Shown: positions 1 through 64,000 of the stretch, piece by piece
How positions within the stretch are numbered: the stretch's first letter is position 1
How the letters are laid out: each line of letters begins with the position of its first letter
Origin: Terriglobus roseus DSM 18391
GTDB taxonomy: Bacteria > Acidobacteriota > Terriglobia > Terriglobales > Acidobacteriaceae
Assembly (NCBI RefSeq): GCF_000265425.1
Contig: NC_018014.1
Span: forward strand, 4,836,001 to 4,900,000
Direction: 5' to 3'
Length of the DNA stretch: 64,000 nt
Notes under the pieces: generated by a model
The model's input: the letters and a program-made list of their open reading frames with translations, nothing else
Told to the model about the DNA's origin: nothing
The model's database searches: none
Translations under genes and position numbers: made by a program

Positions 1-13
1 ATAATGAGTTGCG

Positions 14-574
14 ATGCGCATTACCCCTGCCGACCTTATTCCCGATCCTTTGCCGATTGCTGAAGTCATTCAGCCCGGCGCCATCGACTACGCCCCGGAC
101 GTCCGCCAGACCACTCCCCTGACTGTGAAAGGCGAGGCTGACCGGATCGAGGAGCATCGTGGCCCGAAGGATGTTGTGGAAGACATCCGCATACGGGCAA
201 GCTTCGTCGGCGACTTCGAGCTCCTCTGCGCTCGCTGCCTCGAACCCATCTCCTATCACGCGGACCAGGATTTCGACCTGATCTTCCGGCCCTCCGGCGT
301 CGACGCTGAGATGGGCGAACGTGCCATCAGTGAAGCGGAGACAGAAATCGGGTATTATGAAAAGAACGGCCTTCTCCTGGAGGACGTGGTGCGCGAGCAG
401 GTGTTGCTTTCCCTGCCCGATCGCTCACTTTGCCGGGACGATTGCAAGGGTATTTGCGCACGCTGTGGCGGAAACCTGAATGAAACAGTCTGTAACTGTG
501 TTGAGACGGAAGTCGACACACGGTGGGCTGGGCTTCAGGGATTCGGTGCGGCGGCCAAGTCCGAAAGCAAGTAA
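14..574 (+). CDS. DUF177 / YceD-family protein
   Basis: The 186-residue protein matches the YceD/DUF177 family, whose E. coli member is linked to 23S rRNA accumulation; its exact activity is not established. A CxxC pair lies at residues 72-75. A cysteine-rich C-terminal cluster follows (C140, C144, C148, C151, C160, C162) and looks like a metal site, a feature of many non-enteric members. It lies upstream of rpmF and plsX, the classical yceD-rpmF-plsX order linking ribosome assembly to lipid synthesis. The ATG at 14 is the first in frame, but the window starts just upstream, so a longer N-terminus cannot be ruled out. Confidence 0.88.
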   Translation: MRITPADLIPDPLPIAEVIQPGAIDYAPDVRQTTPLTVKGEADRIEEHRGPKDVVEDIRIRASFVGDFELLCARCLEPISYHADQDFDLIFRPSGVDAEMGERAISEAETEIGYYEKNGLLLEDVVREQVLLSLPDRSLCRDDCKGICARCGGNLNETVCNCVETEVDTRWAGLQGFGAAAKSESK

Positions 575-704
575 CTCGACGCGCAGCCACTAAGCGCGGG
601 AAGCCGATCAAGGTTTGAAGCACTCAGCTTTCGAACACGCGAACGATTTTTTGCGTGAACGGGAGTGATTGTGCTGATTTTTAGCGTTTCTGAAAGGTAA
701 TACG

Positions 705-893
705 ATGCCGAATCCCAAGCGTCGCCATTCCAAGCAGCGGACCGCCAAGCGCCGCTCGCACGACTTCCTCACTGTTCCCAACTCGGGTAACTGCCCCAAC
801 TGTGGCGAGCGCAAGCTGCCGCACCACGCCTGCCCCAAGTGCGGCGAGTACCGCGGCCGCGCCGTGGTTGCCGCTGCAACGAAGGAAGCGTAA
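705..893 (+). CDS. rpmF: 50S ribosomal protein L32
   Basis: The 62-residue product is a typical L32 of the large ribosomal subunit. The N-terminus is very basic and begins MPNPKRRHSK. A zinc-ribbon follows, with two CxxC knuckles at C30/C33 and C43/C46, so this is the zinc-binding (C+) form. A GAAAGG ribosome-binding site lies about 8 bases before the ATG. It sits between the YceD-like gene and plsX, 18 bases from the latter, so it is almost certainly co-transcribed with plsX. Confidence 0.97.
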   Translation: MPNPKRRHSKQRTAKRRSHDFLTVPNSGNCPNCGERKLPHHACPKCGEYRGRAVVAAATKEA

Positions 894-911
894 AGAGTCG
901 AATCCCACCGG

Positions 912-1928
912 ATGCTGACTGACATTGTTCTAGACGCCATGGGCTCTGATAAGGGCCCGGACCCGGAGATACGCGGCGCCATCGCCGCGTGCCGCCAGTT
1001 CCCAGTCCGTGTGCACCTCGTCGGGCCGGAGAACATGATCCGGCCGCTGCTGGAGGAACATCTCCGCGGCGAACGCCTGCCCATTCACGTGGTTCACGCC
1101 AGTGAGTGGATCAGCATGGACGACAAGGCTGCAGCGTCGGTTCGCTCCAAGAAAGACTCGAGCATGCGCGTGGGCCTTAAGCTGGTCCGCGAGGGCAAAG
1201 CTCGGGGTTTTGTCACAGCCGGCAACACCGGCGCCGCCATGGCCACGGCCAAAATGGTGCTTGGCACGCTTGACGGCGTCGATAGGCCAGCGCTCGCGAC
1301 CATTCTGCCCACGCAGACTGGTTCGCCATGCGTCATGCTAGATGTTGGCGCCAACGTCGACAGCGATCCGCAGAATCTGGTGCAGTTCGCCCTGATGGGT
1401 CAGATCTATGCGCAGAACGTGCTTGGCATCCCCAAGCCGCGCGTCGGCCTGCTCTCCATCGGCGAGGAAGACAGCAAGGGAAACGCGCTAACCCGCGAAA
1501 CCCTTCCCCTTCTCCGCGCGCTTGAGGGCGAGCAAATCTACCACTTCATCGGCAACGTGGAAGGCCGCGACCTCTTCAACGGCCGTTGCGACGTCGTCGT
1601 CTGCGACGGTTTCGTCGGCAACGTGGCCATCAAGACCACCGAAGGTGTCGCCAAGCTCGTCTCCGAAATCCTGAAGCAGACGCTCAAGGCGACGATCACC
1701 TCACAGGTCGGTGCCCTTCTCAGCCGCAAGGCCTTCAAAAACTTCAAGCGCCGGCTCGATTACTCCGAGTACGGCGGAGCGCCACTATTGGGCGTGCGTG
1801 GTGCCTGCATCATCGGCCACGGATCGTCGAACGAAATCGCGATCCTGAACGCGATCCGCGTCGCGTCGCAGTTCGCACAGGCAGATGTGGCACGCCACAT
1901 TGAAGCCTCGTTGAGCCGCATCAAGTAG
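912..1928 (+). CDS. plsX: phosphate acyltransferase PlsX
   Basis: PlsX makes acyl-phosphate from acyl-ACP, the first step of the PlsX/PlsY route to phosphatidic acid at the inner membrane. The 338 residues match the family length. The N-terminus carries the diagnostic DAMGSD motif (residues 8-13). Other family blocks visible are TAGNTGAAMA, LDVGANVDS, LLSIGEEDSKGN and VVCDGFVGNV. It follows rpmF by 18 bases. In many bacteria fabH follows, but here an unrelated membrane protein does. A weak hairpin with a T tract just after the stop may end the operon. Confidence 0.97.
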   Translation: MLTDIVLDAMGSDKGPDPEIRGAIAACRQFPVRVHLVGPENMIRPLLEEHLRGERLPIHVVHASEWISMDDKAAASVRSKKDSSMRVGLKLVREGKARGFVTAGNTGAAMATAKMVLGTLDGVDRPALATILPTQTGSPCVMLDVGANVDSDPQNLVQFALMGQIYAQNVLGIPKPRVGLLSIGEEDSKGNALTRETLPLLRALEGEQIYHFIGNVEGRDLFNGRCDVVVCDGFVGNVAIKTTEGVAKLVSEILKQTLKATITSQVGALLSRKAFKNFKRRLDYSEYGGAPLLGVRGACIIGHGSSNEIAILNAIRVASQFAQADVARHIEASLSRIK

Positions 1929-1951
1929 CTACACCCCCTATGTAGATTTTT
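1929..1951 (+). terminator. weak terminator candidate after plsX
   Basis: A 5-bp stem, CTACA (1929-1933) with TGTAG (1941-1945), is followed by ATTTTTG. The stem is short, so readthrough into the next gene is quite possible. Confidence 0.3.
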
Positions 1952-1989
1952 GTAGTCGGCGATGCAGTGCGTCCGGCACAATCCTGTGC

Positions 1990-3480
1990 ATGACGCAGGA
2001 TTCCCGCTCGACCGATCCCCGCTCGCTGCAGTGGCAGTCCTGGGCCATCCCCATGGCGGCTGGCTTTGTCTTCTCGTCGCTCGTGGTCCTGCTGGCTGTA
2101 CCGGGCCCGGCGCACATCTTGTCGTGGCGAGGACTCTTCTCGCGCTCGGCGGGTTTGATGGCGCTGGCGGCTGCGGCCTCGCTCGCGATGCTCTGGGCCG
2201 TCGCGCGCACCTTTCGCGATCAGATCGCCGAACCCACCGCATCCCTGCGCGCCTATGCGTGGAGCGCCGCCATCTGGCTGCCGCTGCTCTTCATCCTCTG
2301 GTCGGAGCATGCAGTGTGGGTCATCCTCGCACCCGTCCCCATCGCCGCCATCCTCACGCACTTCACGCGGCGCCAGTGTCTCGCTGCAGAAGTCGCGCCC
2401 GTCCAGGACGACATGGAGACTGGCTATCCTGCCGCAACCGCGCAGACTGGCAGCGTCTCACTCACACGCTTCCGCAGCGCGATCTTCTCCGCGGCCGGTA
2501 GCGGAGCGGACGCTCTCTTCGCCGCAGCGACTGCGCCACGAACCATGATCGTCGGCTTGCCGGCCGTGGTCATCGCACTGCTGCTGCAAGCCGTCGCGTT
2601 CACCTTCGCCATCGGTCTGCCCGCACTCTCCGAGACGCTGTTGATCCTTCTCACGGCGGCAACCGTCTGGCTCTTCACCACCGTGGCGCCGCAAGAACCA
2701 GGTTCCACCTCGCTCGCAGGCACACGCGGTCGCCGAGCTGCCGTGCTTCCCTGCTTCCTGCTGACATGCCTGGCACTGACGCCGCTGCTGCAGGCTGGAC
2801 TGAACGCAAGCGCCTTCAGCCACGCCGTCATGGCGGGTGCACGAGCAGTCACGCCGCCGGCAATCCAACGCGATCCAGGTCATGCCTACACCGGTGTCGT
2901 CCTGCTCGCGCCGCCGATGCCCCGGCGCAAGATCCTGACGCCCGCACCCGTCAGTCTGCAGACACACAGCTTCCGGCCGGCACGTCCGCTCGTCATTCCG
3001 TTCGACGGTGCCTACCGCTATCTGGCGCTCTATCCGCAACGCGGCGCACATGAACTGCTCACACAACGCGGCGATCCCGTCATCGCCAACGTCCACACCA
3101 CCGATAACTCACCGCTCACCATGGAGGCACGTCAGCGGCTCGGCGGCCGCATCCAGGCAAGCTGCTGCCGCGGCATCGACGTAGACGTAGTCAACGGCGA
3201 CGACCGCTTCGGCCGCATCGACATCGAGATGCTGCTGGAAGACGTGACACCCGGAGGCAAGACGGTGACACGATCCCTCGGCACGGCGCCCGTACGCTCC
3301 AGCCTCGAGAAACGCATCTCTATCAACCGCGCACCGATCAACGAAACGCTGCACTTTGACATCGCCGCCAATGCGTCTCAGATGCAGTTCAACAACATCC
3401 TTCTACGCTTCAAACTCTCAGAACACCGCAACCGCGCAGGAGCGAAGGTTCGCATCAAGGACTTCCGACTAACTCCATAA
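1990..3480 (+). CDS. hypothetical polytopic membrane protein
   Basis: I do not recognise a named family for this 496-residue protein. About six or seven hydrophobic segments occupy the first 275 residues (near 20-40, 54-70, 90-125, 183-205, 212-230 and 252-272). The remaining ~220 residues are soluble and beta-rich, with no catalytic signature I can name; by topology this part probably faces the periplasm. The domain contains adjacent cysteines in RIQASCCRG. The ATG at 1990 is chosen because the first membrane segment follows soon after. It lies 61 bases after plsX on the same strand and ends at a strong hairpin. Confidence 0.75.
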   Translation: MTQDSRSTDPRSLQWQSWAIPMAAGFVFSSLVVLLAVPGPAHILSWRGLFSRSAGLMALAAAASLAMLWAVARTFRDQIAEPTASLRAYAWSAAIWLPLLFILWSEHAVWVILAPVPIAAILTHFTRRQCLAAEVAPVQDDMETGYPAATAQTGSVSLTRFRSAIFSAAGSGADALFAAATAPRTMIVGLPAVVIALLLQAVAFTFAIGLPALSETLLILLTAATVWLFTTVAPQEPGSTSLAGTRGRRAAVLPCFLLTCLALTPLLQAGLNASAFSHAVMAGARAVTPPAIQRDPGHAYTGVVLLAPPMPRRKILTPAPVSLQTHSFRPARPLVIPFDGAYRYLALYPQRGAHELLTQRGDPVIANVHTTDNSPLTMEARQRLGGRIQASCCRGIDVDVVNGDDRFGRIDIEMLLEDVTPGGKTVTRSLGTAPVRSSLEKRISINRAPINETLHFDIAANASQMQFNNILLRFKLSEHRNRAGAKVRIKDFRLTP

Positions 3481-3507
3481 GTGAAGTGCATCCTGTAACC
3501 GCAACAC

Positions 3508-3535
3508 CAAGGCCAGAGCGAATGCTCTGGCCTTG
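3508..3535. terminator. hairpin terminator between convergent genes
   Basis: A perfect 12-bp stem, CAAGGCCAGAGC (3508-3519) with GCTCTGGCCTTG (3524-3535), closes a GAAT loop. It separates the rightward membrane-protein gene from the leftward sigma-factor operon and could serve either strand. The T tract is short (TCTTCTC). Confidence 0.8.
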
Positions 3536-3556
3536 TCTTCTCAGACACCGAGTAAC

Positions 3557-4306
3557 TTACTTCACCGCCTCAATCATCGCTTCCACCTGCAGATGCCGCG
3601 TACTGCCCACAATGTCGATCTCCCCCAGTGATACGGACTTACCGTCGGCAAGCGTCGTTACGCCCTCCAGCAGCGTTTGACGAATCATAGGATCTTCGCT
3701 GGCACCGGTCTTTTCGTCGGCTAGTGAAGACTGCTCCACCTTCGACTTCAAGCGGACGCCACCGCCGTACTCTTCGACCTGAGAATCGAAGTTGAGGCCG
3801 ACGTCCAGATACGCAATCTGCCTTCCGGGATCGGCCGCCTGCGCCCCCTTCGTCACGGTCAACGGCACACGGCTGCCCTGCTTCATCTGCATGCGCTGCC
3901 CCGGTGCCAGCGTCATGGTGTAGCGAGCCACCCCAATGCGCTTACCGCCGTCACTGTCAGTAAACGTGTAAGTCAGCCGGTAGAGCTTGCTCGGCACGTC
4001 CAGCTTGGCCACCAGATCTTCAGTGAGTTTTAGATCTTCCGGGCCTCCCACGGCAGCAATTTCACCACGAGACGGAACCAGCATAATGCGCAGTTGCGGC
4101 GACACCAGGTTTCGTATGGCTGTGACTATCTCGTTCTGCTCTGCCTGGGTACTGGCGTAATGAAGAGGGTAAGTGCGCAGAATATGTGGCCCCGCCTGCT
4201 GCGGCGGCGCTGGTGCGTTGGTGCCGGCAGTTGGTGACTGCGACAACGCCGCGCCACATGGGGACAGCAGCGCGCAAAGCGCAGCAGTAGCAAGAGAGAT
4301 CTTCAT
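3557..4306 (-). CDS. exported protein with secretin-N-like domain
   Basis: The 249-residue protein has a signal peptide (about residues 1-23) and a short Ala/Pro/Gln-rich linker. Residues ~40-105 resemble a secretin N1/NolW-like fold: YPLHYASTQ, then a conserved LVAKLD-type ending typical of secretin and pilus-assembly subdomains. Residues ~110-249 look beta-rich. Unlike a true secretin it has no pore-forming C-terminal domain. Its start overlaps the upstream gene by four bases (ATGA), so it is translationally coupled third in a sigma-factor operon. A periplasmic role is inferred; the molecular function is unknown. Confidence 0.7.
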   Translation of the reverse strand: MKISLATAALCALLSPCGAALSQSPTAGTNAPAPPQQAGPHILRTYPLHYASTQAEQNEIVTAIRNLVSPQLRIMLVPSRGEIAAVGGPEDLKLTEDLVAKLDVPSKLYRLTYTFTDSDGGKRIGVARYTMTLAPGQRMQMKQGSRVPLTVTKGAQAADPGRQIAYLDVGLNFDSQVEEYGGGVRLKSKVEQSSLADEKTGASEDPMIRQTLLEGVTTLADGKSVSLGEIDIVGSTRHLQVEAMIEAVK

Positions 4307-4926
4307 TGGGTTCCTCCTCCGGATTCCATCAAGGTCGTGTCAGTCCTGTCAGGTTGAGCGATTGGCGGAGCGGGCTTGAAGAACTCGCTCACCTGATCTT
4401 TTTCCGCCTGGTAGCGGTCGTCACGCGGACCGGGGCCCAGTCGCGCAAGTTGCACGGGATCATCCCGATGCGCCAGCCGTATCAACAGGCGCTCCTGCTC
4501 GGTAAGTGGCAGGGGTGGCGCCGGAAAGCTCTGCGGCTGTGCCGTGGCGTTCGCTGTGTCGTGCGGAATAGTTACGTCAGGCACCAAGCGGCGAGACGGC
4601 GCACCTTCTCGCCGCTTGATCACCACAGCAACCCGGGCCGGCGGCTGCGTTGCAATCATCGGTTCCACCAACGGCGCATGATGCGCAACCTTGCTCGTCC
4701 GCCGCTCGTGTGAAGGACGCATCACGATAGCGACAAGCACCGCACACACAGCCACAGCACCTGCGAGCCGCAGAGCATGCGACCAGTCTCCAAACCAGCG
4801 CACACTCGTAGCTTCCGGCTGTGCCTCACGCAGCGCTTGCGCAATGCGCACTTCCAGCGAAGCATCCGGCGCAACTTCACGCAGACCACGCAATACCCTT
4901 TCAAGATTCTTGTCGATGTCGTTCAT
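4303..4926 (-). CDS. single-pass membrane protein, probable anti-sigma factor
   Basis: The 207 residues contain one clear transmembrane segment near residues 49-66, with a ~48-residue cytoplasmic N-terminus (ERVLRGLREVAPDASLEVRIAQALRE) and a longer, proline-rich periplasmic part. This layout, together with four-base overlaps with the ECF sigma gene upstream and the secretin-like gene downstream, suggests a membrane anti-sigma or accessory regulator. No canonical zinc anti-sigma (HxxxCxxC) motif is present, so the assignment rests on context. Confidence 0.65.
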   Translation of the reverse strand: MNDIDKNLERVLRGLREVAPDASLEVRIAQALREAQPEATSVRWFGDWSHALRLAGAVAVCAVLVAIVMRPSHERRTSKVAHHAPLVEPMIATQPPARVAVVIKRREGAPSRRLVPDVTIPHDTANATAQPQSFPAPPLPLTEQERLLIRLAHRDDPVQLARLGPGPRDDRYQAEKDQVSEFFKPAPPIAQPDRTDTTLMESGGGTQ

Positions 4927-5477
4927 CGCGCCGACCTCCGATTCAAACGTTCGCGCAGCCGTGTTCGCGCACGGAACAGCAGTGCACGCACAGCCGATTC
5001 ACTGCGGCCCAGCACGGCCGCCATCTCTGCGTGATTCATCTCTTCCACTGCGGCCAGCAACAACACATGCCGCTCCGCCTTCGGTAGCCGCTCAATCTCC
5101 GCGAGCACCGCCTTCAACTCCAGCGCCTCTGCAACGGCACGATCCGCCGGCAGCTCTGCCGATACCAGCGACTGCGCAAAGGCATCCTCCATCTGATCCG
5201 GCCGCAACTTACGGCGACGGTCCAGCGCCAGGTTCCACGCGATCCGTACCAGCCACACGCGCATGTCACGGACATCGGGCAACGACATGCGATGTTGCAC
5301 GACACGCAGGAACGTCTCCTGCACCACGTCATCCGCCTCAGCCCGGTTGCGCAGTACAGCATGCGCCATGCGGAACAGCAGCGGCGTATACGCGGGCACC
5401 AGCGACTCCACCGTGATGACCGGCGCGGCTTCTTCTGCTTCAGACAACGACAGGCCGCACCCTTCCGCGTAGATCAT
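4923..5477 (-). CDS. RNA polymerase ECF sigma factor
   Basis: The 184-residue protein has the two-domain ECF layout. Region 2 is around residues 28-90, with RMAHAVLRNRAEADDVVQET and the RDMRVWLVRIAWNLALDRRR block. Region 4 is around residues 120-178, with LPKAERHVLLLAAVEEMNHAEMA and an ALLFRARTRLRERL recognition helix. It is first of three leftward genes joined by ATGA overlaps. The next gene is a membrane protein, a common sigma/anti-sigma order. It probably responds to an envelope signal, but no cognate promoter was identified. Confidence 0.93.
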   Translation of the reverse strand: MIYAEGCGLSLSEAEEAAPVITVESLVPAYTPLLFRMAHAVLRNRAEADDVVQETFLRVVQHRMSLPDVRDMRVWLVRIAWNLALDRRRKLRPDQMEDAFAQSLVSAELPADRAVAEALELKAVLAEIERLPKAERHVLLLAAVEEMNHAEMAAVLGRSESAVRALLFRARTRLRERLNRRSAR

Positions 5478-5547
5478 GATTACTCTCTACAGGGAAAGAC
5501 GGTGCGGCCGACATCGCGCTCGAATTATTTTTAGGACTTCGACAGGC

Positions 5548-6732
5548 TTACTTGCCGTGCGTGACCCGGTACAGGATGCCGTTCTGTTCGTCGCCCAGCA
5601 GGATGCTGCCATCCTGCATCTGCGCCAGGCCAAATGGCCGTGCAAAGCGAGCCCATCCACTTCCGCCCTTCACGGGCATCAGGAAGCCTTCGACGAATGG
5701 TGTCATCGTCTTCGCACTCCCACCTTCAAAGTGGATACGTACGACCTCGTAACCACTGGGCGGATTCGCTCCCCAGGATCCGTGCATCGTCGCAAGCGCA
5801 TCGCCGTTGTAGTCCGCGGGCAGGCCCGTGCCACTCAGAAAGATCAACTGCATACCGGACGCGTGCGCCGCCCACGTCAGCACAGGCCGCGTCGACTTCG
5901 CATCCCACTGATCCAACGTCACGCCGTGCGGCGGAGTCAGGTACAGGTTGCGCTCGCCGTCGCCCAGAATGTACGGCCAGCCGTAGTCCTTCCCCATCTC
6001 CAGCTTATTCAGCTCCTCCCGCTGCGCTTTATCACCCTGCCAGTCGACACCGTCATCCCAGCCATACAGCGCACCCGTTGCCGGCTGAAACGCAAAGCCA
6101 ATGGTATTGCGCAGACCGGTTGCAAAGGTCTCTTTGCCGCTACCGTCCAGGTTGAAACGCTGCATGGTGGCGTTGGCCTTGTTGTGCTCCTCGCAGGTGT
6201 TGCAGGTACTGCCGACGGAGACATACAGCTTGTTATCCGGCCCAACGGCCAGCGTGCGGTCGACGTGCTGGCCCGCGTCCGGCAGGTCCTTGATCAGCAG
6301 CTTCGACGTACCCAGCGTTCCATCGGCTTGGATGGGAGCACTGTAAACCTCTTTGATCGTCACGTAGTACATCGTGCCGTCATGGATCACCATGCCATGC
6401 ACATCTTCCAGCGCCACCACCTGCTTCTTCGTGGCGCCGTCCGGCGACAACATCGTGATGGTGCCGGCGTCGCGGCTGCTCACATAGATATTTCCAGCAC
6501 GCGAGATCACGATCACGCGCGGACTCTCAAGCCCTTCGGCAAACTTCGCAATATGAAATCCCGCAGGCAGCTTCAGCTTCGCAAGGTTCTCCGGCGTAGC
6601 CTTCAGCGGTGCGGGCAGAACCACGTTGACCTGGTGCGTCTCCCTGCTCGGGTTGGGCATTGCCTGCGCATGCACCATGGCAGAAGAGATCAGTACGGCG
6701 GCGGAGGCGATCGAAGCAAGCGTGCGTTTCAT
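5548..6732 (-). CDS. exported PQQ-type sugar (sorbosone) dehydrogenase-like propeller
   Basis: The 394-residue product starts with a signal peptide (MKRTLASIASAAVLISSAMVHAQA). It continues as a six-bladed-propeller protein of the glucose/L-sorbosone dehydrogenase family. Family features include LPAGFHIAKFAEGLESPR, a CNTCEEH insert, TGLRNTIGFAFQPATG and GKDYGWPYILGDGE. I chose the ATG at 6732, not the in-frame ATG at 6789, because it precedes the signal peptide and has GGAGG about 13 bases upstream. Members oxidise sugars or aldoses in the periplasm with PQQ; the substrate here is unknown. Confidence 0.85.
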   Translation of the reverse strand: MKRTLASIASAAVLISSAMVHAQAMPNPSRETHQVNVVLPAPLKATPENLAKLKLPAGFHIAKFAEGLESPRVIVISRAGNIYVSSRDAGTITMLSPDGATKKQVVALEDVHGMVIHDGTMYYVTIKEVYSAPIQADGTLGTSKLLIKDLPDAGQHVDRTLAVGPDNKLYVSVGSTCNTCEEHNKANATMQRFNLDGSGKETFATGLRNTIGFAFQPATGALYGWDDGVDWQGDKAQREELNKLEMGKDYGWPYILGDGERNLYLTPPHGVTLDQWDAKSTRPVLTWAAHASGMQLIFLSGTGLPADYNGDALATMHGSWGANPPSGYEVVRIHFEGGSAKTMTPFVEGFLMPVKGGSGWARFARPFGLAQMQDGSILLGDEQNGILYRVTHGK

Positions 6733-6867
6733 ATCTCTACGGATGCCTCCGAACCTTGCGCTGGATGCTGCATCCGCTAGGTTCGACACCGAACATGGCG
6801 CAATTCTGCCTACCCGGATGCGTGTTACTGCGTCCTACAGAAGCGGAGTAGTACTGAGGTGAAAACG

Positions 6868-7551
6868 ATGAAACACCCGCTTGCAATCACCGCTCTATGC
6901 GCCGGACTTGCATTGGCGCCATCCATGGGTTGGGCGCAGTCAAACGCTGCGGCGACGCAGCCGAACGCGACAACCCCACAGGACTACAACAGCAAGACCT
7001 GGTCCCAGGAGGACGCCGGCCGCATCGTGCAGGAAGTACGCCACCGCCTCCTGAGCCTACCCAACTACAGCGTCTTTGACTCGCTCTCGTTCGGCATCCA
7101 GGGCCGCACCATCGTGCTGCGCGGCTTTGCCTCACGACCCACACTCAAGCAGGACGCACAACGCGCCGTGAAGGACATTCCAGGCGTGGAGACGGTCAAC
7201 AACCAGATCAAGGTACTGCCGCTCTCCCCGATGGATGACCGCATACGGGTCGCCGTCTACGTCCGCATCTACACGCAACCCGCGCTGCGCAGATACACCG
7301 GCGCACCCGTTGGCTTTGGCATGGCGCCGTCCGTCGCGCTGCAGGCCGGCGGCATCACGAACGATCCACCGCGCGGCTACCACGCCATCCACATCATCGT
7401 GGACCATGGCCACGTCACACTCACCGGCGTAGTCGATCGCGAGTCCGACGCGAACATCGCCTCCATGCAGGCCAACGGCACACCCGGCGTCTTCTCCGTC
7501 GACAACGACATCGTGATCGCCGGACAAGCGCCGCGAGAAAAAATGGACTAG
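6868..7551 (+). CDS. exported protein with two BON domains
   Basis: This 227-residue protein has a signal peptide (MKHPLAITALCAGLALAPSMGWA). Two BON domains flank an insert. The first is around residues 45-110 (VQEVRHRLLSLPNYSVFDSLSF through VETVNNQIKVLP). The second is around 165-222 (IHIIVDHGHVTLTGVVDRESD). BON domains are thought to bind phospholipids or outer-membrane surfaces, as in OsmY. The ATG at 6868 is preferred to the GTG at 6859 because GAGG sits 8 bases upstream of it. It is convergent with the next gene across a 15-bp-stem hairpin. Confidence 0.85.
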   Translation: MKHPLAITALCAGLALAPSMGWAQSNAAATQPNATTPQDYNSKTWSQEDAGRIVQEVRHRLLSLPNYSVFDSLSFGIQGRTIVLRGFASRPTLKQDAQRAVKDIPGVETVNNQIKVLPLSPMDDRIRVAVYVRIYTQPALRRYTGAPVGFGMAPSVALQAGGITNDPPRGYHAIHIIVDHGHVTLTGVVDRESDANIASMQANGTPGVFSVDNDIVIAGQAPREKMD

Positions 7552-7561
7552 CCGCGGTTCT

Positions 7562-7596
7562 GGTCGTCCTTACCTTCAAACAAGGTAAGGACGACC
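7562..7596. terminator. bidirectional hairpin between convergent genes
   Basis: A perfect 15-bp stem, 7562-7576 with 7582-7596, closes a 5-base CAAAC loop. It lies exactly between the stops of the BON gene and the leftward flavoprotein gene. There is no long T tract on either side. Confidence 0.75.
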
Positions 7597-8849
7597 TACC
7601 GGCTCAACCCAACCGCAGCCTTCATCTTGCCCCAGACCCACTTCGGCATCGTCGACCGCACCATGTGGTTCCGCAGCGCCTCATACGTCGACATACCCAT
7701 GCTGTATCCAAGAATCAGGCGCAGCAGCTCTGGATCTTCCTTCGACTTACGCACCAGCGCATCGATGCGGTCGCTGCCATTGAACAACCGGCTCTGAATG
7801 TCCACCGAGTGCTGCAGATCGCTGCCAATCTCCCGCTGCCATGCCACCTGGTAACCGCTCAGCGATCGCGCGTCATACCTCTTGGATCGGATAGCCGTCA
7901 GCGCCGCATCCGCTGCCAGTGAGCCGCTGGTCATCGCGTAGTAGATCCCCTCGGCCGTGAACGCATTCACAAACCCGCCCGCATCCCCCGCCAGCAGAAC
8001 ACGATCCGTATAAGTCTTCTCCAGCGGCCCGCTGATCGGAATGGGAAATGCTTTGTATCCCTCAGGGTTGGTCTCGCCAGTCACATCGCCCTTGGCCTTC
8101 AACTGATCGACCCACTCCCCATGAAACTCCGCACCCTTGCCGCGCAGCTTCGTCAGGTACCAATCCAGCTTGCATGCATACCCCAGGTTCAGGTGCTCGG
8201 TCTTCGGGAAGATGTAGCCATACCCAAAGGCCTCCTTCAGCGTAAGGAAGATGTAGATGCTCTCGCGATCCTTCACATCCAGCCGGTCGTAGGTCGTCTC
8301 TTCCATCATGTCGATGGCGTACAGCTTGTGCGCCGCCTCATCCCGCAGCCCCGTATGTCGCGCAATCACAGAGTTCGCAGAGTCCGCACCAATGATCATC
8401 GGCGCCGTAAACAGCTCGCCCGTACTGCTCTCCAACTCGACATGGTCCGGCTTCACAATGCAGCGGCGAATCATCACGCCAGTGCGCACCGTGCAGACAC
8501 TCTCCGCTCGCCGAAACAACGCCGCATCAAACTCCCATCGGCGAATCAGATGCAGACACGTGCTGTCCGCCTGATACGTCGCGCGCGTACCGTCCGGCGA
8601 CTCCAGGTGGATACGGCTCAGCGGATTTACAGAAACCTCGCCCGCATCCAGAAACTCCCGCACATACGGAAACCTGTCCAGCAGACGAGCCGTCAGGCCG
8701 CCACCACAGGGCTTCTCACGCGGAAACGCCGCCGCCTTGTCCAGCAGCAGAACCCTTACGCCGGCCAGTCCCAGTTGATACGCAGCAGTAGCACCTGCAG
8801 GGCCACCGCCCACAATGATGATGTCGAAGGTGTTGTCCATCAAATCCAT
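7596..8849 (-). CDS. geranylgeranyl reductase-family flavoprotein
   Basis: The 417-residue protein carries an N-terminal FAD Rossmann motif (DIIIVGGGPAGATAAYQLG, residues ~9-27). It then has the family signature PCGGGLTARLL and the second FAD motif VLLAGDAGGFVNAFTAEGI. This is the geranylgeranyl reductase/digeranylgeranylglycerophospholipid reductase superfamily, which saturates isoprenoid or related lipid double bonds. In a bacterium the substrate could be a quinone side chain or another polyprenyl lipid. I chose the ATG at 8849; 8840 (MDNTFD) is equally possible, and the ATG at 8882 would add a non-homologous tail. Confidence 0.85.
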   Translation of the reverse strand: MDLMDNTFDIIIVGGGPAGATAAYQLGLAGVRVLLLDKAAAFPREKPCGGGLTARLLDRFPYVREFLDAGEVSVNPLSRIHLESPDGTRATYQADSTCLHLIRRWEFDAALFRRAESVCTVRTGVMIRRCIVKPDHVELESSTGELFTAPMIIGADSANSVIARHTGLRDEAAHKLYAIDMMEETTYDRLDVKDRESIYIFLTLKEAFGYGYIFPKTEHLNLGYACKLDWYLTKLRGKGAEFHGEWVDQLKAKGDVTGETNPEGYKAFPIPISGPLEKTYTDRVLLAGDAGGFVNAFTAEGIYYAMTSGSLAADAALTAIRSKRYDARSLSGYQVAWQREIGSDLQHSVDIQSRLFNGSDRIDALVRKSKEDPELLRLILGYSMGMSTYEALRNHMVRSTMPKWVWGKMKAAVGLSR

Positions 8850-8939
8850 TGTAGGCAATGCGCCTTCCGCCAACGCCCGCATCGCGTATAACCATTGCGT
8901 ACTTCTGTTTCTCCACTTACAAAAGCTGTTGAGGAAACA

Positions 8940-10385
8940 ATGCGATTTGCAGTAGCTGCACTGGCAGTCATGATGGTTTCAACGAGCACGGCGCTCGCGC
9001 AGACGTCCACCACGCTCACCTCGGACGAAACCGCAAAAGTCGACGCCGCCGTCAAGGCCGCCTTCGACAAAAGCGGCGTTCCCAGCGCCGTCGTCGGCAT
9101 CCGCCGCGGAGGCTCCCTCGTCTACACCAGGGCCTTCGGCAACGCCATCGTGGAGAAAGCTCTCCCCGCACAGACGACCATGGCCTACCCGGTCGGCTCC
9201 ATCTCCAAACAGTTCACCGCAGCCTGCATTCTTCTCCTCCAGGAGCAGGGCAAGCTCAAACTCGACGACCCAGTCTCCAAGTGGTTTCCCGAATTCACGC
9301 GTGCCAACGAAGTCACCATCCGCAACCTGCTGACCCACACAAGCGGCTACAGCGACTACGCCCCCCAGGACTACACCATCCCTGCGTGGACGAAGCCGAT
9401 CGACAGCTACAAGCTCATCCGCGAGTGGGCAACAAAACCCCTCGACTTCGACCCCGGCACCAGGTGGCAGTACAGCAACACCAACTTCCAGATGGCCGCA
9501 CTCATCGTCGAAAAGATCACCGGCCAGCCCTTCCACAACTACCTCTGGGCCAACGTCATCCAGCCGCTCAAACTCGAAGGCGTACTCGACCTCGACACCG
9601 ACCGCACCAAGCTCAAGCCGCACGGCTACGAGCGCCACGCACTAAGCCCGCCGCGCCCCGCCATTCTTGAAGCACCCGGCTGGTACAGTGGCGACGCCAT
9701 CCTCGCCATGCCCGTCGCCACACTGCTCGCATGGGACGAGAGCATCGTCCACCGCACACTGCTGAAGCCCGAAAGCTACGACGCCATGGAGACCGACTTC
9801 AAGCTCAAAGACGGCAGCAGCTCCCACTACGGCCTCGGCGTCTTCGTCGCGCACTCCGGCGGCAAAACCATCCTCTTCCACGGCGGCGAAGTCGGCGGCT
9901 TCGTCTCAAACAACGTCGTCGATCTCACCGACGACATCGCCTACGCCGCACTCACCAACTTCGAAGGCCCCGGTGCAGACGCCATCACCAGCGCCATCCG
10001 TCCCATCCTCATCGCATCGCCGCCACGTGCCGTCAGACCCGCAGCAGCACCTGAACAGACCAGCGTACCCGCCGCCCCCGTCTACACACCCGCACCCGCC
10101 GAACAGGCCAAGGCAATCCTCACCAGCTTGCAGACAGGCAAGATCGATCGATCCCTCTTCACACCCGACGCCAACTTCTACTTCAGCAACGGCACGCTCT
10201 CGGACTTCGCCACAAGCCTCGCACCACTTGGCCCCATCGTCACCATCGCCCAGACCAGCGAAGCGCTGCGTGGCGGCATGACCTACCGCACCTATGACGT
10301 GAAGTTCGCCACACGCACACTGTCGTTGAACTCTTACACACAGAAGGACGGCAGGATCGAACAGTTCCTCGTAAACGGCGACTAA
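8940..10385 (+). CDS. exported serine hydrolase, beta-lactamase/PBP fold
   Basis: The 481-residue protein begins with a signal peptide (MRFAVAALAVMMVSTSTALA) at an ATG placed right after a GAGGAAACA ribosome-binding site. The class C beta-lactamase fold is marked by SISK (Ser87, Lys90), YSN (178-180) and FHGG in place of KTG. After a proline-rich linker (~residue 375) comes a ~95-residue C-terminal alpha-beta domain. Such proteins are usually peptidases or esterases rather than antibiotic-hydrolysing enzymes. Substrate unknown; periplasmic location inferred. Confidence 0.88.
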   Translation: MRFAVAALAVMMVSTSTALAQTSTTLTSDETAKVDAAVKAAFDKSGVPSAVVGIRRGGSLVYTRAFGNAIVEKALPAQTTMAYPVGSISKQFTAACILLLQEQGKLKLDDPVSKWFPEFTRANEVTIRNLLTHTSGYSDYAPQDYTIPAWTKPIDSYKLIREWATKPLDFDPGTRWQYSNTNFQMAALIVEKITGQPFHNYLWANVIQPLKLEGVLDLDTDRTKLKPHGYERHALSPPRPAILEAPGWYSGDAILAMPVATLLAWDESIVHRTLLKPESYDAMETDFKLKDGSSSHYGLGVFVAHSGGKTILFHGGEVGGFVSNNVVDLTDDIAYAALTNFEGPGADAITSAIRPILIASPPRAVRPAAAPEQTSVPAAPVYTPAPAEQAKAILTSLQTGKIDRSLFTPDANFYFSNGTLSDFATSLAPLGPIVTIAQTSEALRGGMTYRTYDVKFATRTLSLNSYTQKDGRIEQFLVNGD

Positions 10386-10424
10386 CGGAATACCGCGCGC
10401 GTCCAATCAGGCGTGAGGTTTCGC

Positions 10425-11096
10425 ATGTTCGCTCGTTCGATCCGTTTCGCCGTCCTCGCCACCACACTTGCCCTGCCGCTATGCGGCTACGCGTTGGATC
10501 GCGGCACCTTCCCGGTGCCCACGCAGGACGTCGCAAAAGCTCCCGGCAAGCTGCAAGTGGCCGTCTTCGCCGGCGGCTGCTTCTGGGGCACGCAGAGCGT
10601 CTTCGAACGCGTCAAGGGCGTGAAGAAAACCGTCGTCGGCTATGCGGGAGGCAAAGCCAACACCGCCACCTACGACCAGGTCACCACCGAGACCACCGGC
10701 CACGCCGAATCCGTCGAAGTCACCTACGATCCCGCCGTCATCACCTACGGCGGCCTGCTGCGCATCTTCTTCTCCGTCGCGCACGACCCCACACAACTCA
10801 ACCGCCAGGGACCGGACGAAGGCACGTCCTACCGCTCGGCCATCTTCTTCAACACGCCCGACCAGCAACGCATCGCGCAGGCCTACATCGCGCAGCTGAA
10901 CGCCGCGCACGCCTTCAAGTCAAAGATCGTCACCGATGTCACACCGCTGAAAGGCTTCTACCGCGGCGAAGACTACCACCAGGACTACGCCCTGCATAAC
11001 CCGAACAACCCCTACATCCAGACCTGCGACCGCCCAAAGATCGAAGCACTCAAGCGCGAGTACCCAGACCTCTTCGTCGATTACAAAGGCCAGTAA
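10425..11096 (+). CDS. msrA: exported peptide methionine-(S)-sulfoxide reductase
   Basis: MsrA reduces methionine-S-sulfoxide in oxidised proteins. The catalytic GCFWG motif is at residues 51-55 (Cys52). Other family blocks are GYAGGKANTATYDQV, GHAESVEVTYDP, FFSVAHDPTQLNRQGPDEGT and the C-terminal FYRGEDYHQDY. A hydrophobic N-terminus (about residues 5-24) predicts export or membrane anchoring, so this form would protect periplasmic proteins. An upstream in-frame GTG at 10413 is possible. It lies 39 bases after the serine hydrolase gene on the same strand. Confidence 0.95.
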   Translation: MFARSIRFAVLATTLALPLCGYALDRGTFPVPTQDVAKAPGKLQVAVFAGGCFWGTQSVFERVKGVKKTVVGYAGGKANTATYDQVTTETTGHAESVEVTYDPAVITYGGLLRIFFSVAHDPTQLNRQGPDEGTSYRSAIFFNTPDQQRIAQAYIAQLNAAHAFKSKIVTDVTPLKGFYRGEDYHQDYALHNPNNPYIQTCDRPKIEALKREYPDLFVDYKGQ

Positions 11097-11165
11097 AAGC
11101 AGTAAAAACAAGAATCCCGGGTGCCCGCTCAACCAAGTACCCAAACAATCGGGTGCCCCAACAAT

Positions 11166-11219
11166 CGGGTGCCCCATTCTTTGCGAAGCAAAGGGTGGGT
11201 TATCGCGCAAAGCGCGACC
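11166..11219. repeat. 53-bp intergenic repeat, copy A
   Basis: This copy reads CGGGTGCCCCATTCTTTGCG, then AAGCAAAGGGTGGGTTATCG and CGCAAAGCGCGACC. A near copy in the same orientation is at 13333-13385. Each copy contains inverted TTTGCG/CGCAAA-like segments (TTTGCGAAGCAAA). Just upstream, 11147-11165 contains two partial repeats of AATCGGGTGCCCC. It resembles a dispersed REP-type element. Confidence 0.75.
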
Positions 11220-11229
11220 TACGATCCCC

Positions 11230-11397
11230 AGGCCGCACGAATGTCTGTGCCACACGGATGCATGTGCCACGGGGATAAATGTGCCGCACGAATCTTCGCG
11301 CCGCACAGATTCCGCGCCTCACAGATATTCGGGCCACACAGATCCCAGCGCCGCACAGATCCCAGGCCGCACGAATGTCTGCGCCGCACGAATGAGG
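11230..11397. repeat. 17-bp minisatellite, ten tandem units
   Basis: Ten head-to-tail units of 16-17 bp start at 11230, 11247, 11264, 11281, 11298, 11314, 11331, 11348, 11365 and 11381. The consensus is close to GCGCCGCACAGATNNCA, with variants GCCGCACGAATGTCT. Units differ from each other by several bases, so the array is old or under loose constraint. There is no unique spacer between units, so it is not a CRISPR. No protein-coding signal is evident. Confidence 0.88.
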
Positions 11398-11403
11398 GTC
11401 ATT

Positions 11404-11470
11404 CGGAAGGGCACAGCTTCAGCTGTGCCAACAACGCCCCTAAAACAGACCGGGCTTTAGCCCCTGAGGT
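11404..11470. repeat. solitary copy of the double-hairpin repeat
   Basis: CGGAAGG is followed by the palindrome GGCACAGCT-TC-AGCTGTGCC, a 23-base spacer, GGGCTTTAGCCC and CTGAGGT. This is the same double-hairpin core that forms the four tandem units at 15.6-16.2 kb, but here as a single diverged copy. The remainder up to 11581 holds no gene; an 8-bp stem (TAACGGCA 11530-11537 / TGCCGTTA 11550-11557) lies there. Confidence 0.85.
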
Positions 11471-11581
11471 CAGCGTTCTTCCGCGATAGCACGAATGCAA
11501 ACCAGTAAAGCCAGATTCCTTAACCCGAATAACGGCACAACGCAATCTATGCCGTTACAACCAACGATCCGTCTGCAGCGA

Positions 11582-13171
11582 TTACATCTTCCCAATACTG
11601 ATCAAAGCAGGCGCACTCCGCTGCGTAGGCACACGCCGCGTCCAGTCCGGAAACCCAAGCTCCGGCATCGGCTTCGCCACAAACAACTTATGACACTGCG
11701 CCGCCGTCCACCGGGCCCACGCCTTGCTCTTCTTCTTCCGCGCGCTGTCCGTAGAGATACCGGTACCCGCATACATCTGCCGGTAAAGCTTCGACAGAAA
11801 CATAAACGCCACACGAGCCTTCAAATTCGGCGTGCATGCACTGCGTTCCCAGATGGCAGGCCAGTCATAGAATTTATCCCACACCTTCTGCGTGCGCTCG
11901 CTGATCTCGCCGGAACTCATCGTCGGGTGCGGCGTAAACATCTTCGGCCGCGACTCCGTCGGAATCAGCCAGTACCGCGTGATCGGCACACCATCGATCA
12001 CCGTCGGATTCTTCGCCTGCTCCTTCTCCCAGCGGCCGAAGTCCACCGTCCCGGGAAAGGGCGTCATCATCACGAACTGCGCAAACGTAACGCCCGCCTT
12101 CAGAGCCATGGCTACCGTCGCGTCAAAGGTCGCAGGCTTATCCGTTGGCAGGCCAAAGATGAACGACCCCAGCACGTGTACGCCATGTTGCTTGAACGTC
12201 TGTAACTGCTTCGCCAGCGCGTCGCCGGAGTAGTTCCAATCCTTGAAGACAGCCTTCAAACCCTCAGGAGTGACAGCCTCCACCCCCACCAGCGCGCCCT
12301 TGATATTCGCGCGCTTCATCGCATCCAAATACTCAGTGTCCTCGCCCGCTTCCATGGTGATCTGCGTGAAGAAAACCATGTCCTTCGGTAACTTGCTCAG
12401 CTCGTCCATCAGCTCAAAACGCTCGTTGCGTATCGCCGTCAACTCCGCGATGCGCGCCTCGTTGTTCTGCTCACGCGCCAGTCGCAGATCGGTCAGCGTC
12501 ACCGGGTAGAAGTTATCGTCCGCGAGGGCAATAAATCGGAAACCGATGCGGCGCAGGTTCACAATCTCATCGATCACGCTCTGGAACTTGCGCTGTCGCG
12601 GCTGCTGCCCATCCGTACGCCACACACTGCAGAACGAGCAATGCTTCGGGCATCCACGAATCGTCTGCACCGACGCCCACATGTAGTGATCGCGATTCAT
12701 CAGGTCCCAGCGTCCCGCCAAAAACTCATTGCCCTGGATGCGTCCGCCTTCGTAGATCCGCGTGCTCTCTGCAAGCCCCATCGAAGGCGATCCCGCAGCG
12801 ATACAGTCGCGCACCACGTTGCCCCACGCAATATCGCCATCGCCCTTCACCACGGCATGCGCCTCGCCAATCTCCAGGCACTCCTCCGGGAACAGCGTCG
12901 CGTGAATGCCGCCATAAACCACCCACGCGCCACGAGCCCGCGCCATGCGGCCAACGGCGTATCCACGCAGTGCATTGCCGGTATGGACACTGACACCGAC
13001 AATGTCCCCCGGCTTAATCGTCTCCGGGTTAACCTGCTCGATCGATTCGTCCACCAGGATCGGATCGCCCGCAACCTCTGGTGTTGCCGCTGCCAGAACA
13101 AAGAGCCAGCGCGGCGTAATGACCGCAGTGCCAAAGGAGTTATCGCTGGGGTTAATGAGGTGAACGCTCAA
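11582..13171 (-). CDS. cobalamin-binding radical SAM enzyme
   Basis: A B12-binding Rossmann domain comes first (SVHLINPSDNSFG, then VVYGGIHATLFPEE, residues ~1-125). A radical SAM core follows with the CxxxCxxC cluster motif CPKHCSFC (C174, C178, C181) and later GVEAVTPEGLKAVFKDWN and LGSFIFGLPTD. A ~140-residue C-terminal region follows. This is the class B methyltransferase/cyclase/coupling superfamily (BchE, HpnR and others). I chose the TTG at 13171: it has AGGG 10 bases upstream and puts the start directly before the conserved VHLINP strand. An in-frame ATG at 13213 is the alternative. Substrate unknown. Confidence 0.87.
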   Translation of the reverse strand: MSVHLINPSDNSFGTAVITPRWLFVLAAATPEVAGDPILVDESIEQVNPETIKPGDIVGVSVHTGNALRGYAVGRMARARGAWVVYGGIHATLFPEECLEIGEAHAVVKGDGDIAWGNVVRDCIAAGSPSMGLAESTRIYEGGRIQGNEFLAGRWDLMNRDHYMWASVQTIRGCPKHCSFCSVWRTDGQQPRQRKFQSVIDEIVNLRRIGFRFIALADDNFYPVTLTDLRLAREQNNEARIAELTAIRNERFELMDELSKLPKDMVFFTQITMEAGEDTEYLDAMKRANIKGALVGVEAVTPEGLKAVFKDWNYSGDALAKQLQTFKQHGVHVLGSFIFGLPTDKPATFDATVAMALKAGVTFAQFVMMTPFPGTVDFGRWEKEQAKNPTVIDGVPITRYWLIPTESRPKMFTPHPTMSSGEISERTQKVWDKFYDWPAIWERSACTPNLKARVAFMFLSKLYRQMYAGTGISTDSARKKKSKAWARWTAAQCHKLFVAKPMPELGFPDWTRRVPTQRSAPALISIGKM

Positions 13172-13559
13172 ATCGGATCCCTTTCCTCGTACGAAGTACG
13201 TGGTACGTGGCATCCAAGAGCATCCCCTCTGGCCGACCGGTCAGGAACCGGGCAGCGGCGAACGTGGGGAACGTCCTAAGTTGTCCCCAGAATCATACGC
13301 TTTTGTGTTCTACCCGACATTTCCCGAACAGACGGGTTCCCCATTCTTTGCGAAGCAAAGAATGGTATCGCCCGTCAGCGCGACCACTTTTTTCTGCCGA
13401 GGTGTCGCACCATGCGCGACTCGATCGCGTCGCGCCTTGCAGATCTTCCGTCAGAGGCAACCAGGCACGACAAACTCCTGCCCCCGGGAGTAAGATTTTC
13501 GCCGCTGCGATCTCTCCGGGGCCTGCGCGCCCTGATTCGCAAAGAAGGAGCCCTCCGAC
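13172..13559. other. intergenic region with repeat copy B
   Basis: This gap separates the divergent radical SAM and aldehyde dehydrogenase genes and should hold both promoters. I see the 53-bp repeat copy B in it and an AGAAGGAG ribosome-binding site at about 13543-13550 for the dehydrogenase, but no gene. Confidence 0.6.
13333..13385. repeat. 53-bp intergenic repeat, copy B
   Basis: It matches copy A at 11166-11219 over most of its length, including the central CCATTCTTTGCGAAGCAAAG block and the terminal GCGCGACC, with changes in the ATCGC spacer. The two copies are direct repeats on either side of the radical SAM gene. Confidence 0.75.
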
Positions 13560-15089
<1,530 letters not shown>

Positions 15090-15096
15090 ACGGTTT

Positions 15097-15204
15097 GCCC
15101 TCCCGTAGCGCAGTATCGGGCCTGCACGAATGCTGATCCGCCAAGCTGATGCTCCGGATCACTGAAGCAGGCATGCAGCCAACTCGATGCTGCGCTGCGG
15201 GAGG
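15097..15204 (+). repeat. 108-nt long imperfect palindrome / hairpin
   Basis: Outer arms of 21 bases (15097-15117 and 15184-15204) pair over their full length with two G-T wobbles. Within the loop, GCCTGC (15119-15124) pairs with GCAGGC (15166-15171), and GATCCG (15134-15139) with CGGATC (15154-15159). The result is a nested cruciform spanning almost the whole gap between the aldehyde dehydrogenase and DUF779 genes. It could be a miniature mobile element, an RNA-processing signal or a terminator-like attenuator. There is no T tract. Confidence 0.8.
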
Positions 15205-15221
15205 GTAAAGTTACGACACCG

Positions 15222-15608
15222 ATGAGCGACACAACCACCATCCCCGAACAAGTTCACCGCACCCCCGCGGCCACAGCACTCATGGAACAACTCGAAGCAA
15301 AACACGGCCCACTCATGTTCCACCAGAGTGGCGGCTGCTGCGACGGCTCCTCGCCGATGTGCTACCCACGAGGCGAATTTCTTGTAGGCGATCAGGACGT
15401 CCTGCTCGGCACGCTCGGCGAAACCCCGTTCTACATCTCCGGTCCGCAGTTCGAATACTGGAAACACACCGAACTGACACTCGACGTAGTTCCCGGCCGA
15501 GGCGGCATGTTCTCACTCGACAATGGCGAAGGCGTCCGCTTCCACATCCGCTCCCGCGTGTTTAACGATGCAGAGATCGCCGCTCTGCGCTCCGCCGGGC
15601 GCATCTAG
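15222..15608 (+). CDS. DUF779 protein, aldehyde dehydrogenase partner
   Basis: The 128-residue protein is a DUF779 member. It has the family block HGPLMFHQSGGCCDGSSPMC (Cys39, Cys40, Cys47) and GPQFEYWKHTELTLDVVPG. The biochemical role of DUF779 is not established. Its genes repeatedly sit beside ExaC/AldB-type aldehyde dehydrogenases, as here, 132 bases downstream with a long hairpin in between. The conserved cysteines suggest metal binding or redox activity. The ATG at 15222 lies before the first conserved residues. Confidence 0.9.
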   Translation: MSDTTTIPEQVHRTPAATALMEQLEAKHGPLMFHQSGGCCDGSSPMCYPRGEFLVGDQDVLLGTLGETPFYISGPQFEYWKHTELTLDVVPGRGGMFSLDNGEGVRFHIRSRVFNDAEIAALRSAGRI

Positions 15609-15643
15609 ACTCTCCAACGCTTGTCATCCCGCAGCGCGTCTCC

Positions 15644-16236
15644 CGCGTTCCGCACCCAGCCGCAAATGCCAGGCGCCCGGAAGGGCACAGCTTCAGCTGT
15701 GCCAAGGACCTCCCCAACAAGACGGGCTTTAGCCCCTGAGGTTTAGCTTTCTTTCCAACAAACAACCCGAAAGCCTCCGCATGAAACGCTCTCGCGTTCC
15801 GCACCTAGCCGCAAATGCCAGGCGCCCGGAAGGGCACAGCTTCAGCTGTGCCAATGACCTCCCCAACAAGACGGGCTTTAGCCCCTGAGGTTTAGCTTTC
15901 TTTCCAACAACAACCGAAAGCCTCCGCATGAAACGCTCGCGCGCTCCGCGCCCAACCGCAAATGCTAGGCGCCCGGAAGGGCACAGCTTCAGCTGTGCCA
16001 AGAACCTCCCCAACAAGACAGGCTTTAGCCCCTGAGGTTTAGCTTTCTTTCCAACAAACAACCGAAAGCCTCTGCATGCAACGCTCTCGCGCTCCGCGCC
16101 CAACCACGAATGCCAGGCGCCCGGAAGGGCACAGCTTCAGCTGTGCCAAGGACCTCCCCAACAAGACGGGCTTTAGCCCCTGAGGTTTAGCTTTCTTTCC
16201 AACAAACAACCGAAAGCCTCTACACGCAACGCTCTT
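15644..16236. repeat. four tandem 148-bp double-hairpin repeats
   Basis: Four head-to-tail units have the GGAAGGGCAC landmark at 15679, 15828, 15975 and 16123, giving periods of 149, 147 and 148. Each unit holds the palindrome GGCACAGCT-TC-AGCTGTGCC and a smaller hairpin GGGCTTTAGCCC, then a shared GAGGTTTAGCTTTCTTTCC tail and AACGCTC/GCGCTCCGC spacer. Units are nearly identical over the core and vary in the spacers. Translated on the minus strand they give the phrase GLKPVLLG repeatedly, which I regard as spurious coding. Confidence 0.92.
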
Positions 16237-16327
16237 ACGTCACGCTCTACAGGCGTGCCCGCAGCCACCCACAGCATGTCAGACGTCCCAATGCGCGCGT
16301 GGTTCGCGCAAGGCGCGAACAGGAGGA

Positions 16328-16349
16328 GCCGTGGCCTTCAGGCCACGGC
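16328..16349. repeat. related solitary REP-like hairpin
   Basis: A 9-bp stem GCCGTGGCC/GGCCACGGC closes a TTCA loop. It is followed by AGGAGCTTCAGCCCCGG. The layout (a GC hairpin with a TTCA-like loop, then a CTTCAGCCCC motif) resembles the double-hairpin family at 15.6-16.2 kb but the sequence differs. Confidence 0.65.
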
Positions 16350-16385
16350 CAAATAGGAGCTTCAGCCCCGGCCCCTCAAAACAGC

Positions 16386-16411
16386 AAGGGCGCCGCGAAC
16401 GCGGCGCCCTT
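16386..16411 (-). terminator. terminator of gnd
   Basis: An 11-bp GC-rich stem (AAGGGCGCCGC / GCGGCGCCCTT) with a GAAC loop lies 19 bases beyond the gnd stop. On the minus strand it is followed by GCTGTTTTG. Confidence 0.85.
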
Positions 16412-16429
16412 CCCCAAACCAACAACCAT

Positions 16430-17890
16430 CTAGGCGTTATACGAAGAAGAAGCCACACGCCCGCCCGTACCAGTCCAGTTCACATGGAAGTACTTCCCAC
16501 GCGGCTGATCGACCCGCTCAAACGTATGCGCACCAAAGAAGTCCCTCTGAGCCTGCAACAGATTCGCAGGCAAAGTCGCCGTCCGATAGCCGTCGAAGAA
16601 GGAAAGCGCAGTCGTAAACGCCGGCATCGGAATCCCCGCAGCTACACCGTGGCCGATCGCCCTTCGCCACTTCGAAACGTACTTCGTCAAAGCATCCTTG
16701 AAGAAGTCATCCAGCAACAGGTTCGCCAAGTCAGGATTCTTGTCATAAGCCTTCTTGATGTCGGACAAAAACGCCGAACGGATGATGCATCCACCGCGCC
16801 ACATCAACGCAATGCCGCCAAGGTTCAGCTTCCAGCCGTACTCCCGCTCAGCCGCCCGCAGCAGCATGTAACCCTGCGCATAGCTGATGATCTTCGAGCA
16901 GTAAAGAGCACACCGAACATCCTCGATGAACGCTGCCTTGTCCGTAATCGCGGGAGTGTCCGTCGGTCCACGGAAGACCTTCGAAGCAGCCACGCGCTCA
17001 TCCTTCAACGAAGACAGGCACCGCGCAAAGACGCTCTCGCCAATCAGCGTGACAGGCTGCCCCAGGTCCAGCGCATTGATCGCCGTCCACTTGCCCGTGC
17101 CCTTCTGTCCGGCCGTATCCAGGATCTTGTCGACCATGGGCGAGCCGTCCTCGTCCTTCTTGGCAAAGATCTTCTCGGTGATCTCAATCAGGAAGCTGTC
17201 GAGCTCGCCCTTGTTCCACTCGGCAAAGACATCGTGCAGCTCGTCGGGGCTCAAGCCTAGACCGTCCTTCAGCATCTGGTAGGCTTCGCCGATCAACTGC
17301 ATGTCGCCGTACTCGATGCCGTTATGAACCATCTTCACGTAGTGCCCGGCGCCATCCGGACCGACCCAGTCACAGCAGGGAGTGCCATCGTCCACTTTGG
17401 CAGCGATCGACTGGAAGATCTCCTTCAGGTGCGGCCAGCTCTCCGGGTTCCCACCCGGCATGATCGAAGGACCGAAGCGAGCGCCCTCTTCACCACCGGA
17501 AACGCCGGTGCCCAGGAAGAGGATTCCCTTGTCCGCAAGCTCCTTCGTGCGGCGGGTGCTGTCCGTGTACAGCGAGTTACCGCCGTCGATGATGATGTCG
17601 CCCTTGTCCAGAAACGGAACGATCGACTGAATCGTCTCATCCACGACACTTCCGGCCTTAACCATGATCATAATGCGGCGTGGAAGACGCAGTTTCTGGC
17701 ACAATTCCTCGATCGAGTGCGTGCCAACAACCTTCGTTCCCTTCGCCTCATCAGCCAGGAAATCATCCACCTTCGAAGTGGTGCGATTGAACACGGCCAC
17801 GGAGTAACCGTGGTCGTTCATGTTCAAAACAAGGTTCTGGCCCATCACCGCCAGGCCGATCAGACCGATGTCACACGTTGCTTCAGGCAT
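16430..17890 (-). CDS. gnd: 6-phosphogluconate dehydrogenase, decarboxylating
   Basis: This enzyme oxidises 6-phosphogluconate to ribulose 5-phosphate with NADP in the oxidative pentose phosphate pathway. The 486-residue length fits the long (dimeric) form. Motifs are IGLIGLAVMGQNLVLN at the N-terminus, GVSGGEEGARFGPSIMPGG and KMVHNGIEYGDMQLI in the active site, and the all-helical C-terminal domain. I start at the ATG at 17890 (MPEATCDIGL); in-frame upstream sequence to 18070 overlaps der and is not homologous. AGGG precedes this ATG. Confidence 0.97.
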   Translation of the reverse strand: MPEATCDIGLIGLAVMGQNLVLNMNDHGYSVAVFNRTTSKVDDFLADEAKGTKVVGTHSIEELCQKLRLPRRIMIMVKAGSVVDETIQSIVPFLDKGDIIIDGGNSLYTDSTRRTKELADKGILFLGTGVSGGEEGARFGPSIMPGGNPESWPHLKEIFQSIAAKVDDGTPCCDWVGPDGAGHYVKMVHNGIEYGDMQLIGEAYQMLKDGLGLSPDELHDVFAEWNKGELDSFLIEITEKIFAKKDEDGSPMVDKILDTAGQKGTGKWTAINALDLGQPVTLIGESVFARCLSSLKDERVAASKVFRGPTDTPAITDKAAFIEDVRCALYCSKIISYAQGYMLLRAAEREYGWKLNLGGIALMWRGGCIIRSAFLSDIKKAYDKNPDLANLLLDDFFKDALTKYVSKWRRAIGHGVAAGIPMPAFTTALSFFDGYRTATLPANLLQAQRDFFGAHTFERVDQPRGKYFHVNWTGTGGRVASSSYNA

Positions 17891-17966
17891 CTGTGCAGTT
17901 CCCTTTCGTACCGGCTGCAAGAGTAACCCTGTCCAGCCAGCATGTGAACCATACAGTCTGCCGAGC

Positions 17967-19844
17967 TTACTTTTCTTCCTTTTTCTTGTTGCGCGCACGC
18001 ACCTTAAACCAGATGGGCGAGCCAATAAACTTGAAGCTGGCGCGGATCTGGTTTTCAAGAAAGCGTTCATACGAGAAGTGAAGCTTCACATCGCGGTCTG
18101 TAAACAACACGAACGTGGGCGGCGCCACAGCGGCCTGCGTCATGTAGTAGATCCGCAGACGCTTGTTGTACGGCACGCCCGCCTTCTCGAATTCAACCGT
18201 ATCCAGGAAGCGATTCATCTGTCCGGTGGTGACGCGCTTGCGGCGCTCACGCGCGACGAGCTGCACCTTCTTGAAAACTTCTTCGACGTTGATGCCGTCC
18301 TTCGCACTGATGAAGAGCAGCGGTGCATAGTCGAGATACTTCAGAGCGTCGCGCACCTGCTCGGTGTACGCCTTGATATCTGCAGGCGCCTTGCCGTCTT
18401 CGTAGTCGTCCTTGCCATCCGGACGCATGCGACCAGTAGTTACTTCGTCCCACTTATTGACGACGATGATGACGCTGCGGCCGCTCTCATGCGCGTACCC
18501 GCCGATGTTTGCGTCCAGCCCCGTCACACCCTCAGTCGCATCGATGATGAGCAGCGCAACGTCCGCTGCCTCAAGGTGCTTGCGCGCCATGATGACCGAC
18601 AGCTTCTCCGCCATCAACGTGGTCTTACCCTTGCGGCGGATGCCGGCAGTATCCACAAAGCGGAAGCTATGGTCGTTACGCATGACGACTTCATCGACAG
18701 CATCGCGCGTGGTGCCTGCGATGGGCGAGACGATCGCGCGACCGGTACCGGTGAGTGCGTTCAGCAGCGTCGACTTACCAACGTTTGGCCGCCCAATGAT
18801 GGCGACCCGCGTCTCCTTGCTAATGTGTTCGCCATGGCTGCGCAGCTTACGCTCGCGCTTCGTCTCATCGGTCTCTTCTACCTCTTCGACGTAGATATCG
18901 CCCAGGTCTTCGACTTCTTCTTCTTCCACCATCGGCAGCGCAGCGGAGACAGCCTCCAACAGATCGCCCATGCCAAGGCCGTGTTCACCACTTACTGGAA
19001 ACACTTGCTTGAAGCCGAGCTGGCGGAAGTTCTCCGCATCGGTCGAGATCTTCTCCGTGTCCATCTTGTTGACGGCCAGGAAGATGGGCTTGCCACTCTT
19101 GAGCAGGATGCGTGCGAGTTCAATATCGGGCTGCGTCAGTTCGGCGCGGCCATCGACGACCTGCACGATAGCCTCAGCTTCCTCGAGCGCGATGCGCGCC
19201 TGCCGGAAGATCTCGGATGGGATGAGTGCTTCGTCGTCCGGAACGACGCCGCCAGTATCGACGATGCGCAGCAGGCGACCGTCGAATTCGACTTCGCCAT
19301 AGATGCGGTCGCGCGTGATGCCAGGTTCGTCGCCCACAATGGAGCGGCGGGTACCGGTCAGGCGGTTGAAGATGGTACTCTTACCGACGTTCGGGCGGCC
19401 ACAGATTGCGAAGAGCGGCGCGGCGATGGAGTCGCTGGGGCGCTGTACATCTTCGATCAGCGGCAGCATGGCCGCGAATGCGTTTTCAGTCTCCGGGTCG
19501 CTCAGCGATGCGATATTGACGCGCGAACGCACGCCCTCATCACCACCCATGCCGCGCGATCCACGCACCGGACGGTTCGTCGGTGCCTTTTCAGCGGGCT
19601 GTGCGCCGCCGGCCATCTGCGCGCCGGTAACAGCTTTGCCCTTCACACGCGTCGGTGACTGCGTGCGAACCTTGCTCTTGGTAAACGCCGCCTCCTTCTT
19701 CGCGGAGACGGTCTTGCGGCCCTTCGGCGAAGCTCCGCCAACCGACGTCGCCGACGCCTTCGCGCCCTTCGGCGTTACGCCTTTGTGCGGACGCGTCTGC
19801 GCCAACCTGTGCTTCTTACCGAGCCGTTTTTTCTCCTGTGCCAT
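17967..19844 (-). CDS. der: ribosome-assembly GTPase Der with basic N-terminal extension
   Basis: Der (EngA) is an essential 50S-assembly GTPase with tandem G domains. Two GRPNVGKST P-loops lie at about 149-157 and 351-359, with DTGG/DTAG G3 and NKMD/NKWD G4 motifs, an acidic EEEEVED linker between the domains, and a KH-like C-terminal domain (from ~505). The C-terminus is basic (RARNKKKEEK). The 625 residues exceed the usual ~440-490 because of a ~140-residue Lys/Ala/Gly-rich N-terminal tail. An internal start at residue 127 would restore normal size, so the tail needs confirmation. Confidence 0.94.
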   Translation of the reverse strand: MAQEKKRLGKKHRLAQTRPHKGVTPKGAKASATSVGGASPKGRKTVSAKKEAAFTKSKVRTQSPTRVKGKAVTGAQMAGGAQPAEKAPTNRPVRGSRGMGGDEGVRSRVNIASLSDPETENAFAAMLPLIEDVQRPSDSIAAPLFAICGRPNVGKSTIFNRLTGTRRSIVGDEPGITRDRIYGEVEFDGRLLRIVDTGGVVPDDEALIPSEIFRQARIALEEAEAIVQVVDGRAELTQPDIELARILLKSGKPIFLAVNKMDTEKISTDAENFRQLGFKQVFPVSGEHGLGMGDLLEAVSAALPMVEEEEVEDLGDIYVEEVEETDETKRERKLRSHGEHISKETRVAIIGRPNVGKSTLLNALTGTGRAIVSPIAGTTRDAVDEVVMRNDHSFRFVDTAGIRRKGKTTLMAEKLSVIMARKHLEAADVALLIIDATEGVTGLDANIGGYAHESGRSVIIVVNKWDEVTTGRMRPDGKDDYEDGKAPADIKAYTEQVRDALKYLDYAPLLFISAKDGINVEEVFKKVQLVARERRKRVTTGQMNRFLDTVEFEKAGVPYNKRLRIYYMTQAAVAPPTFVLFTDRDVKLHFSYERFLENQIRASFKFIGSPIWFKVRARNKKKEEK

Positions 19845-19907
19845 TGCGCCTGCCTGCTTCCCACCTTCAAGGGTAGCAGCGTAGGAGCGATTATCGGCAC
19901 CCGATCG

Positions 19908-21569
19908 TCAGTTCTGGTCCGGTGCGTCGGTGGCGTTGATGCGGACCGGAGGCTGCACGTTCGCGGATTTGCGCCGCAGCACCGCGGCAGGCAGGGATGA
20001 CTTCATCGCCGTCAGCAGGCCCAGGGCAACAATGAGCCAGACTGCGGAACCGGCGACCAGCCTGACGATATTCGCTCCATGGCTTTCGCCAAGAGGCAGC
20101 ACGCGCAGGACGAAGGACGTAGCAAACCCGCTCGCCATCGCCGCCAGCAAAGCCTTGCCCAGCTCAAGCCACTGTAGATCCGCCAGGCTGACCATGCGTT
20201 TGCGATGCAGCAGCACGGCGAGCGAGATCATGTGTGCCGCGATGCCGATGTCGGATGCTATGACCAGGCCGCGCATACCATCTGCGTGAAAGAGGAACCA
20301 GTACACCGGCAGCGAAACCACCGTGACGATGGTGCCAGAGATCATGGGCGTCAGCGTATTCCCTGCACCATAGAAGGCGCGTGCATACAGGTTCTGCGAG
20401 GTCCAGAAGACCAGCGACAGGCAGAAGAGCACGAAGAGTTCAGCGGCGGCGGAGGCATCGCTGGTGTGAAAGCGCCCACGGCGCAATGCCACGTCAACGA
20501 TCGGATAGGCAAGAGCAATCATCAGCGCCGAGAGCAGTAGGCTGACGGACAACAGACGTGAAACCGAACGGTTCACGGCAGCACTGAAGGCCGCAACGTC
20601 CGCCTTGGCCCAGAGCGATGCGAAGAACGGCAGCGACGCCGCACCGGCTGCCGGGCCAATCATCATCATGGGCGAGTTGAACAACTGCCGCGAGTAGTTC
20701 ATGGTGGCCACCGCACCCTTCACCTCGCTAGCGAAGTAGCTACGGATCTGCGGGTCGAGCGTGGTCAGCGACTGGCCCAGCATCAACGGCAGGCTGAGAC
20801 GTATCCACTCGCGCAACGCCGGATGCTTCCAGTCGTATTCCGGCGACCATTGCATGCCGATCGACCGCGCACCCGCCAAGTTCAGCGCAAACATCCCGAA
20901 GATCGCACCAACTACAGCGCCGATTGCCACCGAATAGATGCCAAACCGCATGTGCAACAACACCGCGCCCAGGATGATGCCGCCGTTGTAGACCAGCGGC
21001 TGAAGTGCCTGGTAGAAGAAGATCTTCTTTGCCATCAGCCGCGATCCAAAGACGCCGCCCGCAAGCAGCAACAGCGGGTTGAAGAGCAACACGCGCGTCA
21101 TCCAAACGCACTGCTGAGCCGTCTCCGGCGAATCAAAGTTATGGAACTTGTACTTAACGTAGATCGGGGCGATCACCATCCCCAGCAGCGCAGCCGCGGC
21201 CAGAACGGTCAACATCACGTTCAGAATGTTTGAGAGTGCCCTGTCACCCTCTTCCAGCCGGCCTTCCGCCTCGTACTGCGTAAGCAGCTTGATGAAAGTG
21301 GTGGATGCGACTCCGCCAATGAGCAGGTAGTTGATCGTGTCGGGCAGCTCAAACGCACCGGTGTACGCGTCAACGGCGGGCGACGCTCCGAAGAAATACG
21401 CGATGAGGCTGCTGCGAACCAGGCCCAACACGCCGCTGAGCAGCGCAGACACCATCAATAGCAACGACGCGGAGTATGCGGACGACGATCCGCCCGGGCG
21501 CAATAGCGCCGCGATTCTGCCTCTGGATGGTGTCGTTTCGTTCAAAGCTTGCTTGATTCTAGCCACCAC
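19908..21569 (-). CDS. murJ: lipid II flippase MurJ (MviN family)
   Basis: MurJ flips lipid-linked peptidoglycan precursor across the inner membrane. The 553 residues carry about 14 hydrophobic segments, with family features LSGVLGLVRSSLIAYFFGASPAVDAYTGAF near the N-terminus, a GGVASTTFIKLLTQYE block, and FVLFCLSLVFWTSQNLYARAFYGAGNT. The N-terminal ~35 residues (MVARIKQALNETTPSRGRIA) are soluble and basic, a modest extension. It lies 63 bases downstream of no obvious promoter and follows the zinc-ribbon gene by 18 bases, suggesting one leftward transcript. Confidence 0.93.
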   Translation of the reverse strand: MVARIKQALNETTPSRGRIAALLRPGGSSSAYSASLLLMVSALLSGVLGLVRSSLIAYFFGASPAVDAYTGAFELPDTINYLLIGGVASTTFIKLLTQYEAEGRLEEGDRALSNILNVMLTVLAAAALLGMVIAPIYVKYKFHNFDSPETAQQCVWMTRVLLFNPLLLLAGGVFGSRLMAKKIFFYQALQPLVYNGGIILGAVLLHMRFGIYSVAIGAVVGAIFGMFALNLAGARSIGMQWSPEYDWKHPALREWIRLSLPLMLGQSLTTLDPQIRSYFASEVKGAVATMNYSRQLFNSPMMMIGPAAGAASLPFFASLWAKADVAAFSAAVNRSVSRLLSVSLLLSALMIALAYPIVDVALRRGRFHTSDASAAAELFVLFCLSLVFWTSQNLYARAFYGAGNTLTPMISGTIVTVVSLPVYWFLFHADGMRGLVIASDIGIAAHMISLAVLLHRKRMVSLADLQWLELGKALLAAMASGFATSFVLRVLPLGESHGANIVRLVAGSAVWLIVALGLLTAMKSSLPAAVLRRKSANVQPPVRINATDAPDQN

Positions 21570-21587
21570 GGTGCGCGGCGGCGACCC

Positions 21588-22028
21588 CTAAGCGAGATCG
21601 CTCTCTGCCTTCGGCGCATTCAGGTTGCGTGCACGCGGCCCCTGCGCGGTCGATAGTGGACGTGCAACAGGCTGGCTGGGCATCGATGGATCGGTCCAGT
21701 TCTTCCAAGTGTCTTGCCTTTCGGCTCTGTGTCCGCCGACCGGTCGTGGCGGAAACGACATCATGGCCACGTTGAAATCTGTGTACTGGCGCTGACCGCA
21801 ACGGGTGCAGCGCACGGGGTAGCGCATCATCAGGATTTCTGCGAAGTCTGTGAAGCGCAAGCGCGACCGGCGAAAGCGCGGGTTGCCGCAGAGCGGACAG
21901 GCGACGACGCCCTCCGCCAGCTCTACGACGGGACGATCTTCGTAGGGGCGGACCAGATGACGGCGGTGGTTGGCCTCAACCGTGGTGACGCCGATGCTGC
22001 TCTCTTCCAGTTGCTTTGTGTCGGCCAT
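21588..22028 (-). CDS. small zinc-ribbon protein, unknown function
   Basis: The 146 residues hold two CxxC knuckles, CPLC (44-47) and CTRC (74-77), 26 residues apart, separated by FRRSRLRFTDFAEILMMRYPVR. This is a treble-clef or zinc-ribbon layout. The rest is low-complexity and polar. I recognise no named family; similar short proteins occur in acidobacterial genomes. It is 18 bases upstream of murJ on the same strand and may share its transcript. Confidence 0.65.
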   Translation of the reverse strand: MADTKQLEESSIGVTTVEANHRRHLVRPYEDRPVVELAEGVVACPLCGNPRFRRSRLRFTDFAEILMMRYPVRCTRCGQRQYTDFNVAMMSFPPRPVGGHRAERQDTWKNWTDPSMPSQPVARPLSTAQGPRARNLNAPKAESDLA

Positions 22029-22128
22029 GTGATGTCAGGCTACGGTCTGACCATGACTGCCGCAAGACAAACAGGTGGATCGCGACCAAATATCCCAAAT
22101 CAGGAAAAGGGGCGTCGGATAGCCGACA

Positions 22129-22722
22129 TTACTGATCAGTTGGCTGTTTCTGCGGATTGAGCAACCGTTCCAGCTCTGCATCCAGCGAGCCGGCGAAGAG
22201 CGGCGGCGGAACATCGGCCACGGCGCGGCGCCTTGCGGTGATCTGCAGACCGCGATGCGCCGGGTTGACCTTTGGCCGGGCGCCGGGTGAGGGCCGTTCC
22301 AATAGGGTGGCAAGCTCCCTGAGTTCTGCCTTCATCCGGTGCAGGCGGCTTGCCGCGGTCTCCGAGCCAGTTTCGATCGGTCGGATGGGCTGTGGCTCCG
22401 GGGCGACCTTCGCAGCCGGCACGGCACGTGGACCGCGTGGTTCCGCCTTCAGCGCCTGGCGGGCGCCGGGAATGGTGTATCCCTCGTCATAAAGCAACTT
22501 GCGGATCTCGAGCGCGGTCTCGACATCGCGGCGGCGGTAGAGCCGCTGGCCGGTGCCGCCCTTATTGGGCTTCAACTGCGGGAATTCACTCTCCCAGAAG
22601 CGCAGGACGTATGCGGGCAGATCCAGCAGGCGGGCGACTTCGCCGATGCGGAAGTAGAGCTTGTCGGGAATCTCCGGCAGAGGGCCACTCGACTTCTTCC
22701 GGTTTGCATCTGCCCCAGCCAA
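22129..22722 (-). CDS. MerR-family transcriptional regulator
   Basis: The 197-residue protein has an N-terminal winged-helix MerR domain (about residues 18-85: [26 protein letters not shown], then [34 protein letters not shown]). A Pro/Arg-rich linker and a C-terminal leucine-rich helix (~residue 135) suggest dimerisation. No effector-binding cysteines are seen. I chose the TTG at 22722, which has GAGGG 8 bases upstream; the in-frame ATG at 22920 would run through the RNA terminator at 22.85 kb. The arrangement resembles MerR-type regulators next to ihfA in other bacteria, although ihfA is not here. Confidence 0.83.
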
Positions 22723-22848
22723 ATCAACTCCCTCACGACCGCATGGTGTATGGCGATTGCCGCTCGCAATTCGCCTCAAGTGTAGTCCTGCGGACACTTC
22801 GCCGCGTGAGGAATTCGTGCAAAAACACGAGCGACAGCGGTGTTTCCG

Positions 22849-22883
22849 CCGAAAAAAAGGCCCCGCAAAGGATGCGGGGCCTT
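22849..22883 (-). terminator. strong terminator of the minus-strand RNA
   Basis: A perfect 10-bp stem AAGGCCCCGC / GCGGGGCCTT (22857-22866 with 22874-22883) is followed on the minus strand by seven T residues. It lies upstream of the MerR gene, with no minus-strand protein gene ending near it, which points to a non-coding transcript. Confidence 0.9.
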
Positions 22884-23013
22884 GCTCATGGACAGGAACA
22901 GCGGGCTTGCAGCATTCCAAGGGACGTTGGGTGCCTCCCAGCGGGTCGTCTCCCTGACGAAAGACCCGAATCTACTACGCCAACGCTACGGATGGGACAC
23001 AGGTTGCCAGCCA
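22851..23013 (-). ncRNA. structured non-coding RNA, 6S-like candidate
   Basis: An intergenic transcript of about 160 nt is bracketed by a TTGACA promoter element and a strong T7 terminator, with no open frame. On the minus strand CGTTGG pairs with a distal CCAACG. Between them lies a hairpin with CGGG/CCCG and TCGTC/GACGA pairing. Outside is an open region, then GGCU pairing with AGCC. A long rod with an apical stem and central open region is the 6S RNA architecture. I cannot exclude another acidobacterial RNA family. No SRP, RNase P or tmRNA signature is present. Confidence 0.55.
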
Positions 23014-23017
23014 CCCT

Positions 23018-23048
23018 AGATATTGGGGTAGCGTACCAAGATTGTCAA
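23018..23048 (-). promoter_or_regulatory. sigma-70-type promoter of the RNA
   Basis: On the minus strand a consensus TTGACA (23048 down to 23043) is followed after 17-19 bases by an AT-rich CAATATCTA stretch that could be the -10 element. The distance to the structured region fits a start near 23010-23015. The -10 match is poor, so the exact spacing is uncertain. Confidence 0.55.
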
Positions 23049-23188
23049 GCGCAGATTTGCACAACTTCTGTTACAGAAGCAAGCGCCGTGGCTCCGCCGG
23101 GATGACCGTCTTCGAAATCAGTTCACTCAACGGAACCATCGGCCCCGTTCCGCCGTATGCTGCTTTCAGAAACGCAGAGGAGCCACCC

Positions 23189-23788
23189 ATGTACGTCCCG
23201 CTTCGCACGATCGCTGCACTCACCCTTCTGTTGCCGCTGGCCGGCTGCATGGTCGAATCCCGCAAGGGTGACAAGGGCGGCAAAGACGTCGCCATCACCA
23301 CGCCGCTGGGCGGTATGAGCGTAAAGACGGACAGTGACACGGTGAGTAAGAAGGTTGGTCTACCGCTGTATCCGGGCGCCGTTCTGGAGAAGAAAAATGG
23401 CAAAGACGACGGCGGATCTGCCGACGTCGACATGAACTTCGGCGCGTTTCATCTGCGCGTGCTGGCGCTGAGCTTCGATTCGACCGATTCGCCGGAGAAG
23501 ATCAGCGAGTTCTACAAGAAGGCACTGTCGCAGTACAGCGACGTGATCACTTGCCGGCACAAGCAGCCAGTTGGCACGCCCGTAAAGACGGGCCTGGGCC
23601 TCACCTGCAATGACGATAATCACGTCAAGACACATGGCAAGGAACACATGGACGATGACGACTCCACAGAGATGAAGTCCGGCTCGCCGTCGCGGCAGCA
23701 CATTGTTTCGTTCAAGAGCAGTGGCAGTGGAACCCATTTTGGCCTGGTCGCGCTGGAACTGCCTCGCGATGACAACAAGGGCGAGTAA
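23189..23788 (+). CDS. hypothetical lipoprotein
   Basis: The 199-residue product starts MYVPLRTIAALTLLLPLAGC, a signal peptide ending in a lipobox (LAGC, Cys20). It then has a Lys/Gly/Asp-rich linker. The body around residues 50-130 contains VGLPLYPGAVLEKKNG and FYKKALSQYSDVITC, a pattern seen in acidobacterial exported proteins of unknown role. I chose the ATG at 23189, which has GAGGAG six bases upstream; the ORF continues further upstream but without a signal peptide start. Envelope location is inferred. Confidence 0.75.
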   Translation: MYVPLRTIAALTLLLPLAGCMVESRKGDKGGKDVAITTPLGGMSVKTDSDTVSKKVGLPLYPGAVLEKKNGKDDGGSADVDMNFGAFHLRVLALSFDSTDSPEKISEFYKKALSQYSDVITCRHKQPVGTPVKTGLGLTCNDDNHVKTHGKEHMDDDDSTEMKSGSPSRQHIVSFKSSGSGTHFGLVALELPRDDNKGE

Positions 23789-23791
23789 AAG

Positions 23792-24220
23792 TCATTTCTT
23801 TCCGGCGGATTTGGCAGCGGCGCGTTTTTCGCGGACTAACACCCGGTACTCGCGCTGCTTCAACTCCATCAGCCGCTGAATGCGTGGCGGCAGCTTTGCC
23901 TCGACACGGCTGTGCGCAGCCCGCAGATGGTGCTGCCACTCGGCTGCGGTGAAGACGTCCCAACGTTCGACGACGACCCACTGCGCACGCGCCAGATACG
24001 GTGCAGGTCGCACGCCTTCGATCTCCAGCAGCGGCTCAAACTGGTCTGCCGGTACCGCGAACCCGGCGACGTGCGGACCGCCGGGTTCCGGTTCCATCAT
24101 GGCGAACATCTTGCCGCCGACTGCCTTATCCAGCACCCAGTAGACGAGATTGTCCCACTGCAACGTCTCCTCCACGCGCGGCAGCGATAGAAGGAAGTCG
24201 CGGGTGCGATCGAGGCTCAT
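23792..24220 (-). CDS. MmcQ/YjbR-family protein
   Basis: The 142 residues match the YjbR/MmcQ (CyaY-like DNA-binding) family. Recognisable blocks are the N-terminal FLLSLPRVEETLQWDNLVYWVL, GGKMFAMMEPE, and AVPADQFEPLLEIEGVRPAPYLARAQWVVVE. A basic C-terminal helix (REKRAAAKSAGKK) extends beyond the domain. Family members bind DNA in vitro, but the physiological role is not settled. It is convergent with the lipoprotein gene, their stops being three bases apart. Confidence 0.85.
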   Translation of the reverse strand: MSLDRTRDFLLSLPRVEETLQWDNLVYWVLDKAVGGKMFAMMEPEPGGPHVAGFAVPADQFEPLLEIEGVRPAPYLARAQWVVVERWDVFTAAEWQHHLRAAHSRVEAKLPPRIQRLMELKQREYRVLVREKRAAAKSAGKK

Positions 24221-24508
24221 GGCATTACTGTACGGCTACATGCGGTGTGCGGCGCAGGTGCAAAGTGTCGGCTATCCGCGCTAACATAGAGCGCATGTGC
24301 CGCTCCCTGGACAGGTTGAAGCGCTTTCGTCACGGCAAGCATGATCGCGGCCGCACTGCCGTTTAGCGACGCCCGTCGCACACACTTCACTTCCCTTTGC
24401 TACTCTTTCTCACCACGCCGCCTGGGCCACGTTTCGCGCTTTGTGAAGCACAGTGTCTGCGGCCAGCCCACGCGCCTTCACCGGCTCGTTTGAGGATCTG
24501 ACAACACT
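24221..24508. other. intergenic region upstream of acnA
   Basis: This ~290-base gap separates divergent yjbR-like and acnA genes and should hold their promoters. A 23-codon open frame at 24295-24366 looks spurious. No hairpin, repeat or riboswitch-like structure was recognised. Confidence 0.5.
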
Positions 24509-27340
24509 ATGAGCACCACTTCCCTGAACACCTTCGAATCACGCGCCACACTACAGAGCGGCGGCAAGAGCTACACCTACTACCGCCTGGATTCCCTGGC
24601 CCAGCGGGGCATCGAGCTCTCGCGCCTGCCCTTTTCCCTGCGGGTTCTGCTGGAGAACCTGCTTCGCCGGGAAGACGGCGTGACCGTCACTGCCGACGAC
24701 ATCGAGTTCCTGGCGAAGTGGCAGCCCGCCGCCGAACCCAGCCGCGAGATCGCCTACATGCCCGCGCGCGTGCTGATGCAGGACTTCACCGGCGTTCCCG
24801 CCATCGTCGATCTGGCCGCCATGCGCGATGCCATGAAGGTGCTCGGCGGCGATCCGCAGAAGATCAATCCGCTGCAGCCGGCAGAGCTGGTCATTGACCA
24901 CTCGGTGCAGGTGGATGAGTACGGCCTGAAGAACGCGTACGACCTGAACTCGCTGCTGGAGTTCCAGCGCAACCGCGAGCGTTACGCCTTTCTGAAGTGG
25001 GGTCAGACGGCCTTCGACAACTTCAGCGCGGTACCGCCAGGCATGGGTATCTGCCACCAGGTGAACCTGGAGTACCTGGCACGCGTGGTCTTCACGACGC
25101 AGGACAACGTTGCGTATCCGGACACGCTGGTCGGCACGGACAGCCACACCACCATGGTCAACGGCCTGGGCGTGCTCGGCTGGGGCGTAGGTGGCATTGA
25201 GGCCGAGGCAGCCATGCTGGGCCAGCCGGTATCGATGCTCGTTCCGCAGGTTGTGGGCTTCCGCCTGACGGGCAAGCTCCGTCAGGGCACCACCGCGACC
25301 GACCTGGTGCTAACCGTGACCGAGATGCTGCGCAAGCATGGTGTCGTGGGCAAGTTTGTCGAGTTCTACGGTTCGGGCATCAGCGAACTGCCGCTGGCCG
25401 ATCGCGCGACGATTGCAAACATGGCTCCTGAGTACGGCGCGACCTGCGGCTTCTTCCCTGTGGACGCAGAGACGCTGACCTACCTGCGCCTGACCGGCCG
25501 CACCGAAGACCAGGTAAATCTGGTGGAGGAGTACCAGAAGGCACAGGGCATGTTCCACACTGCGGACGCTCCCGAGGCCGAGTACAGCTCCACACTTGCA
25601 CTCGATCTGGCTACCGTGGAACCCTCCGTCGCCGGCCCCAAGCGTCCTCAGGATCGCGTTGCGCTGTCGCAGACGAAGGAGAGCTTCGCCAAGGTGCTGC
25701 CGACGCTCTACGGCCCTAACGCGAACGTGAAGGGTGATCGCCAACTCACGCGGTGGCAGGGCGAAGGCGGCCACTCGTCCGCAGACGGTTCGGTTGAATC
25801 CACGGTGGGCATGCCGGAACCCGGCAAGGCCGGTCACCTGGAGACGGGCCTGGAAGCCATCGGTTCCGTCAAGGAACGCCTGGGCATCGATGTCGAACCG
25901 TACCTGCACCACGGCAGCATTGTGATCGCGGCCATTACGTCCTGCACCAACACCAGCAATCCTTACGTGATGATCGCGGCAGGTCTGCTGGCGAAGAAGG
26001 CTGTCGAGAAGGGCTTGATGACCCCGCCGTGGGTCAAGACCTCGCTCGCGCCGGGTTCGCGTGTTGTGACCGATTACTACGACAAGGCTGGCCTGTCGCA
26101 GTACCTGGACGCGCTGCGCTTCAACACCGTCGGCTATGGCTGCACCACCTGCATCGGCAACAGCGGACCGCTGCCCACCGATGTGTCGAAGGCCATTGAA
26201 GATCACGGTCTGGTCGCCGTGTCGGTGCTCTCCGGCAATCGCAACTTTGAAGGCCGCATCAACTCTGACGTTCGCGCCAACTACCTGATGAGCCCGCCGC
26301 TCGTCGTAGCCTACGCACTTGCTGGCACGATCGATTTCGATTTCGACAAGGAGCCCATCGGCTTCTCGCCGGATCACACCGCGGTCTTCCTGAAGGACAT
26401 CTGGCCGACGCAGGAAGAGGTCAACAAGACCGTCGCCGACTCTATCGACGCCGAGATGTTCCGCAAGCAGTACTCGACCGTCAGCGATGGAGATAAGAAC
26501 TGGCAGAGCCTGAAGTTCCCGCTGGGCGATGTCTACGGCTGGGAGCCGGACTCCACCTACATCCGCAAGGCACCGTACTTCGACGGCATGCCGGCAACGC
26601 CTGCTCCCGTGGTCGATATCCACGATGCACGCGTGCTCGCCGTCCTTGGCGATTCCGTTACGACCGATCACATCTCGCCTGCGGGCAGCATCAAGCTGAA
26701 CGGCCCGGCCGGCAAGTACCTGACGGACAACGGCGTGAAGCCCGGCGACTTCAACAGCTACGGCTCGCGTCGTGGCAACCATGAGGTCATGGTGCGCGGA
26801 ACCTTCGCCAACGTCCGCCTGCGCAACAAGCTGGCTCCCGGTACCGAAGGCGGCGTGACACGCCTCCTCCCTGAGGGCACCGGCATGTCCATCTACGACG
26901 CGTCAGTCGAGTACGCCAAGCGCGGCACGCCGCTCGCGATCCTTGCGGGCAAGGAGTACGGTTCCGGCTCGTCGCGGGACTGGGCTGCGAAAGGTCCGCG
27001 CCTGCTGGGCATCCGCTTCGTCATTGCGGAGAGCTACGAGCGCATTCACCGCAGCAACCTGGTCGGCATGGGCATTCTTCCCCTGCAGTTCCAGCACGGT
27101 GAGAATGCAGAGTCGCTCTGCCTGACCGGCGAGGAGACCTACTCGGTTCCCGGCTTGAAGGACATGCTGGACAGCAAGTTCGCCAACGGCAAGCAGATCA
27201 CCGTGGAAGCCACGCACGCGGACGGCACGGTCACGAGCATCCCCGCAACCGTCCGCATCGACACACCGCAGGAGATCCTCTACTACCAGCACGGCGGCAT
27301 CCTGCAGTACGTGCTGCGCCAGTTGGCCGGTAAGGCGTAA
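24509..27340 (+). CDS. acnA: aconitate hydratase A
   Basis: Aconitase interconverts citrate and isocitrate in the TCA cycle. The 943 residues fit the AcnA/IRP type. The three [4Fe-4S] ligands are Cys479 (in TSCTNTSNP) and Cys545/Cys548 (in [11 protein letters not shown]). Other blocks are [57 protein letters not shown] and [20 protein letters not shown]. The insert around residues 395-445 ([23 protein letters not shown] region) is glycine/serine-rich. It is monocistronic, ending at a very strong hairpin. Confidence 0.97.
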
Positions 27341-27356
27341 CCCAATCACAGAGCAG

Positions 27357-27394
27357 CAAGACAAGGGCCCGGAGCAATCCGGGCCCTTGTCTTG
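27357..27394 (+). terminator. strong terminator after acnA
   Basis: A perfect 17-bp stem (27357-27373 with 27378-27394) with a GCAA loop lies 16 bases after the acnA stop. The central segment is AAGGGCCCGGA/TCCGGGCCCTT. No long T tract follows, but the stem itself is very stable. Confidence 0.85.
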
Positions 27395-27468
27395 CGAAGA
27401 AAGTTATACAAACCGACGACGCCGAAAGTTCACCTAGCGACGGGAACGGCATTAGCGTTCGCAGTCCA

Positions 27469-27486
27469 CTCAGTTTCCGAAAACCC
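27469..27486. repeat. left 18-bp inverted repeat of a gene cassette
   Basis: CTCAGTTTCCGAAAACCC is the exact reverse complement of 28851-28868. The sequence that follows (GACTTTCGATGGAA) is also partly conserved at the right end and in a middle copy at 28334-28360. Confidence 0.8.
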
Positions 27487-27519
27487 GACTTTCGATGGAA
27501 CGGGCACCTTCCCGTTACG

Positions 27520-28200
27520 TCAGGGGCGTTGTGCTCTGTAGCCTGCGGCGGGAATTGTGATCCGGAAGGTGTCTGGGGTGAAGTTGGGGTGATCTTCGAA
27601 ACTCAGAAAGGTGGTTGTGGTTGACGATCGAAAGCCGTTTGCCTTGTTCTCTATCTCCACCACATCTCGCAAGATGACAGGTCGAATAGGGTCTATGCAC
27701 ATTGTGCGAACGGCCTGCTCCAACACGATGCGGACGACTACACAACGCCTCTCGCTATCCGCGAGATGGACGTAATCATCGCCGACAACGAACAAAGACG
27801 CTTGATTGCTGCTTGGTACGATGAAGTTCATGAGCGATGGCTCGTAAAAGGACATGAGTGGAAAGCTGCACTGTCCGCCCGTTTCATTCAAGTAATAGCT
27901 CAGCCCTCCATCCCCTGAATAGAACTGTTGGGTTCCGTCGCAGACCATCGTTGTTCGGTCATCCCCGCTGTTGACTCTGCTCATTTTCAGCGGGCCTTCA
28001 GCGGCTAGTTTGATGTGAATATCGGTGCTTGCCAGCTTCAACCCAGGCCCAGAAACCTGCATCGTCTGGACGGCTTCGGCTCTCCAACTCCGCGTATTTT
28101 CTCCAAAGCTCTTCGCCCTTTGGAGCAATTCCATCGCGTCCGGAGCGCTCTGAGCTCGAATCGATCCTGTCAGTAAGATCAGCAATAGGACTCGGTGCAT
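27520..28200 (-). CDS. exported LolA/LolB-like hypothetical protein
   Basis: The 226-residue product starts MHRVLLLILLTGSIRAQS, a signal peptide. The mature part (LLQRAKSFGENTRSWRAEAVQTMQV, then DIHIKLAAEGPLKMSRVNSGDDRTTMVCDG) resembles the LolA/LolB-like outer-membrane lipoprotein-sorting fold used by many acidobacterial exported proteins. One CIDP and one CSFP cysteine are present. I start at the ATG at 28200; the frame extends further upstream without a signal. Its base composition is visibly less GC-rich than its neighbours, and it lies inside the inverted-repeat segment, suggesting transfer. Function unknown. Confidence 0.65.
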   Translation of the reverse strand: MHRVLLLILLTGSIRAQSAPDAMELLQRAKSFGENTRSWRAEAVQTMQVSGPGLKLASTDIHIKLAAEGPLKMSRVNSGDDRTTMVCDGTQQFYSGDGGLSYYLNETGGQCSFPLMSFYEPSLMNFIVPSSNQASLFVVGDDYVHLADSERRCVVVRIVLEQAVRTMCIDPIRPVILRDVVEIENKANGFRSSTTTTFLSFEDHPNFTPDTFRITIPAAGYRAQRP

Positions 28201-28333
28201 GGGACTAAGGCTACTACGGCGACCTTGAGGTAAGGTGGCCTCCGCTGACGCTCCCACCAACTCCACAGAAGTCGGCTTATCGTTAGAAGTCAGCTACTCC
28301 CTAAACGGCGTTTGCGGAAAGCCCACAGCCGCC

Positions 28334-28360
28334 TTTTTCCGAAAACCAGACTTTCCGGGT
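28334..28360. repeat. middle partial copy of the inverted-repeat family
   Basis: TTTTTCCGAAAACCAGACTTTCCGGGT resembles the left end (GTTTCCGAAAACCCGACTTTC) in the same orientation. It lies between the two divergent genes of the cassette. Confidence 0.55.
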
Positions 28361-28406
28361 AAAAGGTTTTCTTGCACATCGCAAGCGACCGTTGAGATGA
28401 TGGGCC

Positions 28407-28793
28407 ATGCCGAATTCGAGGAACAGGTTCCTGTCTTTCGTTATCCTTGCGTCATTCGGTGTCGGCGCAGGGTGTAAACATGCCCAGCAACCAATCACGT
28501 CGGGCATTGTGGTTGGAGATTATGTCTACATATCTGAAGATCCGGAGAACAAAGCGAGTGATCACAACGCAGATCACCTGAGGCTCCAGCCTGATGGGAA
28601 ATACGATCTTGTCCAAGGCGGCTCTTCGAAGCCTAAAACTGAGACCACAGGGAACTGGCGAATATGGAGTGGCGGGAGCAACGGACCAAGAGTCCTGTTA
28701 GATAACTCGGGCTACCCGATTGAGATCCATGACCGTGAGATCAGACTTCTCATCGATAACGACGTGGGCATCTGGTTCTCAAAAGCTAGGTGA
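28407..28793 (+). CDS. small lipoprotein, unknown function
   Basis: The 128 residues begin MPNSRNRFLSFVILASFGVGAGC, a lipoprotein signal with a lipobox ending at Cys23. The mature part has VVGDYVYISEDPENKASDHNADHL and GKYDLVQGG, a repeated beta-strand pattern, and ends with DREIRLLIDNDVGIWF. I do not recognise the family. It is divergent from the LolA/LolB-like gene, and both lie in the lower-GC segment bounded by inverted repeats. No good ribosome-binding site precedes the ATG (GATGATGGGCC), so translation may be weak. Confidence 0.55.
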   Translation: MPNSRNRFLSFVILASFGVGAGCKHAQQPITSGIVVGDYVYISEDPENKASDHNADHLRLQPDGKYDLVQGGSSKPKTETTGNWRIWSGGSNGPRVLLDNSGYPIEIHDREIRLLIDNDVGIWFSKAR

Positions 28794-28850
28794 TCTGCAG
28801 CGACTCACCGTCAGTTCGCCTAGCGCGGCCGCCATGGATTCCAGAAAACG

Positions 28851-28868
28851 GGGTTTTCGGAAACTGAG
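28851..28868. repeat. right 18-bp inverted repeat of a gene cassette
   Basis: GGGTTTTCGGAAACTGAG is the exact reverse complement of 27469-27486. Together they bound a 1.4-kb segment with two small exported-protein genes. No transposase is encoded between them. Confidence 0.8.
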
Positions 28869-28955
28869 CGGGGATTTGCAATCGGGAGTCGACTTCTCTC
28901 ACTACTGTCCCTGCCCCCTTGTCATCGGGTGTCACTCAGGACGACACTGTCCTCG

Positions 28956-29828
28956 ATGCCAAGCCTTCGCCCTGTCTCGCTCGCTCTGTTCGTACTGGCA
29001 CTCTCAGCGCAAGCCCAACAGTCCCTCACCGCGGAACAGGCCATCGCGAAGATGCGTGAGGCTGCGGGCGTTACGGCGGTTCCGAACACGGTGGACACCA
29101 TTAAAGCGGGCGATCCGGCCACCGTCGTCACCGGCATTGCGACGGTCATCGCGCCCACCATGGAGGTGCTACGCAAGGCCGCCGCCGCGCATGACAACCT
29201 GATCATCACGCACGAGCCGACGTTCTATAACCATCAGGACGCGGACACCATGTTCAAGAACGATCCCGTCTATGCCGAAAAGATGGCCTACATCCAAGAG
29301 CATGGCCTCGTCATCTTTCGCTGGCATGACGGCTGGCACGCACGCAAGCCGGATGGCATTACAGAGGGCTGGGTGAAGAAGGCTGGCTGGAAGCAATACC
29401 AGCATGCGGACAACCAGTACCTCTTTACCGTGCCGACGATCACCGTCGCCGAACTGGCCAAACAGCTTGCGGCAACGATGGGCAATCGCATTGTGCGCGT
29501 GATTGGCGATCCGAAGATGAAGGTCACCAAGGCCGCTTACGCGCCGGGAGCTTCCGGCGAGGCACGGCAGATCCAGGCTCTGGAGCGGGACGACGTCGAG
29601 GTGCTGGTGGCTGGTGAGATTCCTGAGTGGGAGACGATCTCCTACACGCTGGATGCCGTGCAGCAGGGACGCAGGAAGGCGATGATCCTGCTGGGGCACT
29701 ACACGTCAGAAGAGCCCGGCATGGACAACTGTGCCGTTTGGCTGAAGACGGTCTTCCACGAGACGAACATCGATTTCATTCCAGCGGGAGAGCCCTACTG
29801 GCTCTCTGGGCAGCCACCCAAGCGATAG
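28956..29828 (+). CDS. exported Nif3-like dinuclear metal protein
   Basis: The 290-residue protein has a signal peptide (MPSLRPVSLALFVLALSAQA) followed by a Nif3/DUF34-type domain. Metal-site features visible are NLIITHEPTFYNHQD (paired His/His) and the C-terminal GHYTSEEPGMDNCAVWLKT. Nif3 proteins are widespread, usually cytoplasmic and functionally undefined; an exported form is unusual but I have seen such sequences in Acidobacteriota. I chose the ATG at 28956 over a GTG at 28929 because it directly precedes the signal peptide. It ends 29 bases before the YncE/phosphoesterase gene. Confidence 0.8.
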   Translation: MPSLRPVSLALFVLALSAQAQQSLTAEQAIAKMREAAGVTAVPNTVDTIKAGDPATVVTGIATVIAPTMEVLRKAAAAHDNLIITHEPTFYNHQDADTMFKNDPVYAEKMAYIQEHGLVIFRWHDGWHARKPDGITEGWVKKAGWKQYQHADNQYLFTVPTITVAELAKQLAATMGNRIVRVIGDPKMKVTKAAYAPGASGEARQIQALERDDVEVLVAGEIPEWETISYTLDAVQQGRRKAMILLGHYTSEEPGMDNCAVWLKTVFHETNIDFIPAGEPYWLSGQPPKR

Positions 29829-29857
29829 GAATACCAGTTTCATATGGCTTGAGTATC

Positions 29858-32695
29858 ATGCTCGACATGCGTCCCCAGCGTGTCGTCACCGCAGCCCTTT
29901 TCTCAGCTTCGCTCGCAGTCCCTTCTGTCATCGCGCAGCAGCCGCAGACGGTCCTGAACCTGCCATCCAGCAAGCAGCTGATGCTGCCGGTACTGGGCGC
30001 GCCGCAGCGCCTGAACAGCCTCCCCATGGCCATGGTGACTTCGCCGGACGGCCGCTATGTCGCCGTCGTCAACGGTGGCTACGGCACCGCCGAGAGCGAC
30101 TACCTGCAGTCCATCGCCATCATCAACACGGCGACCGACGCGGTACAAGACTTCCCGGAGCACCGGACCGCGCGCGACATGCCGCAGACGCTCTATACGG
30201 GCCTGGTCTTCTCATCGGACGGCACACACCTGTATGCCAGCCTGGATTCCCTGACCGATCCGGAAGGTAAGGGCAAGCAGGCCACCGGCAACGCCATCGC
30301 CGTCTACAGCTTTCGCGATGGCGTGATCACGCCGGAACGCCTGTTGAAAGTGCCACTGCAGACGCTGGCACCGGGTCGCACGCAGAATGAACTGAACCCA
30401 GACACACCCAAGGGCAAGGCGATCCCCGTACCGACCGGCCTCGCGATCGTCCCGGGTAAGAACGGCGCCGCCGACCGGCTGCTGATCGCCGATGACTACT
30501 CCGATGACGTGCTGCTGATGGACACGGCCACCGGCGCAACGCTGAAGCGCTTCGACCTGGCCAGCAGTCCGGTCGTGCCTTCGACTTACCCCATCAGCAT
30601 CGCGGTCAGCCGCGACGGCCGCCGCGCCTTTGTAGGTCTTTGGAATGGCTCTGCCGTCGCCGAGCTTGATCTTGTCAGTGGTCGTACGGTGCAGACGCTC
30701 CCGCTGATGCCGCCCGCGCGACCCATCGATCCCAGCTCCCACCCGGCGGCCATGCATCTGAGCGCGGATGAGTCGCGGCTGTACGTCGCGCTTGCCAACC
30801 GCGATGCCGTCGCAGCCGTGGGCCTCAACGGCACACGCATGAAGCTGCTGGGCACATGGGACACGCGCCTGCCCGGCCAGACTCTCTTCGGAGCAATCCC
30901 CTCTGCGCTGGCCTTCAGCAACGACGGCAAGGAACTCTTCGTCGCCAACTCCGGCTCGAACGCCATCGCAGTACTGCACACCACGGACAAGCTGAGCCCG
31001 AAGACACCCGCCATCGCCGCAGGCTTCATCCCCACCGAGTGGTTCCCCACCGCCGTCACCGTGCACGCAGGCCATCTGCTCGTAGCAACCGGTAAGGGCA
31101 AGGGCACCGGGCCGAACGCGGCGCCCGCTGCAGCGCCGCACGATCCGGCAGCGGCAAAGGTCTTTAAGCCGCGCGCGCATGCGTACATCGCCACGCTGCT
31201 CTACGGCTCCGTGGCGTCCATCGATCTGACAAAGGCGATGCCGGACCTGGCGAAGCTGTCGGCTGCGGTAATGACCAGCAACCGCATGAACGCGGCGCAG
31301 GAGCATCTGCGCTTCGCGGGCGGCGCCAATCCCATTAAGCACGTGATCTACATCATCAAAGAGAACCGCACCTACGACCAGATCCTGGGTGACCTGGGTG
31401 TAGGCAACGGTGAGCCGTCGCTGACCATGTACGGCAAGAGCATCACGCCCAACGAGCACAAGCTGGCGCTGCAGTACGGCGTACTCGACAACTTCTATGA
31501 CTCCGGCGAGGTCTCCGGCAACGGCCACGTATGGTCGACCGCAGGGATCACCAGCGACTACACCGAACGCATCTGGCAGCAGAGCTATCGCGGCGGCGAG
31601 CGCATGTATGACTTCGAGGGTGTCGTCGAGCAGGGTTATCCGCTGGCTGAAGGCATCAGTGACGTCAACGAGCCGGCGAGCGGCTACATCTGGACGAACG
31701 TCGCGCGGCACGGCAAGACGCTGATGAACTTCGGCGAATTCATCAACACCGACTTCTGCACCGACAAGCACGTCGCGCAAGACAAGAGCCCGCTGCTGGG
31801 TACTCCGGAAGGCCAGGCGACGGGCTGCCCGCGCACGGCGATTCTGCCTGGCGAGCCCATCCCCACAAACTATGGCGGCGGCAACAGCCCTTACCCCTGG
31901 CCGATTCCGCTGATCGCAAAGAACACCGCGACCAAGCCCGAACTCCAGAACCACTACGATCCGCTCTACCCGGACTTCGGACTCGAATTCCCGGAACAGC
32001 TTCGTTTCGAAGAGTTTCGCAACCATGTGGAGCAGTGGAAGCGTGATCTGGCAGCGGGCCACGACACCATGCCGAACTTCATCATGATGCGCATGGGCAA
32101 CGACCACACGGCGGGCACCAAGGCCGGCAGCCCGACGCCGCGCGCCTCCGTTGCGGACAACGATCTGGCCGTTGGCCGGCTGGTCGATGCCATCTCGCAC
32201 AGTAACCTGTGGGACAGCACTGCAATCTTTGCGCTGGAAGACGATGCGCAGGACGGCGCGGACCACGTGGACGCGCACCGCAGCATCGCTCTGATCGCCA
32301 GCAAGTACGCACCGCACGGCCCCAGCGCGACGGTCGATCACACCTTCTACACGACCGTGAGCGTGCTGCGCACCATGGAAGACCTGCTGGGCCTGCCGCC
32401 CATGAACAACAACGATGCCTCCGCACCGCTGATCCAGATCTTCAGCGGCGACGGCTCCGCTGAGCCCTTCACGGCCGACTACAGCAATCGCGACAACAAA
32501 CTGATCTACACCGCGAACACCCCCCAGGCCATTGGTGCGAAGGCCTCGGCGAAGATGGACTTTACCCACGAAGACCGGGCCGACCCGCGCAAACTAAACG
32601 TGATCCTGTGGCAGGATGCCATGGGCAATGCCGCGGCGGTGCCGCAGATGATCCTGCATCCGAAGGACGCCCACAAGGACGATGACGACGACTAG
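29858..32695 (+). CDS. exported YncE-type propeller / alkaline phosphatase-fold fusion
   Basis: The 945-residue protein has a signal peptide (to about residue 27). An N-terminal seven-bladed YVTN/YncE propeller follows, with repeated RLLIADDYSDDVLLMDTATG, LYVALANRDAVAAVG and LFVANSGSNAIAVL blades. The C-terminal half (from ~490) is a phosphoesterase of the alkaline-phosphatase/phospholipase C superfamily, with HVIYIIKENRTYDQILGD, GEVSGNGHVWST, DTMPNFIMMRMGNDHTAG and ALEDDAQDGADHVDAHRS, the last two carrying metal ligands. Two ATGs (29858 and 29867) could start it. The substrate is unknown; phospholipid or phosphodiester hydrolysis is likely. Confidence 0.9.
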   Translation: MLDMRPQRVVTAALFSASLAVPSVIAQQPQTVLNLPSSKQLMLPVLGAPQRLNSLPMAMVTSPDGRYVAVVNGGYGTAESDYLQSIAIINTATDAVQDFPEHRTARDMPQTLYTGLVFSSDGTHLYASLDSLTDPEGKGKQATGNAIAVYSFRDGVITPERLLKVPLQTLAPGRTQNELNPDTPKGKAIPVPTGLAIVPGKNGAADRLLIADDYSDDVLLMDTATGATLKRFDLASSPVVPSTYPISIAVSRDGRRAFVGLWNGSAVAELDLVSGRTVQTLPLMPPARPIDPSSHPAAMHLSADESRLYVALANRDAVAAVGLNGTRMKLLGTWDTRLPGQTLFGAIPSALAFSNDGKELFVANSGSNAIAVLHTTDKLSPKTPAIAAGFIPTEWFPTAVTVHAGHLLVATGKGKGTGPNAAPAAAPHDPAAAKVFKPRAHAYIATLLYGSVASIDLTKAMPDLAKLSAAVMTSNRMNAAQEHLRFAGGANPIKHVIYIIKENRTYDQILGDLGVGNGEPSLTMYGKSITPNEHKLALQYGVLDNFYDSGEVSGNGHVWSTAGITSDYTERIWQQSYRGGERMYDFEGVVEQGYPLAEGISDVNEPASGYIWTNVARHGKTLMNFGEFINTDFCTDKHVAQDKSPLLGTPEGQATGCPRTAILPGEPIPTNYGGGNSPYPWPIPLIAKNTATKPELQNHYDPLYPDFGLEFPEQLRFEEFRNHVEQWKRDLAAGHDTMPNFIMMRMGNDHTAGTKAGSPTPRASVADNDLAVGRLVDAISHSNLWDSTAIFALEDDAQDGADHVDAHRSIALIASKYAPHGPSATVDHTFYTTVSVLRTMEDLLGLPPMNNNDASAPLIQIFSGDGSAEPFTADYSNRDNKLIYTANTPQAIGAKASAKMDFTHEDRADPRKLNVILWQDAMGNAAAVPQMILHPKDAHKDDDDD

Positions 32696-32782
32696 CGGCG
32701 TGGGTTCGTCACGCGGCTGCGGTCGACGGTTCATGCACCCGTCGTAACTCCGGCACCCCGGCAAACTATACTGCTGGGAGCC

Positions 32783-33337
32783 ATGAGTGAAAGCCACGCC
32801 CCCGTGATGGATATCCAGCAGATTATGAAGCTGCTGCCGCACCGCTACCCGTTTCTGCTGATCGACCGCGTCATTGACGTGGATCCCAAGCAGCGCATCG
32901 TCTGCCTGAAGAACGTGACGGCGAACGAGCCGCACTTCACCGGACACTTTCCGGACTACCCGCTGATGCCCGGCGTGCTGATCGTGGAAGCGATCGCGCA
33001 GGCCGGCGGATGCCTTCTGCTGAACGAGATCCCCGACCGCGAAAACAAGCTGATGGTCTTCACCGGCATCGACGGCGCGAAGTTCCGCCGGCCCGTAACG
33101 CCGGGCGACCAGCTCCGCATTGAGGTCACTGTTCTGCAGTGGCGCTCGCGCGCGGTGAAGATGCATGGCGTCGCCACCGTGGACGGCAAAGTCGCCTGCG
33201 AGGCGACGGTGATGTGCCAGCTCGTACCGCGCCCCACGGCTCCCGCTGCCGCGCCGACCACCCCAGCCGCCCCAACCACCGTCGGCGAATCGAACCCGCA
33301 GCAGGACGCGACCGCACTTCCCGAGGCCGCGGTTTAA
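32783..33337 (+). CDS. fabZ: 3-hydroxyacyl-ACP dehydratase FabZ
   Basis: FabZ dehydrates 3-hydroxyacyl-ACP in fatty acid synthesis. The 184 residues contain [16 protein letters not shown] and the active-site block [22 protein letters not shown] (His55, Glu69). A ~35-residue Ala/Pro/Thr-rich C-terminal tail is longer than usual. It overlaps nothing but lies two bases upstream of lpxA, the classical fabZ-lpxA arrangement that balances phospholipid and lipid A precursors. The ATG at 32783 follows CTGGGAG, a good ribosome-binding site. Confidence 0.96.
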
Positions 33338-33339
33338 CG

Positions 33340-34125
33340 ATGCCCATCCATTCCAGCGCGATTGTCGCCGCCGGCGCCGTGGTGCCGGAGAGCTGCACCG
33401 TCGGCCCCTTCTGCATCGTGGGGCCGAACGTCGTGCTGGGCGAGCGCTGCGAACTGGTGAGCCACGTCATCCTCGACGGTCACCTGACCATGGGCGACGA
33501 CAACCGCGTCTTCCCTTTCACTTCCCTCGGCTGCAGCCCGCAGGACCTGAAGTACAAGGGCGAGCCGACGAGGCTGACCATCGGCAACGGCAACACCTTC
33601 CGCGAGAGCATCACCATCAGCCGCGGCACCGCAGGCGGCGGCGGCGAGACGACCATTGGCGATGGCTGCCTGATCATGGCCTACGTCCACATCGGCCATG
33701 ACTCGCACATTGGCAACGGCTGCATCCTGCCCAACGGCGCCACGCTTGCCGGTCACGTCATCGTGGAGGATTATGCGGTCCTGAGCGCCAACGCACCGGT
33801 GCACCAGTTCTGCACGATCGGCGCCTATGCCTACATCGGCGGCGGAACGACCATCACGCAGGATGTGATGCCCTACTCGCTCACCAGCGTCCGCCGTGAG
33901 AACCGAGCCTTCGGCATCAACAAGGTTGGGCTGGAGCGTCGCGGCTTTACGCCGGAAGAGATCAAGCAGCTGCGTGCCGCCTACCGCCTGCTGCAGAACA
34001 ACAAGATGAATACCTCGCAGGCGCTGGAAGCCATCCGCGAGAAGATCGCTGCGGGCGAGTTCGGGGAGCGCGTCGGCTACCTCGCCGAGTTCATTGCGAA
34101 GAGCGAGCGCGGCGTGATCAAGTAA
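33340..34125 (+). CDS. lpxA: acyl-ACP--UDP-N-acetylglucosamine O-acyltransferase LpxA
   Basis: LpxA transfers a 3-hydroxyacyl chain to UDP-GlcNAc, the first step of lipid A synthesis. The 261 residues form a left-handed beta-helix: hexapeptide repeats from the N-terminus (IVAAGAVVPESCTVGPFCIVGPNVVLG) through ~residue 190, then a helical C-terminus (GLERRGFTPEEIKQLRAAYRLL). The catalytic His lies in IMAYVHIGHDSHIGNG. It starts two bases after the fabZ stop, so translation is probably coupled. The pair ends at a strong hairpin shared with hisS. Confidence 0.96.
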   Translation: MPIHSSAIVAAGAVVPESCTVGPFCIVGPNVVLGERCELVSHVILDGHLTMGDDNRVFPFTSLGCSPQDLKYKGEPTRLTIGNGNTFRESITISRGTAGGGGETTIGDGCLIMAYVHIGHDSHIGNGCILPNGATLAGHVIVEDYAVLSANAPVHQFCTIGAYAYIGGGTTITQDVMPYSLTSVRRENRAFGINKVGLERRGFTPEEIKQLRAAYRLLQNNKMNTSQALEAIREKIAAGEFGERVGYLAEFIAKSERGVIK

Positions 34126-34135
34126 ATCTGCAGAA

Positions 34136-34173
34136 GCGGACCCCACATCTCGCCTGTGAGACGTGGGGTCCGC
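34136..34173. terminator. bidirectional hairpin between lpxA and hisS
   Basis: An 11-bp stem GCGGACCCCAC/GTGGGGTCCGC (34136-34146 with 34163-34173) is extended by an inner TCTC/GAGA pairing. It separates the convergent lpxA and hisS genes. Confidence 0.85.
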
Positions 34174-34174
34174 A

Positions 34175-35518
34175 CTACACCTTACCGCGTAATGCCTGCG
34201 GCAGATCCTCAAACGCAACCTTCGCCTGGTCGCCTGTGCTGAACGTCTTCACCGTTGCAGACTTCGCACTGACCTCATCCTCGCCCAGGATGACGATGCT
34301 GCGAGCCACACGGTCTGCAGCGTCGAAGCTCTTCTTCAGACGGAAGGTACCGTCACCGACTTCAACACTCAGTCCACCGGTACGCAACGTGCGTGCCAGC
34401 GCCAGCGCAGCGGCGTTCTGCGCAGGGCTGAGCGGTGCAATGTAGGCGTCGATCTTCGCAGCGTCTGCTTCACCCTCAGCAGCGACGCGAGCTTCTTCCA
34501 GCGCCTGCAGCGTCAGGATCAATCGGTCCTCACCGATAGCGAAGCCGATGCCCGGAGCCTTGGGGCCGCCCAGCATCTCGCTCAGACCGTCGTAGCGACC
34601 GCCGCCCAGCAGCGCGTTCTGCGTGCCCAGACCCAGGTCCACCGTGAACTCAAACGTCGTGCGCGTGTAGTAGTCGAGACCGCGCACCAGTCGCGGGTTC
34701 ACCGTGTACGGCACGCTGCAGGCATCCAGCGCAGCCTTCACCTCGTTGAAGTGCTGCGTCGATGCTTCGTCCAGATAGTCGGCGATCTTCGGCAGAGCGT
34801 TGATGATCTCCTGGTCGGCCTCGTCCTTGCTGTCGAGCACGCGCAGTGGATTCGTCTCGGCACGCCGCTGATTGTCGGGACACATCTGATCCTTCACCGG
34901 CAGCAGCGCCTCGCGCAGAGCGGCAACGTAACGCGGGCGATCAGTCGACGATCCAACCGAGTTGAGCAGCAGGCGCCAGCCCTTGTACTCGTTCTCCGCG
35001 CTCGCGCGTGGAATACCAAGCTCGTCCAGCAGCGTGGCAAGCATCTCCAGGATCTCCGCATCGCGCAGCGGTGATTCGCTGCCGCTGGTTGCAGGTCCGA
35101 TGACCTCTGCACCGATCTGGAAGAACTGACGGTAGCGGCCCTTCTGCGGGCGCTCACGCCGGAACTGCGGGCCGATGTAGTACAGCTTCTGCAACTGGCC
35201 CGTATCGCCCAGCTTGTGCTCGATGTAGGCGCGCACCACACCGGCTGTATTCTCGGGCCGCAGCGTGAGTGACTGGGCCTTCTCGCTTGCAGCGCGTGCG
35301 CGGTCTTCCCACGTGTACATCTCTTTGCTGACGATGTCGGTCTCTTCGCCAACGCCGCGTGCGAAGAGCTCGGTCGCTTCAAGAACGGGTGTGCGGATCT
35401 CGCCGAAGTTGTAGCGTGCGAAGACATCGCGTGCCGTGCGTTCGACACGATTCCACAGGGCAGTCTCAGGGGGCAGCAGGTCACGCGTGCCGCGGATTGC
35501 TTTGACGATCGGGGCCAT
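34175..35518 (-). CDS. hisS: histidyl-tRNA synthetase
   Basis: The 447 residues form a class II synthetase that charges tRNA-His. The histidine-specific signatures are visible: KAIRGTRDLLPPE at the N-terminus, LRPENTAGVVRAYIEHKL, YYIGPQFRRERPQKGRYRQFFQIGAEVIG (motif 2), RGLDYYTRTTFEFT (HisA) and GGGRYDGLSEMLGGPKAPGIGFAIGEDRL (HisB). The C-terminal anticodon-binding domain is present but ends with a short tail. The ATG at 35518 is well placed. It is monocistronic and its terminator is shared with lpxA. Confidence 0.97.
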   Translation of the reverse strand: MAPIVKAIRGTRDLLPPETALWNRVERTARDVFARYNFGEIRTPVLEATELFARGVGEETDIVSKEMYTWEDRARAASEKAQSLTLRPENTAGVVRAYIEHKLGDTGQLQKLYYIGPQFRRERPQKGRYRQFFQIGAEVIGPATSGSESPLRDAEILEMLATLLDELGIPRASAENEYKGWRLLLNSVGSSTDRPRYVAALREALLPVKDQMCPDNQRRAETNPLRVLDSKDEADQEIINALPKIADYLDEASTQHFNEVKAALDACSVPYTVNPRLVRGLDYYTRTTFEFTVDLGLGTQNALLGGGRYDGLSEMLGGPKAPGIGFAIGEDRLILTLQALEEARVAAEGEADAAKIDAYIAPLSPAQNAAALALARTLRTGGLSVEVGDGTFRLKKSFDAADRVARSIVILGEDEVSAKSATVKTFSTGDQAKVAFEDLPQALRGKV

Positions 35519-35801
35519 CTGTTCAGTTTAGCGAATGGCACAAAGTACGTATGCGCACAGGCTATGCAAGCGAGCTACAGTTGCGATAGAACGTTGTGCG
35601 CAGAACGCGGACAACAACTGCGGTGCTGTACGAAGAAGCAGCAGAACCAAATTCTGCTCGCACGGAAAACTTCTTCTTGCCATTGCACCATCTGCGGTGC
35701 ACCATATTGCTGTGTTGCAATCGTGTCATTCGTCTGCGATTGCCTCATGCGTCCGCTGGGTTTGTTGCATCCTACCTGCATCGGTAGCTGGAGGTTGAAC
35801 C
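35519..35801. other. intergenic region, probable promoter area
   Basis: About 280 bases without a gene separate the divergent hisS and the bipolar protein gene. The sequence is noticeably lower in GC than its surroundings (TTGTGCGC, AATTCTGCTC, AACTTCTTCTTGCC). I see the GGAGG ribosome-binding site near 35790 but no other defined element. Confidence 0.5.
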
Positions 35802-36875
35802 ATGATGTTCGATGAAGAGTTGAAGCTTTACGCCGCGCCCAAGGACGACTACGACGAGCCGGAGCTCGACGAAGAGGACGCCGACGAGGACTTCGACGAC
35901 GACGAAGACGAAGAGGACGAAGTCACCACGACCTCGGACGATGATGATGACGACGTCACACTGGATGACGAAGAAGACGACATCGACGATGAAGAAGATC
36001 GCGATGACGACACCGACGCCGAGGGCAGCGACAAGATGCTGCATAGCGAGCACCATGCGGAAGAGGCCACGCTGAAGGCGCCGCCCTCAAGCCAGGTGGA
36101 TCCTTATACCCCGGCTGACGAAGAGTCCGTCGTTCCTGAGCAGAGCGTCGCAGAGATTCCCGTTGCGACCACGCTGAGCAGCATTCCCACGCCGGCCAAG
36201 AAGGCAGCGCCCGCGAAGGCCACGGCCAAGAAGGCAGCGAAGAAGACGCCGCCACCTGCAGCGAAGAAGGCCGCCAAGAAGACGCCACCGCCTCCGCCGC
36301 CCGCGGCCAAGAAGGCTGCTAAGAAAACACCTCCGCCGCCTCCACCCGCAGCGAAGAAGGCAGCCAAGAAGACGCCGCCACCTCCGCCACCCGCGAAGAA
36401 GGCTGCGAAGAAAGTAGTCAAGACAGCAGCAAAGCCTGTGGTCACGAAGAAATCCGCACCAGCAAAGAAGACTGTCGCGAAGAAGACCTCCACGAAGAAA
36501 GCCGTCGTGACGAAGTCTCCCGCGAAGAAGTCCGGTGCAACGAAGTCTGCCACGAAACCGTCGGTGACGAAACGTGGTGGCAAGGTCGTCAGCAGCAAGG
36601 CGGCAAAATCCAACCAGCGAGGCAAAACTTTGGCAACGAAGAAAGCAGCTCCTGCAAAGAAGGCTGTGGCCAAGAAGGCCGTAGCAAAGAAGGCTGTGGC
36701 CAAGAAGGTCGTAGCCAAGAAGACAGTGGCCAAGAAGGCTCCTGCTAAGAAGACCGCAGCAAAGAAGACGTCTGCAAAGACGGCGACCAAGACGGCTTCG
36801 AAGACAGCTTCCAAGACGGCCACCAAGGCAACCAAGGCCACCGCGAAGAAGGCAACCAAGAAGGCCACCAAGTAA
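35802..36875 (+). CDS. bipolar acidic/lysine-rich (histone H1-like) protein
   Basis: The 357 residues divide sharply. Residues ~5-85 are almost pure Asp/Glu (DDYDEPELDEEDADED and DDDDDD runs), with a linker to ~130. Residues ~130-357 are a Lys/Ala/Pro/Thr tail with AKKAAKKTPPPPPPA repeated three or more times, then KKAVAKK-type repeats. The tail looks like histone H1-like DNA-binding tails of bacteria (AlgP, Hc1-like). The acidic head is unusual. A nucleoid or nucleic-acid-binding role is plausible. The gene is monocistronic and ends at a strong terminator. Confidence 0.75.
   Translation: MMFDEELKLYAAPKDDYDEPELDEEDADEDFDDDEDEEDEVTTTSDDDDDDVTLDDEEDDIDDEEDRDDDTDAEGSDKMLHSEHHAEEATLKAPPSSQVDPYTPADEESVVPEQSVAEIPVATTLSSIPTPAKKAAPAKATAKKAAKKTPPPAAKKAAKKTPPPPPPAAKKAAKKTPPPPPPAAKKAAKKTPPPPPPAKKAAKKVVKTAAKPVVTKKSAPAKKTVAKKTSTKKAVVTKSPAKKSGATKSATKPSVTKRGGKVVSSKAAKSNQRGKTLATKKAAPAKKAVAKKAVAKKAVAKKVVAKKTVAKKAPAKKTAAKKTSAKTATKTASKTASKTATKATKATAKKATKKATK
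36190..36420 (+). repeat. in-frame repeats coding KKAAKKTPPPPPP
   Basis: Three to four tandem copies of about 45 bases (GCNAAGAAGGC.. then CC(T/G)CC(A/G)CC-type runs) encode AAKKAAKKTPPPPPP. Synonymous changes between copies show that the protein pattern is being kept. Further downstream, 36640-36760 has a second set of AAGAAGGCNGT..GCCAAG copies. Confidence 0.7.
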
Positions 36876-36917
36876 TCCGGTTCTTCCCCAACCCGCACCA
36901 CTGAAGTTAAGGCAAGC

Positions 36918-36959
36918 AAAAAGGCCCGGCTCCTCATCCCTGAGGCTCCGGGCCTTTTT
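36918..36959 (+). terminator. strong terminator after the bipolar protein gene
   Basis: AAAAAGGCCCGG (36918-36929) pairs with CCGGGCCTTTTT (36948-36959), with an inner CCTCA/TGAGG pairing and a T5 tail. Confidence 0.9.
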
Positions 36960-37010
36960 GCGTCCCGAGGTCGATCACGCTGAAGAAGATTCAGTAGCAG
37001 GGCAGGCAAA

Positions 37011-37034
37011 AGGGCGAGCCCGGAGGCTCGCCCT
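37011..37034 (-). terminator. terminator of the peroxiredoxin gene
   Basis: A 10-bp stem AGGGCGAGCC/GGCTCGCCCT with a CGGA loop lies about 20 bases beyond the peroxiredoxin stop. On the minus strand it ends CCCTTTTGCC. On the plus strand a CACTTTTTC tract follows, so it might be bidirectional. Confidence 0.8.
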
Positions 37035-37055
37035 GCACTTTTTCGAAAACGTAGC

Positions 37056-37616
37056 TTACGACTTTGCAGCCTTGGCTTCTGCGATCGCGGCCAGGACTTC
37101 CTCGCTGTGGTTTGCGACCTTCACATCCGGCCATACCTTAACGACCTTGCCCGCGGGCGAGATCAGGTACGTCACGCGCTTGGCGGCCTTCATCGGTCCC
37201 ATCGCCATCACAGGGACGCCGTACTCGTCGACGACCTTGTGTTCCGGGTCGGCGAGAAGCTTGAAGGTGAGGTTCTCCTTGGTGCAGAAGATCTTGTGGC
37301 TCTCAGCGGTGTCCAGGCTCACGCCCAGGATTGCTGCGTTATTCTTGTCATACAGAGCCTGGTCGCGCTGGAAGTTATGCGCTTCCAGGGTGCAGCCGGC
37401 CGTCTGATCCTTCGGGTAGAAGTACAGGACGACCCACTTGCCCTTGTACTGCGACAGGCTCACCTGCTTGTCCTCCTGCGAGGGCAGCGTGAAGTTCGGC
37501 GCGGAAGCGCCCGGTTCCAGCATGGCGCCTGCGCCCGCTGCCATTGCCAAACGCGCGGTGGCACCCACTGCCAGCACCGCAACCACTACCATCGACCACA
37601 ATCCTGCACGCTGCAT
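37056..37616 (-). CDS. exported peroxiredoxin (BCP/PrxQ-like)
   Basis: The 186 residues open with a hydrophobic signal or anchor (WSMVVVAVLAVGATARLAMA). The AhpC/TSA fold follows with the peroxidatic cysteine in YPKDQTAGCTLEAHNF (Cys75). The usual PrxQ resolving cysteine five residues later is replaced by His80; a distant Cys111 (HKIFCTKENL) is the only other candidate. This suggests a 1-Cys or atypical 2-Cys mechanism. It probably reduces hydroperoxides outside the cytoplasm. The start ATG follows GGGAGATTCACC. Confidence 0.9.
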   Translation of the reverse strand: MQRAGLWSMVVVAVLAVGATARLAMAAGAGAMLEPGASAPNFTLPSQEDKQVSLSQYKGKWVVLYFYPKDQTAGCTLEAHNFQRDQALYDKNNAAILGVSLDTAESHKIFCTKENLTFKLLADPEHKVVDEYGVPVMAMGPMKAAKRVTYLISPAGKVVKVWPDVKVANHSEEVLAAIAEAKAAKS

Positions 37617-37790
37617 GGTGAATCTCCCTTGGCCCGTTCGATCATTTGCTTCGAGCCGTGGCAGGACACGCCGCCGCGGCTCTATTTTTGCAATCGGTGA
37701 TCAGTATGACTCAGCCCACATGCTGCGGGAAGCGCAAACGCGCAAGATTGGGTAAGTCTTTGAAGTGCCGCGGTAAAGCTGCGGTGTGAC

Positions 37791-38666
37791 TTAGACCATT
37801 GCTGGTTTCGCTTCACCAACCACGGCGATCCCGGCAGCATCCGCCTCGCGCAGCATCGAAGCCTCATCAAACAGCAGCGTCCGCCCGGCTTCAATCGCCA
37901 GACAGGTTGCGCCCGCCGCTGCCATCGCCCGGATGGTGGGCACACCGACGACGGGCACGTCAAAGCGGAGGTCCTGCTTTGGCTTCGCGACCTTCACGAC
38001 CGTCAGCGACCTGGCCAGTGTCGATGATTCCTCTTCGACCGATTCCATCAGCGCGCCGGCGCGGGCTATGGTTGCGTCCGTGCCCTCCATCGCCTCGACT
38101 GCGACGCACGCTCCCGCCGCAATGACGACGGTTTGCCCCAGGTCAAAACCGGCGATGCCACGTGCGACCGTCAGGCCATAGGCGATGTCGTTCCGCTCAA
38201 CTTCGTTTGGCGCGCGTTGCGTCAGCACACCCGACTTTGCCAGCATTGGCTCAAGATATGCGGTGGAACTGATGAGTTCGATGCCCTCATCGCTCAGGAC
38301 CTTCGCAATCGCTCCCAGCAGCATGTCGGTGTTGCGGGTGCGGAGATTCATGAGTAGTTTTGCGAGTCGCCAGTCGGGGCGGATGGCGGAGAAGATCTGC
38401 TTGTGGCGGACCTGTCCGGCCATTACGGCGTTGCGAACGTGCGCCTTTTGAAACGTCTCAATGAGCCTTGATAACTCTCCCAGGCTCATCCAGTGCACTT
38501 CCATGCCGGAGTCGCTCGCGGCGCGCACGTCCATCTCCGGATCGGTCTCTTCCTTGATGGCGGCGACGACCACATGCAGCCCTCGGGCACGCGCAGCGTC
38601 CAGCAGCAGGAACGGGAAACTGCCGTTGCCTGCGATCAATCCCAGCTTGTCTGTTTGCTTCTCCAC
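37791..38666 (-). CDS. lpxI: UDP-2,3-diacylglucosamine pyrophosphatase LpxI
   Basis: LpxI hydrolyses UDP-2,3-diacylglucosamine to lipid X in lipid A synthesis, replacing LpxH in some lineages. The 291 residues match the LpxI length. Features are KLGLIAGNGSFPFLLLDAARARG at the N-terminus, RTRNTDMLLGAIAKVLSDEGIEL and the C-terminal RFDVPVVGVPTIRAMAAAGATCLAIEAGRTLL. The start is a GTG at 38666 that encodes the M of MEKQTDKLG; the longer in-frame reading to 39446 overlaps two other genes and is not homologous. With fabZ-lpxA in the same window it indicates an LPS-bearing organism. Confidence 0.92.
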   Translation of the reverse strand: MEKQTDKLGLIAGNGSFPFLLLDAARARGLHVVVAAIKEETDPEMDVRAASDSGMEVHWMSLGELSRLIETFQKAHVRNAVMAGQVRHKQIFSAIRPDWRLAKLLMNLRTRNTDMLLGAIAKVLSDEGIELISSTAYLEPMLAKSGVLTQRAPNEVERNDIAYGLTVARGIAGFDLGQTVVIAAGACVAVEAMEGTDATIARAGALMESVEEESSTLARSLTVVKVAKPKQDLRFDVPVVGVPTIRAMAAAGATCLAIEAGRTLLFDEASMLREADAAGIAVVGEAKPAMV

Positions 38667-38695
38667 AACAAAGACTCTACCGCGTCGACGACTGC

Positions 38696-39271
38696 CTACC
38701 CCTGGGTGTTTGCCTCGGAGGAGAGCTGCAGCCACTCCTCTTCGAACTCGAGGGGCGAGCCTGTCTGTCCGCAGACGTGCATGTGCAGGTTGGCCGAGGC
38801 CTGGCCGCCGGGCAGGGTGATGGAGGCTCGGGCTGTGTCGGCACAGGTGTTCTTGTCGTAGACGGGGCCCACGACCCAGCGCAGCGTGGACTGTGCAGTG
38901 GTGCCGGGCCCGAGAGTGACGGGCACCAGCACCGGGCCGGGATGCATGCCGCGCGGCACGTTGACCTGTACCGCGACGGGTTTGCCCGCGGCGTCTGTGA
39001 ATGTGAGCTGCGGGCGCTTGGGCACACGGCAGGTTCGGGCGCTGGTATTGCGCAGGACCATCAGCGTTCCGTCGTGGGACATGCCGGTGTATTCGCCGTC
39101 GCGACCGTCGAAGGTCAGCTTGATCTCGCTCGCAGCGCAATCGCCGGTCGGCGCTGGTGCCTTCAAGGCGGCAGTCGGCACGGCGCGCGCGGGTTGCGCT
39201 GCCTTCTCTCCGCAGCCCTGGGTTACGACTGCCAGTAAAGCCATGGCCGTGATCGAAGTGAATGTCTTCAT
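38696..39271 (-). CDS. DUF4232 lipoprotein
   Basis: The 191-residue protein starts MKTFTSITAMALLAVVTQGC, a lipoprotein signal ending at Cys20. After a short linker the mature part has a DUF4232-like layout: CAASEIKLTFDGRDGEYTGMSHDGTLMVLRNTSARTC, a KPVAVQVNVPRG block, and GPVYDKNTC with C-terminal HVCGQTG. The paired cysteines may form disulfides. The function is unknown. I chose the ATG at 39271 because it starts the signal. It lies 29 bases upstream of the lpxI start. Confidence 0.8.
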   Translation of the reverse strand: MKTFTSITAMALLAVVTQGCGEKAAQPARAVPTAALKAPAPTGDCAASEIKLTFDGRDGEYTGMSHDGTLMVLRNTSARTCRVPKRPQLTFTDAAGKPVAVQVNVPRGMHPGPVLVPVTLGPGTTAQSTLRWVVGPVYDKNTCADTARASITLPGGQASANLHMHVCGQTGSPLEFEEEWLQLSSEANTQG

Positions 39272-39290
39272 GGTCTGTAGGATGCGGCCT

Positions 39291-39329
39291 GTAAAAAATC
39301 TGCCGGACAGCAGTTGCGCTATCCGGCAG
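39291..39329 (-). terminator. terminator of the TonB receptor gene
   Basis: CTGCCGGA (39300-39307) pairs with TCCGGCAG (39322-39329); on the minus strand a T6 tract follows (ATTTTTTAC). It lies just after the receptor stop and before the DUF4232 gene. Confidence 0.85.
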
Positions 39330-39357
39330 GAGGCCAGTGACACAACTTGTACAGAAG

Positions 39358-42300
39358 TTAGAAGTTGAGCTTGAGTGCGAACTGGTAGAGTCGCGGCGTG
39401 TAGTTGGAGTCGGCATCGGTGACGGTACCGAAGGCTGAGTTGCCAAGCTGCACGTTGCCGCTGCCCTGCGTCAACTGATAGCTGGGTGTGTTGGAGATGT
39501 TGAAGCTCTCCGCACGGAACTGTACCTTGGTACGTTCCGTGACGCGGAAGTCCTTGAAGAGCGACAGATCGATGTGACGGAAGTGCGGACCGAAGACGTT
39601 ATTCCGTTGCGTGGTACCGATGGTGCCCAGCGGCTGCGGAACGAAAGCAGCCGTGTTGAAGTACCTGGCATTCGTGTGGGTGCCAAGATCCGGAGCGGCG
39701 ATCTGGTTGGGACGATCGGTACCGCCGTTGTTGATGGGAGTGGCGCGGTTGTTATACCCGGAGTCACCGGGCAGGGATGCAGAGCTGCTGTTGAGGATGG
39801 AGACGGGCTTGCCGCCCTGCCACACGGTGATGGTGTTGATCTGCCAGCCGCCCAGTGCGAACGTCTCAAAGGCGTTGCTGTAGTGATGGCCATCCAGGAT
39901 GGCGTAGTTGAGCGAGAGAGCAAAGCGGTTCTTGATGTTGTTCTCCGCAAGGCCGTAGTCGATCAGGCGAATGCGCGTCGGATCTGCGTTGTACGCGCCC
40001 TGAGCACCCTCCTGCGAGAAGCCAGTGACATCGTTTGCCGCGCGGCCCCAGGTGTAGTTGCCGTCAAACGACAGGCCGTGCACGAAGCGACGCTGGAAGG
40101 AGACCTGCAACGCGCTGTAGTTGGAGATGCCTTCGCTGATGATCCAGCTGACACCGCCCAGGTTCGGCAGGACCGCGTTGAGAGGACGTGCGCTGGACGT
40201 ACCGCCCTGGCTGATAGGGATGGTTGAGTTACCGGGCTTGGGAACGTTGATGTCGCTGATGGTCTGCGGCAGGTGCTGACCGATGTTGCCGACGTAACCG
40301 ATGGTCAGGACGTTGGCGCCAAACTGCTGCTGCACCTGCAGATTGAACTGCTGAATCATCGCGGAACGGAAGTTCGGGCTTTCCGCGGTGAAGGAGAGCG
40401 CCGGGCTGTTGATCGTCTGCGCGGCGGGCAAGGGCAGGCCCGCGTCAAACGTCGGGATTGCACCGGCAACCGTGGCGCAATCCGGGTTGGACGCACTGGC
40501 TGCGATGCCCTGCTGTCTCTGGATCTGGTAACCGACGCTGGAGACGCAGTTGGGGGAGTAGACGGAGACGAACGGAGCATTCTTCAGATCGGCGTTGGAG
40601 GTGTAGTTGCCGGGGAAGAAGCTGAGTCCATAGCCACCGCGCAGCACGGTCTTCGGCGCCGCCGAGAAGGAGAAGCCGACACGCGGTGCGAAGTTGCTGT
40701 GATCGACACCGATGCCCGCGTGGCCGTCGACACCGTTGACACCCGGAACCTTCAGAGCCTGACCTACGTTGGTCGAGTTCAGCGTAAGAGCCTGGTTGAA
40801 GTCGAAGTTCGAGATGTGACCATGTGCCTCAGTAAACGGGGTGAACAAGTCGTAGCGCAGACCGTAGACCACGGTCAGGTTTGGCATCGCCTTCCAACTG
40901 TCCTGCACGAAGAAGCTCGGCTCATAGGTGCGGTAGTCGGGCGTGTTGAGGTTGTAATTACGGCCTTCCGAGGAAAAGGCGCCAACCAGTGAGCTTGCCA
41001 GCTGGTTATCCTGCTGTTTCTTCTGGCGGGCGGTCGCATCAGGGATCTGTGTGGAGGACACGTTGTCCGAGATCAGGTTGAAGCCATACTGACCACCCGG
41101 AAAGGCGCTCTGCAGATTACGAGCCTGGCGACGGATGTAGCTCGCGCCAAACTTCAGGTTGTGGTTCCCCCTGGTCCAGTTGACGATGGCCGCGTACTGA
41201 AAGGTGTTGTCGATGTCCTGCAAGGGAACGTAGGCGCCGTCACCGATATCGGCGAAGGGACCGAAGGAGATGGGCGGCAGCACATTGCTGGTGGCGTTGA
41301 AGTTCATGTTCGGCCCGAAGCCGACCTGCGTTGCCGCGTTCTTACCGTAGTTGAGCGGCAACGACAGGTTGTTGATGCGGGTGAAGCCCGCCTTCAGATC
41401 GATCAGCAGGTTCTGCGTGAAGATGTGGGTGTAGTCGAAGGCGTACTGCTGCGCTGCATCGCTCGCCGGACCGGCGAAGATGTAACGTCCACCGGAGATG
41501 TCCAGACCGTTCCGAGTGCCCAGTGCCGGGGGAATGGTGCTGTCCACCTTGTTGTAGGTGTAACGGCCAAAGAAGAGATTGCTGGCGTTGAAGTGATGGT
41601 CGATGCGCACATCGAAGAGGTTGCTGGTGGCCGTCTTGCTGGGGCTGACAATATAGTTATTCGTCAGACCGGGCTGGTTGGGTGCGGGAAAGAGCTTCAG
41701 ATAAGCCAGTGCGATCGGGTCGATCGCACGACCGGCCGTGCCCGCACCATTCGCTACCAGCGCCTGGGGCGAACCGCCATTGATGCCGTTGATGTTGTTG
41801 TACTCGTCGAGGGTGGGAACGGTGCTCTTGTAGGTGACGCCGATGACCTGGCGCAGGCCCTCGTAGTCACCGAAGAAGAAGGTCTTGTCTTTAAAGATGG
41901 GTCCGCCGATGCTGCCGCCGAACTGATTCTGACGTAATACCGGCTTGCGGCCGGTGTTCTGGGAGAAGGTGCGGGCATCGAAGATGTCGTTGCGGAAGTA
42001 CTCGTAGACGCTGCCGTGGAACTGGTTCCCGCCACTCTTCGTGACGATGTTGATGACGCCGCCGGCGGTGCGTCCGGCCTCTGGCGCGTAGCTGTTGGTC
42101 TGGACGCTGATCTCCTGCATGCCTTCAACGTTCGGACGGACGCCGCTGGTACCGATGACGCGTTCGTTGTTGTCAAAGCCGTCGATGGTGAAGTTGTTCA
42201 GCGTGTCGTCCTGGCCGTTGACTGAGATGGAGGAGGACTGGCGACGATCGTCAGGACGTCCACCCGAGGTGAGACCGTTACCGGGACCCTCGTTCGCGCC

Positions 42301-42825
42301 GGGGACGAGCTGCACCAACTGGACGTAGTTACGGCCGTTGAGCGGCAGATCCTGCACGGCCTGTGCCGTGACCGTCGTGCTGACGGTCGCATTCTCCGAC
42401 TGAAGCAGTGGAGTCTGCGCTTCGACGCTGATGGTTTCGTTGATGTTTCCGAGCTGCAGGTGGCCGTCAGAACGGGCGCGATCGCCTGCCTCGATCCCGA
42501 GGTCGGCGGTGGATGAGGTCTTGAAGCCGGGTGCTGTGATGGTGACGCTGTAATGGCCGGGCTTGAGGTTGCTGACGACATAGTCGCCGCTGGAGCTCGA
42601 GGTAACGGTGCGGGTCTCGTTGGTCGCCAGGTTCTTGACCTCGACCTGGGCATTCCCGACGACAGCGTTGCTTGCGTCCGTGACAGTCCCGACGATGTCT
42701 GCGGTAGTGAGTTGAGCGTGGGCCGCGGTGGCACCGCCCAACAACATGAGAGTTACGGCCGCACAGGAGAGGCTTTGGGTCGCGCGCGTCTGGCTGCTCC
42801 GAAAGATGTTCGAGTAACGATTCAT
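39358..42825 (-). CDS. Oar-like TonB-dependent outer-membrane receptor
   Basis: The 1155-residue protein has a signal peptide (to about residue 37). A carboxypeptidase-regulatory-like Ig domain follows (about residues 38-118, VGTVTDASNAVVGNAQVEVKN and YSVTITAPGFKT). A TonB plug is next (ENATVSTTVTAQAVQDLPLNGRNYVQLVQLVPG, GFDNNERVIGTSGVRPNVEGMQEISVQTN), then a large beta-barrel ending in YQFALKLNF with terminal Phe. This is the acidobacterial Oar/CarA family for uptake of large carbon substrates. The ATG at 42825 precedes the signal; 42867 adds a tail. Its terminator is strong. Confidence 0.93.
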   Translation of the reverse strand: MNRYSNIFRSSQTRATQSLSCAAVTLMLLGGATAAHAQLTTADIVGTVTDASNAVVGNAQVEVKNLATNETRTVTSSSSGDYVVSNLKPGHYSVTITAPGFKTSSTADLGIEAGDRARSDGHLQLGNINETISVEAQTPLLQSENATVSTTVTAQAVQDLPLNGRNYVQLVQLVPGANEGPGNGLTSGGRPDDRRQSSSISVNGQDDTLNNFTIDGFDNNERVIGTSGVRPNVEGMQEISVQTNSYAPEAGRTAGGVINIVTKSGGNQFHGSVYEYFRNDIFDARTFSQNTGRKPVLRQNQFGGSIGGPIFKDKTFFFGDYEGLRQVIGVTYKSTVPTLDEYNNINGINGGSPQALVANGAGTAGRAIDPIALAYLKLFPAPNQPGLTNNYIVSPSKTATSNLFDVRIDHHFNASNLFFGRYTYNKVDSTIPPALGTRNGLDISGGRYIFAGPASDAAQQYAFDYTHIFTQNLLIDLKAGFTRINNLSLPLNYGKNAATQVGFGPNMNFNATSNVLPPISFGPFADIGDGAYVPLQDIDNTFQYAAIVNWTRGNHNLKFGASYIRRQARNLQSAFPGGQYGFNLISDNVSSTQIPDATARQKKQQDNQLASSLVGAFSSEGRNYNLNTPDYRTYEPSFFVQDSWKAMPNLTVVYGLRYDLFTPFTEAHGHISNFDFNQALTLNSTNVGQALKVPGVNGVDGHAGIGVDHSNFAPRVGFSFSAAPKTVLRGGYGLSFFPGNYTSNADLKNAPFVSVYSPNCVSSVGYQIQRQQGIAASASNPDCATVAGAIPTFDAGLPLPAAQTINSPALSFTAESPNFRSAMIQQFNLQVQQQFGANVLTIGYVGNIGQHLPQTISDINVPKPGNSTIPISQGGTSSARPLNAVLPNLGGVSWIISEGISNYSALQVSFQRRFVHGLSFDGNYTWGRAANDVTGFSQEGAQGAYNADPTRIRLIDYGLAENNIKNRFALSLNYAILDGHHYSNAFETFALGGWQINTITVWQGGKPVSILNSSSASLPGDSGYNNRATPINNGGTDRPNQIAAPDLGTHTNARYFNTAAFVPQPLGTIGTTQRNNVFGPHFRHIDLSLFKDFRVTERTKVQFRAESFNISNTPSYQLTQGSGNVQLGNSAFGTVTDADSNYTPRLYQFALKLNF

Positions 42826-43046
42826 AGTGATCCTTGCCGTTCTGGCTTTGTTGGTTACTCCCGTCACTTCGCGATCAGTCGCCGCGCGATGAAGGGACTA
42901 AGTAATGACCAGCGGACTCTATTGAGCAAGGAGAAGAACTGTTCAGGTCTAACGGGTATGGACGGAGAGGTAAACCGGGAAAATGGCCGAAAAATGCATA
43001 GGTAAAGAGGAGGTTAAGAGGTTGTCAATCGGTGCAGGAAGCGCCT

Positions 43047-44375
43047 ATGCTCGCACTCGACCTTTCGAAGCGGAACCATATGCTACCCACTGCCCACGAT
43101 CCCCATGTGCTGTTACCTGCCACGCCGCACGAGGCAGAACCCGTTCGCGCGCAGATGGAAAAGCTGTTGCATTCCACGCACTTTCGCAACAGTCGTCGCT
43201 ACCCGACGCTGCTGCGATACATCGTCGAAGAGACTTTGGAGGGTCGCGGACCGCACCTGAAGGAGCGGACGCTGGGCGTGGAGGTGTTTGGTCGTGCGCC
43301 GGATTACGACACGGCGTCTGACCCGATTGTGCGCGTGACGGTCGCGGAGATCCGAAAACGGATCGCACAGTACTACCACGAGGAGGCGCACGCCTCCGAG
43401 ATGCGGATTGAACTCACGCCGGGATCCTATATACCGGAGTTTCTGCCGGGCCGCGAGGCGGAAGAGACCGCCCGCCTCGAGGAGAAACCGGCAGCGGAGA
43501 TCACCGCCTTGCCGCTGGTCCCTTCGGCTCCGGAAGTCACTGTTCCTGCTTCGCGAAAGCTGCGGTGGTGGATCGTGGGCCTGGTCGCTGCAGTGTTGCT
43601 GTGTGCGGGCGGAGCCTTTGCCTGGCAGATGATGCGGCCAACGCCGATCGATGTTCTATGGCAGCCGGTCTTTGCAGCAAATGGTCCCATCACGTTTTGC
43701 CTGCCTATGAGTGTGAGGAAGAACGGCCACGGCACGGCCAACACCACGCAGGAGGCGATTGCGCATGCACTGGATCTGGCGGACACGCGTCTGCCCGCGT
43801 CCGGAACGTTCTTTGACCACCAATTGCTGGGCGAGAACGTGGTGTACTCCGACGTGCTGGCGATGATGAAGCTGGAGTCTGTGGTGGAGCGACAGCACCG
43901 GCAGGTGCGCGTGCGGCTGAACCTGGGCACGACGCTGAACGATCTGCGCGAGGGTCCGGTGATCTTTCTGGGTGGGTTGGATAACCAGTGGACGCTGCAG
44001 TTGCTGGAGCCTCTGCGCTTCCGGTTTGCGGGCAGCGATGCGGATCTGTATTACATACGCGATGCGACTTCGCCCGCATCGAGACAGTGGTCCGTGCGAC
44101 TGCATGACAAGATGACCATCGTGAATCGCGATTATGCGCTGGTGGCTCGCGTTCACAGCGAGGCTCTGGGCCAGGTGGTGATGGTGGCAGCAGGAATTGG
44201 GATGAGCGGCACGGCGGCTGCGGGTGAGTTTCTGGCGTCGCCGGAGAGCATGCGTGAATTGCAGCGACAGCTAGGCCCGGCGTCGAAAGATCATGACTTT
44301 GAAGTGGTACTGCAGACGGATGTCGTGAATGGGATCGCCGGCGCTGCAAAGATCGTTGCGCTGGATGTGCGTTAA
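43047..44375 (+). CDS. membrane protein with acidobacterial N-terminal domain
   Basis: The 442-residue protein has a soluble N-terminal domain (residues ~25-135) with HSTHFRNSRRYPTLLRYIVEETLEGRG, LKERTLGVEVFGRAPDYD and VRVTVAEIRKRIAQYYHEEAH; I recognise this as an expanded acidobacterial family, possibly DNA-binding. One transmembrane segment (around 175-197) follows, then a ~245-residue periplasmic domain that resembles a solute-sensor. It is divergent from the TonB receptor and could be its regulator. The ATG at 43047 follows AGGA; 43080 is an alternative. Confidence 0.7.
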   Translation: MLALDLSKRNHMLPTAHDPHVLLPATPHEAEPVRAQMEKLLHSTHFRNSRRYPTLLRYIVEETLEGRGPHLKERTLGVEVFGRAPDYDTASDPIVRVTVAEIRKRIAQYYHEEAHASEMRIELTPGSYIPEFLPGREAEETARLEEKPAAEITALPLVPSAPEVTVPASRKLRWWIVGLVAAVLLCAGGAFAWQMMRPTPIDVLWQPVFAANGPITFCLPMSVRKNGHGTANTTQEAIAHALDLADTRLPASGTFFDHQLLGENVVYSDVLAMMKLESVVERQHRQVRVRLNLGTTLNDLREGPVIFLGGLDNQWTLQLLEPLRFRFAGSDADLYYIRDATSPASRQWSVRLHDKMTIVNRDYALVARVHSEALGQVVMVAAGIGMSGTAAAGEFLASPESMRELQRQLGPASKDHDFEVVLQTDVVNGIAGAAKIVALDVR

Positions 44376-44381
44376 GGGGAA

Positions 44382-44406
44382 CGGGACGGCCTATGAGGCC
44401 GTCCCG
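44382..44406 (+). terminator. terminator of the acidobacterial membrane protein gene
   Basis: A perfect 10-bp stem CGGGACGGCC/GGCCGTCCCG with a TATGA loop is followed by CTTTGTTTG. It also ends 28 bases before the stop of the minus-strand small peptide. Confidence 0.85.
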
Positions 44407-44434
44407 CTTTGTTTGCAGGGGTTGTGAGGCGCGA

Positions 44435-44629
44435 TTACGAGGCGAGGCCGAGGATCGGGCCGTTGCCGATGTTGATCAAGATACCGTCCAATGTGCCGGT
44501 CTGTCCGTTGGCTGCGTCACGCATGTGCGCGATCTGGATTTCGGGTTTTGCCCACGCACGGCGGGTCGCCTGGGTGTGATCCTGCGCGCGCTGCGTGTGG
44601 CCTTTGGAAAGATTGCTGTTGAGATACAC
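44435..44629 (-). CDS. small peptide, RiPP-precursor-like
   Basis: The frame encodes 64 residues from a GTG at 44629 with AGGTG nearby. The N-terminus is polar (NSNLSKGHTQRAQDHTQ), then RRAWAKPEIQIAHMRDAANGQTG, then a hydrophobic C-terminus (LDGILINIGNGPILGLAS). The WxKPEI motif resembles the YxxP leader recognised by RRE domains in lasso-peptide and related precursors, and the tail could be a core. No maturase, RRE or transporter lies in the window, so this may be an orphan or not a RiPP. It is monocistronic. Confidence 0.45.
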   Translation of the reverse strand: MYLNSNLSKGHTQRAQDHTQATRRAWAKPEIQIAHMRDAANGQTGTLDGILINIGNGPILGLAS

Positions 44630-44782
44630 GTGGCACCTACTCTCAGTCGTGGGTTTAGGGCTTTTTGGCCCATTTCCGCTATCTTGACTGAGATTTCAGC
44701 GTCAGAATCCGCCGCGCCGGTGCCGCGAAACGATTAAGTTCTGCTTTGATATCATTTCGCGAATTCGAGGAAATTTTGAGTT

Positions 44783-44815
44783 CGAAAAGGACCTTGGCGG
44801 CGGCTATCGGTCCTT
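44783..44815 (-). terminator. terminator of the two exported-protein genes
   Basis: AAGGACC (44787-44793) pairs with GGTCCTT (44809-44815) and overlaps the stop of the gene at 44804. On the minus strand TTTTCG follows. Confidence 0.75.
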
Positions 44816-45361
44816 CCGCAGAACGACATGTTTGCTGATGAGCCGGGCCTGCGGGTAGAGATATCCGGCATCGGCCAGAGCGCGGCGCTGGTCAGGTTCG
44901 AGGACGGGTGGGGTGTACTCGGCGAAGAGGTCGTAGGTACCGGCGCCCTGATTTTCGTAGTGCATGCGGCCGGGGCTGGCGACGCGTTCGAGGTAACCGC
45001 CGGGACGCAGGAGCACCCATGACTTTGCCTGCTTGAGGAAGTCCTGGGTGTACGTGAGGTCTGCCCTGCACCTATGTGTAAGAAGGTCGTCGAGGCCGGG
45101 CAGCTCCGGGGTGTGTTTCTCCACCAGCAGGACAGCACCGCTGGTGGCGCTGGCGCAGCCCAGGGATGGCTCGGGCAGGCGGATGTCTTGCGTACCGATG
45201 TTGCGGAGGATGACGTGGAAGGTGGTGGGGACGCCGCGGACGACATCGCGCGCTTCCAGATTCAGCTCAAGCTCGGCCTTGCCGGCGGGCCTTTTCCCCG
45301 TTTGTGCGGAGATGCTCAGGCTGAGGCCGGCAATTGCGACGATGAAGGTGGCCCGCAACAC
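44804..45361 (-). CDS. exported hypothetical protein
   Basis: The 185-residue product starts with a signal peptide (MLRATFIVAIAGLSLSISAQ). The mature part has KAELELNLEARDVVRGVPTTFHVILRNIGTQDIRLPEPSLGC, a beta-rich block like an Ig-fold or BsuPI-type inhibitor domain, then PGGYLERVASPGRMHYENQGAGTYDLFAEYTPP. I recognise no firm family. Its start shares its last base with the upstream gene's stop, so it is translationally coupled with the LolA/LolB-like gene. Envelope location is inferred. Confidence 0.65.
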   Translation of the reverse strand: MLRATFIVAIAGLSLSISAQTGKRPAGKAELELNLEARDVVRGVPTTFHVILRNIGTQDIRLPEPSLGCASATSGAVLLVEKHTPELPGLDDLLTHRCRADLTYTQDFLKQAKSWVLLRPGGYLERVASPGRMHYENQGAGTYDLFAEYTPPVLEPDQRRALADAGYLYPQARLISKHVVLRKDR

Positions 45362-46206
45362 TAGTAGCTGTGTTTCCCGATGGGCGCGTTGGGTGTGAAG
45401 AGTGCGGGGTCAACCGGCTTGTAGTGCATCTCTTCGACGAAGCGCTGGGCGACCATGTCGCCGTTGGAGTAGCGCGTGGTGACCATGGGCGTGGGGATGC
45501 CATCGATGTCGTGGAAGTCGCTGTACTCCTCGACGTCTTCGTCGAAGTCTTTGTAGGTGGCGTTGCGGAATTTGAAGATACGGCGGAGCGGCAGGTGGGT
45601 GCTGGTCTCCATGTCGACTTCGACCGAGTTGTTGTCCTTGTCGATGAGAGTGATCTGTTCCACCTGGCGGCGCGCGACGACGGCGGTGCCGCCGTAGATG
45701 AGCAGGGTTGCCGGGTCCTTCAGCCAGACGTTCGCAATGGTATCGAGCGAGTACTTGATGCGGCGGAAGTAGTCTTCCTGCTGCGGTTTAGGCAGGGGCT
45801 TCCGGCCCTTGTAGGTGATCTCGACGCCTTCGGTGGTGGTCCATAGCTGGACGATGTCGCGCTTCTTGGTGAGCTCGATGCGGTCTTCCCACTGGTTGTT
45901 GGGGAGGGCGTGGTGGAACTGCAGGAAGTCGCCGACGCCGGTGGGGGCGTTCTTGTAAAAGGACGAGGTGTGGCCCTTGAGAACGTAGTCGCCGCGGTTG
46001 AGCCAGCGGGCGCCACCCAGCGCGCTGTACATGGCGTTGAGTGCGGCGCGGGCCTTGACCTGATCAAGCTCTTCGCCCGGCTTGGGCTGGGTGACGACGA
46101 TGTTCTCTTCGCGCTTGGGTGCCTGGGGCTGCTGGGCGTAGGCAAAGGTGCCTGCGAGCAGGGCCAGGAGCAGCGCGGTCTTCAGGGGTTGAACTCGAGT
46201 GGGCAA
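45361..46206 (-). CDS. exported LolA/LolB-like hypothetical protein
   Basis: The 281 residues start with a signal peptide (PTRVQPLKTALLLALLAGTFAYAQ). The mature part has ARAALNAMYSALGGARWLNRGDYVLKGHTSSFYKN, WEDRIELTKKRDIVQLWTT and VEVDMETSTHLPLRRIFKFRNA, a layout typical of large beta-rich LolA/LolB-like proteins of Acidobacteriota. The TTG at 46206 is my preferred start, with GAGG five bases upstream; ATGs at 46257 and 46326 lie further out and give no signal peptide in the right place. It is divergent from the acetyltransferase gene. Confidence 0.7.
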   Translation of the reverse strand: MPTRVQPLKTALLLALLAGTFAYAQQPQAPKREENIVVTQPKPGEELDQVKARAALNAMYSALGGARWLNRGDYVLKGHTSSFYKNAPTGVGDFLQFHHALPNNQWEDRIELTKKRDIVQLWTTTEGVEITYKGRKPLPKPQQEDYFRRIKYSLDTIANVWLKDPATLLIYGGTAVVARRQVEQITLIDKDNNSVEVDMETSTHLPLRRIFKFRNATYKDFDEDVEEYSDFHDIDGIPTPMVTTRYSNGDMVAQRFVEEMHYKPVDPALFTPNAPIGKHSY

Positions 46207-46294
46207 TCGAACCTCAGTGATACGGTGTTGGACGTACGTCCCAAGCCGAGGGTACATGCCTCCGCGCAGCGATGGCGAGGCATCAGAGTATGTC

Positions 46295-46867
46295 ATGTTC
46301 GAGAGATTGCATCCCGCCGCCCCCACCGAGAAGCAGAAGATGCTGCGCGGTGAACTTTACCAGGCAAAAGACGCCGAGCTGGACGCCGAGCGCATCTGGT
46401 GTCAGGCACAACTGCTGCGCTTGAACTCGACCGACCATAGCGCCGAGCGGACTGCGCTGCTGCGCGTCCTGCTGGGCAGTTTTGGCGCAGGGTCCGAGGT
46501 TCGCAGCACGTTTGCGTGCGACTACGGCTACAACATCCACATGGGTCAGGGCGTCTTCCTGAACTTCAACTGTGTGTTGCTGGACGTGATGCCGATCCAC
46601 ATTGGCGATGGTACGCAGATTGGCCCGGCGGTGCAGATCTATGCAGCAGATCATCCGCGGGATCATGCGACGCGGCTGAGCGGTCTGGAGAATGGCAGGC
46701 CGGTCACGGTCGGGCGGAACTGCTGGATTGGTGGCGGTGCGATCCTGCTGCCGGGCGTTACGGTGGGCGATGACGTGATCATCGGTGCAGGCTCGGTGGT
46801 GACGAAGGATGTCCCGGCGGGGGCCACAGTCGCCGGGAATCCTGCGCGCATTCTTCGCTCGAAGTAG
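46295..46867 (+). CDS. maltose/galactoside O-acetyltransferase-type enzyme
   Basis: The 190-residue protein belongs to the Maa/LacA acetyltransferases that transfer acetyl from acetyl-CoA to sugars. The N-terminal MLRGELYQAKDAELDAERIWCQ helix pair is the Maa domain. The left-handed beta-helix follows with FLNFNCVLLDVMPIHIGDGTQIGP, the active-site His in YAADHPRDH, and GRNCWIGGGAILLPGVTVGDDVIIGAGSVV. The ATG at 46295 starts MFERLHPAAPTEKQKM; further upstream in-frame sequence overlaps the divergent gene. The acceptor sugar is unknown. Confidence 0.9.
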   Translation: MFERLHPAAPTEKQKMLRGELYQAKDAELDAERIWCQAQLLRLNSTDHSAERTALLRVLLGSFGAGSEVRSTFACDYGYNIHMGQGVFLNFNCVLLDVMPIHIGDGTQIGPAVQIYAADHPRDHATRLSGLENGRPVTVGRNCWIGGGAILLPGVTVGDDVIIGAGSVVTKDVPAGATVAGNPARILRSK

Positions 46868-46870
46868 GGA

Positions 46871-47692
46871 CTAGCCGACCAGGACGGCACCGCCGTTGAC
46901 GTTGAAGATCTCGCCAGAGACGAAGCCTGCCCAGGGCGTGCAGAGGAAGAGAATGGGACCGGCGATTTCGTCGGGAGTCGCGACGCGGCCGAGCGGGATG
47001 ACGCGGAAGACGCGGTCGGCCATGGATGGGTCGTCGAGGGTGGCGGCGCTCATCTCCGTGCGGACCCAGCCGGGCGCGACGCAGTTGACGTAGATGCCTT
47101 CGCCCGCGAGTTCGGATGAGAGCCCCTTGGTCATGCTGATGAGCGCGCCCTTGCTGGCGGCGTAGTCGGCGTGGAAGGCCTCGCCGCGCTGGCCGGCGGT
47201 GGAGCTCACGAGAACGATGTGGCCTTTTGCGGCCTTCGTCTGGGACGGGTTCTGCTGCTGCATCTGCGCGACCGAGGCGCGCACGAGGCCGAAGACGCTG
47301 TCGAGATTGATGGAGAGCGTGCCGCGCCACTGGGCGTCGGTCATGCTGCCGATGGGCGCATCATGCGGCGGCCAGATGCCGTGGTTCGCGATCATGCAGT
47401 CGAGACGGCCAAAGTGGGCGACGGCTGCGGCGACCAGGGCGTCGCCGTCGGCGGCGGAGGCAAGTTCCTGCCGGATAGCAAGGCAGACGGATGGCCCGCC
47501 CATCTCTGCCTGGAGGGCGAGCGCCTGCTCTTCTGCGGCGCGGTAGCTGAAGGCCACGCGCGCGCCTGCCTGCCGGAAGAGGCGCACGGTTGCCGCGCCA
47601 ATGCCGCGTGATCCGCCTGTCACCAGGGCGACCTGCCCTGCGAGTGAAAGCACCACGCCGGGTGCCTTGTCCTGAGTATCCATACCGTCCAT
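46871..47692 (-). CDS. SDR-family oxidoreductase
   Basis: This ~273-residue protein is a classical short-chain dehydrogenase. The NAD(P) motif is TGGSRGIG near residues 25-32. NHGIWPP fits the NNAG position loosely. The catalytic Ser is in VLVSSTAG, and YAASK gives the Tyr/Lys pair. The C-terminal FLCTPWAGFVSGEIFNVNGG is typical of the FabG-like subset. Two starts are close together (47692 and 47683); neither has a good ribosome-binding site. It is convergent with the acetyltransferase, with stops three bases apart. Substrate unknown. Confidence 0.88.
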   Translation of the reverse strand: MDGMDTQDKAPGVVLSLAGQVALVTGGSRGIGAATVRLFRQAGARVAFSYRAAEEQALALQAEMGGPSVCLAIRQELASAADGDALVAAAVAHFGRLDCMIANHGIWPPHDAPIGSMTDAQWRGTLSINLDSVFGLVRASVAQMQQQNPSQTKAAKGHIVLVSSTAGQRGEAFHADYAASKGALISMTKGLSSELAGEGIYVNCVAPGWVRTEMSAATLDDPSMADRVFRVIPLGRVATPDEIAGPILFLCTPWAGFVSGEIFNVNGGAVLVG

Positions 47693-47762
47693 GATGCAAC
47701 GAAAGCGGGTGCGCTCAACGCCCGGCTGCGGAGACGGCGCGCTTTGCTGTAGCCTTTTCCTA

Positions 47763-48476
47763 ATGGTGCAAAGCTGTCCCCGCTGTGGCGCAACACTGCC
47801 GGCCGTCGATGACGGTCCGGCTGCATTCTGCGCGCATTGCGGTCTGCCGCAACTTACCGTGTCAGAGCATGCGTTACGCGAGCATGCCGAGACGCTGCCG
47901 AATGCCGCCGGCGGCGCGACAGGCGGACCGTCGGTCGATGCGACCTCGCTGGACTGGCCGGTTGCCCTGCGCATCCTGAGTGTAGCGACGCTGGCGGGTG
48001 TGGTGCCTGCCGCTGCCATTCCAAGTTCTGTGGCGGATGGAACGGTGGGTGGACTTACGCTGCTGCTGGTCCCCATGCTGTCGCTGGCTGCTGTGGCGTT
48101 CTACCAGCGCGCGCGTCCCCTGCGCGAGATGTCCCCGGCCACCGGCACACGCCTGGGCGGTACGCTCGGCCTGATGATGGGCACGCTGGTCGCCGTAATC
48201 ACGGGCATCACGGGGTTCGTTCTGCGGTATCGCTTCCACTCGCATGTGATGGACGACAAGATCAGTGCGGCGTCCGACGCGATGATGAAACAGATCATGG
48301 AGACCTCGCCGCCACCGCCCGAGCTGCTTGGATTTCTGCAGTCACCAGAATTTCACGCAGGAAGTTTCATTGCGGGATACGGCATGACGGTGATGCTGTT
48401 GATCGTTGCCGGATCGGTCTGCGGATGGATTGCCGGGGCGCTTTTCCGCGCGCGGCGGCAGCGCAATCTGAGCTAA
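47763..48476 (+). CDS. zinc-ribbon membrane protein
   Basis: The 237-residue protein begins with a zinc ribbon (MVQSCPRCG, then FCAHCG; Cys5, Cys8, Cys23, Cys26). About four hydrophobic segments follow (around 70-88, 95-115, 132-155 and 205-228), with a charged loop containing HVMDDKISAASDAMMKQ. I recognise no named family. Such short ribbon-plus-membrane proteins are common in acidobacterial genomes. It starts 70 bases from the divergent SDR gene and ends 53 bases before pyrR. Confidence 0.65.
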   Translation: MVQSCPRCGATLPAVDDGPAAFCAHCGLPQLTVSEHALREHAETLPNAAGGATGGPSVDATSLDWPVALRILSVATLAGVVPAAAIPSSVADGTVGGLTLLLVPMLSLAAVAFYQRARPLREMSPATGTRLGGTLGLMMGTLVAVITGITGFVLRYRFHSHVMDDKISAASDAMMKQIMETSPPPPELLGFLQSPEFHAGSFIAGYGMTVMLLIVAGSVCGWIAGALFRARRQRNLS

Positions 48477-48529
48477 CACCCGCCGCAGACTTGCCCTGCG
48501 CTTCGGCCCCCTCGTATCATCAGCGCACG

Positions 48530-49120
48530 ATGAGCGACAACACCAGCCCCGCCGCAGCCGACACCACGAAGCCACGCATCCGCGAAAAGGGCCGACTGAT
48601 GTCCGCGTCCGAGATCGATCGCACGCTGGTACGCCTGGCGCACCAGATCGTGGAGAAGCACGAAGGCAGCGGCAACCTGGGCCTGATCGGCATCAAGCGC
48701 CGTGGCGTGCCGCTGGCCAAGCGCATCGCAAAGATCATCGAAGGCATTGAGAAGCAGCCGGTCGAGACGGGCGTGCTCGACATCTCGTTCTACCGCGACG
48801 ACCTCTCAACCGCAGGCCCCAAGCCGACGGTGCAGGCCGGGGATATCGGGTTCGACATCGCCGGCCGCGACATCGTGCTGATGGATGACGTGCTGTACAC
48901 CGGCCGCACCATCCGCGCCGCACTGGATGCACTCTTCGACCACGGCCGTCCGCGCTCCGTTCGGCTGCTGGTACTGATCGACCGCGGACATCGCGAACTG
49001 CCGATCGAGGCGCAGTTTGTCGGCCGCGTCGTGCCAACCTCCTCGAAGGAGATCATCGAGGTGAAGTTGAACGAGGTGGACGGTACCGACGGCGTTCTGC
49101 TTGTGGAACTGGCGGACTAA
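48530..49120 (+). CDS. pyrR: bifunctional pyrimidine regulator / uracil phosphoribosyltransferase PyrR
   Basis: The 196 residues match PyrR, which binds pyr mRNA in some bacteria and has uracil phosphoribosyltransferase activity. The signature DIVLMDDVLYTGRTIRAALDAL (PRPP-binding loop) and LGLIGIKRRGVPLAKRIA are conserved, together with LVLIDRGHRELPIEAQFVGR near the C-terminus. A ~20-residue polar N-terminal tail is extra. The start is the ATG at 48530. The pyrB-pyrC pair is 3.2 kb downstream on the same strand, with bshA and two leftward genes between, so a shared transcript is unlikely. No PyrR-binding loop was recognised. Confidence 0.94.
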   Translation: MSDNTSPAAADTTKPRIREKGRLMSASEIDRTLVRLAHQIVEKHEGSGNLGLIGIKRRGVPLAKRIAKIIEGIEKQPVETGVLDISFYRDDLSTAGPKPTVQAGDIGFDIAGRDIVLMDDVLYTGRTIRAALDALFDHGRPRSVRLLVLIDRGHRELPIEAQFVGRVVPTSSKEIIEVKLNEVDGTDGVLLVELAD

Positions 49121-49144
49121 CCGGTTGGCAAGCGGAGCATCGCG

Positions 49145-50281
49145 ATGAAGATTGGCATCACCTGCTATCCCACTTACGGCGGCAGCGGCGTGGTCGCGAC
49201 GGAGCTGGGCATTGAGTTGGCAGCGCGCGGCCACCAGGTGCACTTCATCACCTATCAGCAGCCGTTTCGGCTGACAGGCCGCGAGGAAGGCATCTTCTTC
49301 CACGAGGTCGCGGTGACCACCTACCCGCTCTTCCAGTACCCGCCGTACGACCTGGCGCTCGCCAGTCGCATGGCGGAAGTGGCCGAGTTCTACGGTCTCG
49401 ATCTGCTGCATGTGCACTACGCGATCCCACACTCCGTAAGCGCCCTGCTGGCGCGCCAGATGCTGGAAGCCAAGGGCATTCGCCTGCCCTTCATCACCAC
49501 ACTGCACGGCACAGACATCACACTGGTCGGCCAGGATCCCGGCTACCTGCCCATCACGCGATTCGGCATCGAGCAGAGCGACGGCGTCACCAGCATCTCC
49601 GCGCACTTGAAAGAGGAGACAGAACGCTCCTTCGGCATCACCCGCGAGATCGAAGTGATCCGCAACTTCGTAAACTGCGACGTCTACACACCGGATGAGG
49701 CCAAGCGCCGCGAGCTGCGACCGAAGTACGCGCGGGACGACGAGAAGATCCTGATTCACCTGTCGAACTTCCGGCGTGTGAAGCGCGTGGGCGATGTGGT
49801 GGAGACGTTTGCCCGCGTCGCGCGCGCGGTACCCAGCCGGCTGATGCTGATTGGCGACGGCCCCGACCGTTCCATCGCAGAGCATCTCGCGCTGCAGTAC
49901 GGCATCCAGGACCGCATCCACTTTCTGGGCAAGCAGGACAGCGTGCAGGACCTGCTGCCGCTGGGCGACCTGATGCTGATGCCATCGGAGATGGAGAGCT
50001 TCGGCCTCGCCGCTCTCGAAGGCATGGCCTGCCGCGTTCCGTGCATCGCAACCCGCGTCGGCGGCGTGCCGGAGCTGGTGGAAGATGGCGTGAACGGCCT
50101 GCTCTTCGCTGTAGGCGATGTGGAAGCAATGGCCGCGGGCGCGATTCGAATCCTGACCGACGACACGCTGCAGCGGACGATGGCGGAGGCTGCTCGCAAA
50201 ACCGCTCAGGATAAGTTCTGCACGAGCCGCATCATCCCGATGTACGAACGTTATTACGAGCAGGTACTGGCTGCGAAGTAG
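49145..50281 (+). CDS. bshA: BshA-type glycosyltransferase (N-acetylglucosaminyl-malate synthase)
   Basis: BshA links GlcNAc to L-malate, the first step of bacillithiol synthesis, a low-molecular-weight thiol. The 378-residue protein is a GT4-fold transferase with KIGITCYPTYGGSGVVATELGIELAARGHQVHFIT at the N-terminus and ITTLHGTDITLVGQD. The donor-site block MPSEMESFGLAALEGMACRVPCIATRVGGVPEL carries the E-x7-E motif (Glu..Glu). The match to BshA is strong at the N-terminus. No bshB or bshC was seen nearby, so the pathway cannot be confirmed here. It is 24 bases downstream of pyrR. Confidence 0.88.
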   Translation: MKIGITCYPTYGGSGVVATELGIELAARGHQVHFITYQQPFRLTGREEGIFFHEVAVTTYPLFQYPPYDLALASRMAEVAEFYGLDLLHVHYAIPHSVSALLARQMLEAKGIRLPFITTLHGTDITLVGQDPGYLPITRFGIEQSDGVTSISAHLKEETERSFGITREIEVIRNFVNCDVYTPDEAKRRELRPKYARDDEKILIHLSNFRRVKRVGDVVETFARVARAVPSRLMLIGDGPDRSIAEHLALQYGIQDRIHFLGKQDSVQDLLPLGDLMLMPSEMESFGLAALEGMACRVPCIATRVGGVPELVEDGVNGLLFAVGDVEAMAAGAIRILTDDTLQRTMAEAARKTAQDKFCTSRIIPMYERYYEQVLAAK

Positions 50282-50289
50282 CCGCGCTG

Positions 50290-50889
50290 CTATGGCTCGC
50301 GATCGTCGACCAGGAAGCGCAGCGGCAGATCGACTGCTTTCTTGATGCCGATGCGTGGTGTCGTCAGGATGCTCTTCGGGCGATAGCCGTCGTCCAGAAT
50401 CTGCAAATCAGACGATGCGCTCGCCATGTTCTGTCCGTGACTGCTGGCCCGCGTGATCCCCATGGCCTGGCACAATCGGGCCGGTCCACCCGTCAGAGCT
50501 TTTGCAGATGCGTTGGGCTTGAGGTTGCGCAAAGCAGCCATGGTGTCGATGCCTTCCAGCGGAATGATCGCGCGGAACAGGACGCCACCAGGCTCGCCAT
50601 CCGGAAGGCACGACACGTTCATGCAGTAATGCAGGCCATAGATTAGATAAATGTCCGCAAAGCCCGGCGGCCCGAAGAGCACCGCGTTAAACGGTGAGAC
50701 AGCGCGAGCAGCATGTGACGCGGGATCAGCCGCGCCAAGGTAGGCCTCCGTCTCAACGATCCTCCCCGTAAGCCTCTCACCCGCGTAGTGACGAACAAGA
50801 ATCATTCCCAGAAGCTCCTTCGCTACAACCTCAGGGCTGCGGTTGTAGAACGTCTGCGAAAGCAGCTTCGAGTTGTCGGCACGTTTCAT
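50290..50889 (-). CDS. DNA-3-methyladenine glycosylase (AAG/MPG family)
   Basis: The 199 residues belong to the alkyladenine DNA glycosylase (MPG) family that removes alkylated bases. The family signature is RIVETEAYLG (catalytic Glu), followed by VLFGPPGFADIYLIYGLHYCMNV, GEPGGVLFRAIIPLEG and LTGGPARLCQAMGI. It starts at MKRADNSKLLSQTFYN, typical of the bacterial form. It is convergent with bshA, the stops 8 bases apart, with no terminator seen. It sits 24 bases downstream of the M24 peptidase gene on the same strand. Confidence 0.93.
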   Translation of the reverse strand: MKRADNSKLLSQTFYNRSPEVVAKELLGMILVRHYAGERLTGRIVETEAYLGAADPASHAARAVSPFNAVLFGPPGFADIYLIYGLHYCMNVSCLPDGEPGGVLFRAIIPLEGIDTMAALRNLKPNASAKALTGGPARLCQAMGITRASSHGQNMASASSDLQILDDGYRPKSILTTPRIGIKKAVDLPLRFLVDDREP

Positions 50890-50913
50890 CGGGTGACCGG
50901 ATGCAGCACAGTC

Positions 50914-52275
50914 TTATTTCGACCGAATCAGATAGATGCGGTCCTGCAGCGGGAAGAAGGTCTTGTAGCCATCCTTCGTCAGGTACGCGTCGTCCTCGTT
51001 CATCATGTAAATCTTCTGGTTGTTCCACTCAGGCAGCGGCGTCGCCGTATTCAGTTCGATGGAGAGGTACGTGCCCTCCTGCTGGATCTTGTCGTGCGCC
51101 GCACCCGCCTCGGACGAGCGGTAGTCGAGCGCCGCGCCGAGGCCGTGGCCCTGGTCGCCGATGGGATGGCTGTAGACCTTCGCCTCAATCCCCTGCTTTT
51201 TCATCGCGTCCATGATTTCGGCGTAGACTTCGCCCGCCTTGCGGCCCGGCCGCGAGCTCTGTTCCAGCGTGTGCTGCAGCGTGGAGGTGTGCGCAAAGGC
51301 GACCTTCATGCCGGCGGGTACGTCCTTCTCGCCGGGTAACAGCACGTAAGCCATCTTCTGCCAGTCAGTGTTCAGGCCCATGCCGGTGACGCCGAAGTCG
51401 ACGTGCAGCAGATCGCCCGGCTGAATCACCGTCGCCTCAGGCTCGATGGCAAGGAAGCCGCGAGAGGTGCCGACGTCGCGGCCCTTGCGCTGCAGGCGGA
51501 GATCCTGCTGAAACCATGTGGTCACATGGTTGGCGTACATGGCGTCGTAGAGCCAGCGACGCACATCGCCAACGGTAGTCTTGCCCGGCGTGATGACTTC
51601 GTTGGAGAAGGCGCGCTTCGTGATCTCATCCGTCAGACCGACGAGCAGTTTGTAGGTGTCGAACTCATCGGGAATGCGTGTAGCGCAGTACTCCTCGATG
51701 AGGTCCGCTGCGGGGACGAAGTGACTCTCAGCCTCCGGTCCCATGGCCTTGGCGAGGAACTGGTAGGAGTCATGCGTCAGGGATCGCTGTGCGCCACGCT
51801 TTGCGTCGACGGCGAGGGCAATCCGCTTGGGCTTGTACTGCGCGTAGAGCTGCGGCAGAAGCTTGTCCGCAGGGATCGGTTCGTCGGGGTTCTCGAAGAA
51901 GCGTTTGAGATTGTCTTCGGAGTAGCCGGTGATGGCGATCTTGCGCAGCTCGGTGCCGGTGTCGATGAAGACGAAGATGTCGCGGTTGCCGGTGTAAGGG
52001 CGCGGTGGCGCAACGTACTCGGTCAGCGGATCGTTGTGGAACTCCTCATTGACGACCAGCCACATATCGACGTGGTTGCGTCGCATCATGTCGAGCAGCA
52101 GCGCATGGTGCTTCGCCAGCCAGCCCTCACGGATGGCGATCTGCTGCGACCAGCCCGGCAGCCGATAGGTTGCGCTCTCCAGTGGGCGTGCCTGCTGTGC
52201 GGTTGAGACCAATGGGCAGGCTGCAGCGAGGGCAAGGCCGAGGGCCACGGCATGGGTACGCAGGTTGATCGACAT
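50914..52275 (-). CDS. exported M24-family metallopeptidase (Xaa-Pro type)
   Basis: The 453-residue protein has a signal peptide (LRTHAVALGLALAAACPLVSTA). An N-terminal creatinase-like domain holds HALLLDMMRRNHVDMWLVVNEEFHNDPL. The C-terminal pita-bread domain carries the metal ligands: LLHVDFGVTGMGLNTDWQK (both Asp), HPIGDQGHGLG (His), and YLSIELNTATPLPEW (Glu). The insert GVHR-type motifs are weak, so specificity is uncertain; similar proteins are annotated as X-Pro dipeptidases. Exported M24 enzymes are common in Acidobacteriota. It is divergent from pyrB, the gap being 61 bases. Confidence 0.88.
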   Translation of the reverse strand: MSINLRTHAVALGLALAAACPLVSTAQQARPLESATYRLPGWSQQIAIREGWLAKHHALLLDMMRRNHVDMWLVVNEEFHNDPLTEYVAPPRPYTGNRDIFVFIDTGTELRKIAITGYSEDNLKRFFENPDEPIPADKLLPQLYAQYKPKRIALAVDAKRGAQRSLTHDSYQFLAKAMGPEAESHFVPAADLIEEYCATRIPDEFDTYKLLVGLTDEITKRAFSNEVITPGKTTVGDVRRWLYDAMYANHVTTWFQQDLRLQRKGRDVGTSRGFLAIEPEATVIQPGDLLHVDFGVTGMGLNTDWQKMAYVLLPGEKDVPAGMKVAFAHTSTLQHTLEQSSRPGRKAGEVYAEIMDAMKKQGIEAKVYSHPIGDQGHGLGAALDYRSSEAGAAHDKIQQEGTYLSIELNTATPLPEWNNQKIYMMNEDDAYLTKDGYKTFFPLQDRIYLIRSK

Positions 52276-52336
52276 GATCGTTAGTTATACCAACCGGCGC
52301 GCCGGGCTGGCCCTTCCTGCTAACATCGGCAGGAGC

Positions 52337-53311
52337 ATGAGCCCCACTGCTGCCAATCCGCACGTCTCTCACCCCGGTTCCCTGCTTTCCATTCACGACA
52401 TTTCCCTGGAGCAGATCAGCAGCCTGCTGGCGCTGGCGAACGACCTGGAGGCGATGCCGCACCGTGAGCGCATGGGCCGGCTGGATGGCCGCAAGGTCGC
52501 GCTGCTGTTCTACGAATCGTCGACGCGTACGCGAACTTCATTTGAGCTGGCGGCGAAGTCGCTGGGCGCGATGACGACGCTGGTCAGCGACAAGTCCTCT
52601 TCCATTGAAAAGGGTGAAAGCCTGCATGACACAGGGGTAACGCTGCGTGCGCTGGGTGCCGAGGCGATCATCCTGCGGTCAAACTACAGCGGCGCACCCG
52701 AGGTGCTGGCGCGCTGCACCGGTCTGCCGGTATTGAATGCTGGCGACGGCATGCATGAGCATCCGTCACAGGCGCTGCTGGATCTGCGCACGATGCTGAA
52801 GCGGCTGGGGCTTTCGGAGTCGTTGACGGCCAATACTTTGAACGGCGTGACAGTCGCGATTACGGGCGATGTGCGGCACTCGCGTGTGGCACGGTCGAAT
52901 GCGATGCTGCTGCCGCGGCTTGGCGCGCGCGTGATCCTGTGTGGACCGCCGGAGCTTTGCCCTGTAGAAGCGTTGTCGGTGACTCCGGGTGTTGAGATCG
53001 AGCGCGACTTTGAGAAGGCTCTCTCACAGGCGACCGTGGCCATGATGCTGCGCATTCAGCGCGAGCGGCTGGCAGGCCTGGACATTGATACGGGCGAGTA
53101 CATCGCGGGCTATCAATTAAACGCGGAGCGGCTGGCGCGAACGGCACCGAAGGTTCTGGTGATGCATCCCGGGCCGATGGTGCGTGGACTTGAGATTGAT
53201 TCTGCAGTGGCCGATGGCCCGCAGTCGGCCATTGAAGAGCAGGTCACGCACGGCCTGGCCATACGGATGGCGCTGCTGGACCGTGCCCTGCGACCGGAGA
53301 CAAACGCATGA
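52337..53311 (+). CDS. pyrB: aspartate carbamoyltransferase catalytic subunit
   Basis: PyrB condenses carbamoyl phosphate with aspartate in de novo pyrimidine synthesis. The 324 residues contain the carbamoyl-phosphate site STRTRTSFELA, the VSDKSSSIEKGESLHDT loop, EHPSQALLDLRT (for HPTQ) and VLVMHPGPMVRGLEI at the C-terminus. The ATG at 52337 is right after AGGAG (spacing is short). A longer in-frame start at 52265 would overlap the divergent peptidase gene. It overlaps pyrC by four bases. Confidence 0.96.
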   Translation: MSPTAANPHVSHPGSLLSIHDISLEQISSLLALANDLEAMPHRERMGRLDGRKVALLFYESSTRTRTSFELAAKSLGAMTTLVSDKSSSIEKGESLHDTGVTLRALGAEAIILRSNYSGAPEVLARCTGLPVLNAGDGMHEHPSQALLDLRTMLKRLGLSESLTANTLNGVTVAITGDVRHSRVARSNAMLLPRLGARVILCGPPELCPVEALSVTPGVEIERDFEKALSQATVAMMLRIQRERLAGLDIDTGEYIAGYQLNAERLARTAPKVLVMHPGPMVRGLEIDSAVADGPQSAIEEQVTHGLAIRMALLDRALRPETNA

Positions 53312-54666
53312 GTACGATCCTTCTTCGCGGCGGTTGCATCGTCGATCCTGCCAGCGGTGTGAATGAGTGCGGCGACGTCTTCATCAAGGGCGGAGTGGTG
53401 ACGCAGGTGAACTATTCCGGCCGCGCGGGCGAGCTGGATACCCTTGCGAAGGACACCGATGCGAAGGTAATCGACTGTACAGGTCTGACCATTGCGCCGG
53501 GACTGATCGACATGCACGTTCATCTGCGCGAGCCCGGGCAGACGCATAAGGAGACCATCGCGACTGGCACAAGCGCGGCGGCTGCGGGCGGTGTAACGAC
53601 GGTGGTTGCCATGCCGAATACCGTGCCTGTGACCGATACGGTGGACTGGCTGCGCTTTGTGCAGTCGCCCGAGCGTGGTGCTTCAGCACGTGTGCTGGCG
53701 ATGCCGGCGGCTACGGTCGGCAGCATGGGCGGCGAGTTAACGGACTATGCCGCGCTGGCCGCTGCGGGCGCTGTGGGTTTTACGGATGACGGCAAGCCGG
53801 TGCTGGCGGACAGCATGATGGAGCACGCGCTGATTGCGGCGGCGCGGCTGGGTCTGCCGATCTCGCAGCACGCGGAAGACACGCGGATGACGGTGGGCGC
53901 CAGCATGAACTTTGGCCCGGTCGCGTTTCGGCTGGGGCTGCGTGGCATGCCGATTGAAGCGGAATCGAGCATTGTGGACCGCGACATCGCGCTGCTGGAG
54001 AAGATTGAGCGCGAGCACAAGCTGAAGCCGCATCTACATGTGCAGCATGTCTCGACGGCGAAGGCGCTGGGGTCGATCCGTGCGGCGAAGCAGCGTGGCC
54101 TGCACGTGACGTGCGAGGTTGCGCCGCACCACATTGCGTTTACCGATGAGGCGATCGCCGGCGATGAGGCGCAGCGTTCGCGCCGCTACGATACCCACTT
54201 CAAGATGAATCCGCCGCTGCGTGCTGCGAGCGACCGGGATGCCTGCATCGCCGCGATTCTGGATGGCACGGTAGACGTCATCGCAACAGACCACGCCCCA
54301 CACGCGGAGCATGAGAAGAACGTGGAGTTTGAGCGCGCCCCGAACGGCATTACCGGGTTGGAGACGGCGCTCGGTGCCTCCCTGCGCATTCTGCACGGCG
54401 AGCACGGCATGTCGTTGATGAAGGTTCTGGCGCTCTTCACGTCGGCGCCCGCACAGAAGTTTCGGCTGCGGGAGCTGGGTCATGATGTGGGTCGCATTGC
54501 GGTAGGCTCTCCTGCGGACCTGGTGGTCTTCAACGCTGCGACGGAGTGGTCCTACGATGTGACAACGACGCGCTCGAAGTCAAAGAACACGCCGTTTCAG
54601 GGTGCGCCGATGCTTGGCCGGATTGCAGTCACACTCGTGGATGGAGTCGTTCGCTTCACGGCTTAG
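53308..54666 (+). CDS. pyrC: dihydroorotase, class I
   Basis: PyrC cyclises carbamoyl-aspartate to dihydroorotate. The 452 residues match the long class I form. Metal-site motifs are IDMHVHLREPG (His-x-His), the lysine position replaced in EHALIAAARLGLPISQHAED, HLHVQHVSTAKAL and DVIATDHAPH (metal-binding Asp). It begins within the pyrB stop (ATGA), so the two are translationally coupled. A small GCCTG/CAGGC hairpin follows the stop, too weak to be sure of termination. Confidence 0.95.
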   Translation: MSTILLRGGCIVDPASGVNECGDVFIKGGVVTQVNYSGRAGELDTLAKDTDAKVIDCTGLTIAPGLIDMHVHLREPGQTHKETIATGTSAAAAGGVTTVVAMPNTVPVTDTVDWLRFVQSPERGASARVLAMPAATVGSMGGELTDYAALAAAGAVGFTDDGKPVLADSMMEHALIAAARLGLPISQHAEDTRMTVGASMNFGPVAFRLGLRGMPIEAESSIVDRDIALLEKIEREHKLKPHLHVQHVSTAKALGSIRAAKQRGLHVTCEVAPHHIAFTDEAIAGDEAQRSRRYDTHFKMNPPLRAASDRDACIAAILDGTVDVIATDHAPHAEHEKNVEFERAPNGITGLETALGASLRILHGEHGMSLMKVLALFTSAPAQKFRLRELGHDVGRIAVGSPADLVVFNAATEWSYDVTTTRSKSKNTPFQGAPMLGRIAVTLVDGVVRFTA

Positions 54667-54827
54667 GCCTGTTGCAGGCTTCACTTGCCGCATCGACGTC
54701 GCGCTGCGTGAACAAAATTATCAGCAAACTTCACTGTGTCGGGCAGCGTTCGTTTTCTTGCGCAGCATCCCAAGCCCAGGTCGAGAATCCACGCCAGCTT
54801 AGGCGCGGTTCTCCCTGGAGGAACGAC

Positions 54828-55853
54828 ATGGTCTCTCGGAACACTTTTCTGTCTATGAATTCGTGGAAGCGGCCGGTTGCTGCGCTGTCGTTGGTGGTGT
54901 GTCTAGCTACCGGTTGCACCAAGCAGCAGAGTGCCATCGATGCCGCGAAGAAGGATGTTGTCGCGACCGGACAGCCGGAAGAGGTCGTCTATGTCGACGG
55001 TGCGGGCAACACAACGCTGACCATGGTGAATGCGCCGGCACCCGGTACGACCCAGCCGACGATGGTGCAGACCACCGCTCCCGCAGGGACGCAGACCGTG
55101 GGTCTGCCTGACTGGAGCAACGGCCAGCATCCTCAGCCGCGGCATGCAGCCCGGTACCGTTCCCCCGGAGTCATCCTGCAGGCCGCAGAGCCGGCCGAGC
55201 CCGGCACCGCAATGGATCCGAATGCGCGACCGTACAGCGCCGCGGTAGCGCCGGGCGCGGATAACGCAACCAACGGCGCATACGCGCCGCCCGCCAACTT
55301 TGTGCCGACCGATGTCACGATTCCAGCCGGTACCGGCCTGGCGATCCGCATCAATCAGCGCATCGATGTGAAGCACACGGCGCCGGGCGAGCGCTTCACT
55401 GGCGTGCTCGCCGAAAGCGTCTCGCGCGACGGCAAGGTGATTCTGCCGCGCGGCACCAACGTGCGTGGCGTCGTGGATGCGGCGCATCGCCGCGGCCACT
55501 TCAAAGGCCGCTCGATCCTCGAGCTGCGCCTGACCTCGATCGTCTTCAACGGCAAGACCTATCCCTTGGAGACGGCTGATTTTGTCGCGAGCAAGAAGGG
55601 CAAGGGCAAGCGTACGGCCGGCTTCATTGGCGGCACAGCCGGCCTGGGCATGCTGGTAGGCGGACTCGCCACGGGCGGCGTTGGCCTGGCGGTCGGCGGA
55701 CTCGCCGGCGGCGGTCTGGGTACCTTGCTCGCCGGTACAACGGGCAATCGGGACATCGTGATCCCCGCGGAGTCGCTGGTACGCTTCCGCCTGGAAGACA
55801 GCCTGACCGTGCAGCCTGCGGACAACGGCGCGGCACAGGTCGCCGAGCGGTAG
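54828..55853 (+). CDS. large hypothetical lipoprotein
   Basis: The 341-residue product has a lipoprotein signal ending VCLATGC (Cys30). An Ala/Pro/Thr/Gln-rich region (residues ~60-165) follows. A beta-rich domain (~170-255) then has TIPAGTGLAIRINQRIDVKHTAPGERFTGVLAES and GKVILPRGTNVRGVVDAAHRRG, resembling the TrbI/VirB10-like C-terminal fold found in many acidobacterial proteins. A glycine-rich hydrophobic stretch at 265-300 could be membrane-embedded. GGAGG lies 6 bases before the ATG. Function unknown; it ends at a strong convergent hairpin. Confidence 0.78.
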   Translation: MVSRNTFLSMNSWKRPVAALSLVVCLATGCTKQQSAIDAAKKDVVATGQPEEVVYVDGAGNTTLTMVNAPAPGTTQPTMVQTTAPAGTQTVGLPDWSNGQHPQPRHAARYRSPGVILQAAEPAEPGTAMDPNARPYSAAVAPGADNATNGAYAPPANFVPTDVTIPAGTGLAIRINQRIDVKHTAPGERFTGVLAESVSRDGKVILPRGTNVRGVVDAAHRRGHFKGRSILELRLTSIVFNGKTYPLETADFVASKKGKGKRTAGFIGGTAGLGMLVGGLATGGVGLAVGGLAGGGLGTLLAGTTGNRDIVIPAESLVRFRLEDSLTVQPADNGAAQVAER

Positions 55854-55872
55854 TTATCGCTTGAAACAAAGC

Positions 55873-55900
55873 GAAAGGGCAGCCTGCGGGCTGCCCTTTC
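55873..55900. terminator. bidirectional hairpin before the DNA ligase stop
   Basis: A perfect 12-bp stem GAAAGGGCAGCC/GGCTGCCCTTTC with a TGCG loop separates the convergent lipoprotein and DNA ligase genes. Confidence 0.88.
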
Positions 55901-57846
55901 TATGGCTCGACCGAGCTATCTGCAGGCTTGTCTGGCTGAGACTGGTAAATCTCCTCCACGCGCTCCAGCGTGTCGATCTCCTCGGGCGGCTTGTCCTGCC
56001 GGATCTGCACAATGCGCGGAAACCGCAGCGCAAAACCACTGGCATGGCGCTCACTGCGCATGATGTTGTTGAAGGCGATCTCGAGAACGACAAGCGGCTC
56101 GACCGTGCGGAAGTGACCGTTGTCTTCGAGCGTGTGCGCCTTGCACCACTCGGTGAGTTCAACGATCTCGACATCCGTCAGCCCGCCATACGCCTTGCCC
56201 ACGTTGAGCAGCGATCCTTCCGGCCCGCGGATCGCAAACGTGTAGTCGGAGAGCAGTTGCGAACGGCGTCCGCTGCCGTACTCAGCACCGGTGATAACAA
56301 CGTCCAATGTGTCGAGCGTCCGCTTCAGCTTCATCCAGCTAAGACCCCGACGGCCAGGCTGGTAGAGCGACTCGCTTGCCTTGATCATCACGCCTTCATT
56401 GCCGCGGTCGCGCGCTGCCACGTAGACAGAATCCAGTTCCTCCGCGGAGTGCGCCTCGACGACCTGCGACAACTTCAGCCGCTGCTCCCCGTCTGGCGCA
56501 AGCGCAACATCCTCAGAAAAAAGGCCGCCCGAGGGCAAGGATGGGGCTAGTTCCAGCGGCGAACTGGTAACCGCCCGAACCTTTTCGGCGAGCGCCTCCA
56601 GACGGTGGCGGCGTTCCCGCATTGGCAGTTCCAGCAGCAGTTCGCCACCCGCAAAGAGCAGATCGAACGCCATGAAGACGACCGGTGTGCTCACCCGAAT
56701 GTCATTCGACACACGCTTGCGGCCGATGCGCGGCGACAGCACCGCAAACGGCAGCGCACGGTCTGCTCGCACATCCCACGCCAGCAGTTCGCCGTCCAGG
56801 ATCACACCCTGCTCATCCCCATGCAGCACCGCAGAATCGATGCGCCCAAATGCCTCGACGATCTCCGGATAACTCGCCGTCACATCCTCGCGATTACGCG
56901 AGTACAGCGCCACGCGGCCCGGCTGCGAAGCATCCCCGCAGTGCAACTGCACACGCATGCCGTCGAACTTGTCTTCGACCTGTGCACTTAGGCGGATGGC
57001 CGCAACCGGCACGTGCTCCACCGCAGGATCCTCAAGCGCCGACTCATCCTCTTCCACAATGTGCGGCTTCGGTTCTGCCTCACTCGCGGGCGCGGCAGAG
57101 ATGTCCGCATCGCGCGCCGCATCGGGCTTGGAGGCGAAGCGCTTCACGGCGTCCGCTGCTGTCTCCACCGGCGAAGCGAGCATGAATCCCAGCGGATGGA
57201 AGAGACGCATCCGTGCCTCGCCCAGCGTCCCTTCAAAGGCCATGCGTGTAGCGCGAGACAGGTCCGCCTCCAGCATGACGGCGTTGCGCAAAGTGGGCAG
57301 CGGCTGTTCACTGGCAACGGCGATCGCCTCTTCAATCAGCGCCTGCTTCACGCCAATTCGCATATCGCCATTGATAAGTTTGATCAGGTACTTTGCCTCA
57401 ATCGGCGAGCAACGGCGCAGCAGATCTGCAAGGATGCCCTGCCGCGCGGCCGTCGTCTTCGCTGCGGGAATCGCCGCAAAGGCAGTTTCGATCTCGCGCA
57501 ACGTCAGCGTGGGTTCCGGTGCGTGCCCAAGCTCTGCAAACAGATCGCCCGCAGCGGCACCCAAATCGCCATGCCGCCGCCAAGCCGCGTTGAACTGCGC
57601 CTCGGTCGGCTTCACGATCTCGCGAATCGTCTTCGACAGCACCGCGCCGCCCAGGTTCAGCTTGCGCGTGTCAGCCTCACTGAACGGTTCGCCGGAGAGA
57701 TAGAGCGCGAACAGCCCTGCGTCATGCGTGTCACCCGTATCGCGCGCCGCAACGATGCCCGTAGCAATGGCCGCACGCTTCTTCAGCTTGCTGGAAGTAG
57801 CGGCAAGCTCATCGGCAAGCTGTGCGAGTTGATGAAAGAAAGCCAT
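55900..57846 (-). CDS. ATP-dependent DNA ligase
   Basis: The 648 residues match a bacterial ATP-dependent ligase of the LigB/Lig1-like type. The N-terminal DNA_ligase_A_N-like region (to ~200) carries LKKRAAIATGIVAARDTGD. The nucleotidyltransferase core has the adenylation lysine in VEDKFDGMRVQLH, then ILDGELLAWDV and EGVMIKASESLYQPGRRG. The OB-fold C-terminus follows. No LigD polymerase or Ku gene is in the window. I start at the ATG at 57846 (MAFFHQLAQL); upstream in-frame sequence is antisense to the toxin-antitoxin genes. Function: nick sealing in repair, probably non-replicative. Confidence 0.92.
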   Translation of the reverse strand: MAFFHQLAQLADELAATSSKLKKRAAIATGIVAARDTGDTHDAGLFALYLSGEPFSEADTRKLNLGGAVLSKTIREIVKPTEAQFNAAWRRHGDLGAAAGDLFAELGHAPEPTLTLREIETAFAAIPAAKTTAARQGILADLLRRCSPIEAKYLIKLINGDMRIGVKQALIEEAIAVASEQPLPTLRNAVMLEADLSRATRMAFEGTLGEARMRLFHPLGFMLASPVETAADAVKRFASKPDAARDADISAAPASEAEPKPHIVEEDESALEDPAVEHVPVAAIRLSAQVEDKFDGMRVQLHCGDASQPGRVALYSRNREDVTASYPEIVEAFGRIDSAVLHGDEQGVILDGELLAWDVRADRALPFAVLSPRIGRKRVSNDIRVSTPVVFMAFDLLFAGGELLLELPMRERRHRLEALAEKVRAVTSSPLELAPSLPSGGLFSEDVALAPDGEQRLKLSQVVEAHSAEELDSVYVAARDRGNEGVMIKASESLYQPGRRGLSWMKLKRTLDTLDVVITGAEYGSGRRSQLLSDYTFAIRGPEGSLLNVGKAYGGLTDVEIVELTEWCKAHTLEDNGHFRTVEPLVVLEIAFNNIMRSERHASGFALRFPRIVQIRQDKPPEEIDTLERVEEIYQSQPDKPADSSVEP

Positions 57847-57925
57847 GGCTCTAAAGCAGATGCGAAATATGCGCTGCGAGTTTTGGATTAGACTGCTGTC
57901 AGCTTCGCCAGATGGAGGTTCCGAC

Positions 57926-58204
57926 ATGGAGAACCGCACTAAGGTCGAACTCGATTCGAAGATGCAGGAGATCGTCGATCTTGCAACGCAGGCTCGCTTA
58001 GGCAAGGATGCGGGGGAGATCGTGCGCCTTGCGCTTGAGGACTGGTGGGGCAACCGTTTGATCGAGTCCATCGGACAAGATGAAGTAAAACGCATCCTGG
58101 AAGAAGCCGTGGCCGATACCCGTCCCGGATTGTCGCCCGACGTCGTATTTGCCGAACTGCGAACCGAACTGAAAAGAGATCTGAAGCGTGCCGATGCGGC
58201 TTGA
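57926..58204 (+). CDS. antitoxin of the first type II toxin-antitoxin pair
   Basis: The 92-residue protein starts MENRTKVELDSKMQEIVDLATQ from an ATG with GGAGG five bases upstream. An N-terminal ribbon-helix-helix-like segment (residues ~5-50) is followed by a charged helical C-terminus (EDEVKRILEEAVADTRPG, ELRTELKRDLKR). I assign it as an antitoxin because the next gene is ParE-like and overlaps it by up to 17 bases. No HTH of another class is seen. It is divergent from the DNA ligase gene. Confidence 0.8.
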   Translation: MENRTKVELDSKMQEIVDLATQARLGKDAGEIVRLALEDWWGNRLIESIGQDEVKRILEEAVADTRPGLSPDVVFAELRTELKRDLKRADAA

Positions 58205-58481
58205 GATTTCGCCGCTGGCAGTACTGGACGTCCGGAGGATCGCCAAAAACATCGCGAAGGATAAGCCGCTCGCCGCGATGCGCTGGGTAGACATGATCGA
58301 GAGCGAGTTTCTCGTCATTTTGAACTCCCCGCTTGCCTTTCCTCTGACACATCTCTCGCCGTCAGGTTTTCGAAAGCGTAACGTTGGGCAGTACATCATC
58401 TTCTTCCGTGCCCTAGGCGACGTCGTCCGCATCGAGCGCGTGATGCACGGTATGCGCGACCTGCCTGCGCACGTGAAATAG
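58188..58481 (+). CDS. RelE/ParE-family toxin, first pair
   Basis: The 97 residues fit the RelE/ParE toxin superfamily: MRLEISPLAVLDVRRIAKNIAKDKPLAAMRWVDMIE, then RKRNVGQYIIFFRALGDVVRIERVMHGMRDL. The C-terminal VRIERVMHGMRD is typical of ParE. A GTG at 58188 or ATG at 58194 could start it; either overlaps the antitoxin frame (17 or 11 bases), giving coupled translation. ParE types target DNA gyrase, whereas RelE types cleave mRNA; which applies is not known. Confidence 0.87.
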   Translation: MPMRLEISPLAVLDVRRIAKNIAKDKPLAAMRWVDMIESEFLVILNSPLAFPLTHLSPSGFRKRNVGQYIIFFRALGDVVRIERVMHGMRDLPAHVK

Positions 58482-58528
58482 ACGGAACCTGCGACACCGG
58501 ATACGCGTATGAAGCTGAGGAGGATCTC

Positions 58529-58720
58529 GTGCTCAAACTCCTGCTGTTCTGCGTTCTGTTCGTTCTCTGCTGGCCGCTCGCGCTGGTCGCCCTGGTCCTG
58601 TACCCCATCGTCTGGCTGCTTCTGCTGCCCTTCCGCATCGTCGGCATCGCGGTCGACGGCGTGCTGGAGCTGATCTCGGCGCTGTTTACCCTGCCGGTGC
58701 GCCTGATCCGCGCTATTTAA
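58529..58720 (+). CDS. small hydrophobic membrane protein
   Basis: The 63-residue protein is almost wholly hydrophobic, with MLKLLLFCVLFVLCWPLALVALVLYPIVWLLLLPFRIVGIAV forming one long or two short membrane spans, and a basic C-terminal tail (LPVRLIRAI). It starts at a GTG with GAGGA 6 bases upstream, 47 bases after the first toxin gene. I do not recognise it. It could be an independent small protein or a third member of the toxin-antitoxin operon. Confidence 0.6.
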   Translation: MLKLLLFCVLFVLCWPLALVALVLYPIVWLLLLPFRIVGIAVDGVLELISALFTLPVRLIRAI

Positions 58721-58989
58721 GCGGCTGGCGCTCCGGTGCCCTCGCGTCGCAGGAGCGGCACATTTCCGCGCCCCTGGGTCGCGATGCATCGCGCGGCACG
58801 CGCTATCATCGAATAAGAGTCATGTTGCGCGCCCTGTCCAATTCGGTGAATTCCTCCCGCTCTGCGGCCGCACGCCTCGGCTTTGCCTAGCTACGTCTCC
58901 TTGACGCAGCCGCGCGTCTTTCGCGCACACCTTCGCTTCCCAAAATCTGATTTGTGACTGCCCTGCCCACCGCAGGAGGAGATTCGCCC
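58721..58989. other. intergenic region upstream of prfA
   Basis: This ~270-base gap contains a 22-codon open frame (58822-58890) that may be a leader or chance. An AGGAGGAG ribosome-binding site (58974-58981) lies just before prfA. No repeat, hairpin or promoter could be named with confidence. Confidence 0.5.
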
Positions 58990-60063
58990 ATGTTCGACCG
59001 CCTGGAACAACTGGAAGACCGCTACAAAGAACTCGAAGTAGAACTCTCTGACCCTGCTCTCGTCTCCGACCAGCAGCGCTACCAGAAGATCACCAAGCAG
59101 CACCGCGATATGGAACCCGTCATCGAACGCTTCCGCGAGTACAAGCGCGTCGCCGCGGGTATCGCCGATGCGAAGGCCATGATGTCCGAGGACGATGAGG
59201 ACATGCGCTCCATGGCGCAGGAAGAACTCTCCGGTCTCGAACCGCGTCTGCTCGAAGTCGAGGAGCAGTTGAAGATCATGCTGCTGCCCAAGGATCCCAA
59301 CGACGACAAGAACGTCGTGCTCGAAATCCGCGCGGCCACCGGCGGCGACGAGGCTTCACTCTTCGCCGGCGAGGTCTTCCGCATGTACCTGCGTTACGCT
59401 GAGCAGCACCGCTGGAAGGTCCAGATCCTCTCTGAGACCGAATCGACCGTGGGCGGCATGAAGGACGTGACCGCACTGATCGAAGGCGACCGCGTCTACT
59501 CCTCTTTGAAGTATGAGAGCGGTGTGCACCGCGTGCAGCGTGTGCCCGCAACCGAGACGCAGGGTCGCGTTCACACCAGTGCCATCACCGTCGCCGTCCT
59601 GCCTGAAGCAGAGGAAGTAGACGTGAAGATCGAACAGAAGGATCTTCGCATCGATACCTTCTGTTCATCAGGTCCCGGCGGTCAGTCCGTGAATACGACT
59701 TACTCGGCAATCCGAATTACGCACTTACCCACCAATACGGTAGTAAGTTGCCAGGATGAAAAGTCGCAGATCAAGAATCGCGAGAAGGCCATGCGCGTTC
59801 TACGTTCGCGCCTCTACGAAGTCGAGATGGAAAAGCAGCACCAGTTGCAGGCGACCGCTCGTAAGTCGCAGGTAGGCACGGGCGATCGCAGCGAAAAGAT
59901 CCGCACTTACAACTTCCCGCAGAACCGCTTTACCGACCATCGCATCGGACTTACCCTGCACCAGTTGGAATATGTGATGGAAGGCAAGCTGCAGCCGGTG
60001 ATCGACGCACTGATCGCGCACGATACGAACGAACGCCTGAAGGCGGAAGCGGTGGCGGCGTAA
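58990..60063 (+). CDS. prfA: peptide chain release factor 1
   Basis: RF1 terminates translation at UAA and UAG. The 357 residues carry the tripeptide PAT in [17 protein letters not shown] (RF1-type PxT, not the RF2 SPF) and the peptidyl-hydrolysis motif [18 protein letters not shown]. The N-terminal coiled coil ([19 protein letters not shown]) and C-terminal [20 protein letters not shown] are typical. An AGGAGGAG site lies eight bases before the ATG. prmC follows immediately (two bases), the classical arrangement since PrmC methylates the GGQ glutamine. Confidence 0.97.
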
Positions 60064-60065
60064 GC

Positions 60066-60944
60066 ATGCACGATCCTCTTACGATAAAGGGCGCCACGGT
60101 TCAGTCTGCACTGCGCTTCGGCACGGCGCGGCTTGAGATGAGCGACGATCTGCGTGAGAACGCGGCACGCGACGCACAGCAGATCCTGGAGATTGCAACG
60201 GGCCTGACGCGCGTGCAGATGATGGCACAGCCGGATCGTCCCCTGCGTGAAGAAGAGGCCGGCGCATTTCAGGGCATGATTGCGCAACGCCGTGGCGCGG
60301 TGCCAATTCAGCACCTGCGCGGATCGCAGGAGTTCTTCGGGCGCGACTTCTTCGTCTCGCCCGATGTGCTGATTCCGCGGCCCGAGACCGAGCACATCAT
60401 TGAAGAGGTGCTGAGGCTCTACCCCGATCGCAACGCTCCGCTGAAGATTGTGGATGTCGGCACGGGCAGCGGCATCCTGGCGATCACGCTGGCGCTGGAG
60501 TATCCGCAGAGCACCGTCACTGCGCTCGACATCTCTCCGGTCGCACTCCGCGAGGCGCGTGCCAATGCCGCACGTCTGGGCGCGGATCGCGTCGTCTTCC
60601 TCGAGTCCGATCTGATGGCTGCGGTTGCCGAAGAGACCTTCGACCTGATCGTCTCAAACCCGCCCTACATTCCTCAGCACGAAGCTTCGACGCTGCATCG
60701 GCAGGTATTGAACCACGAGCCTCACCTTGCACTCTTCGGCGGCGCGGATGGTCTCGATGTTCTGCGGCGACTGATCCCTCAAGCATCGCAGCGCCTCGTT
60801 CCCGGTGGGTGGCTGCTGCTGGAAACCGCCGGCCGCAGCGCCGGTCTTGACGACCTTCTGAAAGGCTGGAAGGATCAGCACTACGTTCGCGATCTACAGG
60901 ATATTGAGCGCATCGCTTGTCTACGGGCGCCGATCTCGCAGTAG
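60066..60944 (+). CDS. prmC: release-factor glutamine methyltransferase PrmC
   Basis: PrmC methylates the GGQ glutamine of RF1 and RF2 with S-adenosylmethionine. The 292 residues hold an N-terminal helical domain, SREFFGRDFF-like QEFFGRDFFVSPDVLIPRPETEHIIEEVL, SAM motif IVDVGTGSGILAITLALEYP and the catalytic NPPYIPQHE. It starts two bases after the prfA stop and is therefore likely to be translated from the same mRNA. A short intergenic run precedes the next toxin-antitoxin pair. Confidence 0.95.
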   Translation: MHDPLTIKGATVQSALRFGTARLEMSDDLRENAARDAQQILEIATGLTRVQMMAQPDRPLREEEAGAFQGMIAQRRGAVPIQHLRGSQEFFGRDFFVSPDVLIPRPETEHIIEEVLRLYPDRNAPLKIVDVGTGSGILAITLALEYPQSTVTALDISPVALREARANAARLGADRVVFLESDLMAAVAEETFDLIVSNPPYIPQHEASTLHRQVLNHEPHLALFGGADGLDVLRRLIPQASQRLVPGGWLLLETAGRSAGLDDLLKGWKDQHYVRDLQDIERIACLRAPISQ

Positions 60945-60966
60945 AATCCCACCACGGAGACTGCTC

Positions 60967-61176
60967 ATGACAATCGAACTCGAGCCGGCGTTGGAAGAAG
61001 CACTCGAACGCTACGTGACTGCCAGCGGCGTCACTCGCGAACGCGCAGTTGCCAACGCTTTGCATGAGTTTCTGGACGACCGCGAAGATTACGAACGCGC
61101 AGCGGCTGCCGTCGCCAAGGGTGGCCAAACCTTCACACTCGTTCAGGTCAGGGAACAACTTGGCTTGGACGATTGA
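60967..61176 (+). CDS. antitoxin of the second type II pair
   Basis: The 69-residue protein starts MTIELEPALEEALERYVTASGVTRERAVANALHEFLDD. The N-terminal strand and two helices fit a ribbon-helix-helix antitoxin; the rest (AAAAVAKGGQTFTLVQVREQLGLDD) is the toxin-binding tail. It is 22 bases after prmC. The following toxin gene overlaps its end by 17 bases when started at the TTG, as in the first pair. Confidence 0.83.
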   Translation: MTIELEPALEEALERYVTASGVTRERAVANALHEFLDDREDYERAAAAVAKGGQTFTLVQVREQLGLDD

Positions 61177-61426
61177 GTTTCAGGCGGACGCTGTACGACA
61201 GTTAAGTAAACTGGATCGCCAGTGGCAACGCCGGATCACAGCATACCTTCAGGATGAGATTGCTCCTCTTGATGACCCGAAGCTTCACGGCCATGCGCTG
61301 GTTGGTCCCTTGCAAGGTCTGTGGCGCTATCGAGTCGCAGACTATCGCATCCTGTGCCAATTGCAGCAGGAAAGCCTGGTGGTTCTTGTCGTCGAAGTCG
61401 TGCATCGCGCCAAAGCTTATCGGTAA
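61160..61426 (+). CDS. RelE-family toxin, second pair
   Basis: This 88-residue toxin has LAWTIEFQADAVRQLSKLDRQWQRRITAYLQDEI, then HGHALVGPLQGLWRYRVADYRILCQLQQESLVVLVVEVVHRAKAYR, close to the RelE mRNA-interferase layout (basic RYRVADYRIL and C-terminal HRAKAYR). I start at a TTG (61160) with AGGGA about six bases upstream, inside the antitoxin frame. RelE-type toxins cleave mRNA in the ribosomal A site; that activity is inferred from the family. Confidence 0.88.
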   Translation: MAWTIEFQADAVRQLSKLDRQWQRRITAYLQDEIAPLDDPKLHGHALVGPLQGLWRYRVADYRILCQLQQESLVVLVVEVVHRAKAYR

Positions 61427-61479
61427 GTGACTTACCGTGCAGGCTGTGAGTAACGTTTAGCCAATTGACGGAGTCTTCC

Positions 61480-61884
61480 TTGTTCTTACGCCCCTGTTTT
61501 CTTGTCGTCGACCGCGAATTTGCCGGCAGCATCTCAAGCCGCAAGCTGGTCATTGAAACCGCGAAGTTCAACGTCATCACGGCATACTCATTCCCGGAAG
61601 CCTTCGCTACGCTGGAGCGCTTTCCGCGCGTGCATGGCTGTGTTGTCAGCTCGGGCAGCGATGATCAGGTCTCCCAATTCATGCGTGCGGTGCGCGACAA
61701 GCATCCGGAGATCAAGCTGATTCTCACGGGTCACAGCACCGACGATGACGCTCCGTGCGACGTGCATGTTGAAGGTTATGCGCCGGACAAGTTACTGGCC
61801 GCGCTCCGCGAACTTTTCCCAGCCGATTCCGATACAGTCGACAGGACCGAGGAACGGCTTGAAGAAGAGGCCGGCGAAGCTTAA
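61480..61884 (+). CDS. degenerate receiver-like protein
   Basis: The 134 residues resemble a response-regulator receiver fold: FLVVDREFAGSISSRKLVIETAKFNVITAYSFPEAFATL and HPEIKLILTGHSTDDDAPCDVHVEGY. The phospho-acceptor aspartate pocket is incomplete and no output domain follows; the acidic C-terminus (DRTEERLEEEAGEA) is short. I chose the TTG at 61480 (GGAG six bases upstream); another in-frame TTG lies at 61465. It may be a stand-alone phospho-independent regulator. It is 28 bases before the epimerase gene. Confidence 0.6.
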   Translation: MFLRPCFLVVDREFAGSISSRKLVIETAKFNVITAYSFPEAFATLERFPRVHGCVVSSGSDDQVSQFMRAVRDKHPEIKLILTGHSTDDDAPCDVHVEGYAPDKLLAALRELFPADSDTVDRTEERLEEEAGEA

Positions 61885-61911
61885 CCGACGGCAATGGGAC
61901 AATAGAGAGCG

Positions 61912-62958
61912 ATGGCTCATTATCTTGTCACCGGCGCTTCGGGTTTCTTTGGCAGCATTCTGAAGCGGCGACTGCTGCGCGAAGGCCATACCGTGGTCAA
62001 CATCGACCTTGAGGTCGACGAGGACGCCGGCCTGCCCGGGCTGACCAGCATTCGCGGTGATCTCCGGAACCGCGTGCGCATGGAGCAGGTCTTTGCGGAA
62101 CATCGCTTTGACGCCATCTTCCACGCTGCGGCCCAGCTTGCACATGGCATGCACCTGGATGAAGAGCTGCTGTGGACGAGCAACGTGGATGCTACGGTGC
62201 TCTTAGCCGAACTGGCAAAGCAGCATGGTGTGAAGCCGTTTGTCTTCGTCTCGACGAACTGTCTGTGGGCTTCGAATCTGGGCCATCCAGTGCATGAGGA
62301 GCGCGATCTACCCGCGCCGATTGAGATCTATGGCCGCAGCAAGCTGGAGGCAGAGGTGCGCCTGCGGGGCTTCTTCGACGACTTGAACGTCGTCATGCTG
62401 CGCTGTCCCACCATCATGGACGAGGGCCGGCTGGGTCTGCTCGCCATCCTCTACGAGTTCATGGATGACAACAAGACGGTCTGGGTCGTGGGCGATGGCG
62501 GCAACCAGTACCAGTTCATCTATGCGGACGACCTCGCGACCGCCTGCATCCTGGGCGCACAGTATGGCCGCAGCGGCCTCTTTCACGTGGGCAGCGACGA
62601 TGTGAAGAGCATGCGCGCCGTGTACGAAAGCGTGATTGCCGCAGGCGGCAGCAAGAGCAAAGTCCGGTCGCTCCCTAAAGGGCCGACGATCGCCGCGATG
62701 ATGGCCGCGCACAAGCTAAGGATCTCTCCCCTGGGTCCATACCACTACAAGATGATTGCGGAGAGCTTCGTCTTCGACACCACCTCGATCAAGCGCGAAC
62801 TGGGCTGGCAGCCGACCCTGACGAATGAACAGATGCTGCTGCGGGCGTACGCACACTATCGCGACCACCGCGCGGAGATCCACGGCCGCACAGAGGTCAG
62901 CGCACACAGGAAGCCGGCCGGGATGGGTGTGATTCGGCTGCTGAAGTGGCTTAGTTAG
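61912..62958 (+). CDS. NAD-dependent epimerase/dehydratase
   Basis: The 348 residues form an extended SDR. The N-terminal NAD motif is YLVTGASGFFGSILKRRL. The active site has a Ser in VFVSTNCLW (about residue 117) and the YGRSK Tyr/Lys pair (YGRSKLEAEVRLRGF), and VVGDGGNQYQFIYADDLATACILG follows. This fits sugar-nucleotide 4-epimerases and dehydratases. The C-terminal tail is extra. The substrate is not known. Its ATG overlaps no other gene. It is convergent with the third toxin-antitoxin pair. Confidence 0.92.
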   Translation: MAHYLVTGASGFFGSILKRRLLREGHTVVNIDLEVDEDAGLPGLTSIRGDLRNRVRMEQVFAEHRFDAIFHAAAQLAHGMHLDEELLWTSNVDATVLLAELAKQHGVKPFVFVSTNCLWASNLGHPVHEERDLPAPIEIYGRSKLEAEVRLRGFFDDLNVVMLRCPTIMDEGRLGLLAILYEFMDDNKTVWVVGDGGNQYQFIYADDLATACILGAQYGRSGLFHVGSDDVKSMRAVYESVIAAGGSKSKVRSLPKGPTIAAMMAAHKLRISPLGPYHYKMIAESFVFDTTSIKRELGWQPTLTNEQMLLRAYAHYRDHRAEIHGRTEVSAHRKPAGMGVIRLLKWLS

Positions 62959-62970
62959 CCCTTACAGGTG

Positions 62971-63255
62971 TCATACGCGGCCGGGCCAGTCCTGAGCACC
63001 ATGCATGACGCGCAGGATCAAAACGCAGTCGGGAAGCACCTCGTAAATCAGAACGTATTGCGTTCCAGTAGCCGCAAACTGGCGCGCTTCTTCGAGACCC
63101 GCGGGCTTGCCAAGCCGCGGATGAATCGCGAGCCTGTAAATCGCAGCAAAGATTCGATCTTCTACGCTGTCCGCAGACCGTTCGCTGGACTGTGCGATGG
63201 AGTGCCAAATTCGATCGAGATCACGTTCCGCTGCGATCGAAAGGCGTACGTTCAA
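62971..63255 (-). CDS. RelE/ParE-family toxin, third pair
   Basis: The 94 residues have MNVRLSIAAERDLDRIWHSIAQSSERSADSVEDRIFAAIYRLAIHPRLGKPAGLEEARQFAAT and VLIYEVLPDCVLILRVMHGAQDW, typical of ParE/RelE toxins (strand, two helices, basic strands, ILRVMHGAQDW ending). Its start overlaps the upstream antitoxin stop by four bases. It is convergent with the epimerase gene. Confidence 0.9.
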   Translation of the reverse strand: MNVRLSIAAERDLDRIWHSIAQSSERSADSVEDRIFAAIYRLAIHPRLGKPAGLEEARQFAATGTQYVLIYEVLPDCVLILRVMHGAQDWPGRV

Positions 63256-63449
63256 CTAGCCTTCTCCAATCGAGCCCGTTCACGCCGCTGTTGGAGGCGT
63301 AGGCGTACTTCTTCGGGCGTTGACCAAACAGCGCCTGGCACGTGCGCTTCCTTCAAGCCTGCTTCTACCTCGCGACGAAACCACTCGTCATAGGCATCCG
63401 ATGCCGTTGAAGCAGTCGCACCACCGTCGATGATTTCGTCGTCGCTCAT
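63252..63449 (-). CDS. antitoxin of the third type II pair
   Basis: The 65-residue protein starts MSDDEIIDGGATASTASDAYDEWFRREVEAGLKEAHVPGAVWS. The WFRREVEAGLKEA helix and the charged tail RLRLQQRRERARLEKAS fit a ParD/RelB-like antitoxin. Its stop overlaps the toxin start (ATGA), giving the classical antitoxin-toxin order on the minus strand. The ATG at 63449 is preferred; the in-frame ATG at 63527 has no support. Confidence 0.85.
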   Translation of the reverse strand: MSDDEIIDGGATASTASDAYDEWFRREVEAGLKEAHVPGAVWSTPEEVRLRLQQRRERARLEKAS

Positions 63450-63586
63450 GGAAAAAGCATACCCTCGGCGTCCGAAGCGCGCCAAGCGCGAAATCCGCGC
63501 CCCTGTCGTGACGCATCCGACCCGCACGCGATACCCTATAAAGTGCAGCGCCGCGGCAGCCGCGGCCCCAGAAGGAAGCCCCTACA

Positions 63587-64000
63587 TTGGCGATCTCCAC
63601 CACTACTTCCACTACGTCTTTATACGGCCGCAAGAGCACTGACTACCGTGCCATGAGCATTGCCACCACCTTGTTCTTCATGTGGGGCTTTCTCACGTGC
63701 ATGAACGACATCCTGATCCCGCACCTGAAGAGCATCTTTGAGCTCAGCATTGCGGAAGCTGCCCTGATCCAGACGGCCTTCTTCGGTTCGTACTTTCTGT
63801 TCGCCATTCCCGCCGGCAAGCTGGTCGAATACCGCGGTTATAAGCAGACGATGGTGATCGGCCTGATCGTTGCCGCTGCCGGCGCCGTGCTCTTCATTCC
63901 GGCTGCGCACCTGGCCTCGTACCCGCTCTTCCTCGCAGCGCAGGTTGTTCTCGCTGCCGGCATCACTGGCCTCCAGGTCTCCGCGAACCCGTTCGTTGCC
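63587..64000 (+). CDS. FucP-like sugar MFS transporter, partial at window end
   Basis: The first 138 codons are present. They begin at a TTG (63587) with AAGGA 10 bases upstream and a Thr/Ser-rich tail, then RAMSIATTLFFMWGFLTCMNDILIPHLKSIFELSIAEAALIQTAFFGSYFLFAIPAGKLVEYRGYKQTM and four membrane segments. The FxxWGFxTxxND motif identifies the FucP/glucose-galactose:H+ symporter family that imports hexoses. The C-terminal two thirds lie beyond the window. It is divergent from the third antitoxin gene. Confidence 0.9.
   Translation, partial: MAISTTTSTTSLYGRKSTDYRAMSIATTLFFMWGFLTCMNDILIPHLKSIFELSIAEAALIQTAFFGSYFLFAIPAGKLVEYRGYKQTMVIGLIVAAAGAVLFIPAAHLASYPLFLAAQVVLAAGITGLQVSANPFVA

Follow-up and report, generated by a model that had tools for sequence, protein, structure and literature searches.

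A free-standing structured small RNA gene in Terriglobus roseus with homologues across ten genera of Acidobacteriaceae

Does the space between a MerR gene and a divergent lipoprotein gene in Terriglobus roseus DSM 18391 hold an RNA gene of its own, and is its product a 6S RNA? The genome of this strain is a single contig of 5,227,858 bp, of which a stretch of 64,000 nucleotides (hereafter the window) was analysed. Working from the letters of this stretch, the original prediction had placed a structured RNA gene on the minus strand between the two genes, with its own promoter and terminator and the overall architecture of 6S RNA.

The TTGACA hexamer on which the promoter claim was based had been positioned correctly, and only the accompanying −10 hexamer, CAATAT, had been overlooked (Table 1). 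Judged by its hexamers, this is a sigma-70 promoter, and the transcript would start about 7 nt past the −10 element. Homologues carry CAATAT, CAAGAT, CTATAT or CAACAT at identical spacing, and hexamers and spacing are retained in nearly all of the ~43 homologues. The terminator was also found where it had been claimed. It consists of an 11-pair GC-rich stem (22883–22857) and a T tract reaching 22852/22851, is graded strong from its sequence and is conserved alongside the promoter in nearly all homologues. Just upstream of the promoter, at window positions 23066–23078, lies a perfect palindrome, TTCTGTAACAGAA, which is largely present in the homologue L002 too; in many homologues, a TGTGCA-plus-T-tract box abuts the −35 hexamer. 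The palindrome or box may serve as an operator or UP element, or belong to the promoter of the divergent lipoprotein gene.

Table 1. Features of the RNA gene, in window coordinates.
Feature	Position	Strand	Remarks
−35 hexamer TTGACA	23043..23048	−	direct reading; TTGAC kept in nearly all homologues
−10 hexamer CAATAT	23020..23025	−	17-nt spacer from −35
Predicted transcript, ~160 nt	22852..23013	−	covariance models R1–R3 match 22852–23025 with 146–174 bits
Closing stem, 5′ strand GGCTGGC	23006..23012	−	pairs with 22900–22906; 5/6 pairs changed on both sides
P1, 5′ strand, includes CGTTGG (22985–22980)	22980..22989	−	10/10 helix pairs with double changes in homologues
Apical hairpin P2, displays CAGGGAGA (22956–22949)	22942..22967	−	helices 5–6 covary; GGGAG in nearly all homologues
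GGAGGC (general consensus CGGAGGCAA), 3′ flank of P2	22933..22938	−	95% of 44 aligned rows
P1, 3′ strand, includes CCAACG (22930–22925)	22921..22930	−	helix 3
Closing stem, 3′ strand GCCCGCT	22900..22906	−	helix 1 of covariation analysis
CTGTTCCTGTCCATGAGC linker	22884..22901	−	conserved in core Terriglobus clade only (alignment A3); replaced in other genera
Intrinsic terminator	22852..22883	−	GC stem-loop and seven T; kept in homologues, stem covaries (helix 7)

BLASTN identified 11 true homologues among 18 congeners, a count that leaves out a terminator-only match (L012). The set was widened by three rounds of covariance models (R1–R3), which gave matches in 44 of the 398 genomes of the host family, Acidobacteriaceae. 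One match (L129) was dropped because it lacks promoter and core, leaving 43 homologues counted as real. They span ten genera, with 18 of the 19 genomes of the window's genus represented and nine further genera. Three loci (L037, L078 and L079) were discarded for the same reason as L012, the terminator being the sole shared part. Class-wide and phylum-wide scans yielded no true homologue outside the host family, an absence that is provisional because the scan filters lose weak matches. The exact pattern CTGTCCAT(N)GAGCRAGGCCC, searched in genome_contigs, occurred in five Terriglobus MAGs and one Acidobacteria bacterium, and otherwise as chance matches in unrelated phyla. As far as detectable, the RNA family appears, provisionally, to be confined to one family of the Acidobacteria.

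The region had been described as having no open frame. Taken literally this is wrong, as there are two small ORFs: a 42-codon GTG ORF, which runs from 23014 to 22886 on the minus strand, and a longer MerR frame that begins with TTG at 22920. Neither is conserved across homologues, because the indels between these do not come in multiples of three.

The genes around the RNA change between homologues. The divergent lipoprotein gene adjoins it in 31 of 43, and MerR lies immediately downstream in 14 (the window and 13 others). Throughout the loci L119–L121, L123–L127 and L131, which belong to one genus, the RNA is apart from the lipoprotein gene. At the inspected loci of that genus, L120 and L125, it has a membrane (glycosyltransferase-like) gene on one side and, directly downstream, an old-yellow-enzyme-type oxidoreductase gene, with MerR further on. 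At L117 a hydrolase gene stands on one side of the RNA and a Jag-like gene on the other, and in the genome G001 the RNA is far from the lipoprotein gene. Neighbour names given without a family search were read from translations. The lipoprotein of the window had no Pfam or NCBIfam match; its family is widespread in the host family, often without an adjoining RNA, and the G001 copy distant from the RNA (C1:3981414–3981986) contains one in-frame TAG. Between MerR and murJ, the window also encodes a small protein (21588–22028) that carries a CxxC motif resembling a zinc ribbon; its position is kept in several relatives, and it matched no family above cut-off.

Because the neighbours change, we regard the RNA as a free-standing gene and not as the leader of MerR or of any other gene. 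An attenuated, riboswitch-like leader of MerR was suggested by the position of that gene, directly 3′ on the same strand in the window and the 13 other homologues. It is very improbable, since unrelated genes stand downstream elsewhere (the oxidoreductase gene in L125, the Jag-like gene in L117) and no antiterminator that might form as an alternative to the strong terminator was apparent; the changing neighbours led us to rule this candidate out. The same comparison bears on whether the RNA regulates the divergent lipoprotein gene (23189–23788), through antisense pairing or promoter competition. That gene is the divergent neighbour in several genera, but 12 of the 43 homologues, G001 included, do not adjoin it, and the lipoprotein occurs in many genera that have no copy of the RNA. 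Moreover, the lipoprotein mRNA, the sole mRNA examined, gave no energy signal of conserved pairing: across 27 loci, the best duplex energies with its start region were no better than those of shuffles (mean z +0.14). Antisense action on this mRNA, for which these energies gave no support, was set aside, and regulation of the gene by either route seems improbable to us.

Folded copies have a rod shape, in which the 5′ and 3′ ends pair and are followed by P1, an asymmetric internal loop and the apical hairpin P2. The folding energy of the window copy is unremarkable (z −1.7 when the terminator is included, +1.3 when it is not), and over 41 homologues, terminator included, the mean z is −2.8. As the single-sequence fold of the window copy is not significant, the case for the structure rests on the comparison of homologues. 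In a structure-guided alignment of 30 sequences, 89% of cells pair and double changes occur in 29 of 36 pairs; 169 cells are changed on both sides, against 52 in shuffles and a maximum of 53 when slid. This alignment had been fitted to the model, and for that reason 20 sequences were aligned with plain MAFFT and counted again. Here, 55 double-changed cells compared with 24 in shuffles and a maximum of 31 when slid, and no shuffle reached the covariation score. The helices thus covary in related genomes above all shuffles.

Not every helix proposed from the window copy extends equally far. The CGTTGG/CCAACG pairing is real and covaries in relatives; in L013, for instance, G-U-U-G-G/C-C-A-A-C of P1 is replaced by A-C-U-G-A/U-C-A-G-U. 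CGGG/CCCG and TCGTC/GACGA do both lie in the apical hairpin, but the inner TCGTC/GACGA pairing is limited to close relatives, and a different continuous stem takes its place in other homologues. The closing stem is kept with altered sequence in distant copies, such as CGUCAUUUG/CAAAUGACG in L032, and reads GGCUGC-GAUUUG/CAAAUC-GCAGCC in L039. A loop–tail pseudoknot between CAGGGA (22956–22951) and UUCCUG (22898–22893), possible in the core clade, is broken in L009, L010 and L029 and so finds no support.

The conserved promoter and terminator, the covarying helices, the lack of a conserved ORF and the changing neighbours bear out the central claim of the original prediction, that of a free-standing structured RNA gene. 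Comparison of the homologues shows a structured and conserved unit that is, by its sequence signals, transcribed independently, and we consider it almost certain that the RNA gene exists.

The proposed 6S architecture held for the general rod shape only. The rod was seen to have a closing stem and internal loops, with no large symmetric bubble defined among them. With the Rfam 6S model (RF00013), the region gave no match even at E ≤ 10. The true 6S of the genome was located elsewhere (G000:C1:742403–742590, corresponding to L059:1501–1688 on the minus strand), with 52.8 bits against the Rfam gathering score of 46.4 and 93% identity to the 6S of a relative. Genome-level RF00013 searches missed this gene, which was found only with the relative's 6S as a DNA query, so that their negative result, taken alone, would mislead. 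In the reverse direction, the family model R3 matched no 6S locus. On these grounds, identity with 6S was rejected. Could the gene instead encode a second, 6S-like RNA that binds RNA polymerase? Bacillus subtilis has two 6S RNAs, and this precedent, together with the terminal closing stem and interrupted middle of the rod, speaks for such a reading. The missing Rfam match, the canonical 6S at another locus and the failure of the family models to match 6S speak against it, as does the conserved core, which is GGGAGA/GGAGGCAA and not a promoter-like bubble; we therefore give it little credence. No Rfam family reached gathering for the RNA in the window, and the sub-gathering matches (suhB, GcvB, ClpQY promoter, isrJ and others; E ≤ 10), which rest largely on the terminator stem, were set aside.

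What, then, might the RNA do? Only two stretches of the transcribed body are near-invariant. The loop of P2 holds one, GGGAGA, and the other, GGAGGCA(A), follows 12–18 nt away on the immediate 3′ side of the hairpin. In single-sequence folds, the mean unpaired value is 0.54 for GGGAGA and 0.41 for GGAGGC, against a background of 0.38 for the pre-terminator RNA. Elsewhere in the body, CTGTTCCTGTCCAT(T)GAGC ahead of the terminator is almost letter-for-letter identical across the core Terriglobus clade, and the 5′ half of the RNA is very different in the second genus (L119–L121, L123–L127 and L131), where it reads GATGGCTTAACGGCTATCGGCCAGGATG....

We infer that the RNA acts in trans. Our tentative preference, held with rather less than even confidence, is for an Hfq-assisted regulatory small RNA whose purine-rich core pairs with target mRNAs. 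This is the first guess because Hfq is encoded in every genome checked (21 of 21) and the U tract of a terminator is the usual Hfq contact. The putatively exposed GGGAGA/GGAGGC would be the business end, pairing with pyrimidine-rich sites of target mRNAs; Hfq would assist this regulatory pairing, and the rod and terminator would lend stability.

The invariance of the purine elements is just as compatible with a structural motif or a site for a protein, and the strongest competitor of Hfq-assisted pairing is a dedicated protein site. Here, the GGGAGA loop and the GGAGGCAA internal loop would form a fixed putative protein site, and the RNA would titrate or scaffold its partner in a CsrB-like manner with another protein. 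Two near-invariant purine elements, one hairpin strand apart amid freely changing helices, argue for such a site. However, there are only two sites per RNA and there is no candidate partner. The obvious protein is CsrA, to which the CARGGA-like loop points, but none of the 19 genomes tested in the window's genus encodes CsrA/RsmA, which excludes a CsrA sponge. Overall, we judge a protein-binding RNA to be somewhat unlikely. It is doubtful, too, that the GGGAGA/CGGAGGCAA core is a dedicated putative site for a partner, be it a protein, the ribosome or RNA polymerase, and the RNA a new class of structured non-coding RNA that serves as a lineage-specific global regulator and differs in mechanism from 6S, CsrB and ordinary seed-pairing small RNAs.

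Whichever of these readings applies, the RNA is a new family among free-standing bacterial small RNAs. It is absent from Rfam 15, and no description of it was found in open-licence papers. Very few small RNAs have been annotated in Acidobacteria, with one review listing four distinct ones (PMC9029176). The ~43 members of the new family covary strongly and share a near-invariant core as well as a conserved promoter, and the family offers a concrete, testable way into the RNA regulation of a phylum abundant in soil. Its covariance model can be deposited as is.

Among known systems, Acido-1 (RF01686) and Acido-Lenti-1 (RF01687) are Acidobacteria non-coding RNA motifs that were judged not to be cis-regulatory (Weinberg et al. 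2010, PMC2864571). The new RNA is likewise structured, non-coding and found in Acidobacteria, but neither model matches the window or the homologues. With 6S/SsrS (RF00013) it shares a free-standing gene, a length of ~160–190 nt and a rod whose ends pair and whose middle is interrupted; unlike 6S, with which it has no sequence or covariance-model similarity, it ends in a strong intrinsic terminator and has a different conserved core. CsrB/RsmZ resemble it in that a hairpin loop presents GGA (CAGGGA of the new RNA agrees with CARGGA) and another GGA lies 12–18 nt away, whereas the new RNA has two sites only, in a genus from which csrA is missing. Hfq-associated trans-acting small RNAs have in common with it their own sigma-70 promoter, an intrinsic terminator with a U tract, a structured body and an encoded Hfq. 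They differ in the pairing element, as their usual seed is a C/U-rich anti-Shine–Dalgarno sequence and the conserved element of the new RNA is purine-rich.

Follow-up and report, generated by a model that had tools for sequence, protein, structure and literature searches.

The acnA–nif3 Interval

The window is a stretch of 64,000 nucleotides from Terriglobus roseus DSM 18391 (contig NC_018014.1, positions 4,836,001 to 4,900,000). Within it, between the aconitase gene acnA and a nif3-like gene, lies a short interval with two small genes set among copies of a repeated site (Table 1). As the initial annotation had recognized, the interval is bounded by perfect 18-bp inverted repeats, CTCAGTTTCCGAAAACCC at 27469–27486 being the exact reverse complement of 28851–28868. 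The match widens to 28 bp at 86% identity (27466–27493 and 28844–28871), and when up to three mismatches are allowed these two copies are the only ones in the window, against 0.02 expected by chance. A related copy at 28336–28355 is 95% identical across 20 nt; it had been described as a partial third copy, and is indeed a copy of the repeat, although it belongs to a complete internal site (28289–28367). The lower GC content attributed to the region was confirmed by computation (53.4% between the repeats versus 62.8% in the flanks), as was the exported appearance of the two inner products: the 226-aa protein encoded on the minus strand has a signal peptide, and the 128-aa protein encoded on the plus strand a lipobox-like motif (GVGAGC). 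No match to Rfam was obtained in the window or in two array loci, and no homologues of the two window cassette proteins were found in the other loci fetched.

The repeats had been taken for the terminal inverted repeats of a single element. They are instead the right arm of a first attachment site and the left arm of a last one, since any array of hairpin sites is flanked by both arms in inverted orientation. As the middle copy represents a full site by itself, two cassettes are present in the interval. The earlier description of an integron-like insertion, or of a mobile cassette lacking a transposase, therefore pointed in the right direction while misreading the repeats and counting one cassette where there are two. 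The word CCTAGCG, suggested as a target-site duplication, does not behave as one: its copy near 28820 lies inside cassette 2, and only the left copy is present in G231, a congener of the window genome with flanks about 85% identical. With high confidence, the interval can be regarded as a two-cassette array of an integron-like system. No integrase gene lies beside it, and the array is called integrase-less because the window genome yielded no recognizable intact cognate integrase accompanied by a matching half-site; it is probably immobile at present, or moved in trans.

Table 1. Coordinates of the features of the acnA–nif3 interval (window positions) and of a sequence found at array ends elsewhere in the same genome (locus positions).
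Feature	Position	Strand	Evidence and remarks
acnA (aconitase), left chromosomal neighbour	24509..27340	+	Pfam Aconitase, 1e-166
acnA transcription terminator, 18-bp perfect stem, outside the array	27356..27395	+	Inverted repeat; same in G231
Left boundary attachment site, left arm degenerate, right arm intact	27430..27505	+	Covariance model R1, 24.2 bits, E 0.004 over the whole genome; syntenic copy in locus L181; chromosomal side common to G231
Core TTTCCGAAAACCCGACTT of the left boundary site (left repeat)	27474..27491	+	Crossover maps inside the core
Cassette 1	27484..28347	+	Ends approximate (crossover zones in two cores), predicted from borders measured on duplicates
Cassette 1 gene, 226-aa exported protein	27520..28200	-	N-terminal signal; DUF2092, E 0.046 (below cut-off)
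Complete internal hairpin attachment site	28289..28367	+	R1, 62.8 bits, E 7.9e-15 over the whole genome (the site is also one R1 training row)
Cassette 2	28348..28868	+	Predicted from site layout and measured borders; right border compared with G231
Cassette 2 gene, 128-aa lipoprotein-like product	28407..28793	+	Lipocalin-like GH43_C, E 0.009 (below cut-off)
Left arm of the last site (right repeat), then chromosomal flank common to G231	28841..28868	+	
nif3-like gene, right chromosomal neighbour	28929..29828	+	Pfam DUF34_NIF3, 1.3e-17
Array-end sequence of about 340 bp, window genome	L088 4774-5110; L092 11898-12234; L092 4207-4548		

A Hairpin Attachment Site

The window genome (G000; 5,227,858 bp in one contig) contains 26 exact copies of TTTCCGAAAACC and none of the reversed control. 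The search for the repeat elsewhere in the genome, which the initial annotation had proposed, returned about 45 related sites in about nine clusters, in which the sites are 300–1000 bp apart and mostly of a single orientation per stretch. The full layout of the site is TTCCCGCAAAACGG(T/C)GTTTTCGGCAAC, a loop, and CTGTTTCCGAAAACCCGACTTTTCGGGA; it folds as a long hairpin, and the repeats of the window are the two arms of this attachment site of roughly 70 bp. Each cassette is read as a small gene with the left arm and the spacer of a hairpin at its end, and the right-arm core (GTTTCCGAAAACCCGACTT in the window genome) as the junction with the next cassette. At three array ends of this genome, the left arm is followed by a sequence of about 340 bp that starts with AAACCGTACACGTGGGCC and is 97–99% identical among the three places (Table 1); this sequence may represent either a cassette whose core has degenerated or an element directed at the sites.

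The pairing of the two arms was examined in an alignment of 77 sites from 14 genomes. In 52 cells both partners of a pair had changed, versus 30.6 ± 4.2 in shuffled alignments (0 of 500) and 21–42 in controls in which the pairing was slid. The covariation is not significant within the window genome alone and appears once the genomes are combined. The alignment was fitted to the pairing model, itself built from these very sites, and this fitting favours the structure. Two unpaired positions are nearly constant: a left bulge of 1 nt (73 of 77 sites) and a right bulge of 2 nt (72 of 77), which reads AC in 68. Judged from this alignment, the pairing is conserved by compensatory changes around fixed unpaired bulges; the cassette site is, as expected of an integron, a bulged hairpin whose structure is more conserved than its sequence. 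In genome G082 the inner stem has other letters and still pairs (GCTTGGGGGA with TCTCCCACAAGC), and the first complete site after the candidate integrase gene of plasmid pACIX905 pairs GGGTTCTGAGCAAC with GATTGCTCAAAGCAACG. These stems, in which pairing is kept with different letters, hint at independent support for the structure. Sites of this kind lie at L238 5956 and 16384 in G082, and the system probably includes another group, with a specificity of its own, that the models used do not capture.

Cassettes as Exchangeable Units

Whole cassettes are duplicated at different loci, with lengths and identities of 490 bp (99.4%), 615 bp (94.8%), 430 bp (96.7%), 492 bp (98.4%), and 708 bp (98.3%). 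In these duplicates identity starts and stops within the site core, and the upstream gene takes the spacer of the hairpin along with it, as happens in integrons. From the duplicated pairs the crossover can be set between AAAAC and GACTT; the exact base is not the same in all of them. Exchange is also evident at the locus itself: in G231 the acnA–nif3 gap is delimited alike on the left (CACCTAGCGACGGGAACGGCATTAGCGTTCGCA...CAGTTTCCGAAAACCCGACTTT) and on the right, with three different cassettes in between. One of these matches an array of the window genome at 3847 kb (83% aa identity), and another matches arrays of G593, G483, and G571, which belong to a different genus (63–69% aa identity). The initial annotation had set a mobile insertion against an arrangement in which the same genes and repeats would be syntenic across the genus; what is found is one congener that shares the boundaries and carries other cassettes. 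The boundary site after acnA was recognized in 2 of 19 congeneric genomes, the window genome and G231, and neither the site nor an array was found past acnA in the rest, several of which are drafts read for only about 330 bp beyond that gene. The arrays are, as in integrons, tandem series of exchangeable cassettes.

The near-perfect inverted repeats that flank each cassette would also be produced by non-autonomous, MITE-like transposons inserted side by side. Target duplication, a mark of such transposons, is absent here; the spacer between the arms follows the upstream cassette and not the target, unlike the ends of a transposon; and orientation is uniform in most stretches. This origin is exceedingly improbable.

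Regarding their content, the cassette open reading frames show no strand preference (36 with the array and 36 against it, by mechanical calling), a difference from integrons. Their Pfam matches are few, mostly to domains of unknown function and hydrolases, and no anti-phage families were found among 50 of them. A match to DUF3738 (1.7e-49) was obtained among the cassette reading frames. The commonest recurring protein family near the arrays occurs in five genomes, for example at L167 153–1016 and 4467–5327.

A Candidate Integrase and Its Half-Site

In G593, an Edaphobacter-like genome, locus L305 contains a tyrosine recombinase gene (6397–7352) with a frameshift near 6991, whose stop lies 7 bp before the core TTGCCGAAAACACCGACTT. 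This core, which has no left arm, precedes an array on the same strand; five of the array's cores are identical to it at 19 of 19 positions, and about 15 sites come after it. At a second place in this genome (L321), only the 3′ end of the recombinase gene and the same half-site remain. The gene is intact in the conjugative plasmid pACIX905 of Granulicella tundricola (WP_013573308.1), where a half-site (ACTGCCGAAAACCAGACTTT) starts 8 bp past the stop; beyond it, on the same strand, come a cassette and a complete site. Another array runs the opposite way from the 5′ side of the gene. As read from the sequences of two loci, one with an intact and one with a frameshifted gene, a gene for a XerC/D-like recombinase ends 7–8 bp before an unpaired half-site that starts an array. 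Beside the recombinase gene, L305 and pACIX905 possess an acceptor-like site devoid of the hairpin left arm, as attI would be, and its acceptor role is predicted. In G082, a half-site (AGAAGCCGACTTTTGG) 30 bp behind the recombinase gene matches the genome's own cores (ACAAGCCGACTTCGGG), and the window genome has, at 3642 kb, a recombinase remnant with a site behind it on the same strand. In pACIX905 and at several loci of the window genome, further sites lie at the opposite end of the recombinase gene or point the opposite way. Two of the four loci of the recombinase family in Granulicella sp. L46 lie less than 500 bp from one of 49 sites (p ~4e-4), and three of ten in the window genome lie within 1.1 kb of a site (p ~8e-5), both p-values ignoring the clustering of mobile DNA.

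The catalytic residues R-K-H-R-H-Y are invariant in the intact members of the family, which find their best matches in XerC and XerD and are colinear with them along their length. Against the IntI profile (TIGR02249), the recombinases of the candidate clade score 36–49 bits and the one beside the arrays 46 bits, with a cut-off of 265. In the IntI alignment the offset shifts abruptly, from 217/179 to 226/228, and roughly 40 positions of the model are absent between the catalytic Lys and His, the place where I2 is expected. The I2 helix is the hallmark of IntI and is regarded as adapting this enzyme to folded single strands (PMC7790495).

An ordinary integrase-less integron array (CALIN), in which an IntI acting in trans captured attC sites that had diverged, would share with the present arrays the tandem cassettes, the foldable bulged sites, and the attI-like half-site. 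The window array and most arrays of its genome, like a CALIN, have no intact integrase alongside; moreover, integrons have been reported from Acidobacteriota (PMC8618304) and 'Acidobacteria' attC models exist (PMC8352920). The sites, however, are not of the canonical attC sequence type, and the outer boxes RYYYAAC/GTTRRRY are found in 0 of the 77 on either strand. At E 1e-40, the 250 family genomes gave no IntI match, in a search whose control genomes also gave none and whose positive control was the detection of distant Xer-like proteins in the window genome by the same profile. Together with the low IntI score of the array-side recombinase and its missing model positions, this makes an ordinary integron array served by IntI very unlikely.

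Another possibility is that host XerC/XerD acts at dif-like sites to move the cassettes, in the manner of pdif modules. XerC/D-like genes are present, Xer recombinases act on short inverted half-sites, and pdif modules resemble the arrays in their XerC/D-type chemistry and in having small genes between recombination sites. Nevertheless, dif-type sites are short and are served by the host enzymes, while those described here form long hairpins whose stems covary; at several loci the first half-site is directly adjoined by a dedicated recombinase gene, and the R1 site is found in only 16 of 250 family genomes. Movement by host Xer is accordingly judged highly improbable.

It might also be that the cassettes are correctly recognized and are moved by some other recombinase, the neighbouring Xer-like gene being a passenger. 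Many members of its family lie away from arrays, and one relative stands beside what we read as an IS91-like transposase. On the other side are the exact match between the L305 half-site and the cores of its array, the short fixed spacing from gene to half-site in L305, L321, and pACIX905, and the proximity of family loci to sites in Granulicella sp. L46. A passenger gene is considered unlikely on these grounds, and the XerC/D-like recombinase is retained as the candidate integrase. The recombinase family is found in 58 of 250 family genomes and most other members examined, some of them on short contigs, have no recognizable array downstream; because of this, the family may have other jobs too, with only some members acting as cassette integrases.

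Other candidates were discarded. A 312-aa tyrosine recombinase, the first one considered, co-occurs with the sites and leaves fragments near arrays; since its full copies in other genomes have neither surrounding sites nor a matching half-site, attention moved to the sister clade at array starts. Its two copies in the window genome (L104 5757–6695 and L103 6398–7336, at 3.86 and 3.77 Mb) are 94% identical, and C-terminal fragments are scattered over several genomes. One copy has CGACAATGCAAATTGTCG upstream, and similar palindromes are common to related copies; this recombinase is possibly a mobile element of its own. A RIT-like pair and XerC/D homologues did not recur at arrays. Two neighbouring tyrosine recombinases of 348 and 411 aa (L103 15477–17683) resemble recombinase-in-trio elements (RIT). 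Plasmid pACIX905 also carries two similar blocks (L345 7577–8649 and 24113–25173), each of which pairs a gene for a serine-type 'recombinase family protein' with one for an HNH endonuclease.

Distribution

Model R1 detects the site in 8 of 79 genera of the family. With model R2, the genus of Granulicella sp. L46 has it in 12 of 28 genomes, and the phylum in 12 of 396, 11 of these in the family Acidobacteriaceae; the large scans were run with strict filters, at which weak sites are lost. Among named genomes, the exact core is found for example in Granulicella sp. L46 and S190, G. paludicola, Edaphobacter aggregans, E. modestus, E. lichenicola, and Terracidiphilus gabretensis. The exact core with TGTTTCC upstream has no occurrence in the named genomes, and a core search permitting GTTGCC upstream returns 20 loci. 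Two weak site matches are present in the IMG/VR contig IMGVR_UViG_649633002_000001 (L304 1747–2436), which may indicate either that cassettes are also carried by a prophage or that the contig is a misassigned chromosomal piece.

A Probable Integron-Like System Outside the Integron Family

The observations are very probably best explained by an integron-like system with an integrase other than IntI. The XerC/D-like recombinase would serve as the integrase, the half-site as a double-stranded acceptor equivalent to attI, and the folded single strand of the hairpin site as the equivalent of attC; a circular cassette would recombine into the half-site between AAAAC and GACTT. Recombination of the cassettes is itself predicted from sequence. 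As in a sedentary chromosomal integron, there are a recombinase gene, an adjacent acceptor half-site, and tandem cassettes; the cassette sites are foldable with conserved unpaired bases, and the crossover is placed at one end of the site, which leaves the spacer with the upstream gene. Unlike in integrons, the recombinase is XerC/D-like and devoid of the IntI insert, the RYYYAAC/GTTRRRY boxes are absent, and the half-site lies directly past the recombinase stop codon. The system is thus integron-like by its mechanism, with predicted activity, while the enzyme and the site boxes that define the integron family set it apart from that family.

Integrons have been treated as a single lineage defined by IntI, in which the I2 helix is held to allow the safe use of folded single strands (PMC7790495). 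A precedent for a folded strand being used by a host Xer-type enzyme without the IntI insert is the single-strand hairpin integration of the CTX phage (PMC7790495), in which, in contrast to the present arrays, a phage genome and a dif target are involved, with neither cassettes nor arrays. No earlier description of the system was found in the open-access literature, a coverage that leaves aside subscription journals and preprints.

On balance, there is a reasonable case that Acidobacteriaceae have independently evolved a way of capturing cassettes, convergent with integrons, which relies on an I2-less XerC/D-like integrase that joins folded cassette sites to a half-site immediately behind its own gene and is present on both chromosomes and conjugative plasmids. 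Soil Acidobacteria would seem to possess a second cassette-capture system, with sites and a likely enzyme unlike those of every integron compared. If this is true, a reservoir of mobile genes carried by abundant soil bacteria escapes searches that rely on IntI and attC models.

Follow-up and report, generated by a model that had tools for sequence, protein, structure and literature searches.

The 64,000-nucleotide window analysed here, which spans 4.84-4.90 Mb of the single-contig 5.23 Mb genome of Terriglobus roseus DSM 18391, encodes a charge-bipolar protein in which an acidic N-terminal head is joined to a basic Lys/Ala/Pro tail, and profile searches place two-part relatives of this protein in most of the sampled genomes of the family Acidobacteriaceae. 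Our favoured reading, to which we give a probability of about 0.5, is that it is an H1-like polycation, probably nucleoid-associated, with a built-in acidic arm for regulation and docking. The features on which this reading draws are collected in Table 1.

Table 1. The gene, the parts of its product and the signals around it, in window coordinates.
Feature	Position	Strand	Basis or remark
Promoter-like pair TTGCCA - 17 nt - CACCAT	35677..35705	+	upstream alignment, 17 genus loci
Ribosome-binding site GGAGG, 7 nt ahead of the ATG	35790..35794	+	sequence
Gene, charge-bipolar protein, 357 aa	35802..36875	+	ATG to TAA, without internal stop
Acidic head, residues 1-118, net charge -51	35802..36155	+	head profile searches with shuffled control
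Start box MMFDEELKLYAAPKDDY, residues 1-17	35802..35852	+	alignments A1 and A3: M1 and A11 invariant, K8 nearly so
Conserved linker KMLHSEHHAEEATL..PSSQVDPYTPA, residues ~78-118	36033..36155	+	alignment A1
Lys/Ala/Pro tail, residues 130-357	36189..36872	+	sub-threshold match to PF07382 HC2
Tandem repeat, 45 bp, encoding AAKKAAKKTPPPPPP	36249..36412	+	Tandem Repeats Finder
Non-repeat box within the tail, RGGK...SNQRGKTLATKKA, residues 258-282	36573..36647	+	alignment A1
Further tandem repeat	~36648-36784	n/a	Tandem Repeats Finder
Terminator hairpin and T run	36916..36961	+	fold z-score -5.5

The two halves of the protein differ sharply in composition. Residues 119-357 carry a net charge of +74 and there is no Asp or Glu at all from residue 129 to the C-terminus. 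The 228 residues from 130 onwards include 72 Lys, 60 Ala, 29 Pro and 30 Thr, so that the broad trait of bacterial H1-like proteins, a long low-complexity tail of Lys, Ala and Pro, is present. The first-pass annotation had described this region as lysine-rich with repeats, which is borne out by a repeat block made up of AKKAAKKTPPP and three copies of AAKKAAKKTPPPPPP; its description of residues ~5-85 as nearly all acidic was too strong (Asp and Glu account for 47 of these 81 residues, 58%), but the two-pole design that it pointed to stands. The charge patterning value is 0.169, compared with 0.064 +/- 0.009 in 1000 shuffles of the same residues (shuffle maximum 0.094), and because it exceeds every one of the shuffles the segregation of charge is far above chance. 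Between species the repeats differ in the lengths of the proline runs (closest relative) and in a 10-residue unit (L015 compared with L016). Elsewhere in the window, at 15640-16235, there is a separate repeat with a unit of 148 bp in 4.0 copies (94% matches).

Judged by its ribosome-binding site, promoter-like pair and terminator hairpin, the gene is real and separately transcribed. The promoter-like pair, which lies ~100 nt upstream and has CATTCT as its second site in the L015-L019 group, was not flagged by a scan for consensus promoters; we infer a promoter here because the pair is conserved across the genus. The same terminator hairpin is found at 16 of the 17 genus loci, the locus L007 ending at a contig edge, and the L010 row ends inside the second arm of the hairpin. 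Two further conserved non-coding elements are evident at most of the genus loci. Between the promoter-like pair and the start codon lies TTGCATCCTACC (window 35765-35776), and the hairpin is itself flanked by AAGGCAAG before and GCGTC after (window 36909-36964); these flanks seem better conserved than a terminator needs, and the flank was found once within the window.

The divergent upstream neighbour is hisS, with lpxA and fabZ beyond it, and the convergent downstream neighbour is an AhpC/TSA peroxiredoxin. The peroxiredoxin is convergent and close by at 29 of 44 loci (flanks of up to ~4-6 kb) and is present at 8 of 20 more distant loci (2 kb flanks); hisS adjoins the gene at 3 of the 44, in close relatives only. 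Further along the window, at 39358-42867, is a gene for a large outer membrane protein resembling TonB-dependent receptors, with a carboxypeptidase-regulatory-like domain.

A search with the single sequence matched all 19 genomes of the genus and 20 of 61 genomes overall, and the named contigs that carry relatives include those of Granulicella sp. dw_53 and an Edaphobacter MAG. The start of the gene is readable at 17 genus loci (L013 and L014 lack it, their sequence beginning at a contig edge), and alignment A1 comprises 15 of these, without L007 (contig end) and L016 (near-identical to L015). Profiles built from the head alone reached further across the family, matching 59 of 200 genomes with A3, 81 of 200 genomes, spread over 31 of 79 genera, with A5, and 132 of 200 genomes with A8; the union of the stepwise refined head profiles covers 177 of the 200. 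A control head profile with shuffled columns, made from 17 of 21 shuffled rows and realigned, matched 0 of 120 genomes, a sample smaller than that for the true profile, and an empty result carries little weight unless a known positive accompanies it. Since the shuffled profile finds nothing, the head is recognised by the order of its motifs and not by acidity alone, and homology by composition only was rejected as the source of the family-wide signal (0/120 compared with 132/200 for the true profile). In phylum-wide samples, A3 matched 32 of 396 genomes and the deeper profile A8 matched 8 of 317, every match falling inside the family; class-wide, A7 matched 20 of 299, of which 3 are weak matches (E 1.4e-4 to 8.6e-4) in another family, f5. 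There was thus no clear match beyond the family among these 396 and 317 phylum and 299 class genomes, samples that also include genomes of the family itself.

Heads of the window type carry KLYA, and those of a short-tailed group carry TLYGR. The two are linked by profile chaining and a common layout, not by common neighbours, and may have converged. The join runs in part through L121, on the TLYGR side, which was reached by A3 at E 3.0e-5; A5 leaves out most of the short-tailed group but includes L121 as one row. Across genera the head follows a rough order of Met, a few residues with Asp or Glu, [KT]-L-Y-[AG], an acidic run with aromatics and EEEEE, the last often followed by a Ser/Thr-acidic stretch. 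Within A1 (15 genus sequences) the invariant residues are M1, A11, L80, H85, E87, Y102 and P104 in the head and linker, and R258, G274, A278, T279, K280, K281 and A282 in the tail box. A regular expression for the tail box is satisfied at 53 of 89 loci, the short-tailed group being among those without it.

This set of 89 loci excludes the fragments L007, L013, L014 and L022, the loci L052, L114 and L190 (cut by contig ends), L031 and L032 (whose proteins are the same as those of L006 and L010) and duplicate entries. Head and tail occur together in a single frame at all 89, and the reading frame in the window has no internal stop; an accidental fusion or frameshift of two genes was rejected on these grounds. 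The same count, together with the order-dependent head motif, answers the concern of the first-pass annotation that the head might prove to be an unrelated fused product: it did not. Purifying selection acts on both halves. In six species pairs dN/dS is 0.04-0.27 for the head and 0.10-0.22 for the tail (0.042 and 0.132 with the closest relative); the head value is clearly below that of the tail in four pairs, about equal in one (0.099 vs 0.103) and above it in one (L015-L018, 0.27 vs 0.22). Because this selection is seen across species, we take the gene to be coding and not a spurious reading frame over a repeat.

The head has a net negative charge at each of the 89 loci, with values from -12 to -113, and the tail a net positive one, from +26 to +85. 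The boundary was set at the minimum of cumulative charge, so the opposite signs are partly built in, but the large size of the two charges is not. The whole protein is net positive at 86 of the 89 loci, with a median of +25. Between genera, mean head and tail charge are correlated (rho -0.49, 37 groups, p 0.002, a statistic that ignores kinship), which is what charge compensation predicts, while within the genus they are uncorrelated (rho +0.10, 16 loci). The net-negative members of the genus, L006 (-23), L010 (-20) and L012 (-47), are hard to reconcile with simple masking of the tail. These same three have far longer acidic heads (net -79 to -113), so that the size of the head can outgrow the tail. 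In the genus g42 (L185, L200) the tail departs from the AKKA pattern seen at other loci and consists almost wholly of lysine, with aspartates at intervals (KKKKDKKKKKKDKKK).

Structure prediction agrees with an intrinsically disordered protein. The AlphaFold2 model of the window protein (15 sequences) has a mean pLDDT of 48.5 with no residue at 70 or above, and that of a relative's head (30 sequences) has a mean of 61.3 with 9 residues at 70-90, although low-complexity models from few sequences often score low with or without a true fold. The only helix in the latter model, of 5 residues, lies at the position of the start box. Both halves fall in the disordered zone of a charge-hydropathy analysis, and the head has no sequence match in the PDB at E <= 0.1.

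No Pfam or NCBIfam model matched the window protein above its curated cut-off. HC2 (PF07382) was the sole match in a Pfam scan at E <= 0.1 and covers the tail only, with 29.3 bits against a cut-off of 40; the NCBIfam models NF038052 (Hc2) and NF038053 (Burkholderia H1-like) scored 15.9 against 135 and 31.3 bits against 80, respectively. A Pfam scan of 30 heads returned four weak matches, each in a single member and with E of at least 0.017, which we took as chance. Membership in Hc2, the Burkholderia H1-like family, AlgP/PhaF, CarD and delta was rejected, the defining domain or score being absent. The same genome encodes a second Lys-rich protein (C1:4694083-4694499, L028/L225), without an acidic head and ending in RKYSPAAGKQVGTEMREMKKGTLKSGRGGKKVTNPKQAIAIGLSEARKAGKK, which was the only HC2-type match in that genome search (31.1 bits, below 40) and which we presume to resemble DUF6496 proteins. 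Hc2 and the Burkholderia H1-like protein have a Lys/Ala-rich repetitive tail, as here, and the acidic head is not covered by the match; the number of repeats in Hc2 is described as variable (PMC2848022).

Other systems offer partial comparisons. CarD of Myxococcus xanthus is reported to contain a highly acidic stretch of ~50 residues beside a basic, disordered DNA-binding tail; histone H1, or the C-terminal region of H1, can substitute for that tail (PMC8156234). The joining of such a head and tail, which had been called unusual at first pass, is indeed so, but it has this precedent of an acidic stretch adjoining a basic tail. CarD differs in that it binds RNA polymerase through a folded domain and carries AT-hooks (RGRP), and in the window protein the acidic part forms the N-terminus. 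Neither of these CarD elements is present: the CarD_CdnL_TRCF domain was not found by the Pfam scan at E <= 0.1, and the three arginines of the window protein sit in EDRDD, TKRGGK and NQRGKT and not in AT-hooks. RNA polymerase delta carries a lysine tract and an acidic tail. In Bacillus it has a disordered region whose long-range contacts affect transcription (PMC9136928), and the likeness lies in this functionally important disorder, which is delta's feature; delta differs in its folded N-terminal domain, for which the protein described here has no Pfam match and no predicted fold, and in the order of its charges and the taxa in which it occurs. In Pseudomonas, AlgP and PhaF end in a DNA-binding, H1-like domain of Lys, Pro and Ala (PMC9239181), which resembles the tail described here. 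Their N-termini, a predicted helical region in AlgP and a granule-binding helix with an oligomerisation domain in PhaF (PMC9239181), contrast with the acidic and predicted disordered N-terminus of the window protein, in which no helical or phasin-type domain was found (no convincing Pfam match for the head and no domain in the AlphaFold2 models). In eukaryotes, an acidic block of ASXL1 suppresses a basic, condensation-prone segment in cis (PMC13042807), and H1 with its chaperone prothymosin alpha, acting in trans, forms a complex that stays disordered yet is tight and fast (PMC7661507). Both set an acidic block against a basic disordered segment, a likeness in mechanism only. Relative to the known bacterial H1-like tails, what is new is an acidic arm attached in cis, with CarD, delta, ASXL1 and H1-prothymosin as partial precedents. 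The protein was absent from the open-licence PMC literature searched on H1-like, histone-like and nucleoid-associated proteins of Acidobacteria and Terriglobus, and in the main text of a Granulicella omics paper (PMC7074687) the terms nucleoid, chromatin, lysine and DNA-binding never occur.

The alternative that we weigh most seriously, although we consider it improbable, is that the protein is an accessory factor of transcription or translation akin to CarD, delta or CrsL, with the head as the functional part that would bind RNA polymerase, HU or ribosomal proteins and the tail as a nonspecific nucleic-acid anchor. The head is clearly under tighter constraint than the tail in four of the six species pairs and bears the motif that defines the family, and the net charge of the tails ranges from 26 to 85; the exchange of the CarD tail for that of H1 and the long-range contacts of delta are further points in its favour, as is the disordered CrsL, which folds upon CarD (PMC12709188). 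However, the head lacks a folded RNA-polymerase-binding domain or a convincing Pfam match, and the candidate partner is only hypothetical. Distinctly less likely is an organiser of polyphosphate granules whose tail would bind polyphosphate and DNA as in AlgP, with acidic-serine stretches and lysine stretches as targets for polyphosphate attachment. The KPAA-tailed AlgP is located on polyphosphate granules, whose spacing it sets (PMC9239181), a loose pattern for acidic-Ser/Thr-acidic stretches matches the heads of 61 of the 89 loci and the genome encodes a polyphosphate kinase, but this enzyme is common and proves nothing, the N-terminus of AlgP is predicted to be helical and not acidic, and the head would repel polyphosphate, itself a polyanion.

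DNA mimicry by the head had also been raised at first pass, and mimicry of the folded type, in which the head strips or decoys DNA-binding proteins, would suit a long acidic stretch and has bacterial parallels among acidic DNA-mimic proteins such as Bnr1 (PMC9060813). It is disfavoured, and in our estimate very improbable, because no fold is predicted for either a relative's head alone or the full-length protein (low-complexity models being weak in this respect); a fused polycation would, moreover, neutralise the head. Drift of a repeat-driven, low-complexity reading frame without selected function is scarcely credible and is contradicted by the data: the tail does carry tandem DNA repeats and varies freely in length, but dN/dS is well below 1 in both halves, the promoter-like pair and terminator are conserved, the peroxiredoxin recurs as convergent neighbour and the shuffled control profile was negative.

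The H1-like reading is favoured over the accessory factor and the polyphosphate organiser on the strength of the tail likeness and of AlgP, ASXL1, H1-prothymosin and CarD. It also draws on the constant pairing of head and tail, the selection on both halves, the order-dependent head motif, the predicted disorder and the charge correlation between genera. We counted against it the net-negative members of the genus, the lack of such a correlation within the genus, the chance that the deepest group is convergent and the three HU-family genes of the genome. The HU-family genes, with the polyphosphate kinase, leave room for all three readings alike. According to the H1-like reading, the protein would be cytosolic, intrinsically disordered and charge-bipolar, and its Lys/Ala/Pro tail may bind polyanions (DNA, RNA or polyphosphate), as H1-like tails elsewhere suggest. 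The head would fold back onto the tail, the two forming a polyelectrolyte complex without fixed structure, which might lower the affinity of the tail, keep binding reversible and gate condensation, while the start box and the aromatics of the head could dock on a basic protein partner, e.g. HU, RNA polymerase or the ribosome. Masking of the tail or formation of condensates by the head is consistent with this anatomy.

Bacterial H1-like tails have so far mostly been regarded as plain polycations; here dozens of genera retain an acidic arm beside such a tail, under constraint about equal to that on the tail or stronger. We tentatively raise the wider possibility that this is a core chromatin-like protein of the Acidobacteriaceae, a self-chaperoned H1 whose conserved acidic arm would chaperone the lysine tail in cis, as a histone chaperone does, and would also dock onto the transcription or HU machinery, such that one disordered protein may set both the condensation and the exchangeability of the nucleoid (or of RNA or polyphosphate bodies). 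The family provides a compact natural test of whether the charge-block self-regulation of eukaryotic chromatin factors also occurs in bacteria. The protein, widely conserved and as yet without a name, is also a tractable subject in a group of soil bacteria that ranks among the most abundant and is among the least understood.
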